Source: Mesodorylaimus sp. YZB2_4
Taxonomy: Eukaryota; Nematoda; Enoplea; Dorylaimida; Dorylaimidae
NCBI GenBank assembly: GCA_030248295.1
Contig: JASANH010000986.1
Span: 1-64,000 of the forward strand
Direction of reading: 5' to 3'
Length of the DNA: 64,000 nt
Every line of letters begins with the position of its first letter. Position 1 is the stretch's first letter. Shown piece by piece: positions 1 to 64,000 of the stretch. The translations under genes were made by a program, and so were the position numbers. Below the pieces are notes generated by a model. That model was not told the DNA's origin. It worked only from the letters and a program-made list of their open reading frames with translations, and ran no database searches.

Positions 1-109
1 GCCTCTGCTAAGCGCAACCACGGTTTAGGAAAAATGTCTGAGCCGAAGCTGCTTTTTCTGCATGAATATCAACTGGACGACTGATCGTGCCAGAGGACCA
101 TGCAATCCT

Positions 110-295
110 GTGCTCGTGGTCCACATAGTGGGCTTGGAGTGTCTAACTCTCGGGCTATGTGTAGTAGCGCTTGATCTTATTGTTACTAGGGAGTGCTCGA
201 CTCGCGGCCAGGTAAATCATTTTGTGTCATGTGCCCCTTCATCCTCGAGCGGTTCATTACTGATATGATAAACCATGAGCATGAACATAAAGTAG
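110..295 (+). repeat. SINE-1 (tRNA-Glu-derived), degenerate copy
   Basis: The copy contains the B-box-like GTGCTCGACTCGCGG, the body words ATCATTTTGTGTCA and CCTTCATCCTCGAG, and the CATGAACAT-type tail. Its inverted mate lies at about 11,135-11,315 in the other palindrome arm. Confidence 0.6.
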
Positions 296-802
296 GAAGA
301 AGAGGAAAAGATTTTTTCAGTGTTCCTCGAGGCATAGGCATCTAACGATAAGCCATATCACTTTACTCGCAGCGCTACAGCTTTGGCGTATCTAGGTTGC
401 CCACGCGAAACAGCACAGCTGCCTTTGGGGAGCCTGTCTGAAGAGCAGCAGTGCACAGAACACTTGCTTTGTGTATTTGACGCTGACATCTCAATGAATA
501 CATACAGTACATGTGTGCGAGCGATTACAAGCTGTGTGCAGTGCCTCACATGTTGGGCCACATTTCCTTTTAATTGTGGCCGAGTAGACCAGCCATCCTA
601 GGCCCTGGTTCCATTGTGTGCATTGGCTGGTCTAAAAGTTTCGAGTCTGTCATAACAGACTTTCTTGGAAATAATAAAACCGTTTTTCGTTTTTTGCTAC
701 AAACTAGTTTGGCCCAAAAAAGTTGTTCCAACGTAGATCAACTGAGAGAAATGTATGACTATCATACGTCTTCTTCCAAACCTCTGAAAAACAGAAACAT
801 AC

Positions 803-985
803 CGGCCTCGTGGCCTGGTGGGGGGTTAGGCGTCTGCCTCTCACGCCAGGTGCGCAGTTACGGGCGAGTGTTCGACTCGCGGCCCAGTAAATCATTTCGT
901 GTAAAATGGGTGCTTCACCCTCGAGTGCTCGAGTGCGCATAAGCGTTTGGTGATGTGGTCAAACGTGAACATGAAACATGAAACG
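803..985 (+). repeat. SINE-1 (tRNA-Glu-derived), near full length
   Basis: The head reads like a tRNA-Glu gene: GGCCTCGTGGCCTGGTGGGG (A-box region), CTGCCTCTCACGCC (anticodon loop with CTC) and GTGTTCGACTCGC (B box). A non-tRNA body follows with CCCTCGAGTG and GCATAAGCGTTTGGTGATGT. It ends in a CATGAA-rich tail. The mate in the right arm is at about 10,440-10,622 on the minus strand. Confidence 0.85.
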
Positions 986-3127
986 GAACGTGAGCACGCG
1001 CCCATGAAATTACTTGTAAAGACCGCCTACAGATCATGCCTCTATCATACCCGATACCATCTTTGAGTAGGCAAAAAGTCTAATCGTGAGACCGCTCATA
1101 TTCCTTGTCCACAAAAAATGCTCTATGGCAAAAATATGCTGACATTACTAGCATTACGAGAAGGCAAGCAGACAAAGGTAACACATTAACCAAAGTGACA
1201 ACCTATCAAAACTGAAGCCAGCCTAGGCAAAACTAGCTCATTCTCGGGGTGGCCTTAAATTCTTTCTACCCAGAGCATTCCATCAGAAACTGAAACAGAA
1301 TGTTCAGGATCCGCAAGTTTTATCAGGTTATTATTAGCTCTAATTTTCCTCAGCAATATTAGCTCCACATCTAATAGAACATGTCCTGCTCATGGAAATT
1401 CTTTCCACATCATTTATTTCCGTTCACATATTCTCAATTGATTATCGGCAAATTTATTGGTGTACACCAAACACATTTTCGTAAGAGCGCGCTGAGCCTA
1501 GGCAATCAATGGCGCTGCACCTCAACCCGTTCGAACACCGCGCCGAAAGCGAAAAAACAAAACACCACGCCACACCGAAGCGAAAACGCAAGAAGAGAAC
1601 CAAAAAAGGATCGCAGCTGCAAGAAAGCAGACCCGCGCGCGCAATTTGATCAAAATCTATGAGACTCGACGAGCGACGTGAAAGCCAAAAGAAGATGATC
1701 TAATAACTTCAGAACTAAAGCTTTAAAAAACGAATGCCAAAAGCAGACTGAAGGCGCAAGCTTTAGAAGAACATTACACCGACGACCCTCTCAATCGTGC
1801 GCTAGCCTGATTATCCTCCTCCTCCTCGTCTTCTCCCCCCCTGAACAAGAAAGCGATTCTGAACTCGACAACGCTGACGATTCGATAAAAAGCACGAGTA
1901 GATAGGCCAATTCTGCAAGTGTGCGAAAAATAAAAACTCGCAAACCTCTGAAGTATAGCCGGCGAAAATAGCCTTAGCATAGCTCTGCTTCTAAGCAGCA
2001 CAGTTTATGCAGCGTGTTAGTATGTTATTATATCTAGTCCGAGTGGGATCACTCAATACAGCCGCAATCATCCCTGACTAAAGAATGAACTATCAAAATG
2101 CTACATACTGGATCACTTAGTTATTACTTTTTTGCACCTGACGAGACACGGCACACACTCACCAAGAACAGTAGACATCCGTATACCTCCGCAGTAGATT
2201 GATTGCATATATCAACAGATGATCCTGTATCATACTAACCTCTTCTGAGCCTCTTCTCACGTTGATCGGGCGACCGCGTGTGACTTATCGTACCTCAGAA
2301 ACGAAACGGCGCCAACGCTGGAACTGATGGAAGGAAACACTACACCCCACAAAACTGCTAGGGGCGTGTAGGATTTTGTATTTTGTAAGCAGCGTGTTCG
2401 TATGCTATTATTCCTTGTTCCTAGGGGATCCCTTGTACCACGCTAGAGTCTCGTCCCTACAGCGTTTCACTCTTCTTGCGGCACGAATGGACAAGGAGCA
2501 CCCCCCCCCCCCCCCCCGCAACGCCTGTCTCTATTGTACTTGATTCTTATGCGCTCCACTGAACCATGAAACCTTTTCACAGTCTCAGCGAATGCCCCAA
2601 GCGCCATTCCTACTTCAGTCGTACATGAAAAATTCAGTGGTGATATCAATCAGTGCCACCACTGAAGTTAACGACTCGTCATGCAGACTCCTTCTTCCAA
2701 CATTGACACTTCGCACATGCGAACTGAACTTTGCTTGCATCCCTATTCGACGAACGCCAATACTGAAGTCAGAATCACAAGCGTGATAGAGGTGAAGCTG
2801 ACGTGTGAGAACCCCTCGCCAACAATTGCAGCAACCCTAACTGGGGACCTGAGTCTGCAGCATCTGAGGGTAGCGGTAGTTCGAAGTCCTCATCCTCACC
2901 ATTAATATTTAGCAGCCCTGGCAAAGAAAGACTGAATCCAGAACTATTCGTGTACAGAAAGTTTGCCGTCCCAAATTTCACTAGAGCATTTGCCCCCTTC
3001 GGCAATGACGAGTAAAACTCATCACAACAGCAGCAGAACCGCATCCTGACCTCAAAAGCATCACGAAACCACGATATACAAAATCATTAGCTCATCTACT
3101 CAATCGATACGTCCGCCAACAGTATGA

Positions 3128-4000
3128 TCACACAGCCGTAGCTTCTGCAGTTTGTTTGAGATACCTTGATCGATTTGACTGACATGTGATTTCGACAATA
3201 TTGACTCTTGATCTTTCCCATTTGTTACTTTTTTTCTTGATGCATTTCTTGCTGCAGTCTGACTGCTTCAGTACCAACTGCAAAGTTTTTTCAGACTGCA
3301 AACTTTCGTAAAGTGTGACTATTTCCCTGCTATTGTTAACTGCGCGAAAACGCTTTTCCCTTTTACTCTGTTCACTTGCTTCCGATCGAAGCCTGTACTT
3401 GATGCGACTGTCGAAGATTCCTTGCGGCGCTGCGTGGTGTAGACTGTGCAAACTGCGCGTTGCTACGATGCATCATCAACAGCATCGTATCCATTTCTAA
3501 AACAGCAAATCATGAACATTTCCAGTACATTTTAGACGGAAAGAAGAAAGCAGAACGTACAGCGATGTCATGACGCTGACCCATAATGAAAATTCAGCTG
3601 TCAGTTTTGAAAAGCGCGACTCACTGTGCAGAACCCAATACCGTCGCACCCTTGAAGCATCTCCAGCTCCGATTTATTACTGCTCCCAATAACACGTGCT
3701 ACATTTTCTTTCGCTGCGAGAGCAACGCTGCACCTTTCTGAAGAACATCATGACAACGAATGCGACCTGCTGTCGGGCACGAATCTACGCTGTGCATCTA
3801 CGTCAACAAATTGAAGACCTGACCAATGCACGATGCCGAGCTTGAAGTGCTGCCCAAATCAAGTTGCTAACCACCGCCACAACGAAAGAGACATGAGCTC
3901 GATGTCCAGTTCGTATAATATCGATAACGAGAAAGGCCACTGCGAAAACGATACCTAAAACAACAGCCCAGAACCCCAACGCCGCTGAAATCTTTTGCCA
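3128..4000 (-). pseudogene. Broken copy of the four-TM protein gene (left palindrome arm)
   Basis: This is the mirror of the gene at 7,135-8,089. The start region, the hydrophobic segment LGFWAVVLGIVFAVA and the segment VVSNLIWAALQAR are recognisable on the minus strand, but the frame changes several times through small indels. The second exon survives in pieces near 3,130-3,450. The damage is dense one-base indels, not a clean truncation. That suits either a decayed duplicate or raw-read-like sequence error, and the second explanation is favoured by the intact right-arm copy. Confidence 0.7.
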
Positions 4001-4339
4001 TGCTGAAACCAATACCAGCACCAAGCCCTCTCAAACCTTGTCAGTCACTAATTGACTTCGAGAAGCGTGCACAACACGATTCGCGCGGAAGTGTAAAGTG
4101 AAACTACTGTGCCCAGTGCTGTGTGCCAGCTATCATTATCAGCAGCTGAAGAACTTACAACACTCGTTAGCCACAGAGAGAGCCAATGCTGCCGAAAATT
4201 CATGTACAGAATACGTGCATGTAAGTGCACATGAAAGAATTTGCAGCTGTCTTCAGTACAGAAAATTGATGTTATGTGAACAGAGAGAATACTGCAAAAG
4301 CGTAAAGTGTCACTGTCTATGTTCTCTCAGAGTCCTGCA

Positions 4340-4382
4340 ATGACCCAAACCCGTACCCATACCCACCCGTACCCGCGGTATG
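4340..4382. repeat. ACCCGT/ACCCAT hexamer array (left arm)
   Basis: Short array of ACCCGTACCCAT-type hexamers. It corresponds to the longer array at 6,670-6,765 in the right arm and is shortened here. Confidence 0.7.
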
Positions 4383-5042
4383 ATACTTTGTAAGTCGGCG
4401 TATGTACGTATTCTTCTCATGCCCTCTTCTTCCATACTTCCTGTGACCTGCTTCTTTATGCAGTACTTCATGAAGTTGAAAAACAGAACGCCTGCCCAGC
4501 AGGATCTTGACAAATGCTGCATGCCCAACTGGCGACAAGTTGAGCCAGAAAATGAATTATACTCATCGTGCCATCGAAAAAGCACGCAAGGAGAATTTTA
4601 TGTAATGTGACAAATGAGAGAAATTCTCAGGCAAAGTTCAGAAAAGAAGCTGCGATTGAGAAGCTAGTCCTAGACGCGCCCAGCTGTTATTAGCCAAGTT
4701 GATGCCAGAAAACATGTTTTTTTAAACAACGAGTAACGTGACATTCTATTTACGCGTTCGCAGAGCCACACTTATTCCGAATTATATATCCTGCCATTGT
4801 ATTATAGTTCCTAGCGCACTTCTACACGTAGCTCAACAAACTCCAGCTCCAAACACACTACCAACGCAAGCACTCTAGAAATCCAGAACTATCCATCCAA
4901 CCATCCCACAAAATTATACCAGTCCAAGTCATCACTCCCAAGCCACAGCAACCACTCCCATCCAGCGACCAACCTCACAAACCAAAAATCAGACAAGAAA
5001 AGCAGTAGAAACAACCCCCCATTTATCATCCTATGAGAAAAA

Positions 5043-5390
5043 GACACAGAACATGAAAAAAAGAAGAAACACCACAACCACCAAGACCCCCCCTCACCCA
5101 CCCCCAAGATACACTCTCGCAATCATACACACAAACCACACACCACCAAACAAAAACCACAAAAAAAAACAAAAGAAGCAAAAAATACCCACAACAAACA
5201 GCCCCCCCAACCACACCAAAATCACACCACCAACAAAAACAACACAAATCAAACAACCCACACAACCAACAAACCAAACAAACCCAAAAACAAACAACAA
5301 CACAACACCCCCAAAACAAAACCAAAACCCCCACACCCAACACACCCAAAAAACCAAAAACCCACCCCACCCCAGAATGCAGTCTCTAAT
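5043..5390. repeat. A/C-only spacer at the centre of the palindrome
   Basis: For roughly 300 bases the plus strand is almost purely A and C, with scattered G and T only at the edges. It begins where the left arm stops matching the right arm and ends near 5,372. No short repeat unit is obvious, so it is not a simple satellite. The adjoining left arm from about 4,840 is also depleted in G and T relative to its mate. The long open frames here are by-products of the composition and are not genes. Confidence 0.8.
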
Positions 5391-5763
5391 CTGAGCCCAA
5401 CGAAACCAATCTAGGGGCGAACAAAGATTACAGCGATCCCGGAAAGTATCAAAACATAGAAACCAACCATTTGAGTCAAAAAATTGACCTACATAGAAGA
5501 TACCTGACTCAGCCCAAAATGGCCGTTACATTTGATTTGATGTAAATGCTTATCCTTACGCATTGGTCAAGGTGTGATACATCATATGGTACAGTGGACT
5601 CTAAAAACCAGCGGAGCGGGCTCGATTCCTGCTTGTGGCGCATATTTTCCATTCCGCTTCTTTTGTTTCTTCTTCAAATCTAAGTGAGCCATTCTTTGTA
5701 ATTCGGATGCGTGTACGCATGCGCATTCCACCTGATGTACGCATATGCAAACTTGCAAGAACG

Positions 5764-5805
5764 AGTACCCGTACCCATACTTGGCGGGTACGGGTCAGGA
5801 GGGGG
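5764..5805. repeat. ACCCGT hexamer hairpin near palindrome centre
   Basis: The run GTACCCGTACCCATAC is followed by GGCGGGTACGGGTCAGG, its partial inverse, so the strand can fold back. The same hexamer recurs at 4,340-4,382 and 6,670-6,765. Confidence 0.65.
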
Positions 5806-6669
5806 GAAGGTACTCATGCAAGACCTGGTATGTGAGTGTACAATCCCTCACTTCTTTTTTTCATGTTCTGTGTCTTTTTCAATCATAGGAATGATAAAAA
5901 ATGACCGGGGTTGTTTCTAACTAGCTTTTACTTCGTCTGATTTTTGGTTAATGTGACGCAGTTAAGGTCACCTAGGACACATAAGGCGACGTGGCCTCAT
6001 CGCCTAGTGGCTTAGGCGAGTGATCGACTTGCGACTCAGGTAATCAATTCTTGTGGGATGAGTCCTGGATGGATAGTTCTGGATCCTTCTAGAGTGCTAA
6101 CCTGCGTTCGGTAGTGTGTTTAAGCACGAAAACAGCTGGAGTTTGTTGACAGACTACACCACCGTAGTCAGAAGTCGCGCTAGGAGAAGTACAAACAACT
6201 ATAATACAATGGCAAGGCATATATAGATCCCTTCAGGCAAATAAAACCAAGTGTCAGCTCTGCGAAACGCATAAATACCGAATGTCACGTTACTCGTTGT
6301 TTAAAAAAAAACATGTTTTCTGGCAAGACTCATCAAACCTTCAGGCACTAATAACACAGCTGGGCGCGTCCTCAGAGAGGCTTCGCTTCTCAATCGCAGC
6401 TTCTTTTACCTGAAACTTTGCACTGAGAATTTCTCCCTCCATTTGTCACATTCACATAAAATTCCCCTCCAACCTTGCCGTGCTTTTTCGATGGCACGAT
6501 GAGTAATAATTCATTTTCTGGCTCAACTTGTCGCACGAGTTGGGCATGCCAGCAACATTTGTACAAGATCCCACTGCTGGGCAGGCGTTCCTGTTTTTCA
6601 AACTTAACATGAAGTACTGCATAACAGAAGCAAGGTCACAGGAAGTATGGAAGAACGAGGGCATGAGAA

Positions 6670-6765
6670 CGAATACCCGTACCCATACCCGCCGACCCTT
6701 ACCCAAACCCGTATCCATACCCGCCGGGTACGGGTGGGTATGGGTACGGGTTTGGGTACCCATGC
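6670..6765. repeat. Inverted ACCCGT/ACGGGT hexamer arrays forming a hairpin
   Basis: About 45 bases of ACCCGT/ACCCAT/ACCCTT hexamers are followed immediately by about 45 bases of the inverse ACGGGT/ATGGGT hexamers, centred near 6,723. The result is a near-perfect stem with G-rich arms. Confidence 0.8.
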
Positions 6766-7134
6766 AGGACTCTGAGAGAACATAGAACAGTGACACTTTA
6801 CGCTTGCAGTATTCTCTCCTGTTCCACCCATAAACCATCAATTTTCTGTACTGAAACGACAGCTGCCAAATTCTTTCATGTGCACTTACATGCACGTGCT
6901 ACTGTACATGAATTTTCGGCCAAGCATTTTTAGTTGGCCTCTGCCCTACTGTGGCCTAAACGAGTGTTGTAAGTTCTTCAGCTGCCCTGATAATGATAGC
7001 TGGCACACAGCACCTGGGCACAGTAGTTTCACTTTACACCTTCCGCGCGAATCGTGTTGTGCACGCTTCTCGACCAGTCAATTAGTGACCCTGACAAGGT
7101 TTGAGAGGGCTTGGTGCTGGTATTGGTTTCCAGC

Positions 7135-8089
7135 ATGGCGAAAGAACTTCCAGCCAAGGCGTTGGGGTTCTGGGCTGTTGTTTTAGGTATCGTTTTCGCA
7201 GTGGCCACTTTCTCGTTATCGATATTATACGAACTGGACATCGAGCTCATGTCTCTTTCGATTGTGGCGGTGGTTAGCAACTTGATTTGGGCAGCACTTC
7301 AAGCTCGGCCATCGTGCCATTGGTCAGGTCTTCAATTTGTTGACGTAGATGCACAGCGTAGATTCGTGCCCCGACGAGCCATCGCCATTCCGTTGTCCAT
7401 GATGTTCTTCAGAAAAGGTGCCAGCGTTGCTCTCGCAGCGAAAGAAAAACCTGTAAGCAACCGTGTTATTGGGAGCAGTAATAAACCATCGGAGCTGGAG
7501 ATGCTTCAAGGGTGCGACGGTATTGGGTTCTGCAAACCAGTGAGTCCGCGCTTTTCAAAACTGACCAGCTGAATTTTCATTATAGGATCAGCGTCAGTGG
7601 GCGTCGGCTGCACTGTTCTGCTTTCTTCTTTCCGTCCTAAATGTGCTGGAAATGTTCATGATTTGCTGTTTTCGAAATCGATACGATGCTGTTGATGATG
7701 CCATCGTAGCAACCACGCGCAGTTTGCCACCCAAGTACTACACCCACGCAGCCGCCGCCAAAGGAATCTTCGACAGTCGCATAGAATTCCAGGCTTCGAT
7801 CGGAAGCAAAGTGAACAGAGTAAAAGGGAAAAGCGTTTGGCCACAGTCAGAATTTGATAGCCCGACCGAAAAATCGTCGACACTTTACGAAAGTTTGCAG
7901 TCTGAAAAAACTGTGCAGTTGGTACCTGAAGCAGTCAGACCTGCAGCCAAGAAAATGCCGCCATCGAGAAGAGTAAAAACGAATGGGAAACGATCCAAGA
8001 GTCCAATATTGTCGAAATCACCAGTGTCCAAGTCCAAATCGATCAAAGGTATCTCCAAACCAAAGACTGCAGAAGCTACGGCTGTGTGA
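7135..8089 (+). CDS. Four-TM membrane protein, family member A
   Basis: Two exons, 7,135-7,539 and 7,586-8,089, joined in phase 0 across a 46-bp GT-AG intron, give about 302 residues. The start is the ATG just after a TTTCCAG acceptor-like site. Hydrophobic segments lie near residues 8-30 (AKALGFWAVVLGIVFAVATF), 40-60 (SLSIVAVVSNLIWAALQA), about 80-100, and at the start of exon 2 (WASAALFCFLLSVLNVLEMF). The C-terminal ~110 residues are hydrophilic and Ser/Lys/Pro-rich, ending in a basic tail. The motif C-x-W-S-x-L-Q-F-V plus the following FVPR is shared with the gene at 16,749, so the two are paralogues. No function is assigned. The predicted third TM is weak, and a local frame error there cannot be excluded. 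Confidence 0.7.
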
Positions 8090-11000
8090 TCATACTGTTG
8101 GCGGACGTATCGATTGAGTAACGATGAGCTAATGATTTTGTGTGCATTGGTTTCGTGATGCTTTTGAGGTCAGCGAGTTGCGGTTCTGCTGCTGTTGTGA
8201 TGAGTTTTACTCGTCATTGCCGAAGGGGGCAAATGCTCCTAGTGAAATTTGGGACGGCCAAACTTTCTGTACAACGAATGAGTTATCGATTACAGTCTTT
8301 CTTTGCCAGGGCTGCTAAATATTAAATGGTGAGGATGAGGACTTCCGAAACTACCGCTACCACCTCAGATGCTGCAGAACTGCAGGTCCCCCAGTTAGGG
8401 TTGCTGCCAATTGTTGGGGCAAGGGGTTCTCACACAAGTCAGCCTTCACCACTCTATCACGCTTGTCGATTCTGACTTCAGTTGTGGTTCAGTATTCGTC
8501 GAATAGGCGATGCAAAGCCAAAAGTTCAGTTCCGCAATGTGCCGAAGTGTCAAATGTTGGAAGAAGGCAGTCTGCATGAACCGAGTCGTTAACTTCAGTG
8601 GTGGCACTGATTGGTGTCGCCCCAACCCTGAATTTTTCATGTAACCGAAACCTGAAAGTAGCGAGTCGCGCTTAGGGGCCATTCGCTGAAGAACCTGTGA
8701 AAAAGGTTTCAATGGTTCCAGTGGAGCACATGAGATAAAACTGTGCAAATGGACGACAAAGGCGTTGGGGGGGTGACTCACTTGTACCCATTCGTGCCGC
8801 AAACCGAAGAGTGAAACCGCTGTAAGGACCGAGACTACTAGCATACCAACCAGCTAAGGGATCCCACTAGGAACAAGTAATAATAGCATACGAACACGCT
8901 GCCTTAACAAAATACAAAATACTACACCGCCCCTAGCAGTTTTGTAAGGGGTGTAGTGTTTACCCTTCCATCCAGTTCCAGCAAGTTGGCGCCGTTTACC
9001 GTTTATTAAGGTACGATACCAGTCAACACGCCAGGTCGCCCGATCAAAGTACAACCAGAGGCTCAGAAGACCAGTTCCTGTGATATACGGGTGATCTGTT
9101 GATATATGCAAATCGATCTACTGGGGAGGTATACAAGGGGATGTCTACCTTGTTCTTGGTGAGTGTGTGCCGTGTCTCCGTCGGGTGCGGAGGTTCAATA
9201 AACTAAGTGATCACAGTATGTAGCATTTTGATAGTTCGTCCTTAGTACAGGAATCGATTGCAAGGACTGTATTGAGTGATCCCACTCGGAACTAGATATA
9301 ATAACATACTAACACGCTGCCCCATAAAACTCGTGCCTGCTTAGACCAGCCAACCAGACGCCTAATGCTAAAGGACTATTTTCGCCGGCTAATAACTCAA
9401 GAGGTTTGACGAAAACTTTTGATTTTTCGCACACTTAGCAGAATTGGCCTAATCTACAATCGTGCCAATTTTTATCGAAATCCGTCCAGCCGTTGTCGAG
9501 TTCCAGAATACGCCATTTCTTGTTCAGGGGGAGAAGACGAGGAGGAGGAGGGTAAACATCAGGCTAGCGCAACAATTAGAGGTCGTACAGGTGTAAATGT
9601 TACTTTTCTAAAAGCTTGCGCCTTCAGAATCTGCCTTTTGGCATTCGTTTTTTAAAAGCTTTAGTTCCTGAAAAGTTATTCCAGAAATCAATCACTTCTT
9701 TGGCATTTCAAAACGTCGCTCGTCGAGTACTCAATAGATTTTGATCAAAAATTGACGCAGCAGCGGGTCTGACCTTTCTTGCAAAGCATGCGAAAAATCA
9801 ACTTTTTTGGTTCAATCATTCTTGCGTTTATCGACTATCGAAAGTAGCTGGCGCTGGTGTTTCTGTTTTTTCATTTTCGGCGCGGTGTTTAAAAACATCA
9901 ACTGAACGGGTTGAGGTGCAGCGCCATTGATTGCCTAGGCTCAGCGCGCTCTTACGAAAATGTGTTTGGCGTACACCAATAAATTCGCCGATAATAAATT
10001 GAGAATATGTGAACGAATATAAATGATGTGGAATGAGTTTCCATGGGCAGGACATGTTCTGTTAGGTGTGGAGTAATATTGCTGAGGAAAATTAGAGCTA
10101 ATAATAACCTGATAAAACTTGCGGATCCTGAGCGTTCTGTTTCAGTTTCTGATGGAATGCTCTGGGTAGAAAGAATTTAAGGCCACCCCGAGAATGAGCT
10201 AGTTTTGCCTAGGCTGGCTTCAGTTTTGATAGGTTGTCACTTTGGTTAATGTGTTACCTTTGTCTGCTTGCCTTCTCGTAATGCTAGTAATGTCAGCATA
10301 TTTTTGCCATAGAGCATTTTTTGTGGACAAGGAATATGAGCGGTCTCACGATTAGACTTTTTGCCTACTCAAAGATGGCATCGGGTATGATAGAGGCATG
10401 ATCTGTAGGCGGTCTTTACAAGTAATTTCATGGGCGCGTGCTCACGTTCCGTTTCATGTTTCATGTTCACGTTTGACCACATCACCAAACGCTTATGCGC
10501 ACTCGAGGGTGAAGGGACCCATTTTACACGAAATGATTTACCGGCCCGCGAGTCGAACACTCGCCCGTAACTGCGCACCTGGCGTGAGAGGCAGACGCCT
10601 AACCCACCAGGCCACGAGGCCGGTATGTTTCTGTTTTTCAGAGGTGTGGAAAGAGACGTATGATAGTCATACATTTCTCTCAGTTGATCTATGTAGGAAC
10701 AACTTTTTCGGGCCAAACTAGTTAGTAGCAAAAAACGAAAAACGGTTTTATTATTTCCAAGAACGTCTGTTATGACAGACTCGAAACTTTTAGACCAGCC
10801 AATGCACACAATGGAACCAGGGCTTAGGATGGCTGGTCTACTCGGCCACAATTAAAAGGAAATGTGGCCCAACATGTGAGGCACTGCACACAGCTTGTAA
10901 TCGCTCGCACACATGTACTGTATGTATTCATTGAGATGTCAGCGTCAAATACACAAAGCAAGTGTTCTGTGCACTGCTGCTCTTCAGACAGGCTCCCCAA

Positions 11001-11424
11001 AGGCAGCTGTGCTGTTTCGCGTGGGCAACCTAGATACGCCAAAGCTGTAGCGCTGCGAGTAAAGTGTTATGGCTTATCGTTAGATGCCTATGCCTCGAGG
11101 AACACTGAAAAAATCTTTTCCTCTTCTTCCTACTTTATGTTCATGCTCATGGTTTATCATATCAGTAATGAACCGCTCGAGGATGAAGGGGCACATGACA
11201 CAAAATGATTTACCTGGCCGCGAGTCGAGCACTCCCTAGTAACAATAAGATCAAGCGCTACTACACATAGCCTGAGAGGTAGACACTCCAAGCCCACTAT
11301 GTGGACCACGAGCACAGGATTGCATGGTCCTCTGGCACGATCAGTCGTCCAGTTGATATTCATGCAGAAAAAGCAGCTTCGGCTCAGACATTTTTCCTAA
11401 ACCGTGGTTGCGCTTAGCAGAGGC
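8090..11424. other. Right arm distal part, no gene seen
   Basis: This is the mirror of positions 1-3,127. It includes SINE-1 copies and the phrase CAGCCGTTGTCGAGTTCC, which resembles sequence common in invertebrate transposons. No exon chain was found. Confidence 0.55.
10440..10622 (-). repeat. SINE-1, mirror copy in right arm
   Basis: This is the reverse complement of the 803-985 copy. It was duplicated as part of the palindrome, so it is not an independent insertion. Confidence 0.85.
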
Positions 11425-11430
11425 CGAGTA

Positions 11431-11525
11431 GACCAGCCATCATGAGCCCTGGTTGCACTGTGTGCATCGGCTGGTCTAAAAGTTTCGAGTCTGTCATAAG
11501 AGACTTTTTTGGAAATAATAAGAAT
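11431..11525 (+). repeat. Third copy of the 589-680 hairpin segment, just outside the palindrome
   Basis: Immediately past the arm end, about 95 bases repeat positions 589-680 in direct orientation, including AGACCAGCCA ... TGGCTGGTCT and GTCTGTCATAA. The mirror copy is at about 10,745-10,837. A repeat abutting the arm boundary may mark where the duplication or join formed. Confidence 0.7.
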
Positions 11526-11569
11526 TTCCACAGCGCCCTTATCGGCATGTAGCATTTTGTAAAACTGCT

Positions 11570-11888
11570 GGTGAATTTTGGCCAAATTTTAAGCGACCTG
11601 AACCAAACGACCAGTCTATTCCAACTCTGATCAATGACTTTGATGAGCAAATTGTCAACTCTGGGGAGAAAGCTCGTGAATTCAACAACCAGTTCGCAAA
11701 AAACTTTTATCCCAACAACTTTGGCGCTTAACCCTCCACCTGCCGATGAGCACGATTTTTGTGACTACAGTATCTCCCCTCGATTCATTAAGAAACAAAT
11801 CAGTCGCCTGAGAAACAACTGTGCTCCGGGTGACGATGGTCTAACTGCTAGCCATTGGAGGGTTTTAATGCTGGTAGCTAGACTTTAG
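11570..11888 (+). pseudogene. Non-LTR retrotransposon (LINE) reverse transcriptase N-terminal fragment
   Basis: A frame reading FDEQIVNSGEKAREFNNQFA near 11,640-11,700 shifts by one base into a frame reading CDYSISPRFIKKQISRLRNN followed by CAPGDDGLTASHW. This is the typical lead into LINE reverse transcriptase, where a tract between the endonuclease and RT domains ends in K/R-x-N-x-A-P-G-x-D-G. The open frame stops at 11,888 and no catalytic palm motif follows. It is a dead fragment. Confidence 0.7.
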
Positions 11889-11984
11889 ACACAACAATCG
11901 AGGTTGAGACCTGCTGTACCATACCTGCGGCCGTAACAGGCTTCACTTGTTTCAATTTTTGAAGGTTAATTTTTTCTTTCGCTT

Positions 11985-12103
11985 TTCTCGAGGGTGAATG
12001 GACACATTATACAAGAATTTATTTACCGGACCGCGAGTCAAACACTCGCCCGTAACTGCGCACCTGGCGTGAGAGGCGGACACCAAACCCACCAGGCCAC
12101 GAG
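11985..12103 (-). repeat. SINE-1, head and body fragment
   Basis: It shows the inverse B box GCGAGTCAAACACTCGC, the anticodon region GGCGTGAGAGGC, and CCACCAGGCCACGAG. The CATGAA tail is missing. Confidence 0.8.
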
Positions 12104-12429
12104 CGGTCGCTGGTAAGTATCACGCAACAAACTAATGGTACTTCGTGGTCGATTTCGGACTCGATTATTGGTCACAAACCATTCAACATTTCTCTCATCT
12201 GGAACATCAACAGTGCAAGTATTCTCCCAGATGTGCGTTTGCGCCACCGGGTGTACATGGCACGACTTTTTGAACGTACGCAATCAGGCATGCGAAAACT
12301 TTTTGTTCTACGATTTACAAAATCGGTTTATTTGCTGGAAACTGTCCAGGAAGCAATTTACTCTCATACAAGAGTTTTGTAGCCGCTCAGCGATGACAAT
12401 GCATACTGGAATTGGTGGTGTTGCAACCA

Positions 12430-12640
12430 AGCCTGGCAGGCGTAAGAGGGAGGCGGCCGACCGAAGTCGGCGGGACAAAAACTCCGACTGCAAGTGCAGG
12501 CAAGTCTTGCGACTATACCTGCGGCTGAAACATCAACCCGAGGGGTTGACTTCTCCCAGCCAGGGGAGAGTATCGATTACTCTCTCCCACTCGCCATGGC
12601 CTACCAGGCGGGAGTGTTACATTGTGACCAATGTCGCTTG
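12430..12640 (+). repeat. Dispersed repeat C with ACATCAACC hairpin
   Basis: The words CAAGTCTTGCGACTATACC, AAACATCAACCC ... GGGGTTGAC and CCCAGCCAGGGGAG recur in inverse orientation at 57,340-57,500. Part recurs at 57,865-57,995. It is an interspersed repeat of unknown class. Confidence 0.7.
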
Positions 12641-12818
12641 GTGGAACTCTTAGGGGCATGGCTAGGGCAGTTGGCTCGGTAGGGAGGAGCCAGGGCAGTA
12701 TAAGAACAGGCCGCCAGGAGAGATTAGCGCTCTCACTTCAGAGGAAGCCACCCCTCCATGTTGTCCACCCCATCGACAGAACTGTGAGGCGAGCCAGGTG
12801 CTAGCCAGGGACTTCCAG

Positions 12819-12993
12819 GCCCCGTGGCCTGGTGGGTTAGGCGTCTGCCTCTCACGCCAGGTGCACAGTTACGGGCGAGTGTTCGACTCGCGGGCCTGTA
12901 AATCATTTTCGTGTAAAATGTATCCCTTTACCCTCGAGTGCGCATAAGCGTTTGGTGATGTGGTAAAACATGGAAATGAATATGAACATGAAC
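12819..12993 (+). repeat. SINE-1 (tRNA-Glu-derived), full length
   Basis: This is the clearest copy. It has head GTGGCCTGGTGGGTTAGGCG, anticodon loop CCTCTCACGCC, B box GTGTTCGACTCGC, body CCCTCGAGTGCGCATAAGCG, and the AT-rich tail ATGAATATGAACATGAAC. Confidence 0.88.
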
Positions 12994-14285
12994 ACGACTT
13001 CGATTAGCATACTCTCAAAGGGCCTCTGCGCTCGTCGTTTCCGTTGGTTCATATTGGAAGAGTCCAAGCGTTGACGTAAAGGCAGGTACTTGGTTTGTCT
13101 GTAGATAAGATCTAAGACGGTTGAGACGTGGTGGTGCCTTGTTGCGCTTCCTAACGGATCCTCTGGTGTAGACAGAAGTCTTTACTGCGCCATCGACAGT
13201 GGAACTGTTCGCCAGCGTAGGCATCCACGAACTAAGGACCAGGTGCATTCGACCTGTAGCAGGTGTATCATTGCACATAGCAGTTCCAGGCACCCTTGGT
13301 AGGCGCGGCAAACACGCCTGAGGGGTTGTCGAGAATCGGGGCCTCAATGATCGATACTCTGCACGAATAAGCCTTTCTACCAGGCGTCGGCTATACAAGA
13401 CCTTGGACCTCTCGCCTATTAGATCAGCCCGAACCCACCGGTGCGAGAGCGAAGAAGACCTTGTAATACGACTGAGTCTGTATTGCTGGAGGAAGTGACT
13501 GGTGGTGACTGCCGGCTCCGCGCAGAGTATCGATTGCCAATCGAGCCTCTACAACCTCTCGCACTCTCAAATTACAACATACTGTATAAGATTAGCTTCC
13601 ATCACATTCATAAATGTCTCTGTATCGACAAACCATCCACTAGCCTCGAGTTCTGCCTGTTCTCGGCAGCAAAACCGACAGGGTGCTTCCACAAGAGCCG
13701 CGGAAAAATAGTGTTTGTGATAGTCAACAAACGGCGGTGAAATAGCACTGATAATGGAGAAATACTGCGGCTAAGTAAGGCCAAGTTTGGCTCTTAAAGT
13801 AATTGGCCCTAATAAGGTGCAAACCGAACCCACTCGCCCGACAGCTCTCACTTATTATTCTAAGTTTCGCTCGCAAGGGTTAGGGCAAGTACAATATATT
13901 CGGGAGCGAAATATTAGGGACAGGAAGACTATTTTTTAATCGGTCGCCTGCTCTTGTGTAGTGAGGATGTGTTTGAATTGCCGCGCATCAGGTGTGACAC
14001 GTGGCTGTGTGCGTAACCGTTCATTCGTATGTAAGTAACGAGCCCGCATTACACTTGCATTAGTTCGCCAAACACGACGAGACTAACTTCGCCCGTCTTA
14101 TTTTCGACTGAAGTCTCGCTCCAGACATTTAATGCGCTCACAACCTCTGCTGCTGATTTTTGCAAATGAGAGGACACTAGCAGGCATGTTCGTACGAAAC
14201 GGGGGCACAAAACATCGACCATCTGATCACGAGCACGCACAGAATACATCACCATCATCGCATCACCCATCGTCCACGGCTTTGT
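12994..14285. other. Intergenic, nothing recognised
   Basis: A 127-codon minus-strand open frame at 13,015-13,398 and shorter plus-strand frames have no recognised domain and no coherent splice context. I do not call a gene. Confidence 0.4.
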
Positions 14286-15395
14286 TCAACCGCCCAACTC
14301 TTTGCGGATTAGCGACAGCACCTTGGGCAGATTCTCCGCCGGGTTCTCAAGATGCCCAGACGACTTGGCATACGACACAATCGAGTAGACGAGAGCCATC
14401 GCTTGACTCGTGCTCCGAGGCACACCTGAAAACGACAAAAGTTAGACAAAAAAGTTAACCGCGAAACAGAAGATGAAGTGGGCCTACCGATTCGTTGATT
14501 TTGCAGGGAGATGATGATCTCCTTGACCGACCATTGCCGCGGTTGATGGCTTCGATGGCGATGGCGATGGCGAGGGCCGTGAACTGACCGGAGCGTGTAG
14601 TGCCACTGCCGCAGTGGACGATCATGGGAGGCGGATGGTTGAGGTGGCCATTGGCTTTCATCATTTCCGATTCGGCATCCCACACGGCGTCCATGAGTCG
14701 CAGCAGCTCGGCCGTTGGCACTCCTTTCGGTTTCCATCCCTCGGCGTGCAGATGCAGGTGCGTCAGAGACCGTTCGGGGCCTTGATCCTGCTTCCACTTG
14801 AGCTTCGTGGTGGTGATGCCCGCCTGCTCGCTGCCACCAGTGCGCTTCACTTCGACCGCGCCGAAGGTCTCGACTTGACCTGTCGCTGGGGGCCAGTAGA
14901 TCAAGAACGGATCTTCGGTCGTGGCCGGGGAATTGCTCTCGTCGAACTGTCAGATGGCCGCGATCACCTGCGTCTCTTCCTGCGCGACCATATGCCAGAA
15001 GTCGTTGATCGTTTCAGGCAGCGGAGCTTGCGTCAGAACGAACCGTCGAATTTGTTGGTTCGTGGCCACGCAGCTAAAAACCAAGTCCCTTAGTTTCCCC
15101 TCGATCCGATGAAAGCTTCAAGGACAGACACTAACCTGGCGTGGATGTAGTCGCCACCGGGATGGTTGTGCAGTACGACTCGGGTGTGATCGTAGAGGTA
15201 GATGTTGCCGCTGTATCGATTCTTCTCCAGGTTCATGCGGAAGTTGTCCAAGCCGGGCGTCTTGGCGTTGAATTCGCTGAGTAGCTCAACCATCAAGCGG
15301 GCTATGTCTGTGGCCGCGATCTTCTTGATCAACGCCTGAACCGTCGTACCGTCATTCTCCTGTCGCTCGCGTTGGTTCATCCTGGACTCATCCAT
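14286..15395 (-). pseudogene. Protein tyrosine phosphatase gene, carrying one in-frame stop and one frameshift
   Basis: Three exons on the minus strand: 15,395-15,136, 15,073-14,488 and 14,425-14,286. Exon 1 has the receptor/non-receptor PTP opening NRYSGNIYLYDHTRVVL ... GDYIHA. Exon 2 continues with FVLTQAPLPETINDFWHMV and reaches the P-loop VHCGSGTTRSGQF, where Cys and Arg are in the canonical C-x5-R spacing. Exon 3 ends in a TSQAMALVYSIVSYAK helix. Length, about 328 residues, suits a single catalytic domain of the kind expanded in nematodes. In exon 2 a TGA at 14,952-14,950 replaces the residue after QVIAAI, where other PTPs usually have Cys or another hydrophobic residue. Around 14,520-14,535 the frame must shift by one base to reach SVKEIIISLQNQRIG. 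Splice sites and catalytic residues are intact, so it is a recent pseudogene or a sequence-error-damaged functional gene. Confidence 0.85.
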
Positions 15396-16748
15396 TCTTT
15401 GAGCAAGCTACCCGCCAAACAGACGACTGCACAGCAAGGCGACAAACCGACTGCTCGCCACAGAGACAGACCAAAAAAATTAATGCGCGGAGTCGAATAC
15501 ATTGAAAAATAGGTCAGTGCTCTGTCAGCCAATCAGCCAATCATATTCTGCCAGCACGATTCGACCGACCGCCTGGCCAACTGGAGCAGGGCAGCAAGCG
15601 AAGATCAATTGATCTTATGTTTCTGTGAGGCCTCGATTACCCACCAGCCTTATATGAACACATCCTTGATATAGCGCATGGACTCAACTCTCGCCATGTT
15701 CATGTTTTGCTTCAGCCAAGTGCATGTACGTGCATCCGATGGTGAAGGGACACGCTACACACGAAACGATTAACCTGGCCGCAAGTCGGACACTGGCCCG
15801 TAACTGCGCACTACTGGAGGCGTGGAAGGCAGGAGCCTAACCCACCCAGGCTTCTTCGCGCTCCCCATCGGCGTCGACTGCTCCTTTACGGGATTATTGG
15901 GCGCACTCTACAAAATGCCTGTCCCCTTATGAGTGCGTGTCATTCCAGATAAAGCTTACGCAACTTGCCTGCTTTCAAAGACATGCGACCATGGACATGG
16001 ACCCGTCCTACCAGATACGATGTAGGTGGCGAATGCTTTGCCTTCAATAGAAAATTTCAAATAAGTGTAAAGAAAGTGATAGCAGACACTGGGAATGACC
16101 AAAAGGGCTCGCATTATCTGCAGTTTCATGCAGTAAAATAAACCTGCGATGAGGCCCCACCATTGGTCCTTTTACTTGCTTTTCTCGTTGCCACATGTGC
16201 CCGCATGTGACTACGCAGTGCTGCCTTAGAAAACAGTCTTTTCGGTTGATTAAAGCGTGCTATTGCTAGCACAGTACCTACTTATTTTTTCATACCTTTA
16301 GCGCACCTGGTTTTTTCCTACGCTGATGCTGCTAGTCTCCTTGTTCGTACTTTACCAATGTTGGTTTGCGCCCAGAAAAAGATTCGCTTGTTTCTTCGCT
16401 TTTTTTCCATCTAAAGCACATCAATCATTTGACAATCTGACATCCTGATGATGCTGTTCGCAAATGAGCAATTTCCGCAACTGTAAGAATATGCCCTGCT
16501 CTACATTTCAGTAGGCTATATCCGAAAATTGGCTGTTTTACTTGTCATTTCTGCCTTATTGCTGTTTTACTGTCTGACGTGAGGACAAATTTAGCGGCAG
16601 TGTGGCGGCAAATTTAGCAGAGTACACCATCGTGTATTGAACGCACCCAGTAGACCTGCCGCAAAGTGGCTTTACAATCTGCCGGGGCTTATTCTTTTGC
16701 CTTCTTTTTTTTCAGTCATGTTCCATCCTTCTCTCAGCTACTGCATCT
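15396..16748. other. Intergenic with one SINE-1 copy
   Basis: Apart from the degenerate SINE-1 at about 15,699-15,852 I see no gene. The segment before 16,749 may carry the promoter of the four-TM gene, but no motif decides it. Confidence 0.5.
15699..15852 (-). repeat. SINE-1, degenerate copy
   Basis: It contains the inverse tail CATGTTCATG, GTGAAGGGACACG, the inverse B box CGCAAGTCGGACACTGGC and CTAACCCACCCAGGC. An inserted trinucleotide and other changes show an older copy. Confidence 0.75.
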
Positions 16749-17746
16749 ATGGGGCGGTTCTCTCTGAAAGCCGCAGGCTTGTGGTTCTCTGCTTGGCACA
16801 TTGGTGTGGCGGTGGTCCTGGCTGTACTGTGCATTGTGCCTGGGTATGCTTATGCTCCCAGTGATAGCAACAGCGAGTGGTGCAGAAGATACGAACCACT
16901 GGAGAAAGGGGCTATGGCCGTGCCGCTGACGATCGCCATTATTTCTTTGATTATCAACATCACCTGGATTGCATTTCAGCAAAAGCCGCTTTGCCGATGG
17001 TCGATTTTGCAATTTGTAGGCGAAACTAAGGTCTACGATCGTGGTGACGAGGTCGTCACGGAAACGAGGCAGTGGTTCATTCCTCGCTTTGGAATCACAA
17101 TCGCCTTAGCGGTGCTATTCTTCGTCGCAAGCATCCTAGCCGCACACAATACCAGTTTTTACGGTGATAAGGTATGTACGCAGGTCTTGTTTCACAAATT
17201 CGCCTGGGGCTCGATTATTTCAAGCAGGTTCGTAAGGAATTCTTTGATGCTATGCTATGCTATGCTTTACTGTATTAAAAGACCAAAAAGTATGTACGGT
17301 ATATGATTTCTATCATATGGCGCAGGCGCTCTCATCGCTCGAAGATAAAACATCGAAACTGTATATGACGATGTATTGCAAAAAGACTCTGACACAAGCT
17401 CATTGGGAGAGCAATGCAGCAGGTTTTGGCACCTTGAATCGAAGGGTGCAGCCGAATTTCATGTCCAGGGGCCCGTAGTCCATGACTAATCTCTCATGGT
17501 ACCTGACTGTGAGGCGCAATGCTGAGTGGACTTTTATGCTGATCTATGTTTGACCACTACGCCTGACTGGGCAAGCCATATGGTACCCTTCACTCTTGAC
17601 ACAGGCACAACTTCTTTTTTTAGTGCGGCAATCCAATCGGAGCATGGGTGGCTGCGACTATCTTCACTATGCTTGCTGTGGTCGGCTTCTGTGTCGAAAC
17701 CGCTGTAGTTTTGAAGTGTACCTCAGCGTATGACAAAAGTTCTTGA
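16749..17746 (+). CDS. Four-TM membrane protein, family member B
   Basis: Exons 16,749-17,171 and 17,624-17,746, phase 0, GT-AG, give 181 residues. Four hydrophobic spans are clear: about residues 15-37 (IGVAVVLAVLCIVPGYAYA), 57-78 (VPLTIAIISLIINITWIAF), 114-133 (FGITIALAVLFFVASILAA), and in exon 2 (GAWVAATIFTMLAVVGFCVE). The loop between TM2 and TM3 has C-R-W-S-I-L-Q-F-V, shared with the gene at 7,135. A short first extracellular loop and a long second intracellular loop recall tetraspan families such as MARVEL, but I cannot assign one. The 452-bp intron contains no obvious extra exon. Member C (18,150) lies 400 bp downstream on the opposite strand. Confidence 0.8.
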
Positions 17747-18149
17747 AGATGTTTCCTCAGAAGGCGACTGTGATGATGGGGAGAACAAGGTCAGTCGCTG
17801 ATACGATCGAGATGTTTGTGGATGCCTTCTGTAGTAACTCATTGTCAGGTGAACATATGTTATGCGATGTTTGGTAACTGAGGTGGAGTACGCGCTAACT
17901 AAAATTTCTTTCTCGAAAAAATCTCTTGCAACGAAAATTTATTGCTGTGAAAGCTCTCACTTTAGTGTGACAATACATACCACAATGGAGGAAACATGAG
18001 AGGAGCAAGAAGCTTTTTCAAAAATCTAAACAACCTAGAAGCCATAAGTTTTGGTTAGATCATTATCTAGCAAGCAAAGAAATGTAGCATACTGTAGATC
18101 ATAGGCAGGAAGACGATGTCACGTGCCGTCACTGCCACAAGTTTTCTTT
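17747..18149. other. Convergent intergenic space
   Basis: About 400 bp lie between the stop of the plus-strand four-TM gene and the stop of the minus-strand LAPTM-like gene. It should hold both 3' UTRs. I see no other feature. Confidence 0.5.
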
Positions 18150-18773
18150 TTATCCGAGGTCGAGTGGTTCTACTCGATATTGAGCCAACGGATTCTTGGG
18201 TGTGGCCAAGATGGTGCGCACATATCGATAAGCGGTCAAAGCCACCACGAAGAACCAAAGATGCACAAAGGCTCCAAGAATAAAAGCCACTATGAAACCA
18301 ACCTTCCAATAGAATTCTGCGTTCAGTCGAGAACGGGCCACCGTTGATGACACTAGTAGAGGCTGTGGGCTAGAGCTGTTGGCTGCCGGGGTCGTGGTTC
18401 CGCCAATCATGTCTATTTTGCCACCCAACTGCACAGCAAAAATTATGACGCCCACCAGCAGTGCAATGATAGCCAGGACTTGCATGATCATGAATGGAAA
18501 GATCCAAAGAGGGCGTCGGAAGAATACACCATAGATGTGCATGAGGACGATAAAAGTGACCACAAATATGGCCGCAATGACCCCAGCAACTTGGGTGCTG
18601 ATGTCAAAGAAGGCCACGGGTGGAGCAGTGCCCATGGTGAGATGTAACAAATAGGCTACAACAGCAAACATTTGCAGTGCTCCGATCAAAGCCGAGCCGG
18701 ATGTTGAATGGCATAAGCGACAACAGCATCGATATCGAGGATCCATATACAATTCCTGCCTCGATTTGGCCAT
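18150..18773 (-). CDS. LAPTM-like four-TM lysosomal membrane protein
   Basis: Single exon, about 207 residues from the ATG at 18,773, which gives MAKSRQELYMDPRYRCCCRL. An alternative start at MDPRYR lies nine codons later, and the frame is open upstream to 18,953. The order is a Cys-rich N-terminal CCCRLCHSTSGSALIG, then TM1 (ALQMFAVVAYLLHL), TM2 (VAGVIAAIFVVTFIVLMHIYG), the bridge RRPLWIFPF, TM3 (IMQVLAIIALLVGVIIFAV), a Thr/Ser-rich loop with NSS, and TM4 (VGFIVAFILGAFVHLWFFVVAL) ending TAYRYVR. The C-C-C-x-x-C-H-x-x-T-G opening, the W-I-x-P-F loop and the terminal Y-R-Y match the LAPTM4/5 pattern. In vertebrates these act on endosome/lysosome membranes. The family call rests on motif memory. 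Confidence 0.72.
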   Translation of the reverse strand: MAKSRQELYMDPRYRCCCRLCHSTSGSALIGALQMFAVVAYLLHLTMGTAPPVAFFDISTQVAGVIAAIFVVTFIVLMHIYGVFFRRPLWIFPFMIMQVLAIIALLVGVIIFAVQLGGKIDMIGGTTTPAANSSSPQPLLVSSTVARSRLNAEFYWKVGFIVAFILGAFVHLWFFVVALTAYRYVRTILATPKNPLAQYRVEPLDLG

Positions 18774-20890
18774 GTTTAGGGTAGAGTTTGGGAGTATGAT
18801 CAACGAAGATGTAGAGCCACTGACGGTGAGAAGTAAGTCTAAGCAACGACCGAATATTCTATCCGAAGAGCTCCTTTCCAAATGAAAAAGTCTCCAAGCA
18901 CAAGAAGTTTGAATTTCAGTGCGCTGAGCATCCGAGGTGTACTCTTCGATCACTCAACTCCCGTTTCGAGGCCCAGAAGGAGGCCAGCTGTCATTGTTTG
19001 TCAGCAGTTACGGCGATAGAATCTCTCACGGACATTGAACAACTGAGCAAATGTGCAATCTTGCTTTGCATTCGATGAATTTTGAACCAAACTGGCGCTG
19101 GGGCTCGAACTAACGAACATGATGATATGACTATGATAACATCAGATGCGAAAAACGTTGCAGTCCATTTGCAAAACGAAAGCATTGGCTTCTATTCCTG
19201 AAGATCCCAGTCTACGATTTAGGTGCTTGTTTGTAACTGGCAACACCAGGTAGGCGCCTAAGCATACATCTACTGAGCTTCTTTTATGCGTAGACGACGT
19301 CCAGGCCTAGCAGGTCTAAGAAAGAATATGTCAACCAGCGGATTCTCTATCGCTGATGCTGGGATGGGGACACCTTATCCACCTGCGTTCTTTGACTATC
19401 TTCTACACTTGAGCAATACAGAGTATGCATTCGATTGCGAAGCCAGAAAGATCTATCTTGAGTGGTTTTCAACAAGCTACTGTATCAATGCAAAGATATT
19501 ATACTAACTGATTGGAGCCATTTCTGCGCCCTGCTTGAAGTCGATTAGAGGAAGGATCTCACACATAACAAACGTCGTTGTGTTTGGCTTTGGGTGCTGT
19601 AGTAGGTGTGTTCGGCCTGTGGAGAAGGTCGTGTATGTGGTTGCCTTAACTGGCCGCCTTGTGCAGCGTATCGGTTGCCTTCGTTGGCCGCTGGATACGA
19701 TCCTACAGGCGAGGCTGAAACCCATCAGGTTGACGTCTCAGCCACACACGACGAGTTGACCTGACTGGTGGGTTTATGCGTCCATCTCCTCCCCGCGGTA
19801 CCTTCTCCAATGTAGGGCTATTCCGCCTATTAGAGTGCGATGCAAACAGGAGGGCTTGCGGATGCCGGAGAGCAACAAATCGCAGTGCTGTAAGCCCCCG
19901 CCCCCAGCGGCGATCAGCCCCAGCCAATGGAGGTGGCGAATTGCGATCGATAATGATCTGTGATCAAGGTGTGACGATAAAGGTGCTAATGCTCGCGTGC
20001 GTCCCTGATGATGTTCATATGACGGAACTTGTGAAAGGAAATTTCGTGTCGCACCAAGCCGCATAATAAGCAGAACGCTGAGTAGACTCGTACTGATGCT
20101 TTGCGGTTCTGAACCCCTCAATATTAGCGATTCCCTAATGGCTGATCGGTTGATTTCATGCGCTGCAGAAGTCCACAGTTACGTAGCCGGATCGCAAGCA
20201 GCACTCCAGAAGCGAGTCTCTACTCGACCTTGGAAATCTTGTTGTATGCGGCAGGGCAAGTACCCATAAGCACACATTTCAAGAATGACTGACTCATAAG
20301 CAGCGAACAGTAATTTGATCGATAACGTCAGAGAAGTCGCTCGAAGTTTGACATTTGTGATTTTGATACGCCATGCTCGCACTTCTGGGCCCATCACGGT
20401 TCAGCCAGCGATTCTTTTGGGGCAGAATCTCCTTCTGCCAGTGTCCTTTTTCAGCCAGTGTTGTTTTTGTCAGTGTTCTTCTACGCAGTCCTGACTCGGC
20501 CAGCGTCCCTTTACGGCCATTCTGTAAGGTGAGAAGTGTTTGAGTCTCAAGGCATGCCTGCCATGACATGGTCAACAATGGTAAAAATACCATTGAGTTA
20601 CTGTACAAAGCGGTCAGTTACTGAGCAGATTATCGGTCATTCCGAACGATGCCAAAAAGCCTCAATTTTGAACGCCAGTCAACGCCGATTGCCGATTCCA
20701 GACGGGAATAATCTGCTGGTGGCCAGCCTATAATTTTGCAACCTCGTGGATCGGGCAGTCGAAATCCAATTATGGGCAGTCGAAATTCAATGAAGACAAA
20801 CCACCGAGCGTTTTTTTGTTCTGTCGAGACGCAGACATGCTTTATTTTAAATTTTTGTAGCCCGAAGCCCATTTTGCCAATAACTGGCTA
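18774..20890. other. Intergenic, mostly unrecognised
   Basis: No domain was recognised in the short open frames here, for example 19,286-19,507. Positions 19,690-19,755 carry a degenerate relative of dispersed repeat C. The rest is unexplained. Confidence 0.4.
20400..20530. repeat. Imperfect minisatellite, ~20-24 bp unit
   Basis: The words GCCAGTGT or GCCAGCGT recur about every 20-24 bases followed by CCTTTT or similar, five to six times. The units are diverged. Confidence 0.55.
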
Positions 20891-20904
20891 GCAGTCAAAA
20901 CCTT

Positions 20905-21252
20905 ATCAGCAAGGCTGTGCAGGGACCAGCCCTCATGGCAGCGTCCCTTTGCGTGTCTCCACGCGAGGGCATCCTGGACTGGACACCAGCATCCTCAGAC
21001 GATGTGAACCCTGTCGGTGTTCGACAGCCGAGACTGTCTCCTCATTGACTTCCGTCTCTCCACTCGGAGCACCTCGACGGTACCGGGTGACTCACCGACA
21101 GACTGGCGTGCAAGGTCAGCGAGGGTTTATGGTTCGCAAACCGACCTCCGTCACCGAGGATCGAACTCGGGACGAGTCCGGCCACTCGCTCCCAAGCAAT
21201 GTGGAGAGACGAATGTCGAGCCGGCTCCGCTTGCACCACCGCGGCCGCTAGA
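20905..21252 (-). repeat. SINE-2-like composite repeat, diverged subfamily
   Basis: Read on the minus strand, it opens with CCGCGGTGGTGCAAGCGG and a B-box-like CCGAGTTCGATCCTCGG. Then come GTGAGTCACCCGGTACCGTC, GGATGCTGGTGTCCAG and GCCCTCGCGTGGAGACAC, the same block order as the other SINE-2 copies. Confidence 0.65.
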
Positions 21253-21629
21253 CGCGGACATGTTGCTATGTTCCCTGAACATGGATTTGCAAACTCTTGA
21301 AAGGTTGGAATATGTGATTGGCCATGACATGTTTGAGATGGTCCCGAAGACATACGCCAAATCACCTGCTCGTCATTAGTGCTTCTCTCCATGAGCTGGT
21401 GTCAAACCGGTGGAGACGAGCCCCATCAAGAGATGCGGGTCATATCATATTCTCCCACAGCCGATTGAGCGTGACCCCACGCTCATTCCAGACCAGACTA
21501 CTCGGAGCTGGCTAGAGGGGAATGGGGGCCTCAATTGAGACCAGGGAAGAATTTAGACACCCAATCACCAGACTTCCAAAGCGAGATCACAGAGGGCCTG
21601 GATCTAATGGGCCTTACTGTACAGCAAGG

Positions 21630-21720
21630 CCGTGAGGTGACTAACTCTCACGGCAGGCTCCGTCTCCTCTATAGGGCACCTTCACCAAGGGCACCCTGTG
21701 TGCTCACTAGGGGGCCGAGG
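21630..21720 (-). repeat. SINE-2 tail fragment
   Basis: Contains AGCAAGGCCGTGAGGTGACT and CTCACGGCAG followed by GCACCTTC..., the conserved tail half of SINE-2. Confidence 0.5.
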
Positions 21721-21734
21721 GTGCCGGGATGAGT

Positions 21735-21845
21735 ACAGTGGGTGAGGCGTCCGCCTCTGGTGCGCACTTTATTTTGAATATGTCCCTTCACCTTCGAATG
21801 CGCATAAGCGTTTGGTGATGTGGTAAAAAGTGAACATGAGAGGAA
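21735..21845 (+). repeat. SINE-1, fragment lacking the B box
   Basis: Keeps GTGAGGCGTCCGCCTC, GTCCCTTCACCTTCGAATGC, GCATAAGCGTTTGGTGATGT and GTGAACATGAGAG. The middle of the tRNA-like head is deleted. Confidence 0.75.
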
Positions 21846-21879
21846 GCATCCCGACTGGTTTTCGACCACTTGCCTATAG

Positions 21880-22072
21880 CGGGTAAGTAGCCCAGAGCCA
21901 GGTGTGCAGCCAACGACAAGCTTACTAAATTGCCGTCGAAGACTGGCTCCATTTCTGAGAACGGACTTAAAGTACTGATCATCAGCCAGAACAGAACTTC
22001 AGCCAAGTCAGGGTTTCTGGCCCAACCAATTCTGGGGCCCACGCCAGAAAAATTGAGCCACCGCGGCCTCTA
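21880..22072 (-). repeat. SINE-2 head half
   Basis: Minus-strand reading starts GGCCGCGGTGGCTCAATTTT and continues GGGCCAGAAACCCTGACTTG, then GTCTTCGACGGCAATTTAGT and ACCTGGCTCTGGGC. The A-box-like GTGGCTCA is retained. Confidence 0.7.
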
Positions 22073-22240
22073 CAATACAGTGGGGCAATTACGCTGGTCT
22101 ACAGTAACGCAAGTCAAGCCATGGCAAGTCTTTTCTCCGCAAAGAACCATGGAATAAAGCCAAACCACAGTCATCCGCCTCGAATACAAACCTTCAAAAA
22201 TATTGCTATACCTAACGTAAGGCACATCAAAACCATCTTT

Positions 22241-25200
22241 TTATCTCGCACGCTTGCCTTTTTTGGCAGCTGGTTTTTTAGCCCCGGATCCTTTCGCGGG
22301 TTGCTCCTTGAGAGAAGCGTGACCCGTCTCCTTCAAATGGGCGAATAGTTTGGTTCTTGATGGGAACGCCTCTTGGCAGGTCTCGCAAACGGCTGGCTTC
22401 GGCTGTGGAGCATCCGCGGGATCACCTTCTGATGTCTTTTTTGATTTCGCTGCTGTTTGTCCACTCGGTTGTTCTCCCACCTTTGTATCAGATGATTTAT
22501 CTAGCTGCTCCAAACCTTTTTCGGCTTCTATTTCCACTTTACCACCATCTTCACTTTCTTCCGAATCGTCTTTCTGCGCTTCCCTTTGTTTCCGCTTCGA
22601 TTTTTTTCCTTTCTTTGACCCGGATTTCTTTTCTTCTGCATCCGCTTCTTCCACTTTGCTGTCCAATACCAGCGTCTTGAATTCCTCTTCAGTCATATGC
22701 AATTTCAACAATTTGACGCTTTCTTTGTGCTTCTTCGAATTCTCATGATTCTTGTAAGCCTTACTGGTTTTAAAAGCTTTCTCGCAAGCTGGACAATACA
22801 ATGAGCCTTCCAGATCTTCATCCAAACTTTCTCCTCGATCACTGTCCTCTGCGGCACCTATATAGAACATCATTACAAACTCCTAGAGGACTTTTTTAAA
22901 CCTTTTGCTGGTTGGGCCCCGTGCCGCCCCAGTTCCCCACGGGACTTCCAAGTTGTTTTGCCTATAGCCGGCCAGCAGTCATGATATGATAAGCAAGGCC
23001 GTGAGTGAGGTGACCTCACGGCAGCTGGCTCTGACAGCAGCTTGACTCTGGGTGTCTCCACTAGAGGAATCTACACGCGAAGGCATCATGTGCCAGCACC
23101 AGCATCCCAGGATGACACTGGGCGAGAACCTTCCCGACTGGTGTTCAGGAACCAGTTTCCTGATTCTCTACTCGTTCGGCGTCCGCCACTTGACAGTACC
23201 GGGTGAGTCGCTCAGACCCAGGTATGCATGGTCAGCGACTCTAGCATCGACCGATCTGACCCTAAGCCTGGATCCCAATCCCTATCAGATCCAGGATCTG
23301 GATCGGCCCGATCCCGATCCGGCTGATGCGCTTCAGAAAATACATGATTGGTGGGGATGACGTGTTTGGCACTGAGTCCTCACCAGGCCGGCCAGTTTCT
23401 TCGCTGTAAGTCTCTATCAGACCACTCCAAAGACACGGGAGAATTAACCAGCGCCTTTAATGCTGATTTGAGGGAAAAAACGGGACTTTCTGTTCACTGT
23501 ATGCCACACTATCATTCTCAAGCAGATAGAGTGCAAAAAATTTTAGTTGCCGATCGGGGGAGGGACTGATCCACACCCTGGATCGGCGGATCGGCCGATG
23601 CTGGCCAGCGACGGACTTACTAGATCGCCGTCGAAGACCAGTTCCCACTCTGATAGCATTCCTACTAAGCTGCCGTTCTCACCAGAATAGAGCTGCGGCC
23701 TCCCAGTCAGGGTTGCTGGCCCAAGCAAATGCGGGACCAACGCCTACTAACTGAGCCACCGCGGCTCTTACTCCTAGAGTACTTGCTTGAGTACCGAGTA
23801 AATCATAAATGAATACAATCTCTCTGATAAAAGAAGCCCGTCGATAAAAAAAGTCTTACTCGAGCTCGTGTCTTCACCAAATTCACGGGCTAGTTGAGTT
23901 TCGATGTCTTTCAAAGAGTCTTCGCGAGCTTTGCTGTCGTGCCAATCGGCTTCCTTGTATTCACCCAGTTCCCTCAAGATAAATCATTAAATGTCTGGCT
24001 TCTTCAATCAGCATAATTCCAACCTTACTTTAAGCGATTCTGCAGCTGTAATCTTCGATTCTCTTCTACTTTCTTCAGTTGCGCCAGCCGTTGTTCATCT
24101 AAAAGACGACGGTGAGCTTGAACACGCCGATCACGTTTTCTGACGAAAGCGACCAATTCCTTAAAAAGACAGGATGGCTGAGGCAGAGATGATATGGCAA
24201 GTGAACTGGCAGCTTACTCGGACTTCCTCATTTCGCTCTTTTCGAGCTGCTTCTCGAACTTTCTTGTTTTCCTTCTCCATAGCTCTTAGTACTTGTCGAT
24301 TAGGAGCTTGCCTGATGTCAAACTTGTCCAACCATGCATACGATTTCGACGTGCAGTAGCTTTGCCAGTGCGCATAAAATGGACCGACTACCTGGAATCA
24401 AGAAATAGCAATTACCAAAGCGAGAGGAGAAATGGAATTAACTTTACTTCGTCGTAGTCGCTCTTAGACTCGCCAAACGTTGGTATTTGTTTGATTTCTT
24501 TCTCCTGGTCTTCCATAAACGGGACATCTTCATTGACTATGGTTTCAAAAACCCGGCGATATACCGCATAGAATCCCTAAAACCATTTGCTTTTGTTCAC
24601 GCAGCCACAATGGCTAACCGTACAAAACAATTTGTACTCGCGCATGCCAGTGGCAAAAGTCTAGTCAGTAAAAGCTTGCCTTATCATCGTCGCAAAAACC
24701 ACTGTAGCAACTACCGGAGAAATAAGCGAATAAATTGAGGCTATTGTCTTCGTAGTGTTCGTCAAGTCCTAAAAAAATGGTAGCAGTTAGACATGACATC
24801 TCCTGCAGTACACGGCTGGCTGAAAAACGTAGACATTCACCTCCTTTTAAAATAGCGTCTCGATGTCGATCGTACCAAGCTCTCTCTTGAGGATCGATCA
24901 AAACATCATATGCTTGCTGAATAAGGTTGAACTGCTTCGTACATTCTTCGATATTGTCCAAGTTCTTATCTAAAAAAAGAGAATGTGAACAGAGCATCAA
25001 ATTTCTGCGGCAAAGATCAGAACAGAGGCCAGAGGAATAATAGGGTGTGGTATGATATGACTAAATCTATTGCTGGAGGGAGTGAGTATTGATTTCACAC
25101 TAGGTCACACAAGCTTCCGCCCCAGTCCTGAAACATCACTCTGACGGGCCACACTGCCAGCTGCCGGTTATTATTAGCTTCTCGTGTGTTGAGAGGGTTT

Positions 25201-25809
25201 TTGCACTGGGTCGAATCGAACTTGGTTTAACTGCAACCGCTTGGAACGCCGAAAGAACTTGTAGATAAGCGAAGTTGCAAATGAAGCCAACAAAACGCGG
25301 GGAGGATCAAAACTTGTTGCACATATTTATTTTCTTCCAAGTCCCGTTAGGACCTGGAAAATTTTTCTTCGCCCCGTAAAGTGCATAAGCGCCCGAGATT
25401 GCAGTACAGTAAGCCGAAATGGTGAACCGTTAGACTATATCAGGATTAGTTCGAGATCAGACAGTCACAGATGGACTAGTCCTATGTACCAAGGTTTGAG
25501 ATGCTTGTGATGGCCCAACATTTAACCCCGGCCATATTTCGGGTCATTCACACTGGCCGATCAGGTAGGGTCATGATCGGATTGCACAACGCATTGAAAA
25601 CGTGGGGTCTACGTTCAGCACTGTACCCTGTACTTGTATGAGTAGGTATACAGGCCAGGAACAGTCCAACTACAGTCGAGCCCGAGACTTAAGCCTGATA
25701 CGTTCTGCTTACCTGGATGCCATTTCAAAGCCAAGGTTCGGTACGCCTTCTTTATTTCATCGTCACCAGCTTTCATCGAAATGCCCAAAATTTCGTAATG
25801 GCATTTCAT
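22241..25809 (-). CDS. DNAJC21: DNAJC21 (JJJ1-type) ribosome-biogenesis J-domain protein
   Basis: Eight exons: 25,809-25,713, 24,969-24,841, 24,768-24,680, 24,576-24,448, 24,391-24,218, 24,159-24,029, 23,972-23,860 and 22,857-22,241, all phases consistent, 492 residues against 531 in human. The J domain opens [11 protein letters not shown] and its HPD is completed across intron 1 (CAT CCA G|AT), followed by [20 protein letters not shown]. The DNAJC21-specific [30 protein letters not shown] and [18 protein letters not shown] follow, then a charged coiled region. Two U1-type C2H2 fingers come last, [20 protein letters not shown] and [19 protein letters not shown], with a Lys-rich tail. In yeast and human this protein recruits Hsp70 to cytosolic pre-60S particles to recycle export factors. 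Intron 3 uses a GC donor. Intron 7 (about 1 kb) is filled by a SINE-2 interrupted by a MITE. Confidence 0.96.
22905..23768 (-). repeat. SINE-2 (composite, tRNA-like head), full length, split by a MITE
   Basis: Minus-strand head at 23,768 reads GCCGCGGTGGCTCAGTTAGT and GGGCCAGCAACCCTGACTGG, then CTTCGACGGCGATCTAGTAA. After the MITE at 23,236-23,608 it resumes with ACCTGGGTCTGAGCGACTC, GAATCAGGAAACTGGTTCC, GTCATCCTGGGATGCTGGTG and CTCACGGCCTTGCTTATCAT, ending GCCCAACCAGCAAAAGG. Without the insert it is about 490 bp. The copy lies wholly inside DNAJC21 intron 7, in the gene's orientation. Confidence 0.8.
23236..23608. mobile_element. MITE with GATC-rich terminal inverted repeats, inserted in SINE-2
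   Basis: Termini AGCATCGACCGATC and GGATCGGCCGATGCT are inverse. Flanks TCAGCGAC on the left and CCAGCGAC on the right both match one site of the SINE-2 consensus (CCAGCGACGGACTTAC), so about 8 bp were duplicated, as in hAT-like insertions. The first 100 bases are rich in GGATC/GATCC. It is non-coding. A shorter relative sits at 33,539-33,650. Confidence 0.72.
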
Positions 25810-26337
25810 TTTTACTAAAACGAAAAAAAACTAGGTTCACAATCAAAATTTACAGGGTCATAAAGGGTAGTTTGTAATAAGTAGAGCTTACACGACTTTT
25901 CGTTGACTTTCTGAAGAAATCTCGATCAGTTTGCCCAAATAGGTTCCGCTAACTTTTTGCCGCTTTTTAGCAGACAATCTGTGTAACAATGTCGACGTGT
26001 TATAAGTGCTCGCAAAGAGAAAATCTCCATAAATTTTATAAATTTGGGTTCATTACGTGCTCGATGCAAATTAGCTATACAAATTTTTAATTTAAATCTT
26101 GACATCTTGACAAACTGGTAAGTTAACTTTTAAATCTTTTAGTCATCATCTTAGCGCTTGTGGGCAGACAGCGGTTGTGCTATTCCACGTGTGGTGGTCA
26201 GTCGGGCCTTCAATGCTTGTTTGTTCACGACCGAAACGGGCCCCTTGTACCACCCTCGCCCCGTTTTGTGTCGATATTACAAACAATTTGTTGATATTGT
26301 ACGTTAGGCTTATCGTGTCAATTTCGATCGCAACGAA
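25810..26337. promoter_or_regulatory. Divergent intergenic region between DNAJC21 and the MATH-BTB gene
   Basis: Only 528 bp separate the two start codons, which face away from each other. The region must hold both promoters. I see no decisive core element. Confidence 0.5.
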
Positions 26338-28673
26338 ATGGCTGACATTTTGGGGCCGTCGTTGATCCGACCGTCTGACAGTTGGTCGTGCACGGAGGTC
26401 CGGTCATTGAAGCACACGCATTCGTGGAGCGTCAAAGGGTTCTCTCAGTGCGACTGTCGTTATTTGGAAACATCAATTAAGGTTCGTATAATGCATGCTC
26501 TTTGTCGCAAGCTCCCAATGATATTAGTCCTACCTATCAGGCCGGCTGCATCGATTTGCATGTTGCCGTTGGTAGGCCTTACTAACCGTGTACTGTGGGT
26601 AGGCCTAGCAGCAAGTTGATTTTTATGCTCTTTTTTAGCCAATCGCTAGCGACCCATCAAAAGTCTTCCGAATCCGGTTACATCCGCAAGGAAACAAAGA
26701 ATCGAACAAAGATTTCACATTTTTTCAAGTGTTCTGCTCTGATGGCCAAATGCGCTACCGAGCCAAGTTCACTGTCCATAACAATCGAAATGAAGAGATC
26801 GCCACGACCGTGTACACGGGTCAACAACAGCTTCACGGTTATTTCGAGTATATTCGACGGGATGCGCTCTTGAATTATTTACAACCATCTGGTAAGTCAA
26901 TCATGAACTTGAGCTTTAGTTTGAATCCAATTCAGGAGACAATAGACCTTGCAGACAATGAAATCCCTCTCAGAAACTACATTTTTGACACCTTGTGCAA
27001 GAATGTGTCATCTCGTGTCCTGTGCTCCGTTGGTTTTCTGACAGCAGTGCCAAAGCCCATCTCAACTTTGTCTGGCTCCGACTAGACCAGAAATGTCACA
27101 TTCTTGCGCAGGGTGTGTAAAATATATTTTCAGGGAAAGTGTCTTTGCGAAACTTCTTTGCTTACAGGGTCCTGCATGAGGTTATATCTCTTGTCAGCAA
27201 TGTGCAAGCAAATGTTTGGGAATTCCTTGGACTACTTCTGATTCATTTGTAGAACAGGACGGGCGCCCAGGTTTTTTTTGCGCCAAGCTGTCTTATTCGT
27301 GGTTCTATGCGATGAAGAGCGTGTGTTCCACTTGTAGTTTTCATTTTAGATGAGCTGCAACTATTGCTGGAATTGGTGATTACGTTTGACACAGTCACGA
27401 AATCATGTTATACTCGTCCCGCTCAGGTGGAACCGAAGCATCAGGAAGTAGGCTTGATCTGTTTATAAACCTATGACCAGGGCACCAGTGGCCGCCGTTT
27501 CAGGTGGCGAAAGATTTGGAAAACATCTTTCGTGAGGGAAAACTTGCGGATTTTCTTATCATTGCTGGAGGTCGAGAGATCAATTGTCATAAAGCAATAT
27601 TAGCGGCACGATCGCCTTTCTTTGCTGCGATGTTTCAAGAACACACCGAAGAAGCTCAACAAAACCGGGTGAAATTTGAAGATCTGGACTCGGACGTAAG
27701 CAGGTGGCCGGCATAAAGCATGATCCTTGTGTTCGGCCAAGGCCTCGACCTCGGCCGAGGTTGGCCATCCTCGACCTCGAGGAAAAACGGCCGAGGTTCG
27801 AGGTTCACAAGCAAGATGCAATCAATAAGCTGTTTCCCAGTTTCAAGACCGGACGTACAAGTGTGCCTGTGCCTCGCACGGAAAAATTTGCGCAATTTAG
27901 CTGCTAGCTTAATTAAATCACTGTGTAGGACTGCTTCGTCCAGATTCCTTGCCGTTTTAGTCAGAAAACAATGGAAAATACACAAACTTGCAGGAAGCAT
28001 TACAAATTTAAGTTAAGGACTGTTGGCAAAAACCTCTAGCCTTGAGCCTCGACCTCGATCCAACCTCGACTGCCAACCCCGACCTCGACCTCGAAAAAAG
28101 TCATCCTCGGCCGAGCACTACATGATCCCACTCATATGCTCTGGCTCGTTTTAGGTAATCGAGGAGATGCTGCATTATATTTATGCTGGTGTATCTCCTA
28201 ACCTCAAAGAAATGGCCCCAGATCTGTTGGCAGTAGCTGATCGATTTCAGTTGACCGGCTTAAAGGAAATGGCTGATCAGGTACGAACCGATTGTGTTGT
28301 CCTCTGTAATGCTAACTATATTTGAATTTTAAGGTCCTTCGCGTTAGTCTCAACAATGAAAACGCTTGTAGAGTTTTAGTATTAGCTGATATGCATGGAG
28401 CTAAAGAACTAAAGCTAGAAGCAGTTCGTTACGTCGCTCAAAACAAAGCCCAAGTCATTCAAGTAAGAAATATAAGCCATGGTAGCTGGCACATTTTTGG
28501 AGGTCGTATTTTAGACTGAAGGTTGGCAACAAATGATTGTGAGCAATCCAGCATTAATTACCGAAGTCGTAGCTGCTATCGAAGCCGACCAACTCGCCAC
28601 ACCATCGGCATCATCGTCGTATTCGATCAGCAACAGTCTTTCTGAACCAGCGTCCAAACGAATTCGACTTTGA
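26338..28673 (+). CDS. SPOP: MATH-BTB (SPOP-like) cullin-3 adaptor
   Basis: Seven exons: 26,338-26,481, 26,639-26,891, 27,350-27,426, 27,504-27,695, 28,155-28,280, 28,334-28,462 and 28,515-28,673, all in phase, 359 residues against 374 in human SPOP. The MATH domain (about 18-157) starts SWSCTEVRSLKHTHSWSV and closes DELQLLLELVITFD in the short third exon. The BTB domain (about 159-265) contains GKLADFLIIAGGREINCHKA, LAARSPFFAAMF and EEMLHYIYAG. A BACK-like region (NENACRVLVLADMHGAKELK, TEGWQQMIVSNP) follows. The C-terminus SKRIRL resembles the nuclear signal of SPOP (RKRLK). Such proteins bring substrates bound by MATH to CUL3 ubiquitin ligase. The nematode relative MEL-26 is an equally possible orthologue. 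Intron 4 carries a MITE. Confidence 0.93.
27728..28122. mobile_element. MITE with CCTCGA-rich ends in intron 4 of the MATH-BTB gene
   Basis: Left end GTGTTCGGCCAAGGCCTCG and right end CCTCGGCCGAGCACTA are inverse. Both subterminal zones hold repeats of CCTCGACCTCG. It is about 394 bp, non-coding, with an A/T-rich middle. Confidence 0.65.
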
Positions 28674-29106
28674 CAACTAGAATTATGAAGTAGAGCTGGG
28701 CGTATTTATATTTATTACAAGTTTGGTGTACTTACTCTAGATTTTCTGATATTTTGTATCTCTGCCTCGGGAAGGACCGTTTCGAGGACTGGTTGGTCAC
28801 TCGGCATGTGCAGCCATAAGCAGATAAATGGTGTCGCGCTGATGGTCTGACTTTGCCTTACAGCAAGTTTTATTTGTGATAAGGTTGATGTAACTTTTCC
28901 TTGCTCGCATGAGATATGCAATGATGTGTGGACTATCGGGCTCCTGAGCTAAAACTTCGCGCAGTAAAATGTAAAATATTGGGTTTGGTGCTTTGGATGT
29001 TCAACTCCGGCGCGAAGCATCGGAGTCAACTATTTTATAGTGTTGTGGATGTGAGGATCATTTTATACGAGATGAAGTTGCAGGTACTCTATTGTGGCAG
29101 TGAACG
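28674..29106. other. Intergenic region between MATH-BTB gene and EBP2
   Basis: About 430 bp, same-strand neighbours. It holds the 3' UTR of the first gene and the promoter of EBP2. Nothing else was recognised. Confidence 0.5.
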
Positions 29107-31002
29107 ATGGCGGAAGATGAATCGACGAGCAGTTTCCAGGAGAGTGAGGACGACTCGGATAAGGAGGTGAGAGTTTGCAGCTGGTCAGGCAGTTTATGGC
29201 ATTGGCTTATTTTCTAGTTGCAAGAGGCGTTTGCAAAAGGGTTATTGAAGCCGGGTTTGAATGCGATGCGGGAAGTTACGAAACGGCAATTCATTAACAA
29301 TGTGGTAAGAAAATTTAGATTTTTATCAGATGGCTAGGTTATCTTATCCGTCCTCTGCTGGCAAAGCGATCAAAGATTTGCTTAGCAGAATTGCCTGGAC
29401 GCGATGAAGTTCTCTGCGCCTTGCTGTGACAGGAAAGCAGTTCCACTATGGCTCTGACAAGCTTGACAACTTGGTGGGTAGCTCACGATCAGTTTTCGTC
29501 CCCTCAAGATCAATAAAGGGGCTGGACTTAAGGACCTGCTGGGAATACGACATTGTGGAGTTGCAACTAATATTCGCTCTCGCTAGGCACGCATCCCAGA
29601 CGGATCCACTAATAAGCCACCCCCAGCCGACCAGATAAGACCCACTGACCCACCCCCCCCCCCCCCCCCCCCACATCCAGAATCAATTTCCTTGAGCCAG
29701 CCAATGGAAAGGGCCAAAAGTTAGTCCTTTCTCAGGATCTATCCAAAATGACAAAAAATCTTAAGTAGTACCAGCACTGCCCGTGTAAGTCATAACTACA
29801 GTAATGTCCACGGTCTTTTCAGAATGGTCTTAAAGCAAAATTAGATGACTTTCACAAGAACCTCGATTGGTTTGAGCGGCTGGATGTCGCGACGGATCGC
29901 GATTTCGAGAAGAAAGATACACCGGGAGACAAACGAGAAGATGATTTCAAGCGGGAGTGCAGTTTGTAAGTGATGCCTTTTTAGTTAGAGGGTGCTTATT
30001 TTTAGACTGGTTGTGATTCATTTCAGTTACAAGCAAGCTCAGTCAGCCGCCATGGAAGCCATATCGAAATTACACAAGCAAGGAATTGTTACTCAGAGAC
30101 CAAGCGACTATTATGCGGAGATGGCCAAATCTGATGAGCACATGAAAAAGGTATGTGATGAGAACTTCTATACCGTACCACAGGAACTGGGTTGGCTTTT
30201 CGAAATGTTATTCTGCAGACATTCAAAGTGCTCTTAATAATTGAGAGGACGTCAGATGCGCTACCTTCTGGTTGACCTCTACCTGGTTTTCTGTGGTGCG
30301 GCCTGCGCTCTGACGCTGCCTGTTTCTTTATCAGGTCAGGGAGAAGCTCGTTAGTGTCCAAATGGCCAAGGAGAGATCCGAGCGTGCTCGAAAACTGCGT
30401 GAAGAAAGAAAGTTTGCTGTGCAGATCCAAAAGGATGTCTTGAAGGAAAGACAAGCGGAGAAGAAAATCTTGTTGGAAGCAGTGAAAAAACACAAGAAAG
30501 GTGAGTAAGTCGAGAGACATGAAAAACCATATCTTGACGTGGTTTCATTTTAGGATTTAAAGATCAGCTAAATGAAGTGCTCGAGAATAACCCATCGAAG
30601 GGTGGTGCGAAAAGGTGAGCGGTATAAGCATATCTTCCGAGATGCTGCAGTCTCCATCTGTGTCAATATAAGCAGCTTATGTTATTTCTCCCGTTTAAGT
30701 CCATGGAAACGCTAAAGCTCGGTTTTTGCTCCATCCTAACATAAAGGCATCAAGAAGCGAACATATGGCGTTTCTTTAGGAATGCGCAAAAACGAGCCTT
30801 CAAGAACTCAAAGTACGGTTATGGCGGTCGTAAGAAACGGTCCAAGTCGAACACGGCTGAAAGTTCAGCTAATGCGTTTGGATTCGGGAAATCAAAGGCT
30901 GCGCCGAAAGGTGGTGGACGAAAAAAGGGAGGAAAGGTCAAGCAGAAGCGACCTGGAAAGAGCAAACGAATGAAAACTAAGCGTGCAAAAGGAAGGAGTT
31001 AA
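29107..31002 (+). CDS. EBNA1BP2: EBP2 rRNA-processing protein
   Basis: Seven exons: 29,107-29,166, 29,218-29,304, 29,823-29,965, 30,027-30,150, 30,335-30,500, 30,554-30,614 and 30,780-31,002, all phases closed, 287 residues. After an acidic start (DESTSSFQESEDDSDKE) comes the Ebp2 core: GLLKPGLNAMREV, LDDFHKNLDWFERLDV, DDFKRECSFYKQAQSAAMEA, SDYYAEMAKSDEHMKKVREK, then a Lys/Glu coiled region. The end carries FKNSKYGYGGRKKRSK, a family hallmark, and a basic tail KKGGKVKQKRPGKSKRM. EBP2 is a nucleolar assembly factor needed for 27S pre-rRNA processing in 60S synthesis. DNAJC21, another 60S factor, lies 3 kb upstream, probably by chance. Intron 2 holds a C20 run. Confidence 0.96.
29653..29672. 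repeat. C20 homopolymer in EBP2 intron 2
   Basis: Twenty consecutive C on the plus strand, a slippage-prone tract. Confidence 0.95.
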
Positions 31003-31162
31003 AATGCTATGTGGTACTTGTGGAGTAAAAATGTTTTTCATACTGTCTTTATTGGATGAGAAATATTGCGATCAAGACGCTATTCTTAGCTGTGTGATGG
31101 ATCGTGGAGTGTGTCTTGGTAATTTGGATATTTTTGTTTTAGTGTGACCTCGATTCGACAAA

Positions 31163-32849
31163 ATGGATTTCGTTTTTTTGCAAATATTTACGGCGGTGGG
31201 TATATTTTTGGCTCTAATCAGTTGTTCCTACTTGCCTTATTGCATCATTCAATATCGTGCACGCAAGCATTCGAGAACGTCTCGACGCAAATCGATAGGT
31301 AATAGCGGCGTTCCAGTGCTATCATTGTGTAATTGCTTCGCGGCTGGAGTCTTTTTGGCGACGTGCTTCCTCGGTATGGTACCTCACGTGCGAGAACATG
31401 TGGCCGAATGGAATGCCGCGCAACGACGTCAGTCACTGGCCGTCATTGAAAATCAGTCAGTGTCACCAACGGCGACGACTTCGGGGCACAGTTCGCATTC
31501 GTCCAATGGGCCACCGTGGACGGAGATTCTATTAATGGGTGGATTCTTGATGATTTTACTTTTGGAAGAGCTGATCAGTGCGTGTCAACGTTATTGCCGA
31601 TGTTGTCGACGTCGTCAAAATCAACATCGCCATAACGTTGCGGCGAGAGCACGGCCAGTCATGGTGGCCGAAAATGAACCTTTAATGTCGGATGAAGAAG
31701 TCGGTTCTAATCACCGAAGCGACAGCAAGCCTGGTCCTGACAGTCCGATCGATTTGGTGCGACTGAGCGATATGGACGGTCATTTGCATGGACGCGAGTA
31801 AGTAGGGGTAGCTGCTATAATGGCGGGGAAGTCGGGCCGCGACTGCCAGGGTTCGTTCAAGGGGAGTTTTCAGTCTGATTGGCCGTAGTGGATCAGACAA
31901 ATCAAAGAGAGATGGGCAGGCACATTGTAGGTACCTACTGAGCAGTCTGACAGTCACCGATCACAATGTATGTTGTGTGAGCACGGGGAAGTACTGTAAT
32001 TTCAAGCCTCAGGTAAAAGCCCTAGCTATCAGCTGATGGCATCGTAGCTTGAACTCGCCATCAAGCGGATACTGTTATCCCAAAATTAATGCGTGTGGTG
32101 GCACAGCTTCGAATGCGGGTGCAAGATAGTGCCTCTCACTTGGGATAGGTGAAACCTCAGCAGGACTTTGGATTATCGCACCCACATGAGTAGGCCCTGT
32201 TAACGGACCTGAAGATGTTTTGTTTTAGGTCAGTCTCGTCTAGCAATGGCGGTCACCACCATCATCATCATATCGATGCAGGAGCACTATTGTCGGAAGG
32301 CGCTCGTTCTCTGACTTGGCGATCGCTGGCACTGTTATTCGGGCTTGGTATCCATGGTATTTTCGAAGGAGTTGCATTGGGTCTTCAAGATCAACGCGAT
32401 ACTCTGTTCAGCCTACTGCTAGGGGTCATGTCGCACGAAGCTTTATGCGCAATCGCGTTTGGTATCAACTTGGCAGGCCATCGTGTCGGTGCTGGCGTGG
32501 CATTCCTTACGGTCGTGCTGTTCAGTTTGAGCATTCCGTTCGGTATGATGGCTGGATTCGTTGTGAGCCGTCAAAAAGCCAGTACTGGCACTGGTGAGAT
32601 GGTGCGGATTACATTGGAAGGCTTAGCCGCGGGTAAGTCATTTTTGTGGGGAATATGTGTTCAGTTTTTATAACTGCTGGTTTAGGTACTTTTGTGTACG
32701 TCTCCTTCATGGACATGCTAGCGCACGAGTTGGCTCATGGTCATGATGAACATGGAAAAGAAGGAACAAGTGCTCGTTGGAGATTGGCGAAAGTATTGTG
32801 CGTTTGCGCTGGGTTTCTCCTTTTCTTATGTTTGACCCTAATTGCTTGA
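31163..32849 (+). CDS. ZIP-family zinc transporter (SLC39A1/2/3-like)
   Basis: Three exons: 31,163-31,797, 32,229-32,632 and 32,686-32,849, in phase, 400 residues. Start MDFVFLQIFTAVGIFLAL gives TM1. TM2 contains LSLCNCFAAGVFLATCFLG followed by MVPHV. TM3 is ILLMGGFLMILLLEEL. The long cytosolic loop is Cys/Arg-rich and ends in six consecutive His just before TM4. TM4 has the metal-site motif HGIFEGVALGLQ and TM5 has MSHEALCAIAFGINLAG. TM6-8 follow, with GTFVYVSFMDMLAHEL. This is the ZIP II subfamily pattern; these proteins move zinc into the cytosol across the plasma membrane. Loop histidines are common in the family and may sense zinc. The start lies 160 bp after the EBP2 stop. Confidence 0.94.
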
Positions 32850-33480
32850 TTCTGCGATTGCAATCAAGGTGCGTCCCTGTAGGTCCCCAGCTTTACCTCA
32901 TCTATGTATGAGGACGACAAAGCATGAACCGCTGTTTATGTAGCCCCTGATATTTGGTGGATATTGGATTGGTGTTGTGGTATTTATTTGATAAATCTAA
33001 GATTTTCAATTCTTGAGATCTTGTTTGTGAATTGTTATTGAGCGTATGGTTTCTAGTCCTTCTTCTCTACGGTGTGAACACGTGCTTCCATGGTCTTTGT
33101 GCAATTTTTGTGTATGTGAGTAAAATGGTGAACTCTATTATGGAATTGGTGGGTGTGCAATTGTGTGCTCACATACTTGTGTTTGGGGGGAATGAGCCTG
33201 TGATGAAGGTTTCTCACTCCAGGCCAGGCGTCAGTTGGAATGGCGATTGTATTTGAGCATCCATTAGGCTGGGTGTTGGATGAAGAGCGGTGGTATGATG
33301 CTTGCTATGGACAGGTTGGGTAAGTTGAGCCGTTTCTCAGGTTCTGCGCCCGCATGCATGAACAATGGTAGGTGCGTGTAGACCGATATTTGATGACCGC
33401 TCAGGGCCCATAAGGAAAAACAAAAAAAGCTGTGGAAGTACGTGGGAGATGTGGAAAGTGTTTAAGCAAGTCCTTATGGT

Positions 33481-33703
33481 ACCGTGGCCTGACCCACTAG
33501 GTCACGAGCCACGTAAAAATGGTGTGGCTCACCCCAGCATCGACCGATCCGATCCGACCCTTGGCCTAGATCCATCTGTCTGATCGGATCAGGAACCGAT
33601 CCACCCCCCCCCCCTCGGATGGGCTGGATCGGTGGATCAGTCGATGCTGGGGTGAGCCACACCATTTTTACGTGGCTCGTGACCTAGTGGGTCAGGCCAC
33701 GGT
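33481..33703. mobile_element. Hairpin element: ~75-bp inverted arms around a GATC-rich MITE core
   Basis: ACCGTGGCCTGACCCACTAG at 33,481 returns inverted at 33,703, and the match continues through CACGTAAAAATGGTGTGGC and CACCCCAGCATCGAC. The core 33,539-33,650 shares AGCATCGACCGATCC ends with the MITE at 23,236. An 11-base C run follows near 33,604. The right arm reads GCTCGTGACCTAGTGGGTCA, like the tRNA-Glu head of SINE-1, and the SINE-1 body follows directly. The arms may therefore be two inverted SINE-1 heads. Confidence 0.78.
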
Positions 33704-33830
33704 AGATCCAATCACCTGCCTCTCACGCCAGATGCAGGCAAGCGTTGGATTCGTAGATAGATACCACTTCTTGTACAGAGTGTCCCTTCGCCCTCGAGTG
33801 CGCATAAGCATTTGGTGACGTGGCCATGGA
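33675..33830 (+). repeat. SINE-1, copy fused to the hairpin element
   Basis: Contains CTGCCTCTCACGCCAGATGC, GTGTCCCTTCGCCCTCGAG and GCATAAGCATTTGGTGACGT. The B-box region is altered. Confidence 0.75.
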
Positions 33831-34046
33831 CCCGAGCGCCTTTCCTTAAAAAATGCACGTATAGACCAACGGCGCGCTCCTTGCTCATACATGTACTGTG
33901 TTAGGATATCTTGTTTGGAAGTGAGAGGATGCGTTCATATCTTGTGCAGAGGCTGGTCTGACTGACCTTCGTCTTTGCAGCATATTCTTTCTTTTTGAAG
34001 GCACCGTATTCTCCCCTCTCTGTATGAAATTGATGAACCGTTTCGT

Positions 34047-37000
34047 ATGGACAGTCAAGTCGAGGCTATGAACAGGCGGAAACAGGCGACCGCTGCACAT
34101 GATGGCAGTGAATTTATTACGGCTGTGTCAATGACTCGCAAGCGTCGCAAGCATTCGAAACGGAATTCGACCAATGCTGATGACCAGGCCATCGCGGGTT
34201 TCATACTAGATTTTGAGTCTTTAATCGAAGCTGCACGCAAATCAGGTGTCTTCAAAGAGTCGCCACCTGCTGATCGGACATTGACAAATAATCGGAAGGC
34301 GAGAGAAGCAGCAAAGACAGCAGAAAGGCAGGCCGGGCTGCCAGATTTCAAACCAATTTCCAAGGCATCTCTGTTCTGCACCGATTTGCGCTTGCAAGAT
34401 GGAATGCGATATGAATTTGACGATTTGGTAGCACGGACTTGCGGGAATTTTTCGGAACGACCGATTTTAGTCCAATTGGATAAACCGTATTTGCTACCTG
34501 CGAACTGCCAATTTGCATGGGGAGATGTGTTCGAGGAAATGCAACGAATGAACAAAAGTGAGCATTAGTTTAAGTCTTTGGAGTCGCGGGGGCTCAGTTG
34601 GTTAAGGGCGTTGGTCCGACATTGCTTCGGCCGGCAGTGTTATATGAGACCGCGACCAAAAGACCGCGGCGAGATTACATAGACCGCAAGACAAATTGAC
34701 CGCTGGTCATATGCCGCCTATAAAAAAGACCGAACACATGACGCTAGTTTTTCGATCTGATTGCGAAATGCCTTTGACTGCTATCAAGAGTCAGAAAGAC
34801 CACGATTTGTCGCTTCATCATGATACCTGTTCGTCAAGCAGAAAGAAAAAAGACAGGAAGATTTTCTGGAAATGCGCATTTTATAGGGTGAAGTGTTGCT
34901 CGGGTTCAGAGAGCTAACGACGCAGTCACAAAGGAGTCTGGTGATCATTCGCACGCACCTGATCCAGCTAAAACAAAGGTGAAAAGTAACGTGTCGGCAA
35001 TGAAAGAAAAAGCTTTCTTAAAACTCAAGCGTCAAATTGTTGCAGTGCTGTTGGATTATCGGATGCAAATTGAATCCGCTGTCGCTGGAGGAGTTAATCA
35101 TTACTCATGAATATCAGCTGACAGAAGCTGGCTAGCCATTCTTATATGACAGTAGATGCATGAAATTTGTCGCGCGGTCATTTGTTGGCGGTCTTTTGTC
35201 GTGCGTCTGGCCAGCAATTCTGACCGGGAGGCTACAGTTCTGTTCCGGCTGCGGACAGTAGTTTAGTGAGACCGTTCTCAGAGTGGGAACCAGTCTTCCA
35301 CGGTCACTCAGTAAGTCCACGGTCACTTCCACACCTGGCTCTGGGTGACTCACCCAGTTCCGTCAACGTCGTCGACGCTGACCGAGTAGACAGTCAGGAA
35401 ACTGGTTCCCAAACACCAGTTGGGAGGGTCCCTCCCTTATCGCCCAGTGTCATCCTGGGAGGCCGGTGCTGGCACAGGATGCCCTCGTGTGGAGGTGCTC
35501 CTAGTGGAGACACACAGAGGGAAGCTGCCGTGAGAGCTGGTCACCTCACGGCCTCGCTTATCATATCAGGACTGCAGGCTAGCTATAGGCAAAACGGGTT
35601 GGCAGTTCCGTGGGGAACTTGGGCGGCACTGGGACCAACCCAAAAAACTTTGAAAATTAGTTCAAGTCTTTTGGGCTCTTACCATCTCCATCTCGTGGGC
35701 CAGCCAGAAATCCATGCTTGTAACTCCAGGGATACTAGGATTTGCCCGTCTCCTCCTTCCCCACCCCACCGTCTTGACCTAACTTGAAACTTCATATCCT
35801 TCAGGGAGACTTATTCTTGAGTGAGCAGTTCTTGCGGACACACCTTGAAAAACTGTACAATTTCAGTGCCAGACCAAAGGGCTGTAATTGAGGATGTTTC
35901 TTCTAGGAAATAGTGGTGGTAATGACACTGTTTTTTCAGACGTTCACGACTTGTTTGATCTCATCATTCTTGACCCGCCGTGGAGAAACAAGTCTGTGAA
36001 GCGACAGAAGACGTGAGTTTTAATTTTGAGATTTGAATTATTGTAATATTTTCTGTCTTACTCAGATACTCTTCTCGAAGCGAGACGGACTTGATGGATT
36101 TGCCGATAAGAGAGTTCCTCAAAGTGGGTGCATTAGCCGCGATCTGGGTCACCAACAATCCTCACTATTACGACTACCTCGTGGACACTTTATTGCCGCA
36201 TTGGGGCTTGGTCTTGGAAGCGAGATGGTTCTGGGTCAAGGTGAGTGGTTGTGGGAAGTTTGATTCTTAAACGACCAGACTCAGAATCAAACAAATCCAC
36301 TAACGGATTTGCTTGAATGGTCCAGAAAGGTGTGGCTTTGCTGGGCTTCTCTTGCCTTTGGATTAGCATCGTGTTTGAGAGGAGCCGCCGGGAGGCCGCA
36401 GTTCTAATCTGGCTGGGAACGGCAGTTTGGAAAGTCCATGCTTAGAGTCTTCGATGGCGATTCAGTGAGTCTGTCGCTGGTCTGGCGTTCGTTGCTGTAA
36501 ACGACTTACCTGGCGAGGAAGGACCCAACCTTCTCTCCCGCCATCATCCCTGGGCTCGGATCCTGACACAGAATCCCCTCTCCTGAGGTGCCTTTAGAGG
36601 AAGCGGCAGAGGTAAGCTGCTGTGAGAGTTTGTCGCCTCACGGCCTCGTTTATCGTGGCTGCGGACTGGCTGTTGGTTGAAAGTCCCGTGGGTAACGGTG
36701 GCAGCTCAAGGCCCAACCCACAAGGTTTTCTCCTCATTCACGTCACCTATCGTTCAAATGTGTTCTGTAACTTTCTGAAGCGTCATACGGGACGTTCAGT
36801 AGTAGGAACTGTAGGCCACGACATCCCTCTCGCTTTAGGTCACTACGTCGGGCGAGCCTGTTTGTCAGTACAAAACCGACTTCAAAATGCCATTTGAAAG
36901 CGTCATTCTGGCTCGGTATCCGTCTACAGAACCTTCTTCGAAGCTGCAAATTCCTGATGGGAAGGTAATTGCTAGTGTACCATGTGCACTGCCGTCGAGA

Positions 37001-37174
37001 AAACCGCCTTTATTGGAACTTGTGAAGCTGTTTCATCCGGGTGACAAGATTTCTTGCATGGAACTGTATGCACGTTATCTATTACCTGATACTTTTAGCA
37101 TTGGTGATCAGGTGATCAAATTTCAGTGTCAGAGATATTTTGAAAGGGAAGTTAAAGACAGGGACTCTGTATAA
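34047..37174 (+). CDS. METTL4: METTL4-like MT-A70 adenine N6-methyltransferase
   Basis: Four exons: 34,047-34,557, 35,940-36,012, 36,066-36,240 and 36,839-37,174, in phase, 364 residues. A basic N-terminal stretch (MTRKRRKHSKRNS) could be a nuclear signal. The methyltransferase fold begins near residue 170. FDLIILDPPW places the catalytic DPPW at 182-185, followed by RNKSVKRQKTYSSR. Then come AAIWVTNNPHYYDYLV, LEARWFWVKVTTSGEPV and SVPCALPSRKPPLLELVK, and the end SIGDQVIKFQCQRYF. All are METTL4/DAMT-1 landmarks distinct from METTL3 and METTL14. Vertebrate METTL4 methylates U2 snRNA (m6Am), and 6mA DNA activity has been claimed in worms. Introns 1 and 3 are enlarged by SINE-2 copies. No key residue is missing. 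Confidence 0.93.
34587..34645 (+). repeat. SINE-2 head in METTL4-like intron 1
   Basis: Reads GCGGGGGCTCAGTTGGTTAA and GGGCGTTGGTCCGACATTGC, strongly tRNA-like around the A box. Confidence 0.65.
35205..35655 (+). repeat. SINE-2, long copy in METTL4-like intron 1
   Basis: Runs from GGCCAGCAATTCTGACCGGG through GTCAGGAAACTGGTTCCCA, GTGTCATCCTGGGAGGC and CTCACGGCCTCGCTTATCAT to GGGACCAACCCAAAAAAC. The tRNA-like head is replaced or lost. Confidence 0.8.
36385..36725 (+). repeat. SINE-2, degenerate copy in METTL4-like intron 3
   Basis: Keeps GGAGGCCGCAGTTCTAATC, TCGATGGCGATTCAGTGAGT, CCTCACGGCCTCGTTTATCG and GGCCCAACCCACAAGG. The middle is rearranged. Confidence 0.7.
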
Positions 37175-37348
37175 GCAATGGCAAAGTATAACCCTGTGAT
37201 GGTCCAGTTTGTGATGCATGCAGCTCAGACTACATCCTAAGTAAGCAGCACATATCTTTACGGTACATGTAAGTAGGACGATGCTTATGCTTATGCTCAA
37301 GCACTACAGTCAGCGCAGTCTAATAGTTCAGCAGCGAGTTTTCCCCAA

Positions 37349-38922
37349 CTATTCGCTGCATAGTTGGGGCAAACCGAGTTTTTGCCAATCGATCCAAGCC
37401 AATCGTGCTACCAAATCTAAAAAATTGAAAGCTTGTTAATATGTCATCTATCAGGCTAAGGCTAGGATGGACTGGATTAGAGATCGGGGGATAATTTACT
37501 TGACTACGAAAGCCGTTGGACAATGTGGGAGGCGCTTTGGCGTTACCCTCTAGGATAGCTTACCACTAGTCGCCCATCGCGGCGGTTCGTTTTGCTTCCT
37601 TCTTTTGCTCTTCTCACTTGATTGCTTGGCCTGCTCGGCACTCGTTCTCACGTACTGAACAACTGGCTCGTGCTCAGGAAGCGATAATAGATCTTCTAAA
37701 AGTGCGATGTAGGCGATGGCTAATCGCAGTGAATCGATTTTGGACAACCGTTTCTCGAATGGGAACGTGGGGATATGATCCTTGAGCTCCTAAATAAAAT
37801 GTTTATATAGATAACATGGTTTTTAAAAAAATTTTTCGACTTATTATAATATTTCCTCAGTTTTTCAGTCTTCTAAAGCGTCTGCCTACAACCACGGTCA
37901 GCTGTCACGTACGAGAAGCGAGGCCGTGAGGTGGCTAACTCACACGACAGGCTTCTTCTGACGGGTGCCTTCGCCGAGGGCCTTTTATGCCAGTATCTGC
38001 GCCCCAGAATGATGGTGGGGGTTTAGAGAACCTGTTCGAGGGGCAGGTTCCCGCTCTATCATTTGGCGACCCCCTTGATCCCAGAGCCAGGCTTGCAAGC
38101 AGCTCCCTAAATCGTTGTCCATGGCTACTTCCAAATCAGAAGACGTGTTAACTGCCATTCCCAGCCGATAGAAGTGGGCCTCCTTCCTGGCCAGAATGGC
38201 AAGGGCCAGGGTGAACCAGTGTTATTCTCAGACACCAGAAGCGTTTATACATGCAGAGTTATTGAGCACTACTGCAACAGGCTGAATGGCCGAACATTGG
38301 AGTAGGTACCTCGGCAGACCTCCTACCGCTCTTACGAGCAGGCAGATCACCTAGTCGTAGGAGCCTGAGACATCAACTCGGCGGGTTTCTGCCCCACCTG
38401 GAGAGGATGATATCGACCAGCCAACGGAGGCGAGCCAATACACTGTGATATGTCCCTCCACCCTGAGTGCGCGGAGTGTACGTGCGTGTTTGGTGGCGTG
38501 GCGAAACATGAACATGAAAATGCACTTACCTCGAATGCCTTGTTGATACTGCACATTCTCTTCCTCTCCCTCACATTGGCCGCTTGTCTAACTCTGGGAA
38601 CGTCATCCGAGTCAAACGCGTCGTCCATATTGCCCATATCGATTGGCTCTAGGGAACCGGCAACATTGATCTGTTCGTTCTGATCGAGAATCTGCGAGCC
38701 AAATATAATATGCTGATGCTGCTCCGCCATGGTCATGTGGTGATGGGAGTGGTGCTCGAGATCGTTCTCGTACACTAGTGGCCATAATTGTTGTTCGTAC
38801 ACGTTTTGCTGAACGGAAGAAAGTTGGGCGTAAGTATAAGAGTCGTCATTGCGGCCCCCGTCCATATCGAGACCAGATCGAGCACTCGTTTCCACTTCCA
38901 CTCTGACCGTTACAATTTTCAT
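37349..38922 (-). CDS. PTF1A/Fer-like bHLH transcription factor
   Basis: Three exons: 38,922-38,530, 37,789-37,564 and 37,416-37,349, in phase, 228 residues. The bHLH spans about 109-165: basic region [13 protein letters not shown], helix 1 [17 protein letters not shown], loop [11 protein letters not shown], helix 2 [15 protein letters not shown]. The [12 protein letters not shown] plus EKRLSKxDxLRLAI combination is typical of PTF1A, Fer1 and relatives, class II tissue-specific factors that dimerise with E proteins. The N-terminal part is acidic with a His-rich patch ([17 protein letters not shown]). The last exon adds [16 protein letters not shown]. Intron 1 splits helix 1 and contains a SINE-2 and a SINE-1 tail; the SINE-1 tail ends next to the donor. 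The gene is convergent with the METTL4-like gene, with 174 bp between stops. Confidence 0.92.
37870..38200 (-). repeat. SINE-2, degenerate copy in bHLH intron 1
   Basis: Minus-strand reading has GAACCTGCCCCTCGAACAGG, CACCATCATTCTGGGGCGC and CACGGCCTCGCTTCTCGTAC, matching the SINE-2 tail order with divergence. Confidence 0.6.
38448..38527 (+). repeat. SINE-1 tail abutting the bHLH exon 1 donor
   Basis: GTCCCTCCACCCTGAGTGC, GTGTTTGGTGGCGTGGCG and AACATGAACATGAAAATGC are SINE-1 body and tail. They end within a few bases of the minus-strand GT donor at 38,529-38,528. Confidence 0.75.
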
Positions 38923-39460
38923 TTCTCCACCTCTAAACTGCGAATTTGACCGCGCCGATTGGTAATCAAGACTTCGTTATGGCTTGTCAGTCTTCCCAAT
39001 CACAGACACCGTGCGAGAAACGAATATTAGATGGTGGCCCAGGGTCGGCATCGTTCACGCGCAAAATGATTTCTAAGAATTAAATGGCGGCTTTCTTGAG
39101 TAGACGTTGTTGCCGCATCCAAAACGCGTCTCCTAGGTTGAGGAAGGGTGTCGGGAAATTGAACTGACTAATCGAGCGTTCCGAGGCCCGCTTCAAGTGG
39201 TTCGAATAATTAAATGAGCAGTGGGTGTCGATGTTAAGGTCACTCGCGCGTGTGATGACGAGGTGTCAGCTTAGACAAGACCAGAATAAGAAATATCACA
39301 TTGAGACCCTACGCGATGCCTAAAGAACAAAACCTGTGTCTGTCTTATTTGAAGGCGAGTAACCTGAGGTTATTCTTCAATGGGATCGTAGAAGTGCGGA
39401 ATATCTGCAATATGTATCACGACCATACCATAGTGTGTACGGAAGTATTGTATACCATAT
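38923..39460. promoter_or_regulatory. Upstream region of the bHLH gene
   Basis: About 540 bp precede the start codon with no gene or named repeat. It probably holds the promoter, but no motif is diagnostic. Confidence 0.35.
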
Positions 39461-39464
39461 AGGA

Positions 39465-39605
39465 AAGACATTTGCTTGGGCCAGCAGCCCTGACCAGGAG
39501 GCCGCAGTTCTATTCCGACTGAGGACGGCAGTTTAGTAAGCCCGTCTGAGAACTGGTCCTCGACGGGGATTTTGTAAGTCGCGCCTTGCACGCCTGGCTC
39601 ATCAT
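39465..39605 (+). repeat. SINE-2 head-half fragment
   Basis: TTGGGCCAGCAGCCCTGACC, GGAGGCCGCAGTTCTATTCC, CCTCGACGGGGATTTTGTAA and CACGCCTGGCTC, then an abrupt switch to unrelated ATCATCATC sequence. Confidence 0.75.
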
Positions 39606-39849
39606 CATCATATTTTATTCTTGTGCAAACGCACATGCGCACTAGGAGCACAATAAACATAAAACACAATACACATTACCCTAAAATGTGAAAGTGCGAA
39701 AATAACGACATCAAGTCACCCAATCATCAAATCATCATATTTTGCTTAAAATAGAACACAAAACAGCGCTTTTGCAGTTTGTCCCCTAATCTCTTAAATC
39801 CAGTCCATCCTATCCTACGCCTAAGCCTATTTTTTAGGACAACATGCAC

Positions 39850-40370
39850 AAGTGCCCACAAAACGTGATATCAACATGTGAAAAAGCTCTAAAAAAATCA
39901 CGCAAATTTAGTCAACGAAATCCTAGAACGATATTGCAAAAAATTTAACACAGCAATATCACAAGGCAAATTATTCCAAAGCGTAGTTCCAGAAAACACA
40001 AAGCTCTGTCGATAGGATTTTAAAAAGGCCTGGGCACAATATGACGATGAGCCTCACATGTCCTTGCACTGGCACGATTTACAGACCTATGAACAAATCG
40101 ACTCGTCGGAAAATCATGCAAGCCATGATAATACTTATAAAATTGACACAGCTTCATACGCTTTCTCCTATAGCTAAGTGACGAACAGCTAGCTCTGTTT
40201 AAAGCATTCATACGTACACGTAAAATCGTAAAGGATACAGCCTAAGCGCATAAAACCGCGAATGCTCCAAATCAGAAATATCAGCTTTTAAAACCGGATC
40301 GCAACATACAGAGCCGTGTTCCAAAACAAAACGGACACATGCATTATAAACTTATCCCAAAGCTGAAAGA
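39850..40370 (-). pseudogene. LINE reverse transcriptase 3' end, decayed
   Basis: Minus-strand frames read VYNACVRFVLEHGSVCCDP, VLKADISDLEHSRFY, then SSLSYRRKRMKLCQFYKYYH with GLHDF, then SFVFSGTTLWNNLPCDIAV and a stop. This is the usual C-terminal order of CR1/Jockey-type LINE polymerases: the VR-x-x-LE-x-x-S segment, the L-x-Y-R-R...Y-K-x-x-H-G-L segment, and the W-N-x-L-P end. Frame changes between blocks show it is dead. It may belong to the same family as 11,570-11,888. Confidence 0.75.
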
Positions 40371-40823
40371 TGCGTGTGCCTTCCAAGTTTACGTCTAAGC
40401 GCACCCATTCGACTTCTTAACGATCGCAGCCACCTGCTCAGGAAAGGGTCTGCTCATTGTCAGTGTAATAGGCATGGACTATCCTCTCCGGCCAATAGGT
40501 GCACTGGTTCAGGGTTCGGTCCCTCTCCCTTAATGTCAGGGCCAACACGAGACCGAGAGCGGGATCGAGGTCGAGTGACTGGTTTGGTTGCAGGCATTGG
40601 TAGAGAAGTACATAGTCTAGAGTTCCTGGTCTGAACTTGCGCTATGAGCACTTAGGGCTCACGTCCGTCAGAACCCCTTTGACGGCTTGCACGTGCAGCT
40701 GCTCCGCGAATTGTGAGTCTACACGGCCCTAGTAGTGTGGGACAGTAAACTATAGTACAAGGTGTCCGTGAACTGCGTGGGTTGGGTCCTGTGGCTTGAG
40801 CCATCCTCTAGTCAGCCTTAAGC

Positions 40824-41921
40824 GGCGTCCACATTGCACCTCGGCTGATCGGCTGCCGAGCTAACCGAGCCATCCGAGCTGTCAGCTGAGCTGACGTGCG
40901 TTCACATTGCATGCCTCGGCTGGCTCAGCTTGCGGCTGGCTCAGTTTGCGGCTTGCGGTCATCTCAGCTCGGCTGAGTCGTTCACATTAGAGGACGTGAC
41001 GCTGCTCAAAACATTCTATCTGCTTTTCGGCGGGCTCGGCTGAGGAACTCGGTTTGCTCGGCTCGCAGAAAGCCTTCCTAGAAGCAAGACTACTGCAGAA
41101 AATTATCATCGTCACAATCAAAGGAATAAAACTACATAAAATATGGCTGCTATAGGTCTGCTGAACGAAGAGCAGTACATGACTTCTGCACAACCTGTTG
41201 CATCAGCTTATCTATATACCACGCATACGTGCACTCACGAACGAACATATTGTTTACTCAGTATACACATGGGGTATCAGGTCGACAGTTCTCTCTAATG
41301 ATCAGAATGAGGAGGAACAGTATTGGAACTACACAGTTAACAGGTTTGCTATAGTATCTTCTGTAAATCTTGAATTCCACCATTTCTAGCGGACTTTCTC
41401 GAGACCATTTCTCTAATCCTGTTTTGGATTAAAATGCCAAATTTGACACCTCAGTCCCACCCGTTCCCCTTCACACAAGTGATGCCGACTCGCATCAGAC
41501 TCTATCCGCTTTGTTTACTAAATTCCGTGGTTTAAACCTTGAAGTTCTCGAGATTCGTAGCCGCTACAACCGATAAACCGTTTCATAAGTTCACAATAAT
41601 TCAATAATTTATCTTAATCCATATTTTTATCGAAATTGGCTACTTTCCTCTTGATAACTCCAGAACGATTGTTCCAAGCTTGGCTGGCTCGGCTGGGAAA
41701 GTTGAAAATTTCCAACTTTCCTAGCCGAGATGGCCGAGCTCCTGAGCCGCAGACCGAGATGAATGTGAACAGTCTAGCCGAGCCAGCCAAGCTGAAGCAA
41801 CAGTAAGCCACAAACCGAGCCAACGGCGGGCTGAGCTGGCTCAGCTGATAGTCGCAATATGAACGACACCTGAGCTGACAAGCTCGGCTGGCTCGGCAGC
41901 CGAGGTGCAATGTGGACGGCC
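40824..41921. mobile_element. Terminal-inverted-repeat element, ~1.1 kb, non-autonomous
   Basis: GGCGTCCACATTGCACCTCG at the left end is mirrored by CGAGGTGCAATGTGGACGGC at the right. Inside both ends are dense clusters of GGCTCGGCTGAGC-like words in opposite orientation (40,850-40,980 and 41,690-41,905). The central 600 bp are AT-richer with no recognisable transposase. No clear target-site duplication is visible. Confidence 0.8.
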
Positions 41922-41924
41922 CTT

Positions 41925-42248
41925 GTGTGTCCTTGGGCGAGCCAAGGATTTCACTCAGTGAGGCTCTGGGCGACTCACCGTCAAGTGGCAGACGCCGAAC
42001 GAATAGAGTATCAGGAAACTGGTTCTCGAACACCAGTCAGGAAGGCCCCTTCCTTCTCGCGTAGTATCATCCTGGGACGCTGGTGCTGGCACATCACCCT
42101 CGGCGGAGGTGCTCATAGCGGAGATGTCAGAGGGAAGCACCTTGCGGCCTCGCTTATCATATCAGGACTGCTGGCCGGCGATAGGCAAAAACGAGTCGGA
42201 AGTCGCGTGGGGAACTGGGGCGGAACGGGGCCCAACGCACAAAAATTT
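41925..42248 (+). repeat. SINE-2 tail-half copy
   Basis: Contains GGCTCTGGGCGACTCACCGT, GTATCAGGAAACTGGTTCTC, GTATCATCCTGGGACGCTGG and GGCCTCGCTTATCATATCAG, ending GGGGCCCAACGCACAAAAA. Confidence 0.82.
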
Positions 42249-42604
42249 TAAAAAGGTAGGAGGTACACTGCCTCACCAAGCACCTTTTTTCTTCGGCAGA
42301 CTCCTTGCTCCCTGCATGCATGCAACAGTTCTCACTGCATCATACGATTGAAATGGATATACGTGCCCAATCGTGCCACTTAAGACTAGTAGGTACTATG
42401 GTTGTGGAGCTGTCAGTACATCAACTATGCATAAACTGCGATTGGCCGCGACAATTATACCAACTCTACGCAGCCCTGGGAATCATCTGATAACACTGCA
42501 AGCTGGTTAATCGTGCAAAAACTGGTTTTGTGCTATGGTTGTCTCCTGAGTCGATGCGAGGAAACAGTTTCTTGTTTCGAGGTTCACGCAAAAGCAAGCT
42601 GATC

Positions 42605-43298
42605 ATGGCTAATTCGAAAGAACAGTTGGAGAACGAATTGAATGCCACCTGCGACAGTGAGTAGTGGTACTCAAAGCTTTCAAAAATCAGAACTATCGGA
42701 TGGAACTATCGTTGTAAATTAGGGAAGACTCCGGTTCCCATGATCTTGGCCAACTTTGAGAAGTCGACGAACGTGAAACGCGAGCAATTCGTGTACGGCT
42801 TCATTGGTCTCGTGTCGCTCTACCTGGTCCTCGGTCACGGAGCCGAGCTGTTTCGCAACTTCATCGGATTCGCCTACCTGGCCTGCGCCTCGTGTAAGTA
42901 CCCACCTACTTCGTTCGCGGTATCGTCAAGTCGCCTGTTGCAGTCAAAGCCATCGAATATCGGAGGGGAAATTGGACGACTCAGTGGCTGGCCTAATGGA
43001 CCGTGTTCGGCACCATCTCGCTCGTCGACTTCGCCTCGGGCAAGATTATTGGCGCGTACCCCATCTACTAGCTGGCCAAATGCATCTTCCTGCTCTGGCT
43101 CTACCTGACAATCTTCCGAGGGGCTGAGCTACTGCACAAGGTCTTTGGTCCCATGTTCAAACGTCTACGTCCGGCCATCGATGGCACTGCTGCCGATGTA
43201 AGTACTACGATGCAAGCACCTACAGTACGGTATCGATGCTTTCAGCAATGCCCTACATCGTACTCACCATCCTTCGGTTTCAGCAGTTCTCTTCGTAA
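42605..43298 (+). pseudogene. REEP5/YOP1-like ER-shaping protein gene with two in-frame stops
   Basis: Exons 42,605-42,656, 42,723-42,893, 42,944-43,197 and a tentative tiny last exon 43,284-43,298 close in phase. Residues read ANFEKSTNVKREQFVYGFIG then LVSLYLVLGHGAELFRNFIG with FAYLACAS (two hairpin membrane spans). Exon 3 has KAIEYRRGNWTTQWLA-stop-WTVFG and AYPIY-stop-LAKCIFLLWLY. TAA at 42,994-42,996 sits where family members have Tyr (TQWLTYW). TAG at 43,069-43,071 sits where they have Trp or Tyr (FYWLAKC). Each is one base from the expected codon. Reading frame, splice sites and all other residues are intact. REEP5 proteins bend tubular ER. It is a recent pseudogene, or the stops are sequence errors. 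Confidence 0.8.
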
Positions 43299-44228
43299 TA
43301 GAATACCTTTTATGTCAGACTTTTAATGCTGAGCAATCCTGCAAACGAAAGAATCATCACTACTGATCGTGAGAGAACTTGCAGGAGAAATAACAGGACA
43401 AGAAAAAGCAAAAAAAGGAATGACAGCAACTTTGAAGAGTTAATGCTTAGAGAAATTTTATGAAATGGCACATATACAGTATTGCCTAAAAAGTTCAATT
43501 CCTTGGAGATATGTACAAACAAGAAAAACTCGAGATTACTCACTTATCAGTGGCGTCGATAATATTAGCAGTCCGATAGGATGGTCGAGTCAGAGCCGTC
43601 GACTAGGTACCTACTCTTCTGTTGGCATGACGCACTGGTCCCGTTGTAGTGTACACTGCTTGGGTTCATTGATGAATTTCCAAACTGAATGACGCTGTAG
43701 GTTCACTACATATTCCATGCCATGCGTCCTCTCGACCATGTGATCGAGGTCTCACACAGGTTTGACCTGGTGGCCGTTCTATTGCGAGATGGCCAATCAA
43801 CTGTGCAAGGCCGATTACCACTTCGCGTTCATGGACTACTGCTCGTCCAGCCTCGACCGGTTCATTTGGGGCATCGAGCAGAAAAGCTGACAGGCGAAGA
43901 CTATGATGACTGATTCGACGAGTGATTTATGTACAAATACTCGGACTGACGGTCAGCTGCTGTGGTGCCTGTGTTACTGTGTTAACTGTGTCAGAGTAGA
44001 CTGACAATGAGTGCGTGGGACAAAGATGTCCAACTGGCCAAATGCTAGCGTCGTCTTTTGTCAGGCATCCACTTTACACTTCGTCACTTACACGGCAACC
44101 GTAAAACGAGCAGTGGTCAGTCGCAGCTCGTGCACGGGGTGAAAGAACAGACGTGCCGACGACGCGCGGGTAGGTTCAGCATCGCTTTCGTGTCGTGACC
44201 AAAAAGACCTGTATTTGCAGGAGCAAGC
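43299..44228. other. Interval with one possible orphan exon
   Basis: After an acceptor-like CACACAG at about 43,757, the frame TGLTWWPFYCEMANQLCKAD then YHFAFMDYCSSSLDR runs to TGA near 43,892, with coding-like codon use. I could not link it in phase to the REEP gene or to the next gene and recognise no family. The rest is unassigned. Confidence 0.35.
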
Positions 44229-44756
44229 ATGGCTGACGGGCGAGCCACGACGACGGGACACTTGAAGGAGTCAGCGCGAGACGAAGATTCCAAGCGTCAA
44301 AAATCAACCGCCGCTGCCAAGGTACCTGGTATCTTGAAAGGGCCGGACGATTTGAATCCAGTCGGAAAAATTAAACCAAGTAAGGCATTTTTGTGTAGTC
44401 TATTGCTTTTGCATTACTAGTATTATTCTAGGTGCCCCCACTGTGTGGAAAGTTGAAACTGAAGCCCAATCTCAAAGTCAGCCGCCGATGGGAAACGAGC
44501 TAGGCAGCGAGCCCCCTGCCGATGTAAGTACTGTTCAGCGAATATGTTTAGGTGCCGAGCACTCACCAGTGCTGCAATGCAAATGTTCCTACCGCATGGC
44601 TCCTTCTAGGTGCAGCAACAAGCTCAACAGGCGGCTTTCGAGGGGCTGATAAATCAGCAGGCGCCGCCGCCGCTTGAACCCGTACCCAGCGATCAGGTGC
44701 CCAGCGGTCAGCCGCCGATGGGAAACGAGCCAGGCAGCGAGCCCCCGCCGATGTAG
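44229..44756 (+). CDS. Small Pro/Gln-rich protein of unknown function
   Basis: Three exons, 44,229-44,379, 44,432-44,523 and 44,610-44,756, all in phase with canonical sites, give 129 residues. The N-terminal half is charged (HLKESARDEDSKRQKSTAAA) and leads to KVPGILKGPDDLNPVG. The unit QPPMGNE-L/P-GSEPP occurs twice, once at the end of exon 2 and once at the C-terminus, with nearly identical DNA, so an internal duplication spans an intron. No signal peptide, membrane span or known domain is visible. Consistent phases and codon use argue that it is real. Confidence 0.62.
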
Positions 44757-47206
44757 TGGTGCGAGAATGCAAAAATGGTGTGATGTTTGTGACGAAACGA
44801 TCATTTGCTGATGATGACTGTGCTCACTCTTGCTTTTGTGAATTGGGTACAGTATATCATAGGTAGCAGAAATTCCTATTTTTAAGACTCGAAGAATAAT
44901 GCTGTAATTGCTAGTCACTAATTTGATTTCTAGGCTATAGCCAATAGAATGCATTGTCGTCTTTGGGGAGGATTAGATAGATTGCGTATAAGGGCGCTTC
45001 AGTGTTTTTGCTTTCACAAGACAATTGGTCATTATCATATTATTACTATTCGCTAATATGATTGTAAGGGCGCTTTAGTGTTTTAGTTCTAATAGGACAG
45101 CTGGTTAGTATCATATAATTGCTAGTCGCTAATTTGTTTTGTAGGTGATGGACCATGGGATGCGAAGAACAGGTTCAGAAGCGTGATACACAAGCACAAA
45201 CACACTGGATGCGGACGCCTGGTAGGCGACGGGAATGGTCAGTCTTCCTTCGATTGGGTCCTCCTGTCAGAGATATCGTACAGCTCGCTCGTAGCGCATA
45301 GCTTCGTGCCTCGTCCCGAACGCGATCACGGTCACGGTCATGATCCAGACCTCGAGCCCACCGCCAGTCCACACCCACGCCCAGCCTCCACCACGTTACG
45401 ATCGTTTCCGCTCATCAAGACCAGGTTCGCCCTATTCGACTCAGACACTTCCTCGTGCCCAACATGATCGACGTCATCGGTCCAAGCGTGACTTATGGTG
45501 ATTTGTTTGTTTTTTTCCTTTCTCGTTTTTTTTGCGTCACACGGGGACGTGTGAGAATTCGGCGAGGGTGTGATGTAGAGATAACGTGATGTTTACTTAT
45601 AACTGGTTCTAGTCATGCCCTTCAACCTTTTGTGTCTGGTCTCGTCGTGTGTGCCGATGTGGACTAACTAGGTAGTCTTGTCCCGGGTCGCCGTCTAGTA
45701 AAGTCGCTTGGCGCTTGGCGGGTGAACATACTACACTACCAGCCTTTGACCTGGCCCTCGACCTTATCTCTGTAATTAGAACAAGTACACGGATATTTGT
45801 AGTTGTCGCAACGAGTTGGATTGTCCTGACAACGCCAGCATGGTCATTGCAGCTAACGAATGGCGGCTGGAAGGAATGGTGGCTCGCAATAATGGTCTGG
45901 TAGAGGGTGTTAGTGTAATATGTGCACACCTGAGTACTTTTCCAAGATTATTCCAGCCCGGAGTTTGCTGTGAGTGCACCCCATTTTTGCACGCAATTGG
46001 GATATAGTACATATGTGCAAACCTTGTGATAATGGGAGGAAATAAATGGAGGGAGGCTAAACAGAAACCAATTATCAAGGAAGCAAGGAGAAGGGTATCA
46101 AAATGAAGGACTATGCTCGACTGGCTGGTGTCATCATTTTAAGATGGCCCAGGGCTCTACCCTTTGAGTTATGCGAGTGAACAGGCATCGATGGAATTTG
46201 CAAAAAATGGTGTATTGCGAATCAGTAATACTGTACCTTGGACGAACTAGATACCAGATGCGTCTGATGAATCCATCCGTGCAGCCTGGCGCCTGGTAGG
46301 CCATGGCAACCTCCCTCCCACCCAGCCGGGCTTGGTCACAATAGCCAGATGCATTCTTCAGTCGTGTTGGCGATCATATGGACTGAACATTGGAGACGAC
46401 ACGACACACTTTTGCAGAGGTAGGACACTGACACAAACTTTGCAGACTCTGAGCCATACGCTGGGTAATTGCGAAGAAGTATTGGTCGATTGGAGAAACT
46501 AGTTCTGTGATGTCTGGAAGAAAGCGGTCAACGGCCTTGGGAAAAGTACATATCGACAGAGCTTGATGTGAGGCAACAATCACTGGCGATCACTGCTGGG
46601 GAGCAGGCTTTATGGGAGACTAGAAAATTCTGTAAAGCCGACTGCTGCACGAAGCTTGCAAGGGTCACACGTCCTTGCAATATGACCGAAGGGTACAGTA
46701 TTATATCAGGTACTACACTCTCTAAGCTTACGATGGCCGCCGTCGGCGTACGCAGGATTTGAGGTACGGGATGCTCACCAAAAAAGGTCATAATTTACAT
46801 ACATTTTAGGATTTTCTTGTGGCAAGATGGCGAAATGACTCAATGGCAAAATGTGTATACTGCAGATGCCTTTACACTTTCTGGAAAGGGGGTTCATTTG
46901 CACCCTTGCACCCCTCTCCCTTGAGTGCGCGCCTGAGCCCGCTGCGTGATTGCGCACAGCATATGCACCCTGTGACCGAAGAATGACTTCGACCAAAGAA
47001 GTTTGTCACTTGACGCGAATTGGTAGCCGTTGACGGACGCGTGCCTTGTTGGCGGCGTATGCGTTAGGAAACTAGCGTTTGTATAGATAGAATTCTTCCA
47101 AACCGACCGTACACTATGACAGTGAAGCGAAAAAGCCCCGTTCTTGCGTCCTAACATGATAACCGGCTTAGCGGGTGTAAAGTGTCATCTATCGTCCTTC
47201 TTTACA
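44757..47206. other. Long interval without a recognised gene
   Basis: It includes a tandem repeat at 44,900-45,145. A coding-like but frame-interrupted stretch lies at about 45,155-45,490, where one frame ends RAQHDRRHRSKRDLW; it may be exons I cannot join. The 45,500-47,200 part shows nothing recognisable. Its last few hundred bases may hold the degraded 3' end of the BEL/Pao element. Confidence 0.4.
44900..45145. repeat. Tandem repeat, ~75-bp unit, about 2.5 copies
   Basis: AAGGGCGCTT(C/T)AGTGTTTT, GACA(A/G)(T/C)TGGT and AATTGCTAGTC(A/G)CTAATTTG recur in order. Confidence 0.7.
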
Positions 47207-48418
47207 TCACTCGCGGTTGCTCTCCAATCCGCGACACTCCCCACAGACGATTTCTAAGGGGTATAATTGCACGATTGCGCGTTTGATTTCTTGTCCATTG
47301 GTCAGCTTGATGATGGCTACACGAATGTTTCCATCGGTTGATGTTATGAAATCTTTGATGATGCCAGTGCGCCAACGATGTCGTGGGCCTTCTGATTTAA
47401 TCTGAACGATTTCTCCGATCTGCGGTGTGGATGCTGACTTCGCCCTTCCTTGTTTGAGTTGAACCCTTTGGCGTTCCCGCAGAGATGTCAGGTATTCGGT
47501 TTGCCACAATCTAACGAATGCATTGTATATATTGCGAAGACGTGTCCAGTATTCTTTAACAGCCTGTTCGTTGGGGGTGGCCACGCTTTCTCCACGAGGG
47601 CATTCTCCTGGATGTATAAAATGAGCTGGCGTGATTACAGTCTCTCCGATTTCAGATCCCACATGCACGAGAGGGCGATCATTGATTACAGCTTCTATTT
47701 CTGCTGTAAGCACCTGCAGCTGTCGCGAGTTGAGTAGTGCATTTCCGACTGTCTTGAGCAGCGCTCGCTTGACCATTCCCACAAGTCGCTCGTAGAAACC
47801 ACCCATCCAGGGGGGCCGTTCAGGTATACGTTTCCATTGAATTCCATGGTCAGCAGCGAACCTTTGTACCTGCTTTGCGGTGAATTGACCGGCGTTGTCC
47901 GACCAGACCACTTTTGGCTTTTGTCGGCGTGCGATATAGATTCGAAAAACATTGAGAAAGTCGTCAGCGCTTAAGCCCTCGACGACCTCGAGATGGAATG
48001 CCCTCGTTGCGGTGCATGTGAATAGGCAGATCCAACGCTTTGCGAGTTTGTTGTTCCCGATTTTAACAGTGAGTGGACCAAGGTAGTCGACGCCAATGGA
48101 CCCAAACGGTGTGAAGACATTGACTCGTTCTTGCGGTAAGCTTGGAGATTCTGGCGCAGTAAATGGACCTCCATCGAGTTTCTTGCATTGAGTGCAGCGC
48201 CGAAGGACATTGAACACAACCTGCCGTCCTGCTGTGATCCAAAAGCGTTGGCGAAGATGAGCGAGCGTCTGTGCCGTTCCAGCGTGGCACAGTTGAGCGT
48301 GAGTGTGTGCGATTATCAACTTCGCGAGTTCAGATTTCCTCGATAGCAGGATTGGTTTCTTTGCCTCTTCGTTTAGAGGAGCGTGCGTGATCCGACCTCG
48401 ACCTTGAATCAGTACACA
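47207..48418 (-). mobile_element. BEL/Pao retrotransposon integrase region, open frame
   Basis: One open frame of about 404 codons. It begins RGRITHAPLNEEAKKPILLS, the linker BEL/Pao polyproteins have between RNase H and integrase. The HHCC zinc site follows (AHTHAQLCHAG, RRCTQCKK). The integrase core has D in GVDYLGPL, D in WSDNAGQF and E in PPWMGGFYERLVG. The DUF5641-type tail follows: RPLVHVGSE, PAHFIHPG, REYLTSLRERQR-like, and PRHRWRTGIIKDF. A stop lies just upstream of 48,418, and no reverse transcriptase, protease or gag is seen upstream. It is an element remnant whose integrase frame is undamaged over its whole length. Confidence 0.92.
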
Positions 48419-48958
48419 TCACATCGTTGGGAGTCAGTTGGTCTCACATGTTAGCAGCAGGCCTACTATTCCTATGGTTTTGCTTCTTGGGCTTTATTGC
48501 TATAAGGGAACTAACCATTGATATCAGCGAGCTGACTAATTCTAGACAAATGTCCTGAGTGGGAAGCGCATGGGTGAAGGGTGTAACGAATTGGACTCCT
48601 TCGCACAGGATAGTCCCAATTATGCCTGATTATCCACCCTGGAAGGCTATCGAAATCGATTCGAAGGGTGAACAAGTTATCATCCGAGTCAGCAGTGCGA
48701 TTTCGATTCAGCCAACTACTCTGCCAGATGCTTATCACGTAAGATAAATGATTCGAGCTACTGAAATGACGGCTTTTAGTCATGTATTTTTGTATGTTCT
48801 AAATGCAAAAGGCACTTTTCGCAACCGGAACTTAGCATTACAGGAAGATGTGACAAGGAAGCAGCTCCGGCACAGCTATGATGCTCTCCTTTCACCTTCA
48901 ACCCATGCAAGTGATCATTCATAAGGCACAGGTCCTTCCAAAACACACCCATCACTGA
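48419..48958. other. Interval between BEL/Pao remnant and PYROXD1
   Basis: A 62-codon plus frame at 48,559-48,747 has no recognised domain. The region includes the PYROXD1 3' UTR. Confidence 0.4.
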
Positions 48959-51900
48959 CTAATCAAAATAATCTTCGATATCCACCATTGGATCCAACAA
49001 ATCGTTTTTGATATCCTCAATGTTGGTCTGGTTAAGAATAAGGTTCTCCATGGTCTCTTCCAGATCAGTTTCGCCGATCAGCATGGCACCTTGGACCTGG
49101 TTGTCACTCACGATCACTTTGACATACTCTTGACCTAGTGATAACAACAAATGTGCATCGACTTACCCTCAAGTCTACCACACAGCAGCCCTTACCTTTA
49201 CGCACCCGTAACAAAACTTCATAATTTGATCCTAACTTTTGAGAGTTAAACAATCCAAGAAGTACAACCTGAAAGAGAAAAACCCATTATTTGCCACGTA
49301 CCTGTACCATTTCTGGCTGATCACTTACCTTATAACCAAAGAATTTCGTTACATGAGTAAAAATTTCAAAGCAAATATCCAATTCCACGCGAGAACCCGG
49401 ACTGTTCCAATGTAAAGCCATACATCGACCAGCAAACGCGCCCATCTGCCTCGCTTGTGTCCACAGACGCATCTGCAAAACAATAACCACTGGTGCAATC
49501 CCGATCAAGACATCAGATAAACAAACTTACTTGGAACCAATGAGGCGCCAACGGCCAGTTGGCCGCGCAGATATCACCCGCAGCGTAAATGTTCGGAACA
49601 GATGTCTCCATTTCATCATCCACAAGTATACCCTCGTCAGAACCAAATTTCAGCTACAAAGCAAGAAAACTTAAAATTATGCTCAGGCGGGATCAATTCT
49701 GCCGCTCAAGTTTCTTAAGACACTATGGCCTGTTAAAGGAGTTCTAGGGATGAAAAGCCGCAAAAAAACCAAGGTCCTCAGAGGTCTCTATGTATAACCA
49801 CTCTGGTAATGCCTCCTTCCCACAAATCGATTAAAACTACTAATTTCAGCTCTCACCAGACACTTTTCGCTGACAAACGCAGACGAATTCGGTACGACAC
49901 CAGTTGCACTAACGATTAGATCGCATCCATATTCTTTTCCAGACGTCAGTACAATATATACTGGCCAATTTTCTTCAGCCAAGATGTTTTCTCCGCGACT
50001 TTTCTTATAATCGATGTACTCGGATGGAGAAAATATCTCGTCAATTTCGGACTCGAATTCGATCGTAACTTGGCGCTTGTCCGCAGACCCAACTATTGTC
50101 AGGTCTTCAACCCAATCTGGACCGAGGGCACTGCCAGGAGCGGTCTTGGATGATGAAAAATTAGCATTGGGGATGTCTGAAACGAAAGAGGATTCTTGAA
50201 AATGTACATTACGTATCTGCAAAATGATCTTACCCATGTGGGTGTACTTCAGTCGTTTCTTTGGCGTAAAGACGACATTGTTTGTTTGGGACTCCTCCTT
50301 CCGCGAATTGATATTGGACATAAAAAATTCAGCTGCGCCAGAATCGACAAACGTAGCCGAAACACTCTTATGTTTTACGACCCACACGACTTGCACTTTT
50401 TCAACTTCGTAACTAAAACAAAGTCTTTGTTTTGAAACAAGCGAAGGCAAGCTATTTGTGTTGCATGCTTACACCAGCTCGGTAGCGATTCCACCGTTTC
50501 CAACAAGGGCAATACGACGGCAATTCTTCAGGCGTGATTGAAAATCTCGAACGCTATCCGTATCACGAATTCCAATGACTAGCGGATTTTCCGTGAGCAT
50601 CTGAAAGATAAACACAATTTCACCGATTTTCAGAATGTCAGTAAACTACCCTCAATTTACCTTTGGGTGACCGCCAGCTGCAAGAAGAAGCTTCTTATAC
50701 TTAAACGTTTGTCCAACGGATGTAAGAACTTCCTTGAACGTAAAAGAATGTTTTGAAGAAGATATACGCAGTATGTACAGTCATTAGAGGCCTAAATATA
50801 GCCTAATATCTTCGTGTATACATCTTCCTTCGTCGGATAAACTCGAAGCCGTCGCCCTCAAATATTGCTTGGACATACTGCAGGGGTTTGCGGAAAAGTC
50901 GCCCCCCACAATTCTCCCCATGCAACTCGCCCCCACCACGCCTCACCACCGCATCCACCGCCTCGCCCTTGCCTCATTCTATATTTCATTTATGTTTTCA
51001 TGAAACAATTAAGCGGGTTTCTGAGAGGCCCGACCTAGGGCTAGCCAGTCGAATTTTTTGATAAGCTGATAATCAGAATTTCGTTCCGTGATTAGCCGTG
51101 ATCAGGCACATAATCGATAGTAATAAAACTATAAAAGCCGAGTCTGTTTTTTCTCTGAAATGGTAACTTGGTAGGTACATCAAAAAATTTACCGAATTTT
51201 ACGCTACGAGCCACAGTTATTGCGCAATGGCCAATAACTGCGCCCCATTCAGGCAGTTTTAGCTAGTCGTAATCGATAATTTTAGCTGTTGATCATTTGC
51301 ACTGATCAGTAACACCCTATCTTTCAGCTCTTGAAAAGAGCTTTCAAATGCTTTTTTACGCGTCCAAATTCGACATTTTTGAAATAACCAGGCAGGCCCT
51401 CAATAAGAATATTTTAAGAGAGGGTTTTTAGAGAGACAAACCTACTGATTCGAAACAGAAATGGGCAATTGGCAAGATCTCGCCTATCGCCCGGTGTGAT
51501 ACAAATGCTGACCGCAGGTCATTTGTTGGTCCAAAGTAATATGTTGCGGGGGCTACTTGCATGGGGGCGAGTTGTGGGAAGAGACTTTTTTTCATGCCAC
51601 TGCAGGTACCCGAACATACCATCTTCTCAGCATCGACGCCAGTGCAATAACACGGAATAACGCTCACATTTGGAAATCCATGAAAAACCGATTCAGCAGA
51701 GGTTTCTTGGACATCAAAACTTTCCATGGCACGGCCAATCTAAAACAAAATGCATGAGACATTATAAAGGCACATAGAAACCGAAGAAAAATCGGGAATG
51801 TGTACAACCAAAAAAAAGAAACGATCAGGCTACCTTATGCAAGTTTGATACCGTTTTCACTAAATGCGATGCTGTAAGTACTAAAACGGGTTCATCAGGA

Positions 51901-52058
51901 CACAATTCTGCCAGCTAAAACAGAAAAGGAGATCACTGACACGAGATTACCATGCACAAGTGGAGGCGAAAGGCGGGAAATGGCCAAACCTGCTCAACGC
52001 AAGAAACCGCAGCGATTCCACCACCGACAATAACGAAAGTAGCTTCTCCACTCGCCAT
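48959..52058 (-). CDS. PYROXD1: PYROXD1 flavin oxidoreductase
   Basis: Eleven exons: 52,058-51,990, 51,914-51,834, 51,739-51,620, 50,732-50,661, 50,600-50,473, 50,412-50,234, 50,176-49,857, 49,653-49,531, 49,472-49,329, 49,268-49,196 and 49,134-48,959. All phases close, 494 residues against 500 in human. FAD-binding [12 protein letters not shown] is at 9-20, [10 protein letters not shown] follows, NAD(P)-binding [18 protein letters not shown] is at about 144-161, and [12 protein letters not shown] and [13 protein letters not shown] come next. The second FAD site [13 protein letters not shown] is followed by [11 protein letters not shown] and [13 protein letters not shown], and the end [18 protein letters not shown]. 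The C-terminus DIEDYFD is identical to the vertebrate one. PYROXD1 protects the RTCB tRNA-ligase complex from oxidation. Intron 3 (about 890 bp) has no named repeat. Confidence 0.97.
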
Positions 52059-52652
52059 TCGACGGAATGAAAAAATTCTCTGCCGGACTCGTCCATATAA
52101 GGCGACGACCCCGAATGACACATCTTTCACAATACAAAAATCAAATTTCGTTCGATTGCGTCCATTTGTGCGATGTGAAGGCGAGATACAGGCATAATAA
52201 GCTGCACAGTTATTTTTAGCTAATTGACTTTTCCAACATTAAGTCATTAAATCAAACAAAAAGGCACGAGTTTGTGGGAAATTGGAACAGAAAGCTCCAC
52301 AAGTAAGAGCTATTTCGTTTACCTGAATCTGCAACTTTATTTTATTGTAAGACGGCGCGTTTTATCGATTGATGTCGCGCACACTTGACGCAGGTGCGGC
52401 GTTGGCTTTAGACCCACGCCATTTTATGCTTTTCGGTCGATCGATTCTGTTTATCGCAAAATCCGGTAAGTATTCTTACACCACACGTTCCTTATCGCGT
52501 TTTTGAGTTTTTGATGTTGTAACTGTGCGAATTTTTAAAAAAGAAGAAGAATTTAGACTAATGAGATGAAAGTGAAGAAAAACCCCAGAATATATGTGTC
52601 TTGCTATTTAGAATTCGACGGCTATTTGCGGAAGTGGTGACAATTTTCAAAG
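52059..52652. promoter_or_regulatory. Divergent promoter region between PYROXD1 and the zinc-finger gene
   Basis: 594 bp separate the two ATG codons, which point away from each other. TTTATCGATTGATGTCGCG near 52,360 and GATCGATTCTGTTTATCGC near 52,440 contain repeated TTATCG words that could be shared control sites, though this is only an inference. Confidence 0.5.
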
Positions 52653-55497
<2,845 letters not shown>

Positions 55498-56275
55498 GTT
55501 TGGACTAGGAGGAGAAAGGAATTGAGTTAAACGATAACTTTTTGTGCTTTTGTGACGCTAATTTAGATAAGATAACGATGTGACGCTTTGTGTATGCGAC
55601 ATTATTTGTGTCCAGGGTGGGCCTGCGTGCGTGTGGGTAATGTTATACATTATTAACTGCAAACGAATTTTTGATTCATGTACGCTTCGTATTCTGTGGA
55701 AGGTTTATGTGTATAATATACTGGGAAATATGTTATGCGGCAAGTTATTGGAATGCCACTTTGGGGGGTTGGAAGTGTGCTAATGATAATGGAATTTGTA
55801 TAGTTTTTATTTGGGGAAAAGTAAAGTTGGACAAGTAGGCACTGTGAACTTTGCGGTATCAATTAACGCGGCGAGGGATCAAGGGGGCTTGGATAGCCTG
55901 AGTGCGTTTTCGTGTCGTCATGCGAGCGTGATTGCTCGGTTGGCCAAGTCGGGCGTGCTGTGTGGATTAGGTGAGGGTTCATTGGCAATGTGGTCAATAG
56001 CTCTGGGCCAGTAATATAAGCCTGTTCCTCGAGCATAATCCGAGTGCTTTGGCTCGTAGGCGGCGGAAGGATGAGCCACTGCTGCTTGGCGCAATTGGAT
56101 CCGGTTATGAACGCGGGCCGAGTCCTGGTCGAGCCTTAAATGAAAATCGATCTGTCTTGGTGAAAGTGAACACTCGTGAAAAAAGGCGGTGCCTAAATGA
56201 ACGGGAAGGTTTTCAAAGTGAGTGTGGCTTTGCGACGACACAGCGCCACTAACCTGGTCAAAAGACGGGTGCGAT
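55498..56275. other. Intergenic region before the Ly6-like gene
   Basis: About 780 bp with the zinc-finger 3' UTR and the next promoter. A 184-codon minus-strand frame at 55,918-56,472 overlaps the Ly6 signal exon antisense and has no domain. Confidence 0.45.
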
Positions 56276-57169
56276 ATGGAGTTGCGGCCTGGCTCGAGAC
56301 TCAGCTCGTTGGTTATTTGGGTAATAGTGTGGACAGCGAGTCTATTGACCACTCCTTGTGGTAAGGTTGAAACGGTAGCTGTGGAAAACCAGGGGTACAC
56401 GGGCCAAGTTCCAGGGAGTATACTCGAAGTATGTGACCACAGGACGGCTTTCATGATGTCTCTGCTGGCCACTCATGTTTGAGTGGCCAGGTCATATTTT
56501 GTTTGTTGTCCAAAAATATGGACTGCGACCGCAGGCAAGGTCTCCTTTGCAGATTCGCTCAGATGCTTGCAATGTACAACTGTTGCGAGGAAATTGGCGG
56601 CCGATGGATCGGCCATGGTTCCCGTTCTGGACTCTCCGGCTTGTTACGAGGGGCACGTACCCGCCAGTCCTTGCATGAATGCGACCCATACTCACTGCAT
56701 CACGTTCAAGTTCACCAACGTGGCTACCGGACGTAAGGCGCTTGATCTGTGCGTGATTGAATCTAGTCCCTGGTGGCTGCTGCCAGAATAGGTACCTCTC
56801 CTTTTCCACATGCTCTTGCTTTTAGGGATTGTGGTCTTATGGCGCAAGTGTGGTGTCCGCAGTGACCTTCGCCCATGCCAGTATCACGATCTGAGTGAAG
56901 ATAACGACCTGAGTACAGAATCCATCCAGGACGCTATCGGTGGATCAAGGGATCGATCAGTCAAGTACCCGTTGGTCAACTCGACTCAAGTGGCTGCGAA
57001 TCGGAACTTGGTCAAAGTGTGCGTGGAGTTATCAGAGATGTGTGATCAGGACAAGTGCAACGGTTCGGAGAGAGTTGGTGTAAATAAGGTGTGTGTACTA
57101 GCGTTTTCTGTGATCGTGAGTTTTCTTCTACTTCTTCATTTTTCTCGTCAACGATTGCAAGAGTACTGA
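56276..57169 (+). CDS. GPI-anchored Ly6/uPAR-like surface protein
   Basis: Three exons, 56,276-56,360, 56,553-56,732 and 56,826-57,169, in phase, 202 residues. Exon 1 is a signal peptide with core LSSLVIWVIVWTASLL. The mature part starts near DSLRCLQCTT, the Ly6 opening C-x-x-C. Further cysteines follow in order (ACYEG, SPCMN, HCITFKF, RKCGV, RPCQY, KVCVEL). It closes CDQDKCNGS, the C-x(n)-C-N end of three-finger folds. A C-terminal hydrophobic stretch VCVLAFSVIVSFLLLLHF, after a small-residue zone, is a GPI-anchor signal or a TM. NATH and NSTQ are possible N-glycosylation sites. An insert of about 45 residues between the fifth and last cysteine groups is long for the family. Related proteins modulate channels and receptors in neurons; here the role is unknown. 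Confidence 0.85.
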
Positions 57170-60008
57170 TATGACACAGTATATGCCAAAAAGATGATTG
57201 TAAGAGCAATGTTGTGTAATTGGCTCAAGAGCTCGCTTTGTTTTAAAAGCTTTTGGATCTAAGAATAATCAACAGGTCTCTCTACTTTGCGATCAATTCG
57301 TTTAATAGGCACAAGCCCGTAGCACAAAACCAGTCGGGAAAGTGTTCTGCTAAAGCTTTGGCCGACAGGTGTGACCAGCACGCCTGGCGGTCGGGAGTAA
57401 TCGATACGCTCCCCTGGCTGGGACGTCAACCTCTTCGGTTGATGTTTCTAGAGCAGGTATAGTCGCGAGACTTGCCTTGTGAATGAAACTCCGGAGTTTC
57501 TTGCTTAAAGACTTCGGTCTCGACTATCTCCCGCCGCTGGTGCGCTGGTTGCACAGGTGAGGGTAGCAGGTCTCACGATCAGTCGTTTGGGGAAGGAGCA
57601 CTTGCAAGTAAGCGGTTCTCGAACTCACAGTCAGAGTGACAGCTTCAAGACGACATTAGACGGGTCGGCATGCGTCTAGCCTCACAATTCAGGCACACTT
57701 TCGGGTTCAATAGAGCAGGGACAAAAAGCATTAAGCAGCAGTCATCGGCAAAAAGGCACGACAAAGGCTGCCGAGAAAAGTGCAGAAAGAACAAACTACA
57801 AAGGCATTGAATCCGTAGTCCAGCTCTAGAAGAATGTTCAGTCACGTAGGTAACCCTCGTGCCTGGGAGACATCAACCCGATGGGTTGATGTTTCAGCCG
57901 TAGGTATATTCGCAAGACTTACCAGATCCAGTTAAAGTTTTTATCCCATCGGCTTCGGTCGGTCACCTCCTTCCTACGCCTTTTAGGCTTGGCTAAACGT
58001 ATGACCATAATCAGGATAGTCCGTATACTTCTTCGTCGAACCAAGTGACTTTGGTGAAGCACTAGTTTGAGTGTGATGCCCCTTTAATCCCATCTCTCAC
58101 TCTGTGACGACAACTAAGGCAGGTAAATGTTCGACCTCTAACACTTTGTGCTGTCAGAACCATGCACAGGGAAGCGGCTTCGGTGGCTCAGCGAGTACAG
58201 TAGTTAGTTGTTTCTCGGGTAGCGAGCGTCAGGACTTGTAAGGGCTTGGTCCCGACCCAAAACAAGAAACCAATATTTGCAAGTGCCTTACTAGGCAGCC
58301 GCACACGAACGGGCTCAACGAGACACTGACTAAGGCACAACAGCACGAGCCAGAAAGGAAGTGGCCGGGCCGCACCCTCGACCTAGACAGTCGGGGACAA
58401 AGGCCATAGACATATCTTGCTGCACTGAGGTCGACCCAACCCTAGGCTTAGTACATTAGCATGGGCCCCGATGGTAAAGTATGCTTTCGGGTTTAGCACC
58501 TGAGCATCACCGTAAATGAGCATCAGGCCTGAGCATCATTGGCGCCTCGCTTCATAGCGGTTAACGTACTCCAGCCGTATCAAAAACCGTTACAGACTCG
58601 TCCCGTGTTCAATCTCGGGTAAAGGAGTCGGCTCCAATGGTTTGCGCTAATCACCTTGTCCTCTAGACCATGCTTCTACGTAGACTGGCTGGGGCGACAG
58701 TTTCGTAGTAAGTATGTATATAGCTTGCTTTCATAACACGCCTGGTTCTGGTCAAACATGCTTCTTGACTGGTCGGGCAGGACTTATCTTGTCGCACAGA
58801 GCATTAGCGCCCCTCAAAATTTGATGATCCTCATTCTAATTCGCCAGAGTTTCTCTGCTTTTGGTTGCGCCAGTGGTTGCGCCAGTGGGGTGTAAGCATT
58901 GTCTTCCGCTTGTCGTATTCTTATAAAGTGATTCGTCAGGGAATAAAATTTTACGTCCAATTTCATACCTTACACAAATGAAACCGACCTGAGCAGTCGG
59001 TCCTCTCATTTTCTCTTCAACTTCACGCTTCCATATCGTCTCTCTCGCTACACAAGGTGCCAGATAAAGGCGCTGCTTGCTTGGTCTAAAGCTGTATTGG
59101 CTCAGACAGCTTATCCGTGACCCGAATGTCCTTTTACAGCAGCATCCTTGATGCATATTTATTAACGAAACGACATTCGACGCGCATCATTACGAGCCTG
59201 TTCTCACAACTGCAGTCTCAAGCGTTCAGTCACATTGACTCCATTCGTCGTACTTGACGGCCTGGTATTTGATGTACACGATTGGTTGGAACTAACCGTC
59301 ATTTTTGCTGGAGTCTTGATAGCGCTTTCAACTCTGCTTCCCGGCAAGAGGTCTCCGAAGCTTCTTTTTGGCGCGTTTGCGAAGCAAGCATCGTCCATAA
59401 GATTTTTATTCGATCCTTTATCACTGAGCGTGCGAAGTTGTTGAATGGATTGAGGATGACGGCCAGTACGACCTTTTCTCTGGATTATATCGAGCCATCA
59501 GACGGGCGCAACTCTATGCGGCAGCCCGCACTTTGTTCACAGCGAAATGCTACCTATTATTTTACACGTACTCTTAATTTACCCAGCATTTTCAGACAAA
59601 AACTTGTCAAGTGTAGATTAGTGCAAGGAATATGCTTGAAATTCGGGGTTCACAATGCACAATAACGCCAGATAAGTATTCACTGTACTGTATGTACACG
59701 TATAGATAGCATACGATTACGACAATATGCAGTCACAGTAGAAACAGTCAGAGAGCAGAAATACGGATCCGCTTTGGCCATACCCTCTACAACCGCATCT
59801 GGCATATCCAGACATAATGGACTTCAGGGCATTCATTATTACTATTTTGATAAAACAAGTGTGTTCTTCGAATCACTTGTACGGATACTCTAAAGATTTA
59901 ACTGTAACACCAGGATTACTGTCATCTGATTACATAAGCCGTGTATCATACGACTCCCACTTTCATGCTTCTGTAGAGTCATGCAAGCGCAGTATCTTGT
60001 TTCATTTT
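57170..60008. other. Gene-free interval with repeats
   Basis: Two inverse copies of dispersed repeat C lie at 57,340-57,500 and 57,865-57,995. A SINE-2-like head (CTTCGGTGGCTCAGCGAGTA) lies near 58,182. A tRNA-like segment with GTGTTCAATCTCGGG lies at about 58,538-58,625. 58,700-60,008 has nothing recognised except the GLUT 3' UTR at its end. Confidence 0.5.
57340..57500 (-). repeat. Dispersed repeat C
   Basis: Inverse of 12,430-12,640: CCCCTGGCTGGGACGTCAAC, GGTTGATGTTTCTAG and GGTATAGTCGCGAGACTTG. A second partial copy lies at 57,865-57,995 with ACATCAACCCGATGGGTTGA and TCGGCTTCGGTCGGTC. Confidence 0.7.
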
Positions 60009-62082
60009 TCAATGCAGTCTGGTTCTTCGCACTTCCAGATCCTTCCTGATTTCTTTGCATTGTCGACCTTTAGTTTCTGGGGCGAAGAAATATAGGAATA
60101 AGAAACAAGCACCAGCAATGGCAGCATACACCACAAAAACGTATTCGCCGATGTGCTCCTAAACAAACGGTCAACCAGTTTTGAGCCAGTGCAGACGGTG
60201 ATATCTTACTTTTAAGGGCAGGAATGTATACCCGACGAAAAAGCAGGTCAGCCAGTTTACAATAGTGGCGATCATGTTGGCTCGACCTCGCTGGGTCGGC
60301 CCGAACAGCTCGCTCGTGTAGAACCAGGGTATCGAAGCTACGCCAAAAGCAGGTACAGTGTCAGTGTGCGGAGAAGTGAACCAGAGGCCTACCTGGACCA
60401 AGTGTGAAGGTAAATACGAACAAGTAGACGAAGATTACTGCACAGAGGGCAGCGGCATGGTACTTCTGGCGGTCGATGACCTGGAAGGGAAAGCGATTCC
60501 TGCATGCGATATCTCCTACTTCAAGCTGACTCAGTTCGCAGTGCTTGACTCACTAACTTGCCCACATTTCAGAATCTTACCAGCAGGTGCAGACTGACGA
60601 ATATCATTATGTCGAACACGAACACACCAGCCAAACCACCCAGCATGAGCATGCGTCTCCCAAGTCTATCGATGACCGCGGTCGATATGATAGAGGACAG
60701 GACGAATGTGCCTCCAACACCCAATGTGGCACCGACTGCTTGTTCGCCGCTCATTTGAGCTTGTTCGCGGAAGATAGTGGCGGAGAAGAATAGCACCTAA
60801 AAGGGATTGAATGCGGACTCATGTGGGTTTGGAGTCACTGCACAGGTGCTTACGGCAGTGATCCCACTGAGCTGCTGCGCGATATGGTTGATCGCACATA
60901 TAGATATGCCCCACCAGAAAGACTCGCTCGATCCATCCTCAACGCATTCCGCTTTAGTGTTTTTTATCGGTATGTTATCTCGCATAGAATTCATTTCTTC
61001 GCCGACATCATCGTGGCGTCTGAGATGGACGAGTGCTGAATTTTAAAACAGGATGCTGTTTATAACGCGTCGCCCCGAGCACTTTTCAGCGCACAAATCT
61101 GACACAAGAAGGTCGGGCATCCAAGCGGGTACAAAATCTTACCAGCTCGAGCCTCTTCCGGCCTGTTCTTTATGGCCAACAAATATTTAGGACTTTCCGC
61201 GCAAAATGGCAAGGTGATCAACTGGAAGATGGCCGGGAAGGCACTTAAATGCTAAAACACAGAGGATAGATTGATCAGCAAGACTCATCAGCAGTGCACC
61301 AGATAAAACGTGCTTACATAGGAGGACTGGCCAGAGTGCCTCCTTCCCAAGAAACTGGGACTGACCAAAAATTTGTGCAATGAAGATACCGACACTGTTA
61401 ACGAAGCTGTTCATGTTTCCCATCATGCCACGAAATCGCAGGGGTGCAATTTCGGTAAGGTATATTGCAGGAAGACAACTGCTGATACCTAAAACACGGT
61501 GAGTAGGTACAAGAATATGGACACACTTGAACTAGACAGCGACCTACTGCAGCTTATTCCCAAGATTATTCGACCGACTAGCAGAAGCAAGTAGACATTG
61601 GTCACTTTGCTGATGCCCAACAGGATGGCGCCAATCAGCACCAGTGCATCATTGGCCATCATGGCTCCTTTCCTAAAATCAGAACACAGCTATTTGCCGC
61701 CTCTCAGAAAGGCAATATTTTTGAGTTCAGCGTGCACAAACCTGCCAAGTTTATCGGCAAGATGCCCACATCCCAGACCGCCGATAACACCTCCTAGAGA
61801 CCAGCTGGCCATGATCCAACACCACAATGTAGTCATGACATTTTCGCTTGGTTCTGACTGATGCAAAGTCGGATAGGACTCGTTCCGGATCCAAGTTTTG
61901 ATCAACTGAAAGGCTCTTTTAGTAGTCATCTCAAACCACTGTCTCAAGTGTCAGCTTACTTCAGCAGGTGCATTCATGACACTGACATTGTAGCCAAACA
62001 CAAACGACGATCCAATGGTCGAGGCAAAAAGAGCGAGAATCAAGGGCCAGGTTAGACCATCTCTCTTTTCCTGTTGTCCCAT
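60009..62082 (-). CDS. GLUT-type facilitative sugar transporter (SLC2, class I-like)
   Basis: Ten exons: 62,082-61,960, 61,905-61,742, 61,672-61,548, 61,488-61,318, 61,251-61,143, 61,035-60,854, 60,796-60,581, 60,480-60,393, 60,337-60,210 and 60,158-60,009, about 485 residues. Hallmarks in order are FVFGYNVSVMNAPAE (TM1), SLGGVIGGLGCGHLADKLGR, LTEIAPLRFRG, GIFIAQIFGQSQFLG, LPFCAESPKYLL (PESP-type), HIAQQLSGITAV (QLS of glucose-type GLUTs), DRLGRRMLML, GPASIPWFYTSELFGPTQRG (split by a 55-bp intron) and FFAPETKGR. The phases of exons 4 and 5 do not match: exon 4 ends with one extra base while exon 5 must start in phase 0. A one-base sequence error or unusual splicing is needed there. All other junctions fit. 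An alternative upstream first exon may exist. Confidence 0.93.
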
Positions 62083-64000
62083 ACTTGTCGGATCCTGCTC
62101 AGCCAAAGAAGAATAGTCGCAGAGCATGCTAGAAATTCTGATAAAATGCAGTCAAGATCGAGCCCTTTATTGGGCAACATTGGTCGCACGTTCTTGTGCA
62201 TAAAGGTCCACGTGAAATGTCTCCTGAAGGCATAGGCATAAATTGCCTGTTTTATGACATGATCTATTGGCGAGTCAGAATCTGCACAAAGTCGAACTAT
62301 GACAGCAGATCTTATCGTAGGCATCGCTTCCAAGCGCACTTGTCCTTGCATTTAATTAATGGTTTCTCTCATTTTTGCGCTCTAAAGTTAGGCCTAAGGC
62401 TGATTTGACCTAAAACAGAAAGTTGCGCCATGCTTATTCGTACAGTATTTCCATGCTGTCTTGTTGCAGGTACATACACCAGAGCACCTGAAAACACCTC
62501 ATTGCACTGAACGCAGTACAAGTTTTACATATGTATGTTACAGAACTGGATTGGGTGTTAACATTAGAGAGCAGTAAAAGAAAACCTTTCATGAGCTAAT
62601 AATAGATGTGTAGAATGCACGGATGAAACAGCGGCACACAAGGATGGCAGTAGGTACTAAATCACTGATGCAATCACCGCTTGCCGGACTCAGCTCTTCG
62701 TCGCTTTTTGAAAAATAGGTGCAGAATTATCATGTTGTCTAAAAAAAGGGTGATCCGCCTAGCCAGAATGAAAATAGCAGGAAGAACATGGCTCTTTTTG
62801 AGCAAAGTGAGCCCCTGATGGTGAAATGGACTTGCTTTTTGGTTTTACTCGCCTGTGCGCATGGTTTTCTAAAATATTTTGAAGAGACAGTGCGGAGCTT
62901 GCTTCTCCTCTCGCCAGCGAGCATAAACCTCAAGAGCAAAGTCAGGCTGGACACAGCAGCTTCCCTCTGATCCTCCATTTGGCATGCTCCAATTGCAACA
63001 CAGCATGCTAATGAGGCCACCCTTATAATTTCCAGATGACCACTGCTAGTACGGCATGAGCGCCGGGAGCGCCCTGTCTGATCGAGTGTAGGGCATGACA
63101 TGTCTGATGTAAAATTTACAGCCCTGCTAAGCCATTTTACATGAAAAATACATCCGTATATTAGATTCAAAAACGAGAGCAGTAGCAAAGAGCATTGGAG
63201 TGCTAACAGCACTAGTGACCCAAAGTATCATCAGTATTTGTCAGTGATCAGTCGTCATAAATGCAAGATCACGATCGGTGACGCTGGCTAAACTTTTGGA
63301 TAAATGTCTTGCGGCACACGACCAGGTGATCGGGGCAAGACTTGCGCGGTTGGCGGACAAGCTTCGCAGCAGCTGACTTCCTCGTCATACCATTTGCTGA
63401 AGATCTGACTTGAGTCGACAGTGCTTTTGACGGCGTCAAATTTGTCTTGCATCAAAGATCACGACGTCGACTTATAAACGTCGCTACTCGTTAATCAAGA
63501 GGAGGCAAACGCTAGAACTGCACTCTGAAACTCTAAATCCCATTTTCTTGTTCTCCTATCCAGAAGAAAAAATCACGCTGCTGGTTGTAAAGCCAACGAG
63601 CTAGTGTGCTATCCAGGTCTGATATTGGGTCCCAAAACCCAACCCATTGTTTTGGGTTTTTGGGTTGGGTTGGGTCGGGTTTTAGACAGGGTGGTTTCGG
63701 GTTGTGAAGGTTGATTTTTTTTCGAACCCAACGCAAGAAACCACTTTTCCACTCGGGGTCAGCCCTTTAGTCACTGAGTATGTGGGTGATCAGCACAGCG
63801 TTTTGAAGCCGCTGCGATATGATGTCCGTTGGTTTCGACTCGACAGATCCTGGTGTTTCAAAAACGTATGGAGTGTCCACCTAGTCTACTTCGACATCAG
63901 TCTGACTATGACGGAACTGAGAAATCGTCTGTCAGCAGATGAATCGAGCTCTGACCTGATCTTTTGTCGACTCGCAGTCAGAGATCAGGTCAATCAGGTT
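62083..64000. other. Upstream of the GLUT gene to window end, no gene seen
   Basis: The GLUT promoter should lie just above 62,082. The minus-strand frame at 62,739-63,212 has no recognised domain. 63,630-63,720 is rich in TTGGG/GGGTT words. The last 250 bp look unique and unassigned. Confidence 0.45.
63630..63720. repeat. Telomere-like TTGGG-rich tract
   Basis: ACCCAACCC is followed by TTTTGGGTTTTTGGGTTGGG, TTGGGTCGGGTTTTAG and TTTCGGGTTG. The units are irregular, so it is an imperfect G-rich tract with a short inverted start. Confidence 0.55.

Follow-up and report, generated by a model that had tools for sequence, protein, structure and literature searches.

Features of the contig tip

The window, that is, the whole stretch of 64,000 nucleotides analysed here, belongs to a contig of the Mesodorylaimus sp. 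YZB2_4 assembly (JASANH010000986.1, hereafter C100), and base 1 of the window is base 1 of that contig. When the window was aligned with itself by BLASTN, positions 1–5066 matched 11424–5851 in inverted orientation over 5606 columns, with 87.4% identity and 572 gap columns; the 11.4 kb palindrome claimed in the preliminary description is thus present in the letters (Table 1). C100 begins exactly at the outer edge of the left arm, and because the window starts at base 1, the left arm is the contig end; any left flank, such as a real inverted duplication should have, would lie outside the contig. Additionally, the segment between the BLAST arms (5067–5850) is largely palindromic as well. In an interior control confined to C100, nine overlapping tiles of window positions 12001–63600 contained no inverted pair longer than 230 columns.

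Table 1. Features of the palindromic tip of C100 (window coordinates)
Feature	Position	Strand	Evidence
Outer left arm (very probably artefactual), near-clean mirror of about 10026–11424	1..1410	-	1372 matches, 27 mismatches
Degraded left arm, mirror of about 5852–10025, losing bases on its side only, G and T above all	1411..5065	-	gap events, per-base recall
A/C-rich stretch, mirror of 5508–5849 with most G and T missing	5066..5265	-	alignment score
A/C-only stretch adjoining the supposed turning point	5266..5371	.	no match to any G or T; 24 bases in excess
Right arm, apparently genuine genomic sequence; its left edge is the supposed turning point	5372..11424	+	
Right-arm open frame, 153 codons, with hydrophobic segments	7111..7572	+	

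The right arm looks like ordinary, apparently genuine genomic sequence. Two of its segments, 5372–5516 and 8943–9216, match dispersed repeats elsewhere in the genome, best at 92–93%. An open gene had been said to survive in this arm, and the 462-base frame at 7111–7572 is indeed open, while its left counterpart (3594–4024) spans 431 bases and carries stops in all three frames. In a single BLASTP comparison, the product of the open frame was weakly similar to that of another frame of the window, 16641–17306 (19 of 53 residues identical, E 6e-09). Neither frame gave a Pfam match above cut-off; for 7111–7572, two matches fell below their respective cut-offs.

To look for sequence beyond the supposed turn on other contigs, we queried 5300–5850, 5400–7400, and 7400–9400 against the 1067 contigs of the assembly (145,146,385 bases). 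Outside C100, partial matches of at most 93% were obtained, mostly to dispersed repeats, with the lone exception of a short minisatellite match (97% over 33 bases); two of these searches scored 40 of their 189 and 40 of their 440 candidates, respectively, and a further place may have been missed. A transposon with long inverted arms was also considered and was rejected, as the matches listed outside C100 cover pieces of the arm alone.

One-sided decay of the left arm

Identity along the arms was followed in bins of 200 left-arm bases. The outer arms had been described as matching almost perfectly, and over left 1–1410 they are 98% identical, gaps aside, with 11 extra bases and no gap in the left arm; bins across 1–1400 range from 0.915 to 1.00. 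From there, identity falls sharply between adjacent bins, from 0.97 to 0.77 (1401–1600) and 0.59 (1601–1800), and across 1401–5066 it varies unevenly between 0.47 and 0.92. The worst bins adjoin the centre, and the best degraded bin is 3801–4000 (0.92).

The gaps of the degraded zone lie almost entirely on one side. Over left 1411–4700, where the arms are 86% identical if gaps are disregarded, the left arm has 132 gap events, which total 401 bases, whereas the right arm has 4, which total 8 bases. Single-base gaps account for 50 of the 132, and where a left-arm gap removes one kind of letter, the same letter adjoins it in 38 of 61 cases. The accumulation of small indels toward the centre of the left arm, as stated earlier, was therefore borne out in its one-sidedness (132 vs 4) but not as a steady trend, because identity is already at 0.59–0.77 at left 1401–2000, rises to as much as 0.92 and then declines again. 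The homopolymer changes also mentioned there were found in part, namely in the 38 cases above. The transition-to-transversion ratio between the arms is 0.93, a value that stands without a control from real copies. Collectively, accuracy is lost in one arm, through missed bases, as would be expected of a fold-back read. Even divergence, or even likeness, along the arms would be expected of a real palindrome; the loss seen here is one-sided and base-specific, with a break at about 1410.

Selective loss of G and T

We defined recall as the share of each right-arm base that is retained in the alignment of the left arm with its mirror. In the outer zone (left 1–1410), recall is 0.97–0.99 for every base, and in every left-arm zone the recall of A and C stays within 0.89–1.00. 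The loss falls on G and T: their recall is 0.76 and 0.66 at left 1411–2600, 0.74 and 0.86 at 2601–3600, 0.78 and 0.89 at 3601–4300, and 0.64 and 0.78 at 4301–4800. Closer to the centre, at 4801–5065, G drops to 0.40 and T to 0.46, with A and C both at 0.98; at 5066–5265, G and T reach 0.09 and 0.11, with A and C both at 0.96. The loss does not rise smoothly toward the centre, 1411–2600 being poor and 3601–4300 better.

The two innermost of these zones were scored against their mirrors, with mirror limits that were taken from our own alignment and favour the observed scores somewhat. Left 4801–5065 scored 179.5, compared with maxima of 44.3 among 500 shuffles and 51.1 among 1700 other window segments; left 5066–5265 scored 69.8, compared with maxima of 15.8 and 39.0 in sets of the same sizes. 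Furthermore, when the left arm and its mirror were reduced to A and C, 195 of 200 columns agreed for 4801–5065 and 180 of 186 were identical for 5066–5265. The apparent A/C-only spacer, at least over 5066–5265, is consequently the mirror of right 5508–5849 minus most of its G and T. Four dispersed genome copies compared with the right arm show a loss of at most 0.03 of any base. No mutational process known to us strips a single strand of two of the four bases; the likely cause of the two-base loss is a base-caller working on an over-fast signal. Had the bad arm been the second to be read, the read would have run along the minus strand, and the lost bases would be the A and C of that strand.

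Centre of the palindrome

Toward the centre, the mirror becomes faint. The whole of 5066–5376 scored 39.3 against its expected mirror, far above the maximum of 200 dinucleotide shuffles (0.5) and below the top of 300 random window segments (45.7). Its outer part (5066–5221) scored above all 300 random segments, and its inner part (5222–5376) was equalled or exceeded by 267 of the 300. Likewise, six proportional sub-bins of 5066–5376 gave z values of 3.6, 2.1, and 4.0 in the outer three and of −0.7, −1.0, and 0.3 in the three nearest the turn. For 5266–5371, no G or T of the expected mirror was matched and 24 extra bases were present, and alignment of 5266–5507 demonstrated no mirror. A mirror could thus be shown up to left 5265 and right 5508, and no pairing emerged for the 242 bases between them.

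We presume that 5266–5371 is miscalled read-back. A clean repeat match begins at 5372, which suggests that the read turned at about this position. The repeat in question (5372–5516) is dispersed in the genome, and two copies of its family share 1.85 kb. It is cut on its other side too, and its start at the supposed turn is not decisive.

Comparison with independent genome copies

Dispersed copies allow the two arms to be judged at the sites where they differ; the copies compared are those fetched as loci, a subset of the search matches. Within right 8943–9216, the arms differ at 71 sites; the majority of six copies supports the right arm at 66 of these, the left arm at 2 and neither arm at 3. 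For right 6182–6666, one copy sides with the right arm at 100 of 124 sites, with the left at 5 and with neither at 19; within this interval, at 6396–6642, four copies do so at 46 of 55, with 3 for the left arm and 6 for neither. In the degraded zone, the copies consequently disagree with the bad arm.

In the outer 800 bases, the opposite was observed. At 12 differing sites there, the majority of six copies has the left-arm letter at 9, the right-arm letter at 2, and neither at 1. This preference for the left arm counts against an artefactual origin of that part. Polishing by stray reads of other members of the repeat family would explain it.

Palindromes at other contig starts

For comparison, the first 10 kb of the 20 longest contigs (C1–C20, starts only) were examined. 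Two of the 20 carry a palindrome whose left arm starts at base 1: in C4, 1–2280 pairs with 5961–3672 (96.8%), and in C12, 1–3332 pairs with 8657–5328 (97.7%), the inverted arms thus being 2.3 and 3.3 kb long. Identity per bin is 0.985–1.00 in the outer 1.4 kb of C4 and the outer 2.2 kb of C12, and lower inwards. In the degraded part of the C12 tip arm (left 2201–3200), 24 bases are missing and none are added; in that of C4 (left 1401–2200), 24 are missing and 11 are added. Near the centre, C4 has C-rich stretches and C12 a T-rich stretch. Per-base loss is mild in both, the lowest recall of any base being 0.88 in C4 (A, left 1801–2280) and 0.93 in C12 (G, left 2801–3332). Among the three palindromic tips, strong loss of G and T occurs in C100 only, and C4 shows no clear preference for these bases. 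Moreover, the middle of C4 is more complex, with a second inverted match of 3104–3423 to 6246–5895.

In total, inverted matches were found in 7 of the 20 starts; those of C5, C11, C15, C17, and C18 have 60–81% identity, are mostly self-paired and were left uncounted. When about 3 kb beside each of the three turning regions were compared, no common match was found at E 1e-3. Telomeres of the TTAGGC type are known from nematodes, and the start of C17 is an array of this type, the sole start of the 20 with many telomere-like motifs.

Origin of the palindrome

We conclude with high confidence that the palindrome is a fold-back read artefact that was kept as a contig tip and is absent from the organism. 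The preliminary description had proposed a fold-back, and this reading gains support from the one-sided and base-specific loss, from the genome copies that side with the right arm, from the location at base 1 of the contig and from the two similar tips among 20 other starts. Given the position at the tip, it is also the simplest account. In such a scenario, a long read, most likely from a nanopore, would have followed the minus strand out of the contig as far as about 5372 and gone on there to its own complement. Beyond the pore, the second strand may have re-paired with the first and been pulled through too fast, and the base-caller would have missed bases, most of all right after the turn. 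The assembler would then have retained the fold-back read as the contig tip. In the outermost 1.4 kb, the copy may have been faithful enough for reads of the true locus to map to it and correct it during polishing. We infer the platform, the single read, its direction, the exact turning point, the cause of the pull-through, and the polishing. Against this account stand the outer 800 bases, in which the copies favour the left arm, the uneven course of the loss, the confinement of strong G and T loss to C100, the more complex middle of C4, and the mirror that could not be demonstrated at 5266–5371.

A known sequencing failure resembles this pattern. In the portion of their report consulted, Spealman et al. 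(2020; PMC7229812) describe nanopore reads that lose quality and miss bases from the junction of an inverted duplicate onwards, with faster translocation, and propose that re-pairing pulls the strand through the pore. The same portion states that verified real inverted duplications also give such one-sided errors. In both cases, the loss sets in after the junction, falls on whichever part was read second, and includes missed bases; the poor part is also the shorter one in both, at about 5371 against 6053 bases here if the turn lies at 5372. In contrast, the duplications in that portion are real and quality recovers afterwards, whereas the left arm of C100 stops at the contig tip and is clean in its outer part, and the description given there does not include a loss confined to two bases. 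Our search of the literature by title and abstract start found no treatment of base-specific loss in fold-back reads; one may still be in print.

Heinz et al. (2026; PMC12870357) describe fold-back artefacts (duplicated inversions) among long reads, ascribe them to library preparation, and note that assembly graphs can become tangled by them. Their account deals with artefacts in reads, whereas the present palindrome stands in a finished contig. It also mentions a subset of fold-back reads whose breakpoints lack signal noise; in contrast, calls after the supposed turn are very poor here, and this counts against an artefact. Palindromic long reads from whole-genome amplification are likewise reported to be artificial and to harm assemblies (PMC6218980, PMC13265396).

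Alternatively, the organism might carry a large inverted duplication whose axis lies near 5372. The left arm would then be real DNA, badly called from one-sided reads, because nanopore accuracy falls after the axis and too few reads would have come from the far side. Errors of this kind in verified duplications (PMC7229812, consulted part) favour this explanation. We nevertheless regard it as very improbable: the contig stops precisely where the left arm stops, palindromes from base 1 at 2 of 20 other starts would not be expected of real duplications, and queries with the right arm gave, outside C100, partial matches of at most 93%, mostly to dispersed repeats, with 40 out of 189 candidates scored in one search and 40 out of 440 in another.

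Two further explanations, each rated even lower, were considered and rejected. The gap-free identity of 86% over left 1411–4700 and the broken left frame would suit a real palindrome of great age, with mutations having eroded its left arm. Such decay is extremely improbable in view of the almost complete loss of two bases (recall 0.09–0.11 against 0.96), which four dispersed copies do not share, of the abrupt drop in identity from 0.97 to 0.77 and 0.59, and of 132 gaps against 4. A chromosome end capped by a hairpin, at which reads turn back naturally, would agree with the short spacer at the turn (no more than about 242 bases separate the demonstrated mirrors) and with three contig starts that fold back. 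Shared sequence is lacking at E 1e-3 in the roughly 3 kb beside the three turning regions, and the TTAGGC-type array of C17 implies that at least one end is an ordinary repeat array; a hairpin cap therefore has hardly any likelihood.

If the palindrome is a fold-back artefact, as we hold, its consequences reach beyond C100. Because two of 20 other starts share the layout, gene counts, surveys of inverted repeats and duplication calls near the contig ends of this assembly need checking. The data also suggest a test for such tips that needs only the sequence: both arms are reduced to A and C, and a match is sought. This signature is strong in one of the three palindromic tips studied here.

Other contig starts

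Two other contigs of the assembly, C4 and C12 (both examined over 1-10000), each begin with a palindrome from base 1, and C-rich (C4) or T-rich (C12) stretches lie close to the centres. Additionally, C4 contains a second inverted match, between 3104-3423 and 6246-5895. The start of a further contig, C17, carries a GCCTAA/TTAGGC-type array (about 1-690), which is probably a telomere; its regularity falls toward the outer end.

Other features of the window

Based on its domain matches, the minus-strand segment at 47207-48418 is a retroelement integrase region. The two frames with hydrophobic segments exhibit weak similarity to each other (19/53), have no above-cut-off match in Pfam, and possibly represent a local gene family. 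Moreover, a repeated GGGTACGGGTAC-like stretch at about 6670-6775 has matches across many contigs.

Frames and domain matches in the window
Feature	Position	Strand
Frame with hydrophobic segments	7111-7572	
Frame with hydrophobic segments	16641-17306	
ZIP zinc transporter match	31148-31801	
Helix-loop-helix match, partial, barely over its cut-off	38347-38976	
Integrase_H2C2, rve and DUF5641 matches	47207-48418	minus
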